Virus record (IMG/VR): IMGVR_UViG_3300048028_000107
Location: 1-32,261 of that record
DNA: 32,261 nt
Reading direction: 5' to 3' (one strand)
Source: a virus
The stretch's first letter is position 1, and each line of letters opens with the position of its first letter. Positions 1 through 32,261 of this stretch are shown one piece after another. The position numbers were made by a program, and so were the translations under genes. A model generated the notes under the pieces. That model had not been told where the DNA came from and made no database searches. It worked only from the letters and a program-made list of their open reading frames with translations.

Positions 1-45
1 GAAAGGGTATTAAAATACGATAAGAGGGATATATAACTATAAATA

Positions 46-54
46 TGCTATAAT
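46..54 (+). promoter_or_regulatory. Extended -10 promoter element ahead of the packaging genes
   Basis: TGCTATAAT is a perfect TGn extended -10 hexamer ending 59 bases before the terminase small-subunit start. I see no good -35 at 16-18 bases, which extended -10 promoters tolerate. The following bases (TGG) resemble those after the capsid promoter at 5671 and the minus-strand promoter at 24582. It would drive the late rightward genes. Assignment is by motif only. Confidence 0.45.
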
Positions 55-113
55 TGGTTAAAATATGTACAATTATTTATCAACGTAAAATCAAATACAT
101 AAGGATTAAACTA

Positions 114-437
114 ATGGCACAAAGAGGCAGACCTAAAGGTAGTACAAATCGTAGCTATAAGCGCGTACTAGATGAATACTTACAGCGCAAATACAAGGGC
201 GAGTTCAACCCTGTTATCAATGCAATAGAATCAGCTATTAAGATTCAGGAGATAGCAGAGACTACCGGGGATATAGCAGACTATAAAGCTAGTGTTGATG
301 CATTCGACAGGGTGAGCAAGTATATACAGCCAACATTAAAGGCGGTCGAGCTTAGTGGCGATGCGGGCGTTACTGTATCCCTACAGCGTAAAAGGTTTGA
401 TGGTTTGCATGACGATAAGGCAGAGGGTGAGGAGTAG
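114..437 (+). CDS. terS: Probable terminase small subunit
   Basis: This 107-residue protein probably recognises phage DNA for packaging and loads it on the large terminase. The N-terminus has an AT-hook-like RGRPKGS motif (residues 4-10), common in small-terminase-like phage proteins, followed by a helical body and a charged tail. An ATG further upstream at 54 is open, but the start at 114 is preceded by AAGGA at suitable spacing and gives the conserved-looking start. The large subunit follows after three tiny genes, the usual neighbourhood of terS. No fold was computed; the call rests on context, size and the DNA-binding motif. Confidence 0.6.
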   Translation: MAQRGRPKGSTNRSYKRVLDEYLQRKYKGEFNPVINAIESAIKIQEIAETTGDIADYKASVDAFDRVSKYIQPTLKAVELSGDAGVTVSLQRKRFDGLHDDKAEGEE

Positions 438-439
438 CA

Positions 440-479
440 CCCCCCCCTCCCGAAGGCGCGCGCGTGTAGTATATATATG
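440..479 (+). other. C-tract plus alternating purine-pyrimidine tract
   Basis: Directly after the small-terminase stop come eight C residues (440-447), another short C run, then an alternating GCGCGCGCGTG tract that passes into TATATATATG. This is a sharp GC island in an otherwise AT-leaning genome and is prone to unusual DNA structure. Its place beside terS is where pac sites often lie in headful phages. No function is shown by sequence alone. Confidence 0.4.
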
Positions 480-506
480 TCCCTCTCAAAAAAAAATTGG
501 AGCTAT

Positions 507-713
507 ATGAAAGTCACCCCTATCAGACCTGACATGAAAGACCCTAAAACGCCCTTAGAGGGGTTTACAGGCGATTTAATTATGATTACTATAGAAGAGG
601 GTCAGGTTGAGGTTGCAAGCTCTCTAATCGACGAAAAAACGCTATTCTATATTGACCTTTGTAAACATATTATAATGAGAGATACTTTGGACGGTTACGA
701 TGATTATGATTGA
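507..713 (+). CDS. Small hypothetical protein
   Basis: A 68-residue acidic protein I do not recognise. An ATG at 477 is open in frame, but the ATG at 507 has a GGAG four bases upstream and is the better start; the codons before it read through a poly-A run. The sequence looks like a small soluble mixed fold with alternating charged and hydrophobic residues and ends in a DGYDDYD acidic tail. It lies between the two terminase genes and overlaps the next reading frame by 8 bases, so it belongs to the packaging operon. Confidence 0.6.
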   Translation: MKVTPIRPDMKDPKTPLEGFTGDLIMITIEEGQVEVASSLIDEKTLFYIDLCKHIIMRDTLDGYDDYD

Positions 714-873
714 AAGTGATGAATACGTTAGCGACACTGAGTTAGAGTTGATTCAGAGTTTTGGTAATGCCTTAGTCGACAAGGATGAAATGTTGATGAG
801 AGAAATATTAGACATAGTGTATGATAAGATGTCTACAAACTTTGAGGATGAGTTAGATGAGTCACTTACATAA
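706..873 (+). CDS. Small acidic hypothetical protein
   Basis: This 55-residue frame starts with ATG inside the end of the preceding gene (8-base overlap) and ends inside the next one (17-base overlap), typical of translational coupling. The product is strongly acidic (many D and E, few K and R) and largely amphipathic helix. I do not recognise a family. It fills an otherwise unexplained gap between the terminase genes, and the clean overlaps on both sides are the main evidence that it is real. Confidence 0.5.
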   Translation: MIESDEYVSDTELELIQSFGNALVDKDEMLMREILDIVYDKMSTNFEDELDESLT

Positions 874-1009
874 GTTAAGTAAAGAAACGAGAGATAGGCA
901 CTTCCCTGAAGCAAATGGTGGTAAGGGTAGTAAGCCTAGAACATCTACTGCTGAAACACGTAAGAAATATGAAGACAACTGGGAAAAGATATTTGGTAAG
1001 AAAAAATGA
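857..1009 (+). CDS. Small basic hypothetical protein before TerL
   Basis: This 50-residue frame begins at ATG 857 and stops at TGA 1007-1009, overlapping the TerL ATG at 1006 by four bases (ATGA). The product is basic with a Gly/Lys-rich centre and a WEKIFGKKK end. Small basic proteins of this style often sit just before TerL in podoviruses. A role in packaging is possible, but no domain is recognised. The ATGA junction with terL supports a coupled gene. Confidence 0.55.
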   Translation: MSHLHKLSKETRDRHFPEANGGKGSKPRTSTAETRKKYEDNWEKIFGKKK

Positions 1010-2469
1010 GCCAAATACAATACGACTTATGCCCACAGGGACAAGTTCTCCAAGATTTCTCTGACTGTCGCGCACGAAACTCCTTTATCATGGGTCCGTT
1101 GGGTTCAGGTAAGACTGTTCAATGTATTCTTAAACTGTTAGACCTTATCTGTGAACAAGAGCCTGTATCTGACCCTGAACACAAGAACTACAATAAACGA
1201 CTATCACGAGTCATTGCCGCTCGTAACACTTATTCTGAACTGTTTTCTACTACTATTAAAGACTGGTTAGAGATACATGGGGAGCTAGGTGACTTCAAAC
1301 AAGGCAATAAAGAACCCCCTACACACTTTATGCGCTTTAACCTAGAAGATGGTACAGAGGTTGAATGTGATGTCGTGTTTATCGCCTTTGACAGACCCGA
1401 ACACGTTAAGAAAGCAAGGGGTATCCAGACTACTTGGGTGTGGTTAAACGAGACTAAAGAGCATTCTAAAGCCGTTTTAGATATGTTAGACCTACGTCAT
1501 GGTCGCTACCCCTCTCCTAAAGAAGGTGTGCGCCCTACGCATCATGGAATGCTTGGAGACTCTAACGCCCCTGATGAAGACCATTGGTATTTTAAACTTG
1601 CTGAAATAGAACGCCCTGAAGATTGGTCATTTTTTAGGCAGGCAGGTGGAGTTTTAAAAGAAGGCGAAGAATGGATAGTAAACCCTGAAGCCGAAAACTT
1701 AAAAAACCTACCAGAAGGCTACTACAAGCGTGGTCTAAATGGTAAAACAAACGACTGGATAAAGGTAAATTTAGCTAATGAATACGGATTTGTATCGAAC
1801 GGTAAGCCTGTGCATCCTATGTACACTGATAGCGTCCATTGCCAACACATGGATGAGTTTAAACCATCCCTTGACTACCCTATCGTCTTAGGATTTGACT
1901 TTGGTCGTACACCTGCGTGTGCGTTTTTACAGCGAACTTCCATAGGAAGATGGATATGTTTCGATGAAATGGTTCTTACCGACTCTGGTGCTGTTGATTT
2001 TGCACCTACACTTAAAAGATACATTGAAGATCAGTACCCTGACCACGAGTTCAAAGGGTGGGGTGATCCTTCTGGCAACAATAAAAACCAATCAAACAGT
2101 GAAACGCCATTTCAGATAATGCGAGCCGCAGGTATTCCTTGTCAACCTACTGCCTCAAATGACCCATTAAAACGTAGAGCCGCCTTAGAAGTACCTATGA
2201 AAGAAATGTGCATGGATGGCAAGCCTAGATTTACTGTCCTACCCAAAGCCTCTATGATTCGTAAAGGCTTACAAGGTGGATTCTGTTATAGAAGAGTACA
2301 GAAGTCAGGCGAACACTACACTGACGAACCTGATAAGAATGAATACTCTCACCCTGTTGAAGCCTTAGAGTACGCACTACAAGGAGAGGGTGAAGGTAAG
2401 TCAGCATTACGCGGGACTGGTAAGTTTACTAAACCTACACAAGCAAAGGTCAACTTCAGTGTCTTCTGA
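1006..2469 (+). CDS. terL: Terminase large subunit
   Basis: The 487-residue ATPase-nuclease motor that cuts and pumps phage DNA into the prohead. The ATPase domain shows a Walker A loop GPLGSGKT (residues 30-37) and a Walker B-like WVWLNE (144-149) with the catalytic Glu at the end. The C-terminal RNase H-like nuclease shows GFDFG (296-300, first metal Asp 298) and a second acidic site in GWGDPSG near residue 354. Length fits phage large terminases. The start overlaps the upstream stop in an ATGA junction. Its last 11 bases overlap the next gene. It would act at the portal vertex with TerS. Confidence 0.93.
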   Translation: MSQIQYDLCPQGQVLQDFSDCRARNSFIMGPLGSGKTVQCILKLLDLICEQEPVSDPEHKNYNKRLSRVIAARNTYSELFSTTIKDWLEIHGELGDFKQGNKEPPTHFMRFNLEDGTEVECDVVFIAFDRPEHVKKARGIQTTWVWLNETKEHSKAVLDMLDLRHGRYPSPKEGVRPTHHGMLGDSNAPDEDHWYFKLAEIERPEDWSFFRQAGGVLKEGEEWIVNPEAENLKNLPEGYYKRGLNGKTNDWIKVNLANEYGFVSNGKPVHPMYTDSVHCQHMDEFKPSLDYPIVLGFDFGRTPACAFLQRTSIGRWICFDEMVLTDSGAVDFAPTLKRYIEDQYPDHEFKGWGDPSGNNKNQSNSETPFQIMRAAGIPCQPTASNDPLKRRAALEVPMKEMCMDGKPRFTVLPKASMIRKGLQGGFCYRRVQKSGEHYTDEPDKNEYSHPVEALEYALQGEGEGKSALRGTGKFTKPTQAKVNFSVF

Positions 2470-2833
2470 TGTATATGTGGTGTTTAAAAATGACTCATCA
2501 AACTGGTGGAGTCCATTCCTAAAAAAAGATATTCGCCACTGTTATGTAGTAAAACCATCAGTAGATAGGCTAATTGTTTGCGGTAAGTCAACAAATGATT
2601 ATGACTTGTACACGATTGATGCAAAAAATGGTATAATAGAGGACAACTATATTCTATTAAGTTATAAGCCCAAAAAGTGTAAACGCTTTCTATTTATGCT
2701 GAATACTTGTGTAGGGCATACGAAACAGATATTAGGAATCAACAATCCGTTTATCTGGACACCATATCAACTGTACAAATACATGAGGAAGAATAATGGG
2801 CGGATCGTCAAAAGCACCACCACCAACACCTGA
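2459..2833 (+). CDS. Conserved podovirus protein; possible permuted NlpC/P60-like fold
   Basis: A protein of about 124 residues between TerL and portal. The frame is open back to a GTG at 2390 inside terL. I prefer the GTG at 2459 because AAAGG lies nine bases upstream and the preceding codons are only terL in another frame; GTG 2477 is also possible. The protein has a His in RHCYVV (about residue 27) and, roughly 57 residues later, a Cys at the start of a helix in LNTCVGHTKQILGI (about 84), then WTPYQLYKYM. His before Cys in this form recalls circularly permuted papain-like (LRAT/YiiX type) folds. Catalysis is inference. The C-terminal end overlaps the next gene by 38 bases. Confidence 0.65.
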   Translation: MSSDVYVVFKNDSSNWWSPFLKKDIRHCYVVKPSVDRLIVCGKSTNDYDLYTIDAKNGIIEDNYILLSYKPKKCKRFLFMLNTCVGHTKQILGINNPFIWTPYQLYKYMRKNNGRIVKSTTTNT

Positions 2834-3074
2834 AGAGTTAGCTTTAGAAAAACGTACACAAATGGGTCTTACTAGAGAACGTGCTAGAACAGAGCGTATG
2901 TTAAAAGCACAGGCTCGTGGATCACTAGGTGCTAAGTCATTACTAGGTGGGCTTAAAAAAGAAACCTACGCAAAACAAGAAGATGTAGTGCATAGTGATG
3001 CTATGTCTAGTGAAGAGCGTGATAAGCTCAAAATGACAAGATTAGGTCGTCAGGCTTTAAAAGGAATGCTGTAA
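2796..3074 (+). CDS. Small head-region protein
   Basis: A 92-residue basic protein beginning MGGSSKAPPPTPEE, a Gly/Pro-rich start often seen in short phage head or internal proteins, followed by a long charged helix with many Arg and Lys. It starts behind GAGGAA and its TAA overlaps the portal ATG by one base. The family is not identified. Position suggests a role at the portal vertex or in head assembly; this is inference from neighbours only. Confidence 0.65.
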   Translation: MGGSSKAPPPTPEELALEKRTQMGLTRERARTERMLKAQARGSLGAKSLLGGLKKETYAKQEDVVHSDAMSSEERDKLKMTRLGRQALKGML

Positions 3075-4654
3075 TGAAATTACCCGCAGAGCTTGGGTCA
3101 CTTCAAGACCTAAAGAAACGCGAAGCTAACGCATTTAAACGCTCTACACACTGGCATGATCAGCTAGATGATGCGTATGAATACTTCCTACCTAACCGTA
3201 ACCTGTTTGAAACTACTATGGCAGGTCAAAAGAAGATGGATAAAATCTTCGACTCTACTGCTTTAGAGGCTATCCAACAAGGTGCTAGTAAGCTACAAGA
3301 AAACATTGCTCCTATCTGGTCAAGATGGGCTACCTTTGAGCCGTCACTACGTGTTAAAAAGCTGTTACAGTCTGGTAACTTTGACGTATCAGAAGAAGAT
3401 ATTAGACGCAACCTTGAAGAGCAAGCAGAAGAAGTCTTCGATTATATTAACCGTTCTAACTTTGCTACACAATTCTATGAACACGCCCTAGACCTTTTGA
3501 TTGGCACAGGCACTCTTCGTATAGATGAAGATGAAGATGAAGATATGCCTATTGTATTTAGTGCTATACCACAGAAAGGTATTGCATTTGAAGAAGGTCC
3601 GCAAGGAAGTGTAGAGACACACTGGCGTAGATTTGAAGTCAAAGCAGGTTTGCTAGAACGCAAGTGGCGTGGGTTCAAGGCATCTCCATCAATGGCTAAA
3701 GTAATAAAAGACAAGCCTGAAACTATCGTAAAAGCCTATGAAGGCGTTGTTTATTTGCCAAAATCAAAAACATACTATGGTTGTTTGTGGGTTGGGAAAG
3801 AAGATCGCATTAGTTGGATGGAAGACTTTGGCTCTACGTCTCCTTGGGTAACAGGTCGTTACTCTAAGGTAGCAGGTGAGGTGCGCGGTCGTGGTCCTGC
3901 CCTACAAGCACTGCCTGATGTTAAGTCATTGAATAAAGCTAAAGAGTTCACGTTACAAAAAGCGGCTATTGACCTTGCAGGTATGTACACTGCTACGGAT
4001 GATGGCGTTACAAACCCCTACAATATTAGTATAAGTCCGGGGGTTGTTATTCCAGTTGGTTCTAACAACAATTCTAATCCATCTTTAAGACGTTTAGACA
4101 CTGGTGCTAACTTACAATTGTCGCAGTTTGTTATTAATGACTTACAAATGAACATTAAAAAAGCATTATTTAACGACCTGCGCGATCCTACTGGGGCTGT
4201 TAGGTCAGCTACAGAGGTAGCTATTGAGTCGAGAGAACTTGCTAAACGTATAGGTTCTGCATTTGGTCGCTTGCAAACTGAAGTATTAATCCCTATTATA
4301 AAGCGTGTGGTTGCTATATTAACTCGTAGAGGTCTTATACAGCCACTACAGTTAGATGGTAGAGACATTGATATTAAATTTATGTCACCACTAGCAAGAC
4401 AACAGGATGCTGAAGATATACTTACTGTTCAACAAGCTGTACAGTTTGTATTACAAAATGCAGGTCCAGACGAAGCTAAGATTGGATTTAAGACTGAAGA
4501 GTTTGGTACATGGGTTGCAGAAAAAGCAGGTGTTCCTGCGAGCTTAGTAAGATCAGAAGCTGAAAAGCAACAAGTAATACAAGCAGGCGCAGAAGCATAT
4601 CAACAAGGTAACGCTACTGGTGAGAACCCAATGCAAGGACAGACTACGCTTTGA
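3074..4654 (+). CDS. Portal (head-to-tail connector) protein, T7 gp8 type
   Basis: This 526-residue protein forms the dodecameric ring through which DNA enters and leaves the head. It matches the podovirus head-tail connecting family in length (T7 gp8 is 536) and style: an N-terminal helical region with WHDQLDDAYEYFLPNR (about residues 27-42), a run through LQENIAPIWSRWATFEP typical of the family, an acidic EDEDED loop, and a C-terminal helical part ending in a Gln/Ala-rich tail. It is coupled at both ends: one-base overlap upstream, and a TTG start for the next gene inside its stop codon region. It lies between terminase and scaffold, as expected. Confidence 0.9.
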   Translation: MKLPAELGSLQDLKKREANAFKRSTHWHDQLDDAYEYFLPNRNLFETTMAGQKKMDKIFDSTALEAIQQGASKLQENIAPIWSRWATFEPSLRVKKLLQSGNFDVSEEDIRRNLEEQAEEVFDYINRSNFATQFYEHALDLLIGTGTLRIDEDEDEDMPIVFSAIPQKGIAFEEGPQGSVETHWRRFEVKAGLLERKWRGFKASPSMAKVIKDKPETIVKAYEGVVYLPKSKTYYGCLWVGKEDRISWMEDFGSTSPWVTGRYSKVAGEVRGRGPALQALPDVKSLNKAKEFTLQKAAIDLAGMYTATDDGVTNPYNISISPGVVIPVGSNNNSNPSLRRLDTGANLQLSQFVINDLQMNIKKALFNDLRDPTGAVRSATEVAIESRELAKRIGSAFGRLQTEVLIPIIKRVVAILTRRGLIQPLQLDGRDIDIKFMSPLARQQDAEDILTVQQAVQFVLQNAGPDEAKIGFKTEEFGTWVAEKAGVPASLVRSEAEKQQVIQAGAEAYQQGNATGENPMQGQTTL

Positions 4655-4932
4655 GTTGGAACAAAATAGACAAGGCTTCTACGGAAACCAAGTCTAAGTA
4701 CGCAGAAGAACAACGAGTTAAAGCCATTGAATTAGCTAGAGCATACAATGGCTGTTTCTCTACGCCTGAAGGAAAGAAAGTCCTAGAAGATTTAACATCA
4801 CGTTTTATCTATGGCAACGATACCCCCTTTGAATCACAGAATGTAAACTATGAAGCGGCTTATCATAATGGTGAGTCTGGAGTAGTTAAGTATGTGATTA
4901 ATTTAATACAACAAGCTAAAGTAAGAGGTTAA
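4651..4932 (+). CDS. Small structural protein, Bbp19-like
   Basis: A 93-residue protein starting at TTG 4651, four bases before the end of the portal stop (TTGA overlap), so probably translated by coupling. The pattern of a gene product with FSTPEGKKVLEDLTSRF (residues 36-52) and a later AAYHNGESGVVKYVINLI helix resembles the short Bbp19-type phage structural proteins found between portal and scaffold genes; this family name is from memory. No membrane segment or signal is seen. It probably acts in head assembly. There is no in-frame ATG that would keep the conserved part. Confidence 0.65.
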   Translation: MSWNKIDKASTETKSKYAEEQRVKAIELARAYNGCFSTPEGKKVLEDLTSRFIYGNDTPFESQNVNYEAAYHNGESGVVKYVINLIQQAKVRG

Positions 4933-4933
4933 T

Positions 4934-5644
4934 ATGTCAGACGAACAAGCCGAAGTACAAGAAGCTACTTCTGATACCTTGTTAGACAATGCTCAACCCA
5001 CGTTAAGTGAGAACGAGTATTTTCTAGCTGAAGGCATTAAGGGTACAGGTGAAACACCCGAATGGTATAAAGCAGATAAATACCAGTCAGTAGCAGAACA
5101 GGCAAAAGCATACACTGAACTTGAAAAGAAGTTTGGCGGATTTAAAGGTGCGCCTAAAGATGGCTATACTGCTCCTGAAGGTGTAGATCAAGATGATGCT
5201 TTACTTGCTGAACTAACTGAGTTTGCTAAAGACACTAATATGTCTGATGAGGCGTATGGTCGTGCATGGGAGCTTTTGACTGCACAAGAGCAGGCGGTAG
5301 AAGAGGTAACTGCTGAACAAGAGATGGCGAAGCTAGGCGACAATGCTACGCAACGCTTGAAAACTGTTGAAGGGTTTTTAAAGAACAATCTAGATGCTGA
5401 TACTTATACCCAAGTGCAAGACTTAGTGACGACTGCTGAAAGTGTACAGTTAATAGAAGCTATCGTAAAAGCTACTGTTCCTGCTAAACTACCTATCGAG
5501 GGTGGTGAGCATCCGCAAGGCTTAACGTGGGCAGATGTAGAGGCAGAAATGTTCAAGAAAAACGAAACTGGTCAGTTTTTACGAAGCGTTGATCCTAACC
5601 ATGAGCGCAAAGTTCAACAGATGATTGCATCGTTTGGCGGTTGA
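4934..5644 (+). CDS. Capsid assembly scaffold protein
   Basis: A 236-residue acidic, helix-rich protein that would line the prohead and be lost on maturation. After a disordered acidic start it has the motif EWYKADKYQSVAEQAKAYTELEKKFG (about residues 42-67, split here for reading) followed by GAPKDGYTAPEGVD, a hallmark of podovirus scaffold proteins. The C-terminus (DPNHERKVQQMIASFGG) is basic and short, as in scaffold domains that bind coat. AGAGG precedes the ATG. It sits directly before the capsid gene but is separated from it by a 155-base gap holding a promoter, so capsid can be expressed at higher level. Confidence 0.88.
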   Translation: MSDEQAEVQEATSDTLLDNAQPTLSENEYFLAEGIKGTGETPEWYKADKYQSVAEQAKAYTELEKKFGGFKGAPKDGYTAPEGVDQDDALLAELTEFAKDTNMSDEAYGRAWELLTAQEQAVEEVTAEQEMAKLGDNATQRLKTVEGFLKNNLDADTYTQVQDLVTTAESVQLIEAIVKATVPAKLPIEGGEHPQGLTWADVEAEMFKKNETGQFLRSVDPNHERKVQQMIASFGG

Positions 5645-5646
5645 TG

Positions 5647-5676
5647 TTTACAAATATGGGTGTTCGGTGTTATAAT
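5647..5676 (+). promoter_or_regulatory. Strong late promoter for the major capsid gene
   Basis: TTTACA (5647-5652) and TATAAT (5671-5676) are separated by 18 bases, and a TG one base ahead of the -10 makes it an extended -10 promoter. It lies in the 155-base scaffold-capsid gap. The 12-base string from its -10 onward, TATAATAGGGCA, recurs exactly on the minus strand at 24576-24587. The imperfect palindrome GGG-AT-AT-CCC at 5678-5692 covers the likely transcription start and could be a binding site. Confidence 0.72.
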
Positions 5677-5704
5677 AGGGCATCGAATACCCTTTCTAGG
5701 CTCG

Positions 5705-5736
5705 ATAAATTTAGGTTGGATGCTGACCAAATTTAT
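5705..5736 (+). promoter_or_regulatory. Stem-loop in the capsid mRNA leader
   Basis: ATAAATTT (5705-5712) pairs with AAATTTAT (5729-5736), and GGT (5714-5716) pairs with ACC (5726-5728) across a one-base bulge, leaving a nine-base loop. It lies in the untranslated leader about 63 bases before the capsid start, with no U-tract, so it is not a terminator. mRNA stabilisation or an RNase III site is possible but not shown. Confidence 0.5.
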
Positions 5737-5799
5737 TGGGTACTCAGCTAAAACCTTGAAAAACTTTATAAATTAAATCTTTTTTTCGAGGATATTACA

Positions 5800-6636
5800 A
5801 TGAGTAATACACTATCAAGCGTAGCTGTCACAGAGTTTGACAGCATGGTAAAACACGCTTACCAAGGAGTAGGTAAGTTAAAAGGCGCGGTAACTGTTCG
5901 CAACAATGTTGTTGGCGATACATACAAATTCCGCAAAATGGGCAAAGGCTCTGCAAGCCAAAAAGCAACTTCTGATCTAGTAGTACCAATGGGTGTAGAA
6001 CACAGCTTAGTAACTTGCAGTCTTTCAAACTATCACGCTTCAGAGTACACCGATCTTTTTGATGCAGCTGAAGTAAACTTTGATGAAAAGCAAGAGCTTG
6101 CTACTACTATTGCAGGTGCTCTAGGTCGCAGACAAGATCAGCTAGTTATTGATGCACTTAATGGTGCAACTTTAGCTACAACTGCACAAGGCGGTACTGC
6201 TGACAGTGATGCACTTACTGTAGATACTTTGGCTTCTGCTAAAGTAGAGCTAGTAAAGCAAGGCGTTGGCGATGCAGCTTTGTTTGGTGTTATTAACGCA
6301 GCAGGTCTTGAAGATATGTTGCAAGACGCTGAACTGACTTCTTCTGACTACAACAGTGTTAAAGCACTTGTGAATGGTGACGTAAACTCATTCATGGGCT
6401 TCAACTTCATTGTTATTGAAGATCGTGCAGAAGGTGGATTGAGTGTATCTGGCGCAACTTGTGATTCATTCTTCTTCTCTCAGGATGCTGTCGGCATGGC
6501 TGTTGGCATCGACATGAAAACTACTATTGACTATATTCCAGAGCGTACTTCACATTTGTGTACTGGTATGCTTAAAGCAGGTGCGTGTGTACGCGACACT
6601 GCAGGTGTAGTTAAAGTACAATACCACTCAGCGTAA
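5800..6636 (+). CDS. Major capsid protein
   Basis: A 278-residue protein that would build the icosahedral shell. It starts behind GAGGAT and follows scaffold, with its own promoter. An early VAVTEFDSMVKHAYQG segment, a central AAEVNFDEKQELATTIAGALGRRQDQLVIDAL helix region (about residues 87-118, read in parts) resembling the long spine helix of HK97-fold coats, and a C-terminus ending in a beta-rich region (VVKVQYHSA) are seen. It is shorter than T7 gp10A (345). Position, length and composition make the call firm, though the HK97 fold is inferred, not computed. Confidence 0.88.
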   Translation: MSNTLSSVAVTEFDSMVKHAYQGVGKLKGAVTVRNNVVGDTYKFRKMGKGSASQKATSDLVVPMGVEHSLVTCSLSNYHASEYTDLFDAAEVNFDEKQELATTIAGALGRRQDQLVIDALNGATLATTAQGGTADSDALTVDTLASAKVELVKQGVGDAALFGVINAAGLEDMLQDAELTSSDYNSVKALVNGDVNSFMGFNFIVIEDRAEGGLSVSGATCDSFFFSQDAVGMAVGIDMKTTIDYIPERTSHLCTGMLKAGACVRDTAGVVKVQYHSA

Positions 6637-6649
6637 GGAGTTATTAATC

Positions 6650-6916
6650 ATGGCTTATGTAGATTCAGCGTTACAAAAAATCACCAATGGTATTGGTGGA
6701 CAAGCAAATAACTTCTTCATCTATTCAACTAGCGATGCTATTGCTACTGTTAATAATGCCAATTATTTTCTTGGTGGAGTTAGCCGTTTAGCAGCAGGCG
6801 ATGCTATTCTTGTTATTGGTAATGGTATTCCTACCCTTACTTATGTAGTTTCAAGAACAGATACTGCTGTTGATGTTGTAGATGGTACAACTGTTGCTGC
6901 AACAGATAGCGACTAA
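6650..6916 (+). CDS. Small capsid-associated protein (decoration or stabilising candidate)
   Basis: An 88-residue neutral-acidic protein directly after the capsid gene, behind AAGGAG. FFIYSTSDAIATVNNANYF (about 22-40), followed by GDAILVIGNGIPTLTYVV, is a pattern I know from short proteins next to podovirus capsid genes. It is predicted to be mostly beta. An intrinsic terminator follows the stop by 11 bases, so it closes the capsid transcript and is likely made at high level. A decoration or head-stabilising role is inference from position. Confidence 0.68.
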   Translation: MAYVDSALQKITNGIGGQANNFFIYSTSDAIATVNNANYFLGGVSRLAAGDAILVIGNGIPTLTYVVSRTDTAVDVVDGTTVAATDSD

Positions 6917-6927
6917 GTAGTTATTAT

Positions 6928-6951
6928 AAGGGGGGTTCGCCCCCCTTTTTT
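6928..6951 (+). terminator. Intrinsic terminator after the capsid cluster
   Basis: AAGGGGGG (6928-6935) pairs fully with CCCCCCTT (6940-6947) around a TTCG loop, followed by four more T. This eight-base-pair GC-rich hairpin with a T-run is a classic rho-independent terminator on the plus strand. It separates capsid from tail genes and would let some readthrough feed the tail genes. Confidence 0.93.
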
Positions 6952-6964
6952 AAAAAGGTGATAT

Positions 6965-7522
6965 ATGGCGAGTAAGATTGGATTAATTTCTAACGCATTA
7001 ATTTTAATTGGTGATTTGCCATTGACATCACTTACTGGTAACTCACGCGCACAAGTTGTAGCTAATAACTTGTATGACAATATCGTACAAAGCGAGCTTA
7101 CCAAGTACAGATGGGGCTTTGCTAGAAAAAAAGCACAGCTTAACAAAGACGCTACAGCTATTATTGGCACAGAGTATAGCGACAAGTACACCCTACCATC
7201 TGACTTACTTACACTAATTAAGCTGAACCCTAATCAGCCCTACCAAATTATAGAAAACAAAGTATATATTAATCACAGTGGAGACTTATACTGTGACTAT
7301 ATTGCTAATGTTTCTGAATCTGTGTTTCCTGTACACTTTTCTAAGATGATTGAGTATGCATTAGCTAGAGACTTTGCAATGTCTATTCGTGATAACGCTA
7401 CTACTAAACAGATTATGGCAGAAGAGTACATTAACGCTTCTCGCATGGCGCGTTACACTGATTCACAGCAACACCCTATAACACCTATACAGAGCAGACC
7501 ATTCCTTGATGTGAGGCACTAA
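6965..7522 (+). CDS. Tail tubular protein A (T7 gp11-like adaptor)
   Basis: A 185-residue protein (T7 gp11 is 196) that would form the dodecameric ring under the portal. The N-terminal helix KIGLISNALILIGDLPLTSL, then a segment with YDNIVQSELTKYRWGFARKK (about 38-57) and YTLPSDLLTLIKLN are typical of this tail adaptor family. It starts shortly after the terminator behind AAGGTG and overlaps the next gene by one base. Its partner, the nozzle protein, is the next gene. Confidence 0.87.
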   Translation: MASKIGLISNALILIGDLPLTSLTGNSRAQVVANNLYDNIVQSELTKYRWGFARKKAQLNKDATAIIGTEYSDKYTLPSDLLTLIKLNPNQPYQIIENKVYINHSGDLYCDYIANVSESVFPVHFSKMIEYALARDFAMSIRDNATTKQIMAEEYINASRMARYTDSQQHPITPIQSRPFLDVRH

Positions 7523-10158
7523 TGGCTAAGAGTAACTTCGTACAAAATAGCTTTGTAAGTGGTGAGTTATCTGAAGTCATAAAGGGTCGCACTGACTTAG
7601 ACCAATACTACAAAGGCATGGAGATTGCTACTAATGTAGTAACTACCCCTCAAGGTGGCGTTAAAAGACGCATGGGCAGTCAGTTTATATCTACTGTACC
7701 TGCTGTAGAGCCTTTTACACTTACTGCGGGTATGTTGTCAGCCCCAGAAGGGGGAGTCGTAGCAAATTTGTTGGACAATAATACGTCTAGTGTATTGCTT
7801 ACTACTGATAATTTAGGCACACAAAACCCCTATGTTGTTCTCACGTTTGATCTAGCGTCTGCACAAGAAATAATGTTTGTTGATTTTACTGGCATTAAAC
7901 TAACCGAAGATGTTCAGGGTGATAAGTTTTTCCTTCAAAGCTCTACAAATGGTAGTGATTGGACTTCAGAAGATGAGCTACCTATTCTTACAAATGTTGA
8001 GCAAAATATACGTGCTAGTGTTGTTGGTCCTGTACAGCAAAACTCTTATTACCAGTATGCTAGACGACACTTTCGTATAGCGCGTGTTGGTGGTGTAAAT
8101 AACTTAGGCACTGCTAAAGTATCTATACAAGAAGTAGATATGTTTAAGCATGACTCTACTGCGGTAACGCCAAACTTTAAAATGCACAAGTTTGAAGTAG
8201 ACAAGGCTAACAGCTTTTTACTATTCTTTACTAGTGACAACCTAAGAATATATCGCGTTACTGACACTACAACTACATTTCTACAAGATGTAAATCATGG
8301 GTTAGGGACTAACTACCCTAATCGTGTGGCGGCTAACGAAAACGTACTATTACTGTTTAACAAGAATGTAGCTCCTAAACGATTGGTGTATAACTTTAAT
8401 AACGATGGGCTATTTATTTACGATACTCCTACGTTTGCTAACATTCCTCAGTATGATTTTGATGACAGCCTTAGTCCCTCAAAAGTATCTGCTGTAGTTT
8501 CTGTGACGTTTGACAATAATTATGCGGCAGGTGACAAATATCAGCTTGAAATTGATGGAGTATTAAGCAAAGAAATTGTTTATCATGGTGATGATGGCTC
8601 TGCAACTGGCGGTGATGGGGCGGTAGCCACAGCAAGTAATATGCAACAAAACCTACAAGAAATGCCTGTATTTGGTGATTCAGGGGTTACTGTAGCTCGC
8701 ACTGGAACTGATGAATATACAATTACTATGGCAGGAAAGTCTGCTAACAATTACGATCAAATGACAGGTTTTCCAACTTCTGGGACTACACATGCACTTA
8801 CATTTGGAAATTATACACGAGGCAGTGATGGCAAAGAAGATATATGGAGTGCTACAAGAGGTTATCCAAACTTAGGTGTATATGCACAAGGTAGATTATG
8901 GATAGGCGGCACAAGAGATAAGCCACAAGTTTTATTAGCTTCTGAAGCAGGCAACTATTTAGATTTTAAAGTAGACAGGGGCGAAGATACTGAAGGCTTT
9001 CTGTTTACTATGAATGGGGCTAAAAGCTCTATTGTAGATGTTACTGGTGGTCGTGGAGTTACAGTATTTACCGAGGGTGCAGAGTTTTCTATTACAGGCA
9101 ATACCCCCGCTACATTAGGTGCTGTACAACAAACACAACATGGTAGCTTTAGTGAAAACGTACCCACACTAGCCTTAGATGGAACTACATTGTTCATAGA
9201 TCGCAATGGCAGAAGCATACGCCAGTTTGTGTTTGACCACAGAGAAGAAGGCTTTAGAAGTGTTGATATGTCTGTACTGTCATCACATTTAATTAATGCT
9301 CCTTTGGATATGGATTCGGTAACAAGCACTACATCTAATGATGCTAACTATGTATTTGTGATTAACGCTGATGGCTCTGTTGTTGTGTTGAATACGTTAA
9401 GAGATCAAGACATTAATGGGTTTGTTAAGTTTGATTTAGTGCGCCCTGCTGTAGATGCAAGCAATATACAAGGTAGTAGCGTTAGTTTTGCAGGCACAAC
9501 AGACAAGTATGTTCAGTGTGTTTCAGTAAATAATATTATGCACGTTTTAGTTGATAATGGCACTTTGAGTTCTACACATGGACAATATACTGTTGAGCGT
9601 TTAACGTTCGACCACTTGCTAGACTCAAGCATTAAGTTTGCGCCAAATCTGTCTGGTGGCTATTATCACCCTGAGTTTCTAACTACTTCAGAGCATTTTG
9701 ACGACACACAGCCTAAGTATTTAGTTGCAGGTAACAGTGTATTGCCGCCACGATACTTAGTAGCAAATACCAATACAATACAGCTAACTAACGCAGAGCG
9801 GTTAATAAATGCTACCATAGAGATTGGTCGTAACTTTGTGCCTACTGTTAAACCTATGCCATTAAACACTGTGTTGCGTAGTGGCGATCACACTCAGATG
9901 GCATTGAAGCGTGTAGACAGAATGAATCTTCGCGTATTAAACTCAGCAGGTGTTAATATAGATGGCGTAGCTGTCCCTGTAAGAGAGTTTGGAGATTCAG
10001 GTAGTAGCCCACTAAATACATCTTTAGTGCCGTCTACAGGCGTTATAGAAGACAATAATGGTGGTAATGGTTGGGGCAGAGAAGTTGTACCAAAGATTAC
10101 AGTGCCAGACCCTACACCATTCCATTTACTAGCAATAGATTACGAGATTAGTTCTTAG
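7522..10158 (+). CDS. Tail tubular protein B / tail nozzle with a discoidin-like insert
   Basis: An 878-residue protein (T7 gp12 is 794) forming the tail nozzle below the adaptor. The N-terminus has FVSGELSEVIKGRTDLDQYY and GGVKRRMGSQF, the conserved start of nozzle proteins in this phage group. Residues about 73-210 look like an inserted F5/8 type C (discoidin) beta-sandwich: LLDNNTSS, PYVVLTFDLASAQEI, FFLQSSTNGSDW, YARRHFRIARVGG. The rest is beta-propeller-like with WIGGTRDKPQVLLAS. It is the longest head-tail gene after the fibre and is coupled to tail protein A. The insert could bind a surface sugar; this is inference. Confidence 0.86.
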   Translation: MAKSNFVQNSFVSGELSEVIKGRTDLDQYYKGMEIATNVVTTPQGGVKRRMGSQFISTVPAVEPFTLTAGMLSAPEGGVVANLLDNNTSSVLLTTDNLGTQNPYVVLTFDLASAQEIMFVDFTGIKLTEDVQGDKFFLQSSTNGSDWTSEDELPILTNVEQNIRASVVGPVQQNSYYQYARRHFRIARVGGVNNLGTAKVSIQEVDMFKHDSTAVTPNFKMHKFEVDKANSFLLFFTSDNLRIYRVTDTTTTFLQDVNHGLGTNYPNRVAANENVLLLFNKNVAPKRLVYNFNNDGLFIYDTPTFANIPQYDFDDSLSPSKVSAVVSVTFDNNYAAGDKYQLEIDGVLSKEIVYHGDDGSATGGDGAVATASNMQQNLQEMPVFGDSGVTVARTGTDEYTITMAGKSANNYDQMTGFPTSGTTHALTFGNYTRGSDGKEDIWSATRGYPNLGVYAQGRLWIGGTRDKPQVLLASEAGNYLDFKVDRGEDTEGFLFTMNGAKSSIVDVTGGRGVTVFTEGAEFSITGNTPATLGAVQQTQHGSFSENVPTLALDGTTLFIDRNGRSIRQFVFDHREEGFRSVDMSVLSSHLINAPLDMDSVTSTTSNDANYVFVINADGSVVVLNTLRDQDINGFVKFDLVRPAVDASNIQGSSVSFAGTTDKYVQCVSVNNIMHVLVDNGTLSSTHGQYTVERLTFDHLLDSSIKFAPNLSGGYYHPEFLTTSEHFDDTQPKYLVAGNSVLPPRYLVANTNTIQLTNAERLINATIEIGRNFVPTVKPMPLNTVLRSGDHTQMALKRVDRMNLRVLNSAGVNIDGVAVPVREFGDSGSSPLNTSLVPSTGVIEDNNGGNGWGREVVPKITVPDPTPFHLLAIDYEISS

Positions 10159-10166
10159 AGGTTATT

Positions 10167-10559
10167 ATGGGATTACCTATATTTTTAGCCATTGCAGGCG
10201 GATTACAAGCCTATGGTCAATATCAAACTGGCAAGGCGCAAGAGTCTGCTTTAAAGCGTCAGGCAGAAGAGGAAAAGTTACGCGCACAAACTGAAGAGTT
10301 AGCTAGACGAGAAGAGCTAAATCGTACTATTGCGGCTAATCAACTGGCTATGGCTACTAGCGGCATTAGTGGTGCATCACCTGAAAGTGTATCTTTAGAA
10401 TCAGCTAGAAAAGTAAGTGGCAGTGAAGCGTCTATTGCTCTTAGTGAAAGGCTAAAACAAGCACAGTTAGTAAGGCAAGCCGAGGCGGCTAAGTTTGCAG
10501 GAACAGTTGGTGCGGCATCTAGTTTAATGAAAGCAGGCTATGAATATAGCAAGGTATAA
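10167..10559 (+). CDS. Internal virion (ejection) protein, gp14-like position
   Basis: A 130-residue protein starting with a short hydrophobic helix (LPIFLAIAGGLQAYGQYQ) followed by a long Ala/Glu/Arg-rich helical region, GISGASPESVSLES, and another helix with Ala-rich C-terminus. This arrangement matches small internal core or ejection proteins (T7 gp14 is 196, so this one is short). It starts behind GAGG and is two bases from the next ejection gene. During infection it would enter the host outer membrane or periplasm as part of the DNA conduit. Confidence 0.68.
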   Translation: MGLPIFLAIAGGLQAYGQYQTGKAQESALKRQAEEEKLRAQTEELARREELNRTIAANQLAMATSGISGASPESVSLESARKVSGSEASIALSERLKQAQLVRQAEAAKFAGTVGAASSLMKAGYEYSKV

Positions 10560-10561
10560 TA

Positions 10562-12706
10562 ATGGCTATCAAACCTATTATAAGATATGGTAAGTTCACT
10601 CCTACTGGCGTAGATCGATCAGGAGAAACTCGTATGCGTGCTTTAGCAGGTCTTGGTGAGCAGGTTTATGATATTACTCGTGATGTTGTTAAAACTAAAC
10701 GTGAGCAAGAAGCCGTTGGCGAGGCAGTACAAGCGGCAGAAGAAGCGCGCACTGTTGACCCTGCAACTGGTCAAATTACATACGGTGAAGTTGAACAGCG
10801 TGGTGCGTTAAAGTTTGGCTCGGCACAATTTAATCAGGCATTAAACTCTACCGTACGCAGTCAACGTGAGCAAGATAGTCGCGCAAAAATTGCTGAATAC
10901 AAAGAAACTTATAAAGATGACCCTACAGGTTTTCAAAATGCGTCAGAAGGATATTTAAAAGGGTTGCTTGAAAGCGCGCCAGAAGAAATGCGCCCAACAA
11001 TAAGGCAAGATGTTAGCAGTCGCATACTAACTGCACAAACAACAATCAACACTAACTTTCAAACAAAACAAAAACAAACTGCTATTAATTTGCATAAAGG
11101 TAATATCAATGACGGTGTTACTGAGGCTACACGTTTAGCGCGAATGGGAGATGCTGATGCTCTCGCAGTAGAAAAGCAATCTGTTTTTGCCTCTATAGAT
11201 GCTAGAGCTTTAGTAGACGAAGACTTTGACCCAGTTGCCGCAAAACAACAATTTAATAATTTAGTTAATGAGCAGACTGAACTGCACAAAATTAACGCGC
11301 TGTTTGATGAAGACCCTGAAAGTGCATACGCTTATCTTGATGACCTGAGAGGTAAAATACCTGAAGGCGTTGACCCTAATAAATGGAGTAAGTTTACAAC
11401 AAGCGCACAAACTGAATTGGGTAGGCGAGCAACTGCAAACGCAATAAAAAACAAACGCAAAGCACAGCAAGATCGAGAGTATGTAGACGGTGTAGTCGCC
11501 CAGATAGGCATGGGTACAGCTAATCCAGAAGATGTGCAAAAAGCTATTGATATGTCTGAAGGTACAGATCAGGCAAAAAATATACAAGACGCGCAGGAAG
11601 TTGCTCAATATTCTGCACAACCTACTAGTGAACGAACAAAACTAAGAAATAAAGCAGAAGAGTTAGGCACAGAAGGTGCAGAGCTTTTAGTTAAAATGGA
11701 AGCGCAAGAATACAAGATACAACAAGCATTAGCAAAAGATCCAATGGGACTAGCTATACAACAAGGTGTTGTTGATTTAGGTGAATTTAATCCATTGAAT
11801 CCTACGCCTGAATCTGTAGCGTTAGCTAAAGAAAAAGCGTCAGAAGCATCTGAACATTATGGCGTACAAATTCCTATATTAACTGCATCACAAACAACAC
11901 GGTTAATTGAATACTTTAATAGTGAAGATATTACTGCTGAACAACAAGCGTCTATTGCGCGCGTATATGGTGCTGACTCAGGTATATGGAGTCAGTTTTC
12001 TCAAGAAAATGCACGAGTTTATGCACAAGGCGCAACGCATCCTGATGCAACAGTATCTACAGGTATATTTAAAGGTAATTACAGACTGAAACAAGGCAAT
12101 GTAAAGGTCAAAGGTACAGACAAATCTGATGCAGAAGATATTTTTATTAAATATATTGGCAGTGATACAGTCCCAGATAAAGACGCAACAGCCCTGTATG
12201 AAGCTAGTCTCGCATATTATGCAAGCACAGTTGGGCAAGGCGCAGACTTTGACAAGGATGCTTTTAAAAGTGCTGTAAAAGCCGTAACAGGAAATGTTGA
12301 AACTGTGCGTGGATTTAAAACTATCTTGCCTAAAGATGTATCGAGTGATGATTTAGAAAAGTATTTTGATAATATGTCTGAACTTGAATACCGAAAAATA
12401 GCAGGCGATAAACCAGATAATCAAGTTAAAATGGACTTAGAATTAATTAGAAATGCTGACAGAATTGTAGCAATCAAAGATGGTAAGTATTTGGTTACTC
12501 ACGCAAATGGACAAGCAGTGTTTAATGCAAATGGAATGCCATTAGAGTTTACTGTGAATGCTGAAACTATTAGTAACAATATGTTGCGGACTGGCAAGAC
12601 TCTTGGTCAGTATGAAGAAGAACTAAGAGAAAGAACGGCTCAAAGACAAGCCGCTACAGCAGAAGCGCAAATGAATGTACTAGAGCAAAGAACAACACGC
12701 TTTTAA
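10562..12706 (+). CDS. Internal virion (ejection) protein, gp15-like
   Basis: A 714-residue mostly helical, Gln/Ala/Glu-rich protein in the place and length of T7 gp15 (747). The N-terminus KPIIRYGKFTPTGVDRSGET is a short ordered patch and long amphipathic helices follow. There is no signal peptide, no convincing membrane helix and no lysozyme motif. It lies between the small and the large ejection genes and should be packaged in the head core and delivered to the host periplasm. Assignment rests on order, length and composition. Confidence 0.72.
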   Translation: MAIKPIIRYGKFTPTGVDRSGETRMRALAGLGEQVYDITRDVVKTKREQEAVGEAVQAAEEARTVDPATGQITYGEVEQRGALKFGSAQFNQALNSTVRSQREQDSRAKIAEYKETYKDDPTGFQNASEGYLKGLLESAPEEMRPTIRQDVSSRILTAQTTINTNFQTKQKQTAINLHKGNINDGVTEATRLARMGDADALAVEKQSVFASIDARALVDEDFDPVAAKQQFNNLVNEQTELHKINALFDEDPESAYAYLDDLRGKIPEGVDPNKWSKFTTSAQTELGRRATANAIKNKRKAQQDREYVDGVVAQIGMGTANPEDVQKAIDMSEGTDQAKNIQDAQEVAQYSAQPTSERTKLRNKAEELGTEGAELLVKMEAQEYKIQQALAKDPMGLAIQQGVVDLGEFNPLNPTPESVALAKEKASEASEHYGVQIPILTASQTTRLIEYFNSEDITAEQQASIARVYGADSGIWSQFSQENARVYAQGATHPDATVSTGIFKGNYRLKQGNVKVKGTDKSDAEDIFIKYIGSDTVPDKDATALYEASLAYYASTVGQGADFDKDAFKSAVKAVTGNVETVRGFKTILPKDVSSDDLEKYFDNMSELEYRKIAGDKPDNQVKMDLELIRNADRIVAIKDGKYLVTHANGQAVFNANGMPLEFTVNAETISNNMLRTGKTLGQYEEELRERTAQRQAATAEAQMNVLEQRTTRF

Positions 12707-12722
12707 TTAAATAGAGATATAT

Positions 12723-14558
12723 ATGCCTTTATTATCAGAACGTGGTTACAGAGAAACATTACTTAGTCTTAGACCTATAGACTATGATGCTCCTGATGAC
12801 CCTACGTTTTACGAAACTATGCAGGCTTCTTATGGTTTTGTGCGAGATGAAGAAAGGTCTAACTCATCTTTGTTTAATAACCAAGCATATTTTGATAGAA
12901 AAAATACAGTTCGCCAGTTAATAAAAGACGGTATGGATTTAAACGCATATACAAATAGAAATGGTGCGTTTAACTATGACAAATTAGCTGAAGATACTGG
13001 ATTAGTTAAAAGCAATAAAGAACTTTTTGAAGAGCGTAATAAAATGCTTGCAGAGCGCAGAGAGCGCAACCAAGATGTTATGGAGCGTGGTAATGGGTTT
13101 GCTCAATTTTTAGGCATGGCAGGCTCTTATATGTCAGACCCTATTAACATAGCATCATTGCCATTTGGCGGTGTAGGTGCAGGAGCTAAAGGTCTAAGCG
13201 TTTTAAGTAGGGCAATGGTAGGCGCAAGAAATATGGCGGGCGTATCATTAGCTTCTGAAATGGCTATACAGCCGTTAGTTTACTCGCATAAAAATGATAT
13301 TGATTCACCATATACAGTTGAAGATTCATTGCGCGTAATAGGCATTACAGCTATTACAGCAGGTGTATTAGGTGGCGGTGTACAGGGCGTAGCAGGCTAT
13401 CTAGCAAAATCGGCAGAAAAAGCGGCAAAGTATTTGAGTGTAAGGGAAGGTATATATACTAAGCCACCAATGAAATGGCAACCATCAATCATTGAAGGAA
13501 AAGCCGCAAGCATTCCAACAGCTAAAAATATAGAAATTGTTAGAACAAAATTGTTCAACGAGCAAACTAGCAAACTGACTGCTACAGCAGGCGAAAGGCT
13601 TACAGTGCCAGAAAGAAAAAAGCTTAATGGCGAACTGCGTAGCTTAGAAAGAAGACTAGAGTTAGATTTAGATAAAATATCAAAACGCTTATCTAAAGAA
13701 ACCAAAGCCGCAAAAAAGACTAAAGACAAAAAAGCGTTAAAAACTAAAGCAAATGCAGAAAGAAAAGCATTGCGTGACAAATACAATCCTTTAATAAAAA
13801 GAACACAGCAACAAATTAATAAAAATGCAGAAGCATTAGCGGCACAATCACAGCTAGAGCGAATTAAGCAAGGTCAAGTGCCTAAACTCGATGCAAAAGT
13901 ACAAAAAGAATTAGATGACTGGGTACAACAAAATAGCAAGCCTGCAACTGAGTCTGTATACACTATTGAAAAGTTAGCTGAAAACCTAAGATTGCAAAAG
14001 GGCTTCAGAGCCGAGGAATTAGCGTTAGAGGCGTTTGAGGGTTTTGCTAATGGTACTATCAAGTCTATTGATAAAGCGCGTCAAATCGCAATACAATCGC
14101 TTAGAGACAAGTTAAAGACGCTAGATGCTGATAGTGCTAGTGCAAAAGAAATTAATCAAATTATGAGCAAGTTAGAAACTGCTGATGATGTTGAGGCTGT
14201 ATTTAAGGATTTGTTTAAATCTAATATAGAAAAAGATTTACGCATCCTCGAAAACAATGAGGCTGTGAGAGAAGCTATAGAAACTTATACAGTTAAGCCA
14301 AAAGAATATATACCAAAGGCTAAACCGCCTGCGCCTAAAGCTAATACTACTGGGCTACAAGATGCGGCACTATCTGAAGCAGGGTTTAATAAAGCATACA
14401 ACGAGGAAATGGCTATCTACAATACTTTAGAAAACAAAAGATTGTTTGATTTAGACGAAGATGGAAATGTTGTCTTTACGTCTGCTGATGACGTAATCAA
14501 AGCTATAGATGATGACCTTGAAGGCTTAGAGTCAATAATGAGGTGTTCGCGTGTCTAG
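12723..14558 (+). CDS. Large internal virion (ejection) protein, N-terminal half
   Basis: A 611-residue protein after the gp15-like gene. Around residues 135-245 it has several Gly/Ala-rich hydrophobic stretches (PINIASLPFGGVGAGAKG, VIGITAITAGVLGGGVQGVAG), like the membrane-active part of T7 gp16. After this come highly charged coiled-coil segments (KETKAAKKTKDKKALKTK). No transglycosylase motif is visible. The stop overlaps the GTG start of the next gene by eight bases. The sum of the two products (1386 residues) is close to T7 gp16 (1318), so these look like one ejection protein carried as two chains. Confidence 0.7.
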   Translation: MPLLSERGYRETLLSLRPIDYDAPDDPTFYETMQASYGFVRDEERSNSSLFNNQAYFDRKNTVRQLIKDGMDLNAYTNRNGAFNYDKLAEDTGLVKSNKELFEERNKMLAERRERNQDVMERGNGFAQFLGMAGSYMSDPINIASLPFGGVGAGAKGLSVLSRAMVGARNMAGVSLASEMAIQPLVYSHKNDIDSPYTVEDSLRVIGITAITAGVLGGGVQGVAGYLAKSAEKAAKYLSVREGIYTKPPMKWQPSIIEGKAASIPTAKNIEIVRTKLFNEQTSKLTATAGERLTVPERKKLNGELRSLERRLELDLDKISKRLSKETKAAKKTKDKKALKTKANAERKALRDKYNPLIKRTQQQINKNAEALAAQSQLERIKQGQVPKLDAKVQKELDDWVQQNSKPATESVYTIEKLAENLRLQKGFRAEELALEAFEGFANGTIKSIDKARQIAIQSLRDKLKTLDADSASAKEINQIMSKLETADDVEAVFKDLFKSNIEKDLRILENNEAVREAIETYTVKPKEYIPKAKPPAPKANTTGLQDAALSEAGFNKAYNEEMAIYNTLENKRLFDLDEDGNVVFTSADDVIKAIDDDLEGLESIMRCSRV

Positions 14559-16878
14559 TTTTAATTATTGTATAAATGAAGCTGTTAAGAGCAAAAAGAT
14601 TAGCAAAACAATGGCTGATGAAATACTTGCCGCGCCTGACCAAGCTGAAATGATTAGAGATATTGCTGAGACATTAACACGCGAGCGAAGAGAAAAAGTT
14701 GTAGATGCTATACGTTTATCTAATGCGATAGAAGCCGCAGAGTCACATCCAAAAGGACTAGGTGCAGGACTGGCATCTTTAATGGGCAAAGATATAACAG
14801 GTAAGGCTAAATATGCAAATGTGGATTTTTTGCAAAAGACATATACTAATAAGTTTCTTGCAGGTTGGGCTAATGGTTTAGAAAGATTTAGAACTACTAC
14901 TTTTGGATTGTCACAAGATAAAGAAGGCATCAATAACTTTATACGCGCGTTGCATGGCAAGGCTGTAGATGATGCAGACATAATGCAAATTGCAAAAGAT
15001 TATAACGTAATGATGGAAAACATACGTTTGGATTTTAATGCAGTAGGCGGCAGTATTAGTAAAAATGAAGATTGGATTTTGCCACAAAAACACGACATGA
15101 CAAGAGTTGAAAAACTGTCTGAAGATGAGTGGGTTGATTACATAAAGCCTTTATTGGATAGAAATAAGATGCTAGATGATATAGGCAAGCCTCTAGATGA
15201 TGCACAATTTGATCAGGGTTTACGGTACACCTATCAAACCATTACTACTGGCGGCAACAACAAAGCGCAAGGCTTAAGTACGCCTAGAGGTCTTGGTCGC
15301 AAACTGTCTCGCAGAGGCAGTGAAAAAAGATTTTTATATTTTAAGGATGGCGATTCATGGATTAGTTATCAAAACAAATTTGGTAAAGGTGATATATTCA
15401 CAACGATTACTGATCACATACAAGACAAAGCAGGCGATATTGCACTCATGCAAGTGCTAGGGACAAACCCTAAAAATATGTATGAAGGGTTAAAAAACTA
15501 TGCAGTACGAGAGTCCCAAAAACGAGGCAAACCTTTGGGCGGAGCAAAGCTACAGTATTACGACAACTTATATAAAGTGATTAGTGGTGAGGTAAATGGG
15601 GGGCAAGTTACTACTGTGGCTGATGTTATGCAAACATGGCGTAATGTAGAGGTTGCATCTAAACTTGGTGGCGCGGTAGTGGCATCGTTTACTGACGTAG
15701 CTACAGCCGCTATTACTGCTAACTACAATAAAATGAGCGCAACTAAAGTGTTCATGCGACAAGCGCAATTACTTAAAGAACAAGCCGCAGGTGGTGGCGA
15801 AGAAGCTCGTAATGTATTAGCTAGAATGGGTTTTGTAATTGACACAACGTTAGGCAGAGCGCACAGTTTAAGTAGATTTACAGATACATACGGATCAGGT
15901 ACAACAGCCAAAGTTGCAGAAATGACATTGCGAGGATCAGGGCTTGAAATTTGGACACAATCTATGCAAAAAGGTTTTACTATGGAGTTTGCAGGAATGT
16001 TGTCTGATAGCTTTAAAAAGTCATTTGATGATTTAGAATTTAAGGAAGTGCTAGAGCGTTATGGGATTACTAAAGAAGATTGGGATGCATTTAGAAAGAC
16101 TGAAGTAATTGACTACAAAGGGGCTAAGTTTGCTAATGTAACATTAGATAAAAGCATGAAGTTCCATAGAATGATACTTCAAGAAATGGAATACGCTACG
16201 CCTACTATGGATGCAAGAACGCAAGCTATTACAACGATGGGTACGCAAAGAGCAACAGGGTTAGGTCAAGGTGTTCGTAGTATAATGATGATTAAATCAT
16301 TTCCTATAACTGTAGCTATGAATCACTGGATGCGTGGTATGTCACAAGCAACAATGGGTGGCACAATATCCTATCTAACTACTTTTGCCGCGGCTTCTAC
16401 TATGATGGGTGGATTATCATTACAAGCAAAAGAACTAGCTAAAGGGCGTGATGCAAGGAACGTAGACGGCACATTTGTATTTGACGCATTTATTATGGGT
16501 GGCTCTGGTTCATTATTCGCAGACTTTATATTAGCTGATTCAGAAAAGTATGGGCAGTCTTTAACTGAAAGCATTGCAGGCGTACAGGCTTCTACAGCTT
16601 CTAAGTTAATTAAGATGACAAAAGGTAATATTAAAGACGCATTAAAAGGCGAAGATACAAACATACTAGGCGATGGATTAAACTTTATAAAAGGTTTGAC
16701 GCCAGATACATGGTATACGCAGTTATTTACTGACAACATGATAGAAGCGTTTAGAAAAGAAGTAGACCCTAATAGGGAAAAAACATTAAATAAAATGGCA
16801 AGACAAAGACAAACTGAATATGGACAAGGTCAGTGGTGGCAACAAGGTGAATTAACTCCAGAATTTGTGCAAGATTAA
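14551..16878 (+). CDS. Large internal virion (ejection) protein, C-terminal half
   Basis: A 775-residue protein starting at GTG 14551 with AGGTG upstream, overlapping the preceding stop by eight bases. It is helical, with hydrophobic Ala/Gly/Met-rich stretches at about residues 590-640 (SIMMIKSFPITVAMNHWMRG and TFAAASTMMGGLSLQAKELA) that could insert into the host membrane. The C-terminus ends in a charged, Gln-rich tail. It is followed by the tail fibre. It probably completes the gp16-like trans-envelope channel. I see no catalytic domain. Confidence 0.7.
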   Translation: MSSFNYCINEAVKSKKISKTMADEILAAPDQAEMIRDIAETLTRERREKVVDAIRLSNAIEAAESHPKGLGAGLASLMGKDITGKAKYANVDFLQKTYTNKFLAGWANGLERFRTTTFGLSQDKEGINNFIRALHGKAVDDADIMQIAKDYNVMMENIRLDFNAVGGSISKNEDWILPQKHDMTRVEKLSEDEWVDYIKPLLDRNKMLDDIGKPLDDAQFDQGLRYTYQTITTGGNNKAQGLSTPRGLGRKLSRRGSEKRFLYFKDGDSWISYQNKFGKGDIFTTITDHIQDKAGDIALMQVLGTNPKNMYEGLKNYAVRESQKRGKPLGGAKLQYYDNLYKVISGEVNGGQVTTVADVMQTWRNVEVASKLGGAVVASFTDVATAAITANYNKMSATKVFMRQAQLLKEQAAGGGEEARNVLARMGFVIDTTLGRAHSLSRFTDTYGSGTTAKVAEMTLRGSGLEIWTQSMQKGFTMEFAGMLSDSFKKSFDDLEFKEVLERYGITKEDWDAFRKTEVIDYKGAKFANVTLDKSMKFHRMILQEMEYATPTMDARTQAITTMGTQRATGLGQGVRSIMMIKSFPITVAMNHWMRGMSQATMGGTISYLTTFAAASTMMGGLSLQAKELAKGRDARNVDGTFVFDAFIMGGSGSLFADFILADSEKYGQSLTESIAGVQASTASKLIKMTKGNIKDALKGEDTNILGDGLNFIKGLTPDTWYTQLFTDNMIEAFRKEVDPNREKTLNKMARQRQTEYGQGQWWQQGELTPEFVQD

Positions 16879-16887
16879 GAGGATACT

Positions 16888-19800
16888 ATGACAGTTACAG
16901 CAAATACAACTAGAAACGATTACACAGCAGGTTCAGCCCAGAGTGTATATAACTATACGTTTCAGCTTAATGATGCGGCTGATGTTGATGTATACCTCGA
17001 TGGTGTTAAACAGACCTTAAATACACACTACACTGTACAAAATGTAGACAATGCTTCTGGCGGTACTATTACATTTACTTTGGTAGATGCTAATAATAAC
17101 CCCATACATCCTACACAGGGTGCTGTAATTAGCATTGTCATGGCGATGGATTTGGATAGAGATACTAACTATCAGCCTAGTGGTGCATTCTTAGCGTCAG
17201 ATGTCAACAATGACTTTGATCGTCTATGGCATTCTACTAACCAACAGCAGACAGCAATCAATCGTAGCCTTCGTTTACAAGATACTGACGTTACTACGTC
17301 TTCTATGGAGCTACCATTAAAGGATGCGCGTAAAGGTAAGCTGTTAGCATTTAACGCTTCTACAGGCGACCCTGAAGCTACAAGTAATAATCAGTCTAAT
17401 TGGGATGCGGCATACAATGACAAAATAAACTCTGCTTCATTTAGTGGCTCTACGCTTACATTGGGTCAGCAAGATGGTGGCACTATTACTGCATCACATA
17501 CGCCTTATCTTCCTCTAACTGGCGGTACTCTCACTGGCAACTTAAACTTAGGAAATGCTAGGCTGACTGTAGGCTCAAGTAATCAGTTAGAAATCTACAA
17601 CTTCTTAGGTGAAACCTTAATCAAAGAATCGGGGTCAGGGGGATTAAGTATACGTGGTGAAAACCTATCGTTAGCTGATACTGATGGGGGCAAGTACATC
17701 AGCGGTATAGCCGATGGTGCAGTAACCTTACACTACGATGACAACCCTAAGTTAGCAACTACTAATGGTGGTATAAGCGTTACAGGAACTATTACTGCTA
17801 CAGGCTACAATGATAGCAACTGGAATGCGGCATATAACGACAAGATTAACTCAGCATCTTTTAATACTTCTACTGGCGTTTTAACTTTAACTCAGCAGGA
17901 TAGTGGCACTGTAACTGTAGATTTAGATAATCGTTATCTCACATCGTTTGACATAACCACACAGACTGACCCAAAGTATTTACGTGCTGATGCTAGTGAC
18001 ACAACTACAGGAACTATTACTGCCGCAGGTTTAATTGCAGGCGGACTTACGTATCCAACATCTGATGGCTCTTCTAATCAGGTATTAGTAACTAATGGTA
18101 ATGGTACGTTATCGTTTGCCAACCAATCTGGTGGGGGCGGGGGTTCATCGCTTTGGTCTGCTAATGGCTCTGATATTTACTATAACTCAGGCAACGTAGG
18201 TATAGGCGAAACTAACCCACTACAAAAGTTACACATTGATGGTAATGCCCTATTTGAAAACAATAAGGAAATACGCTTTAAGGATAGCGGTGGAACTCAA
18301 AGGACTGCTGTAGCTTTAGACTCATATAATGACCTTAACATTGGTACATCAGCAGGGGGTAACTTAAAGTTCATCAATGGTAGTTCTTATGCTGAACGTA
18401 TGCGTATTGACTCATCAGGCAACGTAGGCATAGGTACTAGTAGTCCTAATAGAAAGCTACACGTTAGTGGTTCAGGAAGCACAATAGCGGTTAAAGTTGA
18501 AGCTACTGATGGAAACCAATCTAGTTTAGATTTAAAGAACAGTGAAGGCGAGTTCCGTATCATTAGCAATGGTGGTACATTAAGTGTTTATGACCAAACT
18601 GCTAACAACGAGCGTATGCGTATTGACTCATCAGGTAACGTAGGTATAGGTACTAGTAATCCATCTGAAACTTTAACTGTAATTGGAAATATAACGGCTT
18701 ATAAGCCCACCGCAGGTGCTAATATTCTCTCATTACAAAGAGCAGGTGCGACTAATCCGTGGAAACTTGCACAGGGTCATACCGCTACAGATTACTTTGA
18801 AATATTAGAGGGTAGTAACTCTAGGTTTACAATTAAAAATGGTGGCAACGTAGGTATTGGTACTAATAGTCCATCATCTAAACTTACTGTTGTAGGTGAC
18901 ATAGAACAAACTACAGGTGACTTAAAGTACACAGGTGCTATCAACTGGGATATAGCGCATCATGGTGCAGGACAGAATATAGTATTTAGCACAACACCTA
19001 CAGGCGGTTCTGCAACACAACGTATGCGTATAGACTCATCAGGCAACGTATTGGTGGGTAAGACTTCTACAGCGTTTGGTACAGCAGGTTCAGTTAGCTA
19101 CGCAACAGGACTTCTAACTGCTACAGTTGATGGTAATGCCTGTGTTCAGTTAAACCGCTTATCGTCTGATGGCGTTATACAAACCTTTGGTAAAGACGGC
19201 ACAACTGTAGGGTCTATTGGTACTATTGGTGGTGATACTTACTTTGAACATAATGGCACAGGTATTAGACTTTGGGATGGAAATGAAGCTATAACTCCCT
19301 GCGGAGCAAGTGGAGCTACTGTAGACGGCACTAGGAGTCTTGGAGCATCTGAGGCTCGCTTCAAAGACCTCTACCTATCTGGCGAAGTAAAAGCACATTC
19401 TGCTTTAATTGAACACACTGGAACAAGTGCTTCATCATCAGCAAACTTACAGCTTAAAGGTGGCGGTGGCGGGTTAATTTTATTTACGGATGACACTTCA
19501 GACCCCGATTATAGTATAGACACTTACACTAATAATTTTAATATTAAACAAGGCAATGATGTATTACTAAACTCTGGGTCTGACAATAATAATGTAGGTA
19601 TTGGCGGGGCTTCAGATGGTACGCATAAACTTAAAGTACATGGTACTGTCACAGCTACATCCTTCACAGGTGATGGCTCTAACTTAACTAACTTACCTGC
19701 GGGTGGTATAGCCTCGTTAGTCGCTGACACTTCTCCACAGCTAGGCGGTAACTTAGATTTAAACTCTAATGATATTACTGGTACAGGTGACATTGATATT

Positions 19801-20340
19801 ACAGGCTCAGTAGATGCTAATTTGATTGACCTTAATAGCTCTGCTACTCCTAATATTCGTAGTTTTATTACTCAAGGCAGTGGTGGCTCTAACCCGGAAT
19901 ACAGTGCAAATTGCCCTTTGACAATTAAGTCAGGCTTTACTGGGGGTGGCGTGTACTCTCCTTATTACACTGTATTGTTTACTGATGGAGGTAACACTGA
20001 AAGAGGCTCTATTAGAACAAACTCATACGGAGTTTCTTACAATACTTCATCTGACTATAGGCTTAAAGAAGATATACAGGCTGTGCCTAACGCAACTGCT
20101 AGGACACTTGCTCTTAAACCTTGTAATTTCCAATGGATAGGAACAAGTGAAAGAGTAGATGGTTTCTTAGCGCATGAGTTAGCCGAACAAGTGCCTGAAG
20201 CAGTAGCGGGTGAAAAAGATGCTGTAGATTCTGAGGGTAATCCTCAGTATCAAGGAGTAGACCAAGCTAAAATAGTCCCATTATTAGTTAAAACAATTCA
20301 AGAGCTAGAGGCTCGTATAACAGAACTGGAGAACAACTAA
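16888..20340 (+). CDS. Tail fibre with T7-type anchor and S74 intramolecular chaperone
   Basis: A 1150-residue receptor-binding fibre. Residues 1 to about 140 match the T7 gp17 anchor: VYNYTFQLNDAADVDVYLDG, then IVMAMDLDRDTNYQPSGAF and a FDRLWHSTNQQQTAINRSLR helix. The shaft holds repeats: NAAYNDKINSASF-type units near residues 171 and 311, and several GNVGIGT units (about 437, 512, 584, 654, 903), two preceded by RMRIDSSG. The end is a peptidase S74 chaperone: SSDYRLKEDI with the likely self-cleavage Ser 1055 and Lys 1060, ending in a coiled coil (IQELEARITELENN). Self-cleavage would release the last ~96 residues after trimerisation. GAGGAT precedes the ATG. Confidence 0.92.
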   Translation: MTVTANTTRNDYTAGSAQSVYNYTFQLNDAADVDVYLDGVKQTLNTHYTVQNVDNASGGTITFTLVDANNNPIHPTQGAVISIVMAMDLDRDTNYQPSGAFLASDVNNDFDRLWHSTNQQQTAINRSLRLQDTDVTTSSMELPLKDARKGKLLAFNASTGDPEATSNNQSNWDAAYNDKINSASFSGSTLTLGQQDGGTITASHTPYLPLTGGTLTGNLNLGNARLTVGSSNQLEIYNFLGETLIKESGSGGLSIRGENLSLADTDGGKYISGIADGAVTLHYDDNPKLATTNGGISVTGTITATGYNDSNWNAAYNDKINSASFNTSTGVLTLTQQDSGTVTVDLDNRYLTSFDITTQTDPKYLRADASDTTTGTITAAGLIAGGLTYPTSDGSSNQVLVTNGNGTLSFANQSGGGGGSSLWSANGSDIYYNSGNVGIGETNPLQKLHIDGNALFENNKEIRFKDSGGTQRTAVALDSYNDLNIGTSAGGNLKFINGSSYAERMRIDSSGNVGIGTSSPNRKLHVSGSGSTIAVKVEATDGNQSSLDLKNSEGEFRIISNGGTLSVYDQTANNERMRIDSSGNVGIGTSNPSETLTVIGNITAYKPTAGANILSLQRAGATNPWKLAQGHTATDYFEILEGSNSRFTIKNGGNVGIGTNSPSSKLTVVGDIEQTTGDLKYTGAINWDIAHHGAGQNIVFSTTPTGGSATQRMRIDSSGNVLVGKTSTAFGTAGSVSYATGLLTATVDGNACVQLNRLSSDGVIQTFGKDGTTVGSIGTIGGDTYFEHNGTGIRLWDGNEAITPCGASGATVDGTRSLGASEARFKDLYLSGEVKAHSALIEHTGTSASSSANLQLKGGGGGLILFTDDTSDPDYSIDTYTNNFNIKQGNDVLLNSGSDNNNVGIGGASDGTHKLKVHGTVTATSFTGDGSNLTNLPAGGIASLVADTSPQLGGNLDLNSNDITGTGDIDITGSVDANLIDLNSSATPNIRSFITQGSGGSNPEYSANCPLTIKSGFTGGGVYSPYYTVLFTDGGNTERGSIRTNSYGVSYNTSSDYRLKEDIQAVPNATARTLALKPCNFQWIGTSERVDGFLAHELAEQVPEAVAGEKDAVDSEGNPQYQGVDQAKIVPLLVKTIQELEARITELENN
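18394..18658 (+). repeat. Direct DNA repeats in the tail fibre shaft
   Basis: A 49-base unit at 18394-18442 recurs at 18610-18658 with three differences. It encodes the ERMRIDSSGNVGIGTS unit. Shorter relatives lie at 18191, 18844 and 19021. Near-identity at DNA level, including synonymous positions, suggests recent shuffling of shaft modules by recombination. Confidence 0.85.
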
Positions 20341-20628
20341 ATGAACTTTTCAATATCAACATTAGAAAGCAACACAGATGGGGGAGTAGTAGTAGCCCAC
20401 TGGCAAGTAAACAAAGCCTCTGGTGAGAACGTAGCCTCATCTTATGGAACTGTTAGCTTTACCCCTGACTCATCTGCTGATGGTTATACAGCTTATGATG
20501 CTTTAACTGAAGCAGACGTAATCGCATGGGTGCAAGGTGCATTAGATACAACAGCACTAGAAGCATCACTAGACGCTGACTTGGCAGAACAAGCTAGTCC
20601 GTCTGTAACTGTAGGGACACCTTGGTAA
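20341..20628 (+). CDS. Small conserved phage protein after the fibre
   Basis: A 95-residue acidic protein starting immediately after the fibre stop, with GGAG nine bases ahead inside the fibre end. It has the pattern GGVVVAHWQVNKASGE, YGTVSFTPDSS and LTEADVIAWVQGAL, which I recall from short proteins beside tail genes in many aquatic phages (DUF7936-like, name from memory). It looks like a small alpha/beta fold. A fibre assembly factor or minor virion protein is possible; nothing in the sequence decides it. Confidence 0.7.
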   Translation: MNFSISTLESNTDGGVVVAHWQVNKASGENVASSYGTVSFTPDSSADGYTAYDALTEADVIAWVQGALDTTALEASLDADLAEQASPSVTVGTPW

Positions 20629-20813
20629 TGATTACAATAGACGATAAAGAATATACAGAAGAGGACTTAGATGAAGGTCAGATTGTGCAAGTGCAAAGAA
20701 TCAATGCATTACGCGCTGAACTAAGTCAATTAGATATGCGATCACAAGAGCTTAATGTTCTTATAAATGCGTATGCTAATTCAATAAAGGAAAGTCTTTC
20801 TGAGGAAAAGTAA
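20628..20813 (+). CDS. Small coiled-coil protein (DUF6447-like)
   Basis: A 61-residue protein starting at the ATG that overlaps the previous TAA by one base. It begins MITIDDKEYTEEDLDE and continues as one long amphipathic helix (IVQVQRINALRAELSQLD to the end) ending in NAYANSIKESL. This layout, a short beta start plus a helix with AYANSLK-like end, is a common tiny phage protein family (DUF6447-like, from memory) with unknown role. An upstream TTG at 20622 is open, but the ATG overlap is the natural start. It is coupled to the next gene by one base. Confidence 0.75.
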   Translation: MITIDDKEYTEEDLDEGQIVQVQRINALRAELSQLDMRSQELNVLINAYANSIKESLSEEK

Positions 20814-21034
20814 TGGGCGAATTAGAACCAAGGGTAAGCAAATTGGAATGGCGTGTAGATAATCATTCAAGTCAACTGACAAGACTGCATAACGCTACGT
20901 CTGAGTTAAGAGATGAGTTACATAATATTAACAAGTCTTTACTACAGATTAAGTGGCTAGCTTTAGGTGGCGCAGTAGTGTTAGTTGGTGATTCTCTTGG
21001 AATTGGCAGTATGATGAAACTGATTGGAGCGTAG
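20813..21034 (+). CDS. Coiled-coil membrane protein, hemolysin XhlA-like layout
   Basis: A 73-residue protein: a coiled coil (RVSKLEWRVDNHSSQLTRLH and on to about residue 46) followed by one hydrophobic segment (WLALGGAVVLVGDSLGIG, about 48-65). The layout matches XhlA-type small membrane proteins that accompany holins, and the next gene is a holin candidate. It starts the lysis module. A pinholin or holin partner role is likely but not proven. One-base overlap with the gene before. Confidence 0.65.
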   Translation: MGELEPRVSKLEWRVDNHSSQLTRLHNATSELRDELHNINKSLLQIKWLALGGAVVLVGDSLGIGSMMKLIGA

Positions 21035-21035
21035 T

Positions 21036-21407
21036 ATGTGGCAATCGTTAATAGGACCAGTGGCTAATATTGCAGGCGGGTACTTAAAAAACAAAGCAGA
21101 AGAAAAGCAAGCAAAACATGAAGCTAAGATGAAGGTCATACAAAGTGATAGTGACTGGGAATCAAAAGCTGTTGATGCTTCTGCTAACTCATGGAAGGAT
21201 GAGTTCTGGACTATAGTTTTGTCTGTGCCTATATTTATGATTGGTTACTCTATTGTTGTAGGTGATCCAGAGATTGTTGGTAGAGTAGAGCAGGGGTTTG
21301 TTGCTCTTTCAGGGTTGCCTGAATGGTATCAGTATCTATTGTTTATAGCTATATCTAGCTCGTTTGGTATTAAGGGTGTGTCTAAGTTAATGAGTCTGCG
21401 TAAGTGA
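21036..21407 (+). CDS. Holin candidate, 3TM/GTA-holin type
   Basis: A 123-residue membrane protein. The N-terminal stretch (SLIGPVANIAGGYLKN) is moderately hydrophobic, then a charged linker with many K and E, then two clear membrane segments: FWTIVLSVPIFMIGYSIVVG (about 68-87) and YQYLLFIAISSSFGIKGV (about 105-122). WKDEFWTIVLSVP and LPEWYQYLLF resemble the GTA_holin_3TM family. ATG 21036 has GGAG six bases upstream; an earlier in-frame TTG at 21024 is less likely. It would pore the inner membrane to release or activate the endolysin. Confidence 0.72.
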   Translation: MWQSLIGPVANIAGGYLKNKAEEKQAKHEAKMKVIQSDSDWESKAVDASANSWKDEFWTIVLSVPIFMIGYSIVVGDPEIVGRVEQGFVALSGLPEWYQYLLFIAISSSFGIKGVSKLMSLRK

Positions 21408-22015
21408 GACTATTACTTTTACTGTTATTTTGTGTTCCAGTGTATGCGTCAGACAGCCAACAGAATGGTGATCTGAATCAAAACACACAGGACTCTACAG
21501 TGAACAGTAATAATGTTACAACTAGCACTACAACGCAGAATGTAGGGGCAGGAGCAGGCAAGCCTAATCCTGTGAACACTGCCATAGCACCATCACTTAT
21601 GTCGTCAGGCAATGATACTTGTTTACGATCTGCCAGTGGCGGTATGCAGATAGATGTCCTAGGCATCAATGGTGGTCGTTATGTTCAGGATGAAGAGTGT
21701 AACAGAAGGAAAGACAGTAAGGTTTTAAAAGACATGGGAATGTCTATAGCGTCAGTGTCTAGGATGTGCCAGAACATTAACAACTGGACAGCCATGTTCA
21801 TTGCAGGCACACCATGCCCCATACTAGTTAATGGTCGTATGGTATTTGGTAAGAATGCTTTTATAGCCATGAAGAATAACCCGACATTATTTATTCCTGA
21901 CTATAAAGATAAAGAAACACACTACAATCAACTATTAGGTATAGGAGTAGAAGTAAATGAAGAAGATACTAGCGACAATCTTAGCGTGTCTGAGCGTTTC
22001 CGCCCAAAGTCTTGA
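21404..22015 (+). CDS. Exported protein of the lysis module
   Basis: A 203-residue protein starting at GTG 21404, overlapping the holin stop by four bases (GTGA). It has a signal peptide, MRLLLLLLFCVPVYA, with cleavage expected before SDS. The mature start is Asn/Gln/Thr-rich and low in complexity (about residues 18-55), then a conserved-looking domain with four Cys (CLRS, EECN, RMCQ, TPCP), able to form disulfides in the periplasm. I have seen similar proteins beside phage lysis genes but know no function. Its last 59 bases also encode the start of the next gene. Confidence 0.72.
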   Translation: MRLLLLLLFCVPVYASDSQQNGDLNQNTQDSTVNSNNVTTSTTTQNVGAGAGKPNPVNTAIAPSLMSSGNDTCLRSASGGMQIDVLGINGGRYVQDEECNRRKDSKVLKDMGMSIASVSRMCQNINNWTAMFIAGTPCPILVNGRMVFGKNAFIAMKNNPTLFIPDYKDKETHYNQLLGIGVEVNEEDTSDNLSVSERFRPKS

Positions 22016-22760
22016 TGTAACTAACTTAGTAGATACTAGTCAGAGCATTGTAGATACGTTTGATTCAGGTATACAAAGAGTATCAGCCTTACAAACATTA
22101 TCTGAGCAGGGATTAATTTCCCCTGATAGTGTAGTTGATGACAGCAAGCTAACCTACGAACAAGCACAAGCCTATAACAATGCTTTACAAATGACAACAG
22201 AAGCAGTGTATACAATGTCCGCTAACGAGTTTGTAGACGAACAGGTAGATGAGGCTAGGGTTGAGCTTAACACCGCTATAAGCGCATTTGTGGGCGCGTC
22301 AGAGGTACTTATAACGGCAGTCACAGTTAATGACATGGCTGAAGAGGTTCAGGAGAGTGGTGATGCTGTACAAGCGCAAGAGATACAGTCATTCATTGCT
22401 AACAATGAAGTTGAGATAACTGATGTACACGTTGATGTGTATAATGAGTCCTTAGATACTGTAGAAGAGACAGCCCAAACCTTTGCCGCCTTTGTTGCAG
22501 TACAGAATGATGAGGTGTTAGTACAGGATATGCAAACTGAAGTAGACATGATGGGTGAAGACTTTATGAATGCTTATGATGCGTCATTTGATTCATCTAC
22601 TGGTTATGCTTCTTTGTCATTCCACACGACTAACGTAGTTATGATGTACAGTTTAGAGGGTGCATTTGTAAGTGCGGCTGATGTGTTGGGCGCAGGTCAA
22701 GAGGGTGACTTCTACCAGACTGGACCTACTGTTGAATGTTTTTATTGTGAGGAATATTAA
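21957..22760 (+). CDS. Exported acidic helical protein of the lysis module
   Basis: A 267-residue protein whose first 59 bases overlap the preceding gene. MKKILATILACLSVSA is a signal peptide with likely cleavage before QSL; ILAC is a poor lipobox, so lipoprotein export is a weaker option. The mature part is extremely acidic, Val/Glu/Asp-rich and helical, with few basic residues, and ends in ECFYCEEY with two Cys. It probably acts in the periplasm. No spanin or enzyme motif is seen. GGAG lies about ten bases before the ATG. Confidence 0.7.
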   Translation: MKKILATILACLSVSAQSLDVTNLVDTSQSIVDTFDSGIQRVSALQTLSEQGLISPDSVVDDSKLTYEQAQAYNNALQMTTEAVYTMSANEFVDEQVDEARVELNTAISAFVGASEVLITAVTVNDMAEEVQESGDAVQAQEIQSFIANNEVEITDVHVDVYNESLDTVEETAQTFAAFVAVQNDEVLVQDMQTEVDMMGEDFMNAYDASFDSSTGYASLSFHTTNVVMMYSLEGAFVSAADVLGAGQEGDFYQTGPTVECFYCEEY

Positions 22761-23182
22761 TGCTTGCTGACACAGAAGTTAATATAGGTGGCACTAAACT
22801 TAAAGGCGTGTGGATTGCTATAGTCCTGACGATAGGCACAAGTATTGGTGGTACTGTATGGACAGCCAGTAGTTTGTACTCAAGATTAGAAGCCGTAGAA
22901 TCTATACAGATACCTGATACAACTGAGATGCAAGAACAGCTCGTTGCTTTAGGTAGCAACCTAGAGACTATCATGGAGCGTCAGAAGGAACTGATAGCCT
23001 TACAGGAAAGAGTAGTTGATGTAGAGAAGTTAGTTACAGAGATGCAGGTAACTGTTGAAAAGGCTAAGATAGCTACAGAAAATAGTGATAAGATACAGGG
23101 TAGGTTAGATAAGATTGACAAGGAAGTGGAGTCGCTCTGGCAGGGCATGGACTTTTTGGCTAATCCGTATCGAGGTGAATAA
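22760..23182 (+). CDS. Single-pass coiled-coil protein, spanin-like layout
   Basis: A 140-residue protein with one membrane segment (VWIAIVLTIGTSIGGTVWTA, about 17-36) near the N-terminus and a long coiled coil (about 38-130, LEAVESIQ, EQLVALGSNLETIMERQKEL, LQERVVDVEKLVTEMQ). This matches the topology of inner-membrane spanins, just ahead of the endolysin. No o-spanin lipoprotein partner is evident. It is coupled to both neighbours by one-base overlaps. XhlA-like function is an alternative. Confidence 0.6.
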   Translation: MLADTEVNIGGTKLKGVWIAIVLTIGTSIGGTVWTASSLYSRLEAVESIQIPDTTEMQEQLVALGSNLETIMERQKELIALQERVVDVEKLVTEMQVTVEKAKIATENSDKIQGRLDKIDKEVESLWQGMDFLANPYRGE

Positions 23183-23526
23183 TGTTTAAGTATTTTAAAA
23201 TTGAAGAATTTGACTGTCAGTGTACTGGCAACAACGAAATGAAAGAAGAGTTCATCCATAAACTAGATGAGTTGCGTGAAGCCTGTGGGTTTAGCTTTAA
23301 CATATCATCTGGCTATCGTGATCCATCACATCCTATCGAGGCTCGTAAGTCTAAAGCAGGTACTCATGCACAAGGCATAGCGGCTGACATCATGGTAGCT
23401 AATGGTGCAGAGAGATACAAGATTGTTAGTGAGGCGATGCGTCTAGGGTTTACTGGAGTTGGTGTTGCCAAGACGTTCATCCATGTAGACATTCGAGAAA
23501 CCACACCAGTGGTATGGCAATACTAG
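23182..23526 (+). CDS. Endolysin, M15 family peptidase
   Basis: A 114-residue zinc peptidase of the M15 (M15A/M15_3) type that cuts peptide bridges in peptidoglycan. Motifs: ISSGYRDPSHP (41-51), GTHAQGIAADI (60-70) giving zinc ligands His62 and Asp69, and FIHVDIR (99-105) giving His101, with Asp103 as probable catalytic partner. There is no signal peptide, so release through the holin is expected. It is short but complete for the family. Its stop lies in a 13-base palindrome shared with the convergent gene's stop. Confidence 0.92.
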   Translation: MFKYFKIEEFDCQCTGNNEMKEEFIHKLDELREACGFSFNISSGYRDPSHPIEARKSKAGTHAQGIAADIMVANGAERYKIVSEAMRLGFTGVGVAKTFIHVDIRETTPVVWQY

Positions 23527-23780
23527 GCTAGTAAAGACCTGCGTCTGGCTTTCTTTTTAATCTTCTTAGGCTGAGAACTATACTGCTTTCCTGCGGCAGT
23601 ATCTCTTCTCTTCTTTGCTGATGTGGCGGCATACTCTTGAGAGGTGAGTGCTTGTCTAGCTTTTCTAGGTAGGTATCTTTCACCTGTAGCTTCTGAACCC
23701 TGAGTGCTAGGCTTACCTGATTTAGTACCCCAGTCCTGTTTAGTCCAGTTCTTTAGGCTACGCTGTGATTTAGCAAGCAT
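23523..23780 (-). CDS. Basic protein, DUF5872-like
   Basis: An 85-residue protein with 23 Lys/Arg and only five acidic residues (net about +18). The pattern LKNWTKQDWGTKSGKPS, then TGERYLPRKARQALTSQEYAATSAKKRRDTAAGKQYSSQPKKIKKK read in parts matches the DUF5872 type seen in aquatic phages and large DNA viruses. Function is unknown; a nucleic-acid-binding or virion role is plausible. It is the last gene of the basic cluster, overlaps the gene before by one base, and ends convergent with the endolysin with a few bases of overlap. Confidence 0.75.
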   Translation of the reverse strand: MLAKSQRSLKNWTKQDWGTKSGKPSTQGSEATGERYLPRKARQALTSQEYAATSAKKRRDTAAGKQYSSQPKKIKKKARRRSLLA

Positions 23781-23944
23781 TACTTGTACCCACCGCCTTT
23801 GGCTTTATACATACGAGCAAGCATCTGCGCCTTACGCGCTGACCATTGCCCTGATCTGCCACCCTTGTTACCTGCTTTGATTCTGTTAAACAGGTTCTTA
23901 CGCATGGTTGGCTTGGTATAATTACCTGCTTCGTTTACTGCCAT
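23780..23944 (-). CDS. Small basic phage peptide (54 residues)
   Basis: A 54-residue frame from ATG 23944 to TAA 23780, overlapping the next gene start by one base. The product starts MAVNEAGNYTKPTMRKNLFN and ends GQWSARKAQMLARMYKAKGGGYK, read in two parts; it has 13 Lys/Arg and one Glu. I recognise this as a widespread short family in aquatic phages with unknown function. Its first 12 or so codons also occur as a decayed copy at about 24165-24207, which points to a past duplication here. Confidence 0.82.
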   Translation of the reverse strand: MAVNEAGNYTKPTMRKNLFNRIKAGNKGGRSGQWSARKAQMLARMYKAKGGGYK

Positions 23945-24242
23945 TATTAGTTACCGATTAATGACTTCTTCTTTTTCTTGCTAACCAACTTCTTTCTCGC
24001 TTCAGCAGTGCTTTCAAGCTGTTCTTTAATCTCTGACGATGTGAAATTATGACGAGATTTTATCAGCACAAATGCTTGGTTCACTTGGTCTGCACTTAGT
24101 TTTTTTCTTTCGTGTGTTGGAAAGGTTTGATTGAATTTTTTCAATTCATCTTTGGTTACGCTTGAAGAATCTTGGTTTAACATAATTATTTCCTGTTTGG
24201 TTTACTGTAACTATTAGATAACAATGACTTTTTCTTTTTCTT
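23900..24242 (-). repeat. Diverged duplicated junction in the basic-peptide cluster
   Basis: About 75 bases read from 24242 downward align with about 75 bases read from 23979 downward: the lysine-run coding and AAGTCATT, then TAATA, CAGTAAACnAArCAGG and AATTAT, then AArCCA, with a four-base and a three-base indel. The lower copy is the genuine end of the 78-residue gene plus the start of the 54-residue gene. The upper copy is the tail of the 34-residue gene plus unread sequence that still translates as VNQTGNNYVKP beside VNEAGNYTKP. Confidence 0.75.
23947..24183 (-). CDS. Small basic protein, chimeric C-terminus
   Basis: A 78-residue protein: a polar start, a helical middle (KLSADQVNQAFVLIKSR, SSEIKEQLESTAEARKK), and a C-terminal SKKKKKSLIGN. 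The C-terminal 20 bases of coding (lysine run plus KSL) match, with one mismatch, the coding for KKKKKSLLSN in the 34-residue gene upstream. It looks as though the body was inserted between copies of that end. AGGA precedes the ATG. No family is recognised for the middle. A two-base gap separates it from the next gene. Confidence 0.68.
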   Translation of the reverse strand: MLNQDSSSVTKDELKKFNQTFPTHERKKLSADQVNQAFVLIKSRHNFTSSEIKEQLESTAEARKKLVSKKKKKSLIGN

Positions 24243-24290
24243 TGGTGGTCTACCCACCTTAGAACCGTATGTACCAGTACCTTGTGGCAT
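24186..24290 (-). CDS. Tiny AT-hook-like basic peptide (34 residues)
   Basis: A 34-residue frame from ATG 24290, behind AGGAG at six bases, to TAA 24186. It reads MPQGTGTYGSKVGRPPKKKK and on; the GRPPKKKKK segment resembles an AT-hook, which binds the minor groove of AT-rich DNA. It has ten basic and no acidic residues. MPxGxGTYGSKVGRPPKK-type peptides are familiar from phage genomes. Its last nine codons (NSYSKPNRK) coincide with a decayed copy of the start of the 54-residue gene, so the C-terminus was probably acquired by recombination. Confidence 0.75.
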   Translation of the reverse strand: MPQGTGTYGSKVGRPPKKKKKSLLSNSYSKPNRK

Positions 24291-24299
24291 AGTATTCTC

Positions 24300-24575
24300 C
24301 TACCATTTAACTTTGTTAGCCCAGTATGCGGCAGACATCTTACCTTTAGCAATGTTCTTTCTATGTCTAGCCTTAAATGATTTGCGTCTAGCCTTATCTT
24401 TAGCTGTCATTGGCTTTTTACCTGCACCGCGTACACCTTGCTGTCCAAACCTAATAGTTTTAACTTTATCGCCTACCTTGGCTACCACTACATGGGATTT
24501 TGTAGGGTGGTTAGGGGTGCGTTTAGGCTTGTTATAACCTGATACGCCAATACGTTTTAATAGGGACTTAGACAT
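24300..24575 (-). CDS. Basic conserved phage protein, first of the cluster
   Basis: A 91-residue protein with 27 Lys/Arg and two acidic residues (net about +25). It runs SLLKRIGVSGYNKPKRTPNH, a central VVVAKVGDKVKTIRFGQQGV strand region, then KKPMTAKDKARRKSFKARH and a closing RKNIAKGKMSAAYWANKVKW. I recognise the family from many aquatic phages; function unknown. An in-frame ATG at 24617 lies in the terminator, so ATG 24575 is the start. The -10 box ends six bases before it, so transcription may begin at the start codon itself. Nucleic-acid binding is likely by composition. Confidence 0.82.
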   Translation of the reverse strand: MSKSLLKRIGVSGYNKPKRTPNHPTKSHVVVAKVGDKVKTIRFGQQGVRGAGKKPMTAKDKARRKSFKARHRKNIAKGKMSAAYWANKVKW

Positions 24576-24581
24576 TGCCCT

Positions 24582-24610
24582 ATTATAGCAAAAAAAAGCC
24601 CCAATTTCAT
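24582..24610 (-). promoter_or_regulatory. Promoter of the basic-peptide cluster (minus strand)
   Basis: On the minus strand TGCTATAAT is an extended -10 (hexamer 24587-24582); ATGAAA (24610-24605, four of six matches to TTGACA) lies 17 bases upstream, inside the terminator hairpin loop. The predicted start falls on or next to the A of the ATG at 24575, giving a leaderless message. TATAATAGGGCA is identical to the capsid promoter string. Confidence 0.6.
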
Positions 24611-24615
24611 GGGGC
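24590..24615 (-). terminator. Intrinsic terminator of the early minus-strand operon
   Basis: Read on the minus strand, GCCCC (24615-24611), an eight-base loop, GGGGC (24602-24598), then eight T (24597-24590). It lies 22 bases after the stop of the last early minus-strand gene and directly before the promoter of the basic cluster, insulating the two transcripts. Confidence 0.88.
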
Positions 24616-24637
24616 AAAGACCTACTAGGGGAATAAA

Positions 24638-24877
24638 TTATTCTTCATCAAACATCTCAGGATGTTCAAGACTTAACTGCTCTTCGGTAGGTGGCTCATT
24701 TACTTTAGCCATCTCTTCCTCAATCTGACCCCATATCTGTATAATTTCTTTTCTAGCATAACCACTAGCATTTCTATACACAGAAGCAGTCAATACATTA
24801 ATTAACTCTTCGCGTATATCAGATAGTTGATAAGCGTCTATCCTGTCAAACATAATCTGTAAAGTAAAATCATTCAT
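24638..24877 (-). CDS. Small acidic hypothetical protein, end of early operon
   Basis: A 79-residue protein that starts at ATG 24877 behind GAGGTG and stops just before the operon terminator. It is mostly helical (DAYQLSDIREELINVLTASV, YARKEIIQIWGQIEEEMAKV) with an acidic, Pro/Glu-rich tail ending EMFDEE. I recognise no family. The acidic character contrasts with the basic cluster just downstream. It may be a small regulator or inhibitor; there is no direct evidence. Confidence 0.65.
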   Translation of the reverse strand: MNDFTLQIMFDRIDAYQLSDIREELINVLTASVYRNASGYARKEIIQIWGQIEEEMAKVNEPPTEEQLSLEHPEMFDEE

Positions 24878-24885
24878 ATAACACC

Positions 24886-25275
24886 TCAGTTATAACTGAT
24901 TGGTTCGTAGTTCTCGTCTTCATCCATCTTCTTAAACTCTTCCCTGTAATGCTTTGCTATTTCTTTTCTCAACAACTTGTTAGTCTTCATTAAGACCTGC
25001 CACTTCTCTCTGAGCATCTCCATGTGTCCCTGCCCTAACGTATCCTCTAGCCACTTAGTAAACTCTAGTGGGTTAGCAGTAAACTTCATGTGGCAGTAGT
25101 GACATAGACATACAGCGTTATCCATTGACCACCTGACTGACTTAGCAGACCTGCCATAGATGTGGGCGCATTCCATTCTGCCCTCTACCTTGCCACAGCT
25201 TTCACATACATGACCTGCTTTCTTCCTGACTACATCACTAAACCATTTGTCTGCCGCATCACGTTTTATTGCCAT
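24886..25275 (-). CDS. HNH nuclease, NinG-like recombination protein
   Basis: A 129-residue protein with a zinc-binding HNH core: Cys24-x2-Cys27 (CESC), AHIYGR with His38, Asn53 (MDNAVC), and Cys58-x2-Cys61 followed by His62. The following NPLEFTKWLEDTLG helix is typical of small phage HNH/NinG-like proteins. I chose ATG 25275 (behind AAGGA) rather than the open frame to 25314, because it follows the end of the upstream gene with a 17-base overlap. In lambda, NinG works with the recombination system; here the exonuclease and annealing genes are about 4 kb away on the other strand. Confidence 0.8.
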   Translation of the reverse strand: MAIKRDAADKWFSDVVRKKAGHVCESCGKVEGRMECAHIYGRSAKSVRWSMDNAVCLCHYCHMKFTANPLEFTKWLEDTLGQGHMEMLREKWQVLMKTNKLLRKEIAKHYREEFKKMDEDENYEPISYN

Positions 25276-25702
25276 TCTTAAAATCCTTTGTAGGGAATGA
25301 TACATAGAGTCCATATTGTTCTGCCAAGTGTCTGGTTATTGTTTCTGCTACTAATGGTACTTCATCTGTGGACAACTGCCTACTGCTTTCATCCTTGTTA
25401 GGGTACATTGCTCTTTGAACTGTCATCCATATCAAGTCCATCACACTGCGGTCAGTCCAAGGGCATTCAATAGGCTTGCTCAACACTGGGCTTGTGATTA
25501 CACAAGGAAACCCTGCATCGTTACACCTTTTGGCTATCTCCTTACAGAACACCCACATAGCATTGTTTTGTTTAATGCTTCTAGGCTTGCCTAGCTTGTA
25601 CTCAAACGTAACGTACTTGTGCTTCTCATACATCTGTTTAACAAACTCAGTGTACATTGATAGCTTTTTAGGGCAGTTGACTGTCCATGCAGAACCATTC
25701 AT
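25259..25702 (-). CDS. Conserved phage protein, possible recombination accessory (NinB-like position)
   Basis: A 147-residue protein starting at the ATG at 25702, which overlaps the previous stop as ATGA and has AAGGA seven bases upstream; a GTG at 25708 is less likely. Key stretches: YVTFEYKLGKPRSIKQNNAM (read after a beta start), KEIAKRCNDAGFP, WTDRSVMDLIWMTVQRAMYP and AETITRHLAEQYGLYVSFPT. I know this family from phages, next to NinG or HNH genes. A single-strand-binding recombination mediator like NinB is suggested by the K-x-R-x3-QN start and position, but I am not sure. It is followed by the HNH gene. Confidence 0.65.
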   Translation of the reverse strand: MNGSAWTVNCPKKLSMYTEFVKQMYEKHKYVTFEYKLGKPRSIKQNNAMWVFCKEIAKRCNDAGFPCVITSPVLSKPIECPWTDRSVMDLIWMTVQRAMYPNKDESSRQLSTDEVPLVAETITRHLAEQYGLYVSFPTKDFKNGNKT

Positions 25703-26007
25703 AGGCACATCCTTAAATATTTATTCATCATCTTCTCAGATTCAGTCTCACATCTATCAGGTATGACAACAGAATTACTGTAATTAGTGCCATCCGCCCT
25801 GCAAAATGGTTTTCTTTTAGGGGCAATCACTTGATCTGTAATAACCTTGCCCTCAATATGACCCATTCTAGTCCTTAATGTAGGAATAGCAAGACCAGTT
25901 TTTTCTGCTAACTCTCGATAAGTGTAAGAATTGCCTTTGATAAACTTGTCATTAGTAGTGCCTACAAACTTATACAGATTTTCACCACCATGTTTTTTTC
26001 TATTCAT
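25699..26007 (-). CDS. Small HTH-containing phage protein
   Basis: A 102-residue basic protein. YTYRELAEKTGLAIPTLRTRM (residues 28-48, read in parts) is a good helix-turn-helix. The rest is basic, with KRKPFCRADG and a Cys near each end. ATG 26007 has GGAG eight bases upstream and follows the previous TGA by two bases; an upstream TTG is unnecessary. It may regulate early genes or help DNA replication. The end overlaps the next gene as ATGA. Confidence 0.65.
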   Translation of the reverse strand: MNRKKHGGENLYKFVGTTNDKFIKGNSYTYRELAEKTGLAIPTLRTRMGHIEGKVITDQVIAPKRKPFCRADGTNYSNSVVIPDRCETESEKMMNKYLRMCL

Positions 26008-26009
26008 TA

Positions 26010-26219
26010 TCAACTCTCCATGTAGTATTCAGCTACACTACACTTCTCATTGTAGCGGTTGGTTACACTCTTGCGGTCAGTCTTTATGTCGTGACCCTGT
26101 TCTTTCAGCTCAAAGATTCTAGCCGCCACTTGTGTGATGCCTAGTTCTTCAAAAGCATTCAGGCAGGTTAATTTTTTACCATCTTTTAGATAATCTAAAA
26201 CTCTCTCTACTTGTGTCAT
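26010..26219 (-). CDS. Small HTH protein (HTH_55-like)
   Basis: A 69-residue helix-turn-helix protein: MTQVERVLDYLKDGKKLTCL, then NAFEELGITQVAARIFELKE, a winged-helix-like arrangement familiar from short phage proteins. AGGAG lies a few bases before the ATG. Its first 53 bases, and the ribosome site ahead of them, occur a second time at 26832-26890, fused to the end of the replication gene. Likely a regulator of replication or of host DNA contact; no target is visible. Confidence 0.75.
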   Translation of the reverse strand: MTQVERVLDYLKDGKKLTCLNAFEELGITQVAARIFELKEQGHDIKTDRKSVTNRYNEKCSVAEYYMES

Positions 26220-26228
26220 TGTGTTCTC

Positions 26229-26792
26229 CTATTTTGGATAGTTTTGAATTGGGTAATTTAACGCTTTCATATATATTTTTTTTTGCCTCTTGTTTCCTAT
26301 AAAGATTACATATCTATGTTTTGGGCTTCTATAAACTCTTTTAGTTTTATCGCCTAAACTGTGTCTACTGTGCTTACCGTTTGCTGATGCTTGGTCAGTT
26401 CTTCCTTTTGTTGTGCCAGTAAATAAAAAGTTTGTAGCCTGATAAACATAACCTGTATGCTTTTGTGCTGTGTCTGCATAACTGACAATAATTTTTGGCT
26501 TTGGTAATAGCTTCAAAGATTGTGCTATAAGATAACTCGCTTCATTTTTGTTGTTATTAATTAACACAAGTCTATTTAATTCTATCACATCCTGCTTAAA
26601 TTCAATTCCACAAATACCTTTGCATAATGTATGTGATGCAGGTGAGCCATAAGATATAAGACCAACCATTTTTTCACCATCAAACAAACCGAAAGCATAA
26701 GATATTGACGGCATCCTTTTTGCGTAATGCAAATTCAGGATTAAATCTTTAGTTTCAGCATAGCTTATTTGCTTAACCTTCAATCCTTTCAT
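26229..26792 (-). CDS. Mom-like adenine DNA modification protein
   Basis: A 187-residue protein with the pattern of phage Mu Mom-type GNAT-fold proteins: LHYAKRMPSISYAFGLFDGE (21-40), VGLISYGSPAS (43-53), ELNRLVLINNNKNEASYLIA (71-90), IIVSYADTAQKHTGYVYQATNF (101-122, read in parts). Mom of Mu modifies adenines of phage DNA and blocks many host restriction enzymes. The C-terminal basic tail (KHRYVIFIGNKRQKK) could bind DNA. Regulation of the Mu type (Dam and Com) is not seen; it has GGGGGAG two to three bases ahead of ATG. It is flanked by the chimeric scar upstream and the HTH gene downstream. Confidence 0.82.
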   Translation of the reverse strand: MKGLKVKQISYAETKDLILNLHYAKRMPSISYAFGLFDGEKMVGLISYGSPASHTLCKGICGIEFKQDVIELNRLVLINNNKNEASYLIAQSLKLLPKPKIIVSYADTAQKHTGYVYQATNFLFTGTTKGRTDQASANGKHSRHSLGDKTKRVYRSPKHRYVIFIGNKRQKKIYMKALNYPIQNYPK

Positions 26793-26809
26793 AACTCCCC
26801 CAGTTATTG

Positions 26810-26884
26810 TTAGTTAGCCCATGATCTATCGGTTAGCTTCTTACCATCTTCTAAATATTTTAATACTCTCTCTACTTGTGTCAT
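26810..26884 (-). pseudogene. Chimeric gene scar: HTH start fused to replication-gene end
   Basis: A 24-codon frame that reads MTQVERVLKYLEDGKKLTDRSWAN and stop (shown in two pieces: MTQVERVLKYLEDGKKLT + DRSWAN). The first 18 codons match the start of the HTH gene at 26219, including the AGGAGAnnACA ribosome site; the last eight codons (LTDRSWAN) match the end of the replication initiator (24 of 26 bases). The join lies at a shared Leu-Thr coding sequence (TTAAC/CTAAC). It is the sort of novel joint left by unequal recombination. It overlaps the preceding gene as ATGA, so it may still be translated. Confidence 0.88.
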
Positions 26885-27138
26885 TGTAGTCTCCTGTATT
26901 GGAAGTGTTCATCCCAGTTTTTTTTGCTTGCATCAAACTCTATAAAGCAATTTATTAAATTATCCAGTATTTCTTTTAAGTCAGTCAGTCCATCACTTTC
27001 CATATCCAACTTGATTTGCATAAAGTCTATAGCCATAGACGCGCGATGTAATTGTATTATTACGTTGTATGCAGAATGGCTCTTATATGCATCGTATCTG
27101 CGCTCAAAAAGGTCAGATGGTATATTGTATTCAGACAT
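26881..27138 (-). CDS. Small helical hypothetical protein
   Basis: An 85-residue protein starting behind AGGAG, 9 bases after the initiator stop. It is helical (RRYDAYKSHSAYNVIIQLHR, MAIDFMQIKLDMESDGLTD, LKEILDNLINCFIEF) and ends FQYRRLQ, the TGA overlapping the ATG of the scar. No family is recognised. It occupies the same kind of slot, between initiator end and HTH start, that mom occupies next to it, so it looks like an alternative cassette. Confidence 0.65.
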   Translation of the reverse strand: MSEYNIPSDLFERRYDAYKSHSAYNVIIQLHRASMAIDFMQIKLDMESDGLTDLKEILDNLINCFIEFDASKKNWDEHFQYRRLQ

Positions 27139-27147
27139 TTATTACTC

Positions 27148-27861
27148 CTAGTTAGCCCATGATCTATCAGTTAATGCGAGTTCAATATCGCGTTTCTTTA
27201 TTTGATCAGGTTTTTTCGCCACCTTTGTTAGTGTAGGGGCTTCAACCTCATCTTCCCACCTTGCATTGTTTAGATAGGTTGACGCATGAGGTATAAATGT
27301 TTTGTTCGCATCACTCCACTCGCCATGTTTTATCCGCAACGCAATGTTCTCAGCTATCAGCATTACAGTATTGTCATTAAGTTTGAGTTTATCCCATGCT
27401 TTCTTAGCTTGTGCCTTGCCAACCTTTCTTGGGTAAACAGTCCAGAATGATTCAAAATGATCTATATTATTAACTGTAATATTAGATGTAGTATTAACTG
27501 TATTATTATCCTTAAACTTTTCTTTAATAGGGTCTTTAACTTTTCTTTGTGGGGTATTTAACTTTTCTTTAATACCCCCATTAAGTAATCTTATATACCT
27601 ATTTAAGATTTGTTTAGTACCCCTATCCTGTTCCATCTCAATGCTGACGTAGCCTGCGTCTTTTAGACTACCTATCCACTTACTAATAGATACCTTACTT
27701 ACGTTATATAGTTCTGCAAAGTATCCGTTAGTTGCCCAACAATATCCTTTCTCATTGCAAAGTGCAGTGATCTCACCATATAAAAGTTTGGCGTTAGGCG
27801 TTAGACTCTCATCGTATCTGACGTTAGCAGGGATGATTGCGTAGTAACCTTTCTTATCCAT
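27148..27861 (-). CDS. Replication initiator, lambda O-like layout
   Basis: A 237-residue protein. Residues 1-80 form a winged HTH of the phage replisome-organiser type (YYAIIPANVRYDESLTPNAK, GYCWATNGYFAELYNVSKVS, WIGSLKDAGYVSIEME). Residues about 96-134 are a Lys/Asn-rich linker. Residues about 135-205 (HFESFWTVYPRKVGKAQAKK, HGEWSDANKTFIPHASTYLN, NARWEDE) match the C-terminal domain of such initiators that contacts the helicase loader. The linker-coding DNA holds direct repeats, as the lambda origin lies inside O. ATG 27861 overlaps the repressor end by 8 bases; an earlier GTG-type start in that gene is unlikely. Confidence 0.82.
   Translation of the reverse strand: MDKKGYYAIIPANVRYDESLTPNAKLLYGEITALCNEKGYCWATNGYFAELYNVSKVSISKWIGSLKDAGYVSIEMEQDRGTKQILNRYIRLLNGGIKEKLNTPQRKVKDPIKEKFKDNNTVNTTSNITVNNIDHFESFWTVYPRKVGKAQAKKAWDKLKLNDNTVMLIAENIALRIKHGEWSDANKTFIPHASTYLNNARWEDEVEAPTLTKVAKKPDQIKKRDIELALTDRSWAN
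27470..27578. repeat. Iteron-like repeats within the initiator gene; candidate origin
   Basis: On the plus strand the core ACTTTTCTTT with TTwA ahead occurs at 27512-27525, 27535-27548 and 27557-27570, at 23- and 22-base steps; the last two are identical over 14 bases. Beside them TTAACTGTAwTATTA occurs at 27470-27484 and 27494-27508 (24-base step, one difference) in very AT-rich DNA. The last copy sits in the loop of GGGGTATT (27551-27558) / AATACCCC (27571-27578), an 8-base inverted repeat. Iterons next to an AT-rich stretch in the initiator linker is the lambda ori layout. Confidence 0.65.
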
Positions 27862-28060
27862 GTTCACCTGCCCTGATAAACTCGCTGACTGGTACCTGGA
27901 ATAGATCAGACAGTGCAACTAGTGTGGCACAGCTTGGATCGCGATGGTTGTTTCTTATCAAACTAACAGTAGCAGGAGATAGTCCACCCTCTCTTGCTAT
28001 ATCAGCTTGGGTCATGCGGTGTGTAGTCATATAAAAGTCTAGCGATTTGTTAATATCCAT
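27854..28060 (-). CDS. XRE-family repressor (Cro/CI-like)
   Basis: A 68-residue helix-turn-helix protein: MTQADIAREGGLSPATVSLI (16-35) is a clear XRE HTH, followed by DPSCATLVALSDLFQVPVSE and a short tail. It has no peptidase or oligomerisation domain like CI, so it is Cro-sized. AAGGAG is five bases from the ATG. It is the first gene of the leftward operon and faces the rightward early promoter, so it probably binds the palindrome between the two promoters. It would regulate early transcription and possibly its own. Confidence 0.85.
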   Translation of the reverse strand: MDINKSLDFYMTTHRMTQADIAREGGLSPATVSLIRNNHRDPSCATLVALSDLFQVPVSEFIRAGEHG

Positions 28061-28085
28061 GTTGTCTCCTTAGTAATTTGTACTC

Positions 28086-28114
28086 ATGATATACTAATGT
28101 AAAATAATTTGCAA
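28086..28114 (-). promoter_or_regulatory. Leftward promoter for repressor and replication operon
   Basis: Minus strand TTGCAA (28114-28109) and TATCAT (28091-28086) at 17-base spacing (four and five of six consensus matches). It starts transcription about 20 bases before the repressor ATG. Its -35 lies in the ATTTGCAAAT palindrome, so the repressor could block it. Confidence 0.6.
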
Positions 28115-28119
28115 ATAGT
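28104..28119. promoter_or_regulatory. Candidate operator between the divergent promoters
   Basis: ATTTGCAAAT (28107-28116) is a perfect palindrome, with further symmetric A/T (28104 with 28119) outside two mismatched pairs. It overlaps the leftward -35 and lies just upstream of the rightward -35. It fits the size of an XRE dimer site. No second copy was seen, which weakens the case. Confidence 0.45.
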
Positions 28120-28121
28120 TA

Positions 28122-28150
28122 TTGACAGTAGTGTAAGCATCAACTAATAT
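28122..28150 (+). promoter_or_regulatory. Rightward early promoter
   Basis: TTGACA (28122-28127), perfect, and TAATAT (28145-28150) at 17 bases. It should start transcription near 28157, ahead of the early genes at 28183. This is the best sigma70 -35 in the window and the counterpart of a lambda PR. Confidence 0.8.
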
Positions 28151-28182
28151 GTCGGTACACAAACACAAGAGAGGACAGCAAA

Positions 28183-28530
28183 ATGGATAGACCAATCATA
28201 TTTGAAGAGTATAACTTCAGCAAAGCAGAGACTCAGTTCCCTTTGATAAACAGAAACAGCACCAGTAAAGAGATAGAAGACGCTGCGTGGCAATACACTA
28301 CAGATTTGTTGCGCGATGATTCTATTTTACTGCAAGAGGTATTTGTTGGTGAGTATCTAGGAGATATGGGTATCATAGAAAGTTACCACAGTCAGGTTTT
28401 AGAGGCTGTATCTGAAGAAAACTATGCTAAGATAGGTAAGCTAGTTGAGGCTTGCATGGCTGAGTTCAACAAGAAGACTGTTGATTATATTGAAGAACAC
28501 ATTACACAAATGGAGTATAGATATGTCTGA
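28183..28530 (+). CDS. Early hypothetical protein
   Basis: A 115-residue acidic protein, first gene of the rightward early operon, behind GAGGA. It is helical (SKEIEDAAWQYTTDLLRDDS, ESYHSQVLEAVSEENYAKIG, LVEACMAEFNKKTVDYIEEH). I recognise no family. Position just behind the early promoter suggests a product needed early, such as a host takeover or regulatory factor. Its stop overlaps the next gene by 8 bases. Confidence 0.7.
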   Translation: MDRPIIFEEYNFSKAETQFPLINRNSTSKEIEDAAWQYTTDLLRDDSILLQEVFVGEYLGDMGIIESYHSQVLEAVSEENYAKIGKLVEACMAEFNKKTVDYIEEHITQMEYRYV

Positions 28531-28708
28531 TTTAAATAATATGAGCGACTATGATCGCGGAGAGTATGACTGCATTCATGGGCATCCCGCCAGAGAATGC
28601 GAAAACGAAAACTATTACTATGGTTATGGCGATGCGTATGCCAAAGAGCAGTGCAGACCATATTATAGTGATGAGCAAATGTTAGAGATTATGAGGAGTG
28701 AAAGATGA
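28523..28708 (+). CDS. Small Tyr/Asp-rich early protein
   Basis: A 61-residue protein starting at ATG 28523 behind GGAG (an open frame further up to 28445 lies within the previous gene and is not needed). It has YDRGEYDCIHGHPAREC, a YYYGYGDAYAKEQC stretch with three Cys, and an acidic C-terminus. YDRGxxD...GYGDxYAxEQ-type small proteins are seen in phages, and the layout vaguely recalls ribosome modulation factor. Function unknown. It ends in ATGA overlap with the annealing gene. Confidence 0.65.
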   Translation: MSDLNNMSDYDRGEYDCIHGHPARECENENYYYGYGDAYAKEQCRPYYSDEQMLEIMRSER

Positions 28709-29256
28709 GTAACGTATGGACAACACTGTCAGCGATTGACGTATCAAAACACATTGAGAAGAAGGGTAACTTGAGTTACCTTTCATGGGCGTATGCTTGG
28801 GGTACACTGATGAAGTATTACCCTGAAGCTACTTACTTTTACGATGAGCCTAATGTAGACCCTAATGGGACTGTAGAGGTAGAGGTAGAGTTGACTATCG
28901 AGGGTATCACTAGACGTATGTGGCTACCTGTGATGGATCATAGGAATAAAGCTATTGTAAACCCAACATCAAGAGATGTGAGTGATGCTAGAATGCGATG
29001 CTTAGTTAAGTGTATTGCTATGTTTGGACTTGGGCATTACATCTACGCAGGGGAAGACCTGCCACTAGCTGTATCAGATTCGCCTATCACTGAGATACAA
29101 TCGGCTAAGTTAAAACAGTTGCTTGAAAAAACAGAGAGCGATGTTAAGAAGTTCTGTCAGGTGTTCAAGTGCAAGACTGTTGATGAGTTATCAGTAGCTC
29201 AGTATGATAGGGCTATCTCAATGTTGGAGAAAAAAATTGCAAATACTGCAAGCTGA
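28705..29256 (+). CDS. Single-strand annealing protein, Sak3/DUF1071 type
   Basis: A 183-residue recombinase of the DUF1071 family (Sak3 group, RecT/Redbeta superfamily), which anneals complementary single strands. Motifs: LSAIDVSKHIEKKGNLSYLS and WAYAWG at residues 8-33, TIEGITRRMWLPVMDHRNKA in the middle, then RCLVKCIAMFGLGHYIYAGE and DLP (about 95-118). The C-terminal part is a helical extension ending in LEKKIANTAS. The start is an ATGA overlap. The exonuclease overlaps its end by 20 bases, making a two-component recombination pair. Confidence 0.9.
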   Translation: MSNVWTTLSAIDVSKHIEKKGNLSYLSWAYAWGTLMKYYPEATYFYDEPNVDPNGTVEVEVELTIEGITRRMWLPVMDHRNKAIVNPTSRDVSDARMRCLVKCIAMFGLGHYIYAGEDLPLAVSDSPITEIQSAKLKQLLEKTESDVKKFCQVFKCKTVDELSVAQYDRAISMLEKKIANTAS

Positions 29257-29833
29257 CCAAGGCACACAGGAGTGGCTAGACGCTAGGTTAGGTAGACCCA
29301 GTGCTAGTCAGTTCTGTAAGTTAGTCACTACGGCAGGGAAGCCTAGTGCATCTGCTGATGATTATATCAGTGAGATGATTGCAGAAAGAATCACAGGGGA
29401 GCGTGAGCCTATCTACGTAAATGAGTGGATGCAGAGAGGCACAGAGTTAGAGCCTGAAGCCAGAGCAACCTATGAGTTTATGAATGGTGTTGACGTAGAA
29501 GAAGTAGGGTTTATACTAGATGACTCAGGAGAGTTCGGTTGCAGCCCTGATGGATTAGTTAATGATGATGGTGGGGTAGAGTTTAAATGCCCTGCCCCAA
29601 AGAACCACATAGCATGGAGCAGAAAGGGCGTATGTCCGAGTAAGCATTATGCACAGGTACAGGGTTGCTTGTATATTACAGGCAGAGAATGGTGGGATTT
29701 TATGTCCTATCACCCTGATATGAAGCCCTTTATTGTAAGGGTAGAGCGCGATGAAGAGTTCATTGCAAAACTGGCTGAACAAATTAGTCTAGCCGTAGAG
29801 GAAATCAAATCAGAAGTGAGGAATTTAACATGA
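29237..29833 (+). CDS. YqaJ/lambda-type exonuclease
   Basis: A 198-residue alkaline-exonuclease-type nuclease, partner of the annealing protein. Active-site residues: Asp105 in SPDGL, Glu115-x-Lys117 in VEFKCP, and Gln140 in YAQVQG; Glu70 lies in the upstream helix, with QEWLDARLGRPSAS at the N-terminus. No ATG fits, but TTG 29237 has GGAG eight bases upstream and gives the family start; an open frame to 29204 is out of place. Short for YqaJ but complete in motifs. The stop overlaps the next gene as ATGA. Confidence 0.9.
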   Translation: MQILQADQGTQEWLDARLGRPSASQFCKLVTTAGKPSASADDYISEMIAERITGEREPIYVNEWMQRGTELEPEARATYEFMNGVDVEEVGFILDDSGEFGCSPDGLVNDDGGVEFKCPAPKNHIAWSRKGVCPSKHYAQVQGCLYITGREWWDFMSYHPDMKPFIVRVERDEEFIAKLAEQISLAVEEIKSEVRNLT

Positions 29834-30123
29834 GTAAGATAGGTGTTTCAGTATCTATAGATGTGACAAAGATTGATAAGTCACGCATCAAAGAAGTAAC
29901 CAAGAAAGATGGGTCAGTGGCAAAGTATGTAAACCTAACTACCTTTATCAACCCAAGTGAAGAAGACCAGTATGGTAATCATGGGTTCATATCGCAAAGC
30001 ATGACCAAAGAAGAGCGTGAAGCAGGTGAAGAACGCCCGCCCATTCTAGGTAATGTTAAGGTTATATTTAATGAAGCTCCACAAAAGCAAGCGAGCTTTA
30101 TCTCAGAAGATGTACCATTTTAA
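29830..30123 (+). CDS. Small single-stranded DNA-binding-like protein
   Basis: A 97-residue protein. It is beta-rich at the N-terminus (GVSVSIDVTKID, YVNLTTFINPSE) and ends in FISEDVPF, like the acidic-aromatic tip of SSB proteins that recruit partners. It lies directly after annealing protein and exonuclease, as SSB genes do. Full OB-fold evidence is lacking because it is short. It probably protects ssDNA in recombination or replication. Confidence 0.72.
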   Translation: MSKIGVSVSIDVTKIDKSRIKEVTKKDGSVAKYVNLTTFINPSEEDQYGNHGFISQSMTKEEREAGEERPPILGNVKVIFNEAPQKQASFISEDVPF

Positions 30124-30133
30124 GGGGTAAAAC

Positions 30134-30328
30134 ATGCCTAAGAAGAATGTAGAAAAAGCAATCAAAGACGCTCACGATTCAGCCGATAAAGCTATTGATG
30201 AGGCGCAAGCAGAACTCAGGGAAACAAGACAAGAAGTAATGGCGTGGCTCAAGAAAGAGTACACGTTCAAACGCTCTGAGTTAATCGTAATTGGCGGTAG
30301 CGTTATCGCAACACTATTACTCCTCTAG
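30134..30328 (+). CDS. Small coiled-coil, tail-anchored membrane protein
   Basis: A 64-residue protein: a charged helix (VEKAIKDAHDSADKAIDEAQ, AELRETRQEVMAWLKKEYTF) followed by one C-terminal membrane segment (ELIVIGGSVIATLLLL). This resembles the layout of small tail-anchored inner-membrane proteins such as ElaB/YqjD, but no family is certain. AAGGGG precedes the ATG. It could attach phage or host components to the membrane. It ends 139 bases before the next gene, where a separate promoter region begins. Confidence 0.65.
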   Translation: MPKKNVEKAIKDAHDSADKAIDEAQAELRETRQEVMAWLKKEYTFKRSELIVIGGSVIATLLLL

Positions 30329-30332
30329 GTTA

Positions 30333-30383
30333 AGGCGTTAGCCTGTGTAACTGGCTTGGTTCACCAGTAACCGCAACGAACCA
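30333..30383 (+). promoter_or_regulatory. Leader with alternative hairpins
   Basis: Three short stems are possible: AGGC/GCCT (30333-30336 with 30341-30344), ACTGG/CCAGT (30350-30354 with 30364-30368), and TGGTTC/GAACCA (30357-30362 with 30378-30383). The last two overlap and exclude each other. No T-run follows. It could be a small switching leader or chance; the region is otherwise non-coding. Confidence 0.3.
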
Positions 30384-30398
30384 TTACAATTTGGTATA

Positions 30399-30418
30399 TA
30401 CTGTATGAATAAACAGCA
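30399..30418. promoter_or_regulatory. LexA-like SOS box ahead of the phosphoesterase
   Basis: TACTGTATGAATAAACAGCA matches the gammaproteobacterial LexA consensus TACTG-(TA)5-CAGTA at 16 of 20 positions, including CTGT-N8-ACAG. It lies 50 bases before the phosphoesterase ATG. A TATAAT at 30442-30447 lacks a good -35. SOS control of this gene pair is inference. Confidence 0.6.
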
Positions 30419-30467
30419 TTAGATTTTATTTTTGGAATCACTATAATACACCACGCGAGGTAAGAGA

Positions 30468-31238
30468 ATGACCAAGCATCTTGTAATACCTGATACCCAA
30501 GTTAAACCTAACCAACCTATTGACCATCTAAGATGGGCAGGACTGTATGCTGTTGACAAAAAACCAGATGTTATTATCCATATTGGCGATCATTTTGATA
30601 TGCCTAGCCTTAGTTCATGGGACGTCGGCAAGAAGTCCTTTGAGGGCAGACGCTACACAGATGACATTGAGTCAGGCATCAAGGGAATGGAAGCATTCAT
30701 CGCACCCATCAGGGAAGAACAACAGCGACTCATTAAGAACAAGCACAAGCAGTGGAATCCACGACTGGTATTCACTCTCGGAAACCATGAACAAAGAATT
30801 GAACGCGCTATTGAAACCGATCCAAAACTAGATGGGCTGATTGGGTATCATGATTTCAAACTAGATGAATTTGGGTTTGAGGTTTACGATTTCTTAGAGG
30901 TAGCAGTCATTGACGGCATAGCCTACTCACATTACTTCACCAGTGGGGTGATGGGCAGACCAGTATCAAGTGCTAGGAATATGTTATCCAAGAAGATGAT
31001 GTCATGCGTGATGGGTCACGTACAGGATAGGGATATTGCCTACGCTCGCAGGGCAGACGGCAAGAATATTTTAGGCTTGTTTTCAGGCATTTACTACCAA
31101 CATGATGAAGACTATCTAACAGCGCAGACCAATGGCTCATGGCGTGGTATATGGCTGTTGAATGAAGTCAATGATGGGTCGTGTGATGAACTCCCGATAT
31201 CTATGAATTTTTTGAGGGATAAGTATGCAGGTAAGTGA
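30468..31238 (+). CDS. Calcineurin-like metallophosphoesterase
   Basis: A 256-residue metal-dependent phosphoesterase. Motifs: PDTQ (8-11) in place of DxH, GDHFD (40-44), GNHE (105-108), SH at 154-155 and GH at 183-184. The set fits the two-metal core of the family, and the length fits single-domain members. Substrates could be nucleic acids or nucleotides; none is shown. GAGG precedes the ATG, and a LexA-like box lies upstream. It overlaps the next gene by 14 bases. Phage members often sit near recombination genes, as here. Confidence 0.88.
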   Translation: MTKHLVIPDTQVKPNQPIDHLRWAGLYAVDKKPDVIIHIGDHFDMPSLSSWDVGKKSFEGRRYTDDIESGIKGMEAFIAPIREEQQRLIKNKHKQWNPRLVFTLGNHEQRIERAIETDPKLDGLIGYHDFKLDEFGFEVYDFLEVAVIDGIAYSHYFTSGVMGRPVSSARNMLSKKMMSCVMGHVQDRDIAYARRADGKNILGLFSGIYYQHDEDYLTAQTNGSWRGIWLLNEVNDGSCDELPISMNFLRDKYAGK

Positions 31239-31509
31239 GAAAGATTGGCTAGGTTTGCAGAAACAGCACCCTGCCATTGAGAAGTCTAAACTAGACGAGG
31301 TTAATAGCCCTGAACACTACGCTAGTGGTAGCGTTGAATGTATTGATGCGATTGAATCTAGTATGACTGGTGAAGCATTTGCGGGGTATTGTAAAGGGAA
31401 TTGCATTAAGTATTTATGGCGTTATCTAGATAAAGGTGGAGTGCAATCCTTAGAGAAGTGCCAATGGTATCTAAACAGGTTACTGGAAGCAGAAAAAACG
31501 CGCCTATAG
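31225..31509 (+). CDS. DUF3310 protein
   Basis: A 94-residue protein with the DUF3310 signature: VNSPEHYASGSVECIDAIES (26-45), then GYCKGNCIKYLWRYLDKGG and a LEKCQWYLNRLLE helix. The family is widespread in phages, often near nucleotide or DNA metabolism genes, with no agreed function. The start has GAGG ahead within the end of the phosphoesterase gene, so the pair is co-expressed. The stop TAG lies in a CCTATAGGG palindrome. Confidence 0.85.
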   Translation: MQVSEKDWLGLQKQHPAIEKSKLDEVNSPEHYASGSVECIDAIESSMTGEAFAGYCKGNCIKYLWRYLDKGGVQSLEKCQWYLNRLLEAEKTRL

Positions 31510-31556
31510 GGATTTCTAAGCGCGCTTAAGGGGTTAAGGTATATCAACCTATAGGG
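31503..31556. repeat. Repeated palindromes at a convergent junction
   Basis: CCTATAGGG occurs at 31503-31511 and 31548-31556, 45 bases apart, each containing an 8-base palindrome. Between them lie a perfect palindrome TAAGCGCGCTTA (31517-31528) and a weak AGGT/ACCT stem. The whole separates two converging genes. There is no T-run, so a standard terminator is not supported; the elements may be a protein site or a weak bidirectional stop. Confidence 0.5.
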
Positions 31557-31745
31557 CTAGTCGTCAATCTCGATATAAGCACCTGTACGGTTCTTTTTAA
31601 ACACTCGAATAACCCCAGTCGATTCGCTTTCAACTTGGATTAGATTAAAACTATTTTTCCAAGTCCAAGTATTTAACTCGTGTACGTCATTCAATACTGC
31701 TTTATGGGATAGGCTCCCATCGTCATTTAATTTATGCGCTATCAT
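31557..31745 (-). CDS. Small hypothetical protein
   Basis: A 62-residue soluble protein starting at ATG 31745, overlapping the previous TGA by four bases (ATGA), with GGAG ahead. It has a beta-rich look (NLIQVESESTGVIRVFKKNR), ending TGAYIEIDD. No family is recognised. Coupling to the neighbour is the best evidence that it is real. Confidence 0.6.
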   Translation of the reverse strand: MIAHKLNDDGSLSHKAVLNDVHELNTWTWKNSFNLIQVESESTGVIRVFKKNRTGAYIEIDD

Positions 31746-31894
31746 TTTTTAATCTCCTCTACTATTTCAGCTATATAGATTTCGTCATGTTCATCAGCTA
31801 TTAAAATATCCTTAAACTTATTCGCCTGTTCAAGGGTTGGGAATCGCAGGGCGTGTTGCCCCGCGTCAGTGAACCAAACTACTACGTATTTCAC
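31742..31894 (-). CDS. Small hypothetical protein (GTG start)
   Basis: A 50-residue protein starting MKYVVVWFTDAGQHALRFPT from a GTG at 31894, with GAGGG seven bases upstream and a GTGA overlap with the stop of the preceding small gene. Longer in-frame starts (ATG 31927) lack a ribosome site and lie inside that gene. It continues LEQANKFKDILIADEHDEIY and ends EEIKK. It is probably a small alpha/beta fold. No family is known to me. Confidence 0.65.
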   Translation of the reverse strand: MKYVVVWFTDAGQHALRFPTLEQANKFKDILIADEHDEIYIAEIVEEIKK

Positions 31895-32052
31895 AGCACT
31901 ACCCTCACTATTTGAATTGCTAGGCATATATACAAGCCTAGTCCAGTCACTAGCCACAAATGCGCCCTAATTGATTTTCTCGCCTGTTTGCGCTCCCATT
32001 GTTTGAGTGCTAGGTATCGAGTCGCATTGCATTTTCTATCGTATATGGTCAT
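31891..32052 (-). CDS. Small basic single-pass membrane protein
   Basis: A 53-residue frame from ATG 32052, with GAGGAT nine to ten bases ahead, to TGA 31891. The N-terminal half is basic (RYLALKQWERKQARKSIRAH) and the C-terminal half is one membrane helix (LWLVTGLGLYICLAIQIVRV). Its stop overlaps the next GTG as GTGA. Positive residues before the helix predict an inside N-terminus. Function unknown. Confidence 0.6.
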   Translation of the reverse strand: MTIYDRKCNATRYLALKQWERKQARKSIRAHLWLVTGLGLYICLAIQIVRVVL

Positions 32053-32053
32053 T

Positions 32054-32260
32054 TTATTTATCCTCTATTTTGCCCATTAAAATTGATGTTCTAGCAACAT
32101 CATTGTTTGTTACTGTTTGCCCTAAAAACTCATGCTCCGATACATAGCGCGTCTTAACTAACTCGCCCTTGCTATTGTAGGTATCTAGTCTATCGACTAC
32201 AGTGCATACTTTAGGGTGTTTGCCGCGCGTCTTATAAACTACGCCAATTAAATTTTCCAT
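32054..32260 (-). CDS. Small conserved phage protein
   Basis: A 68-residue protein whose ATG is the second-to-last codon position of the window, so its ribosome site and promoter lie outside. It reads as a small beta protein: GVVYKTRGKHPKVCTVVDRL, then TRYVSEHEFLGQTVTNNDVA. The YVSEHEFLGQTV segment is familiar from small phage proteins of unknown role. One base separates its stop from the next start. A longer upstream start outside the window cannot be excluded. Confidence 0.65.
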   Translation of the reverse strand: MENLIGVVYKTRGKHPKVCTVVDRLDTYNSKGELVKTRYVSEHEFLGQTVTNNDVARTSILMGKIEDK

Positions 32261-32261
32261 T

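Follow-up and report, generated by a model that had tools for sequence, protein, structure and literature searches.

The replication region of a marine phage harbours a 24-codon frame (MTQVERVLKYLEDGKKLTDRSWAN, 26810–26884, minus strand) which is very probably a non-functional remnant of recombination between two phages, one carrying an 85-residue gene (85-type, the recipient) and the other carrying mom (mom-type, the donor) between the replication initiator gene and an HTH gene. The frame, hereafter the scar, fuses the start of the HTH gene in frame to the end of the initiator, and recombination would have left the two alternative cassettes in tandem on either side of it. It lies in a viral DNA stretch of 32,261 nucleotides (IMG/VR record IMGVR_UViG_3300048028_000107), here called the window.

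Results

Organization of the locus

The mapped coordinates of all five frames bear out the gene order proposed earlier from the letters alone (the sequence-only reading), namely initiator, 85-aa ORF, scar ORF, mom and complete HTH gene, all on the minus strand, so that two alternative cassettes do stand side by side with the scar between them. The full copy of the initiator (27148–27879; HTH_36, PF13730, E 3e-12; phrog_270, E 3e-44), labelled ‘replication initiation protein’ in PHROG, ends in LTDRSWAN and is recipient-type, its nearest relatives being those of contigs L004, L005 and L006. The first cassette is the 85-aa gene (26881–27138), whose stop overlaps the scar start (ATGA); it is found at the same position in 10 relatives (84–96% at the amino acid level), with dN/dS below 0.3 against L005. 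The second, donor-derived cassette is mom (26229–26792; PF25680, E 3e-35; PDB 8bv8 Mom, E 7e-11), and behind it lies the complete HTH_39 gene (26010–26219; PF14090, E 2e-16).

Contents of the locus among relatives

When IMG/VR was scanned with four proteins of the locus (initiator, 85-aa, Mom and HTH), some two dozen contigs from this phage group were recovered, and among them the space from initiator to HTH gene takes at least four alternative forms. The locus is empty in six contigs (L004, L015, L018, L023, L025, L026), and a 245-aa PAPS-reductase-like gene occupies it in four (L016, L019, L020, L024), with L007 cut off inside such a cassette. The 85-aa gene stands alone in 10 (L005, L006, L008–L014, L017) and mom alone in two (L021, L022), these being the two single-cassette arrangements that the sequence-only reading had predicted. 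Two cassettes with a scar are present only in the window and in L003 (99.92% identity over 6,002 bp, five differences), and no further tandem or other scar was seen among the fetched loci. Cassette type changes nine times on the initiator tree, so the locus has often been exchanged. A search at the DNA level through the deposited phages returned no isolate of the group; its matches were short, limited to the initiator and in unrelated Gram-positive phages. In prokaryote genomes the initiator found distant initiators only (≤71% over part of the protein), with no host or prophage. The terminase is nearest to that of Burkholderia phage BcepC6B (50%).

Several further features were observed in these genomes. 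In L019 (4586–5374) and L020 (406–1194), the gene next to the cro-like one encodes a C5-cytosine DNA methyltransferase, and the end of this gene overlaps the start of the initiator that follows; DNA-modification genes have here a second point of insertion, on the initiator's other side. The mom and PAPS-reductase-like cassettes (L007, L016, L019–L022, L024) have a common upstream linker (about ATTAACTGGGGGAGTTATGA) and different ends, as if one cassette had replaced the other there. In the more distant phages L120, L125, L126 and L127, an HTH_39 family gene directly follows a DNA methyltransferase gene, and DNA-modification cassettes may regularly have an HTH_39 gene beside them. Elsewhere in the window, no relative aligns at 24001–24200, a stretch overlapping a 78-aa frame without family match and flanked on both sides by mostly 84–96% identical DNA, which makes it another variable spot. 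The region 17398–19050, within a 1150-aa gene (16888–20340), contains several diverged direct repeats that are probably structural-protein repeats. The five sites at which L003 departs from the window in their 6,002-bp alignment are all confined to 31 bp (window 31841–31871).

The two halves of the scar match different parents

Comparison of the window with itself revealed two repeats, one of 73 bp at 83.6% identity (26831–26903 and 26166–26238, E 2e-15) and the other of 25 bp at 96% (26811–26835 and 27149–27173, E 5e-4), the latter pairing the scar with the original initiator tail (TAACTGATAGATC...CTAACTA, minus strand). Both repeats, as well as the parental alleles in relatives, confirm that the frame is a chimera of HTH start and initiator end. 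Its left half (26903–26831, minus strand), made up of 19 nt upstream and the first 54 nt of the recipient HTH gene, is identical to the 85-type contig L005 (73/73), compared with 60/73 for the mom-type L021 and 61/73 for the HTH start of the window itself. The right half (26837–26793, minus strand), made up of the donor initiator tail and the linker preceding mom, matches L021 at 44 of 45 positions, including the linker ahead of mom in that contig. The linker after the initiator tail is mom-type in the scar (TAACAATAACTGGGGGAG) and reads TAGGAGTAATAA at the window's own initiator; the window's own initiator tail is likewise a different allele from that of the scar, and its own HTH start is mom-type. 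By this allele matching the scar halves derive from two arrangements, and their agreement with L005 and L021 is far beyond chance. The exact parents are unsampled: L021 differs from the scar linker by one base, at which the scar resembles L024, and a true mom-type donor would carry the linker TAACAATAACTGGGGGAGTT. The 85-aa gene of the window (89% at the DNA level to L005) is nearer to L009, L010 and L017 (98%), and therefore earlier exchanges have occurred at this locus too.

The joint itself had been placed at a shared TTAAC/CTAAC, which proved incorrect. The parental alleles share 7 bp, GCTAACC (26837–26831, minus strand), a match masked within the window because its own initiator and HTH copies bear other alleles. 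At least 7 bp are shared in only 0.064% of random joins between the two parental regions. GCTAACC is read in one and the same frame by both parents, as Leu-Thr, and the fusion stays open for this reason. Differing parentages thus meet at a few shared bases and the parental arrangements occur separately, as in a microhomology (illegitimate) joint.

The donor segment is short and returns to the recipient within the HTH gene

When relatives were compared in bins of 100 bp, the outer flanks on both sides followed L004, L005 and L006 (about 94–97% alike, and of 85 or empty type), and mom with its surroundings followed L021 and L022, to which the donor-type stretch 26837–26190 is 98.5% identical. 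Site by site, parentage is all donor-type from 26256 to 26186, all recipient-type from 26103 to 26013, and mixed between. The HTH gene therefore has a donor-type 5′ end and a recipient-type 3′ half, with a second, homologous crossover from donor to recipient in this shared gene (26103–26186, minus strand), bounded only to about 83 bp given the mixed sites in the middle of the gene. Donor-like DNA amounts to about 650–735 bp; it begins at the scar, includes mom and runs into the 5′ half of the HTH gene. Both borders hit one and the same recipient gene, in its 5′ half (117 of 210 nt). On these alignments the left joint is one of microhomology and the right joint one of ordinary homology. Only the window's assembly covers the right-hand joint, because L003 runs out within mom.

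The sequence-only reading had invoked unequal recombination between an 85-type and a mom-type phage. Both parentages are indeed seen, but a single crossover between whole genomes is not what the flanks indicate: since both are 85/empty-type, the donor DNA is short, and mom entered as a cassette insertion with a second crossover in the HTH gene. A single unequal whole-genome crossover could still be accommodated if a later, independent homologous exchange had restored the recipient-type right flank; the left joint would be identical, and exchange at this locus is frequent, as the nine changes of cassette type attest. Such a history requires two events, however, and the right switch lies only about 35–117 nt from the HTH start, near the place of the left joint and not kilobases downstream. 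We consider it rather unlikely.

The scar frame is most likely inert

A scar frame conserved across many phages would have spoken for an independent gene. In a pattern scan of the viral collection it was found only in L003 besides the window, and we rejected a conserved small gene for this reason. A scan for a promoter in the scar gave nine promoter-like sites, no more than shuffled sequences (8.8), and no terminator was found near the scar. The frame might nonetheless work today as a leader or short peptide, for example by linking translation of mom to that of the 85-aa gene, given that the scar retains the HTH ribosome site and start, overlaps the stop of the 85-aa gene and ends 17 nt before the mom start. 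This role is improbable, as the scar is conserved in two near-identical contigs only, carries just the first part of the HTH domain with no family match, and is absent from mom-type relatives that have mom all the same. We regard the peptide as most likely inert.

The same joint in L003 bears on whether the window was misassembled from 85-type and mom-type strains mixed in one sample. The right switch does lie within a well-conserved stretch, and L003 stops inside mom, near the repeated HTH start. At the left joint, however, a 7-bp overlap is much too short to fool an assembler, and L003 has that joint in a contig that differs from the window at five other sites and reaches past its end, leaving an assembly chimera with very little to commend it. 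Copying within one genome, with the HTH start and the initiator tail of the window itself as sources, is rejected by the allele pattern and is extremely unlikely, although a homologous copy of each lies within 1 kb: the scar HTH start differs from the window's own copy at 8 of 54 sites and from L004, L005, L009 and L017 at none, and the scar initiator tail runs into the mom-type linker rather than the window's own.

The mom cassette and the age of its transfer

The mom product is a full-length Mom homologue (PF25680, residues 4–187, 122 bits against a curated cut-off of 27.1), and we take its activity to be DNA adenine carbamoylmethylation, with an anti-restriction role. The insert consists of mom only, and the repeats beside it are explained by parental gene ends, unlike an insertion by a transposon or homing endonuclease. 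Among the mom relatives in other viruses (L088–L098, 53–79% at the amino acid level) there is no closer donor, their neighbourhoods being unrelated and without such a linker.

Dating by synonymous differences, as the sequence-only reading had suggested, places mom as far younger than the backbones. Between the window and L021, mom is 98% identical at the amino acid level (dN 0.007) with a dS of 0.045, compared with 0.37 for the initiator, about 1.0 for ninG and 1.7 for ninB; against L005, dS is 0.17 for the initiator and 0.085 for ninB, all of these being point estimates on short genes. Judged by these values, the mom transfer is later than the split from the L021 backbone and probably later than that from L004 and L005, which lack mom. 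The changes in mom are mostly synonymous per site, from which the gene is probably active. Mom of phage Mu shields phage DNA against restriction enzymes (PMC6483171), and we infer that mom was retained here for protection of this kind. An ancestral tandem, from which single-cassette genomes arose by deletion between direct repeats, is no less implausible than local duplication: the 25-bp and 73-bp repeats would permit exactly such deletions, but the pair of fragments in the scar presupposes initiator–mom and 85–HTH neighbours, the tandem forms one tip group nested among empty, 85 and PAPS types on the initiator tree, and mom is much younger than the backbones.

Discussion

Proposed mechanism of cassette stacking

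We propose that a recipient of the arrangement initiator–[85-aa gene]–HTH was joined within its HTH gene, at GCTAACC (codons 16–18), to the GCTAACC near the initiator end of a co-infecting, related initiator–[mom]–HTH phage. From this joint the donor initiator tail, linker, mom and HTH start would have been copied or joined, and return to the recipient by ordinary homology within the HTH gene would have rebuilt a complete HTH gene behind mom. The product would be two alternative cassettes in tandem, with a chimeric frame between them. Of this scheme, the alignments themselves show the origin of each half, the 7-bp joint and the short, recent donor segment.

As for the enzymes, the window encodes both genes expected for Rad52-like exchange, namely a Sak-type single-strand annealing protein (28705–29256, plus strand; PF06378, E 1e-47; Sak-like in PHROG), the candidate recombinase, and its partner, a YqaJ/RecE-like exonuclease (29204–29833, plus strand; PF09588, E 2e-25; exonuclease in PHROG). 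A NinG/Rap-like junction endonuclease (24886–25314, minus strand; PF05766, E 2e-6; phrog_5034, E 7e-21) and, by a weak match, a NinB/Orf-like recombination mediator (25259–25708, minus strand; phrog_7283, E 3e-6) are also present. Phage Rad52-like recombinases work on short, diverged homologies (PMC3945230; PMC2327257), and joints at 6–10 bp microhomologies form in T4 under selection (PMC9391042). The phage-coded annealing protein and exonuclease may thus have made both borders.

More tentatively, the whole insertion could have been one repair event, in which a break occurred near recipient HTH codon 18 and its end was misprimed at the 7-bp match in the initiator of the co-infecting phage. Copying would then have proceeded through mom into the donor HTH start, followed by annealing to the other side of the break. 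Repair of a single break is possible because both exchange points are close to each other in the same gene and, if true, would offer phages a general route to stack accessory genes with the neighbouring gene rebuilt.

Comparison with known systems

Morons and other accessory cassettes occupy conserved boundaries of phage early regions. The locus described here resembles them in that small genes alternate between two constant neighbours and end sequences are conserved, but differs in that two alternatives lie in tandem with their joint still legible. The case shows how a phage can gain an anti-restriction gene while keeping the optional gene already present, and not just by exchange of one for the other. 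The imported gene is, as in Mu, a full-length Mom (PF25680, PDB 8bv8), though here it resides among the replication and nin genes of a podophage whose terminase is BcepC6B-like. Compared with the segmental amplification of tifA in T4 (PMC9391042), microhomology length is similar and the outcome is likewise a tandem gain of counter-defence genes; T4, however, copies its own genes under laboratory selection, whereas here two cassettes of two phages were combined in nature.

How phage mosaics form is disputed, the alternatives being homologous exchange at short, diverged matches and random illegitimate joins. In temperate-phage mosaics the exchanged segment has a median of about 400–500 bp, and one-sided homology is the commonest class with any trace; most published mosaics have a trace of homology on no more than one side, with the other side open (PMC3945230). 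The window is similar to the Rad52-like mosaics of lambdoid and temperate phages (PMC3945230; PMC2327257) in its short segment (here about 650–735 bp), in recombinase genes of the same functional class and in a homology trace on one side only. It is dissimilar in that no integrase was identified and in that the other side is also resolved, as a 7-bp joint that left a duplicated gene start and gene end. While phage mosaicism and microhomology joints are already known as types of event, this is an unusually complete natural example in a marine phage, where a single event displays both borders, one of 7-bp microhomology and one of homology, with all parental arrangements available.
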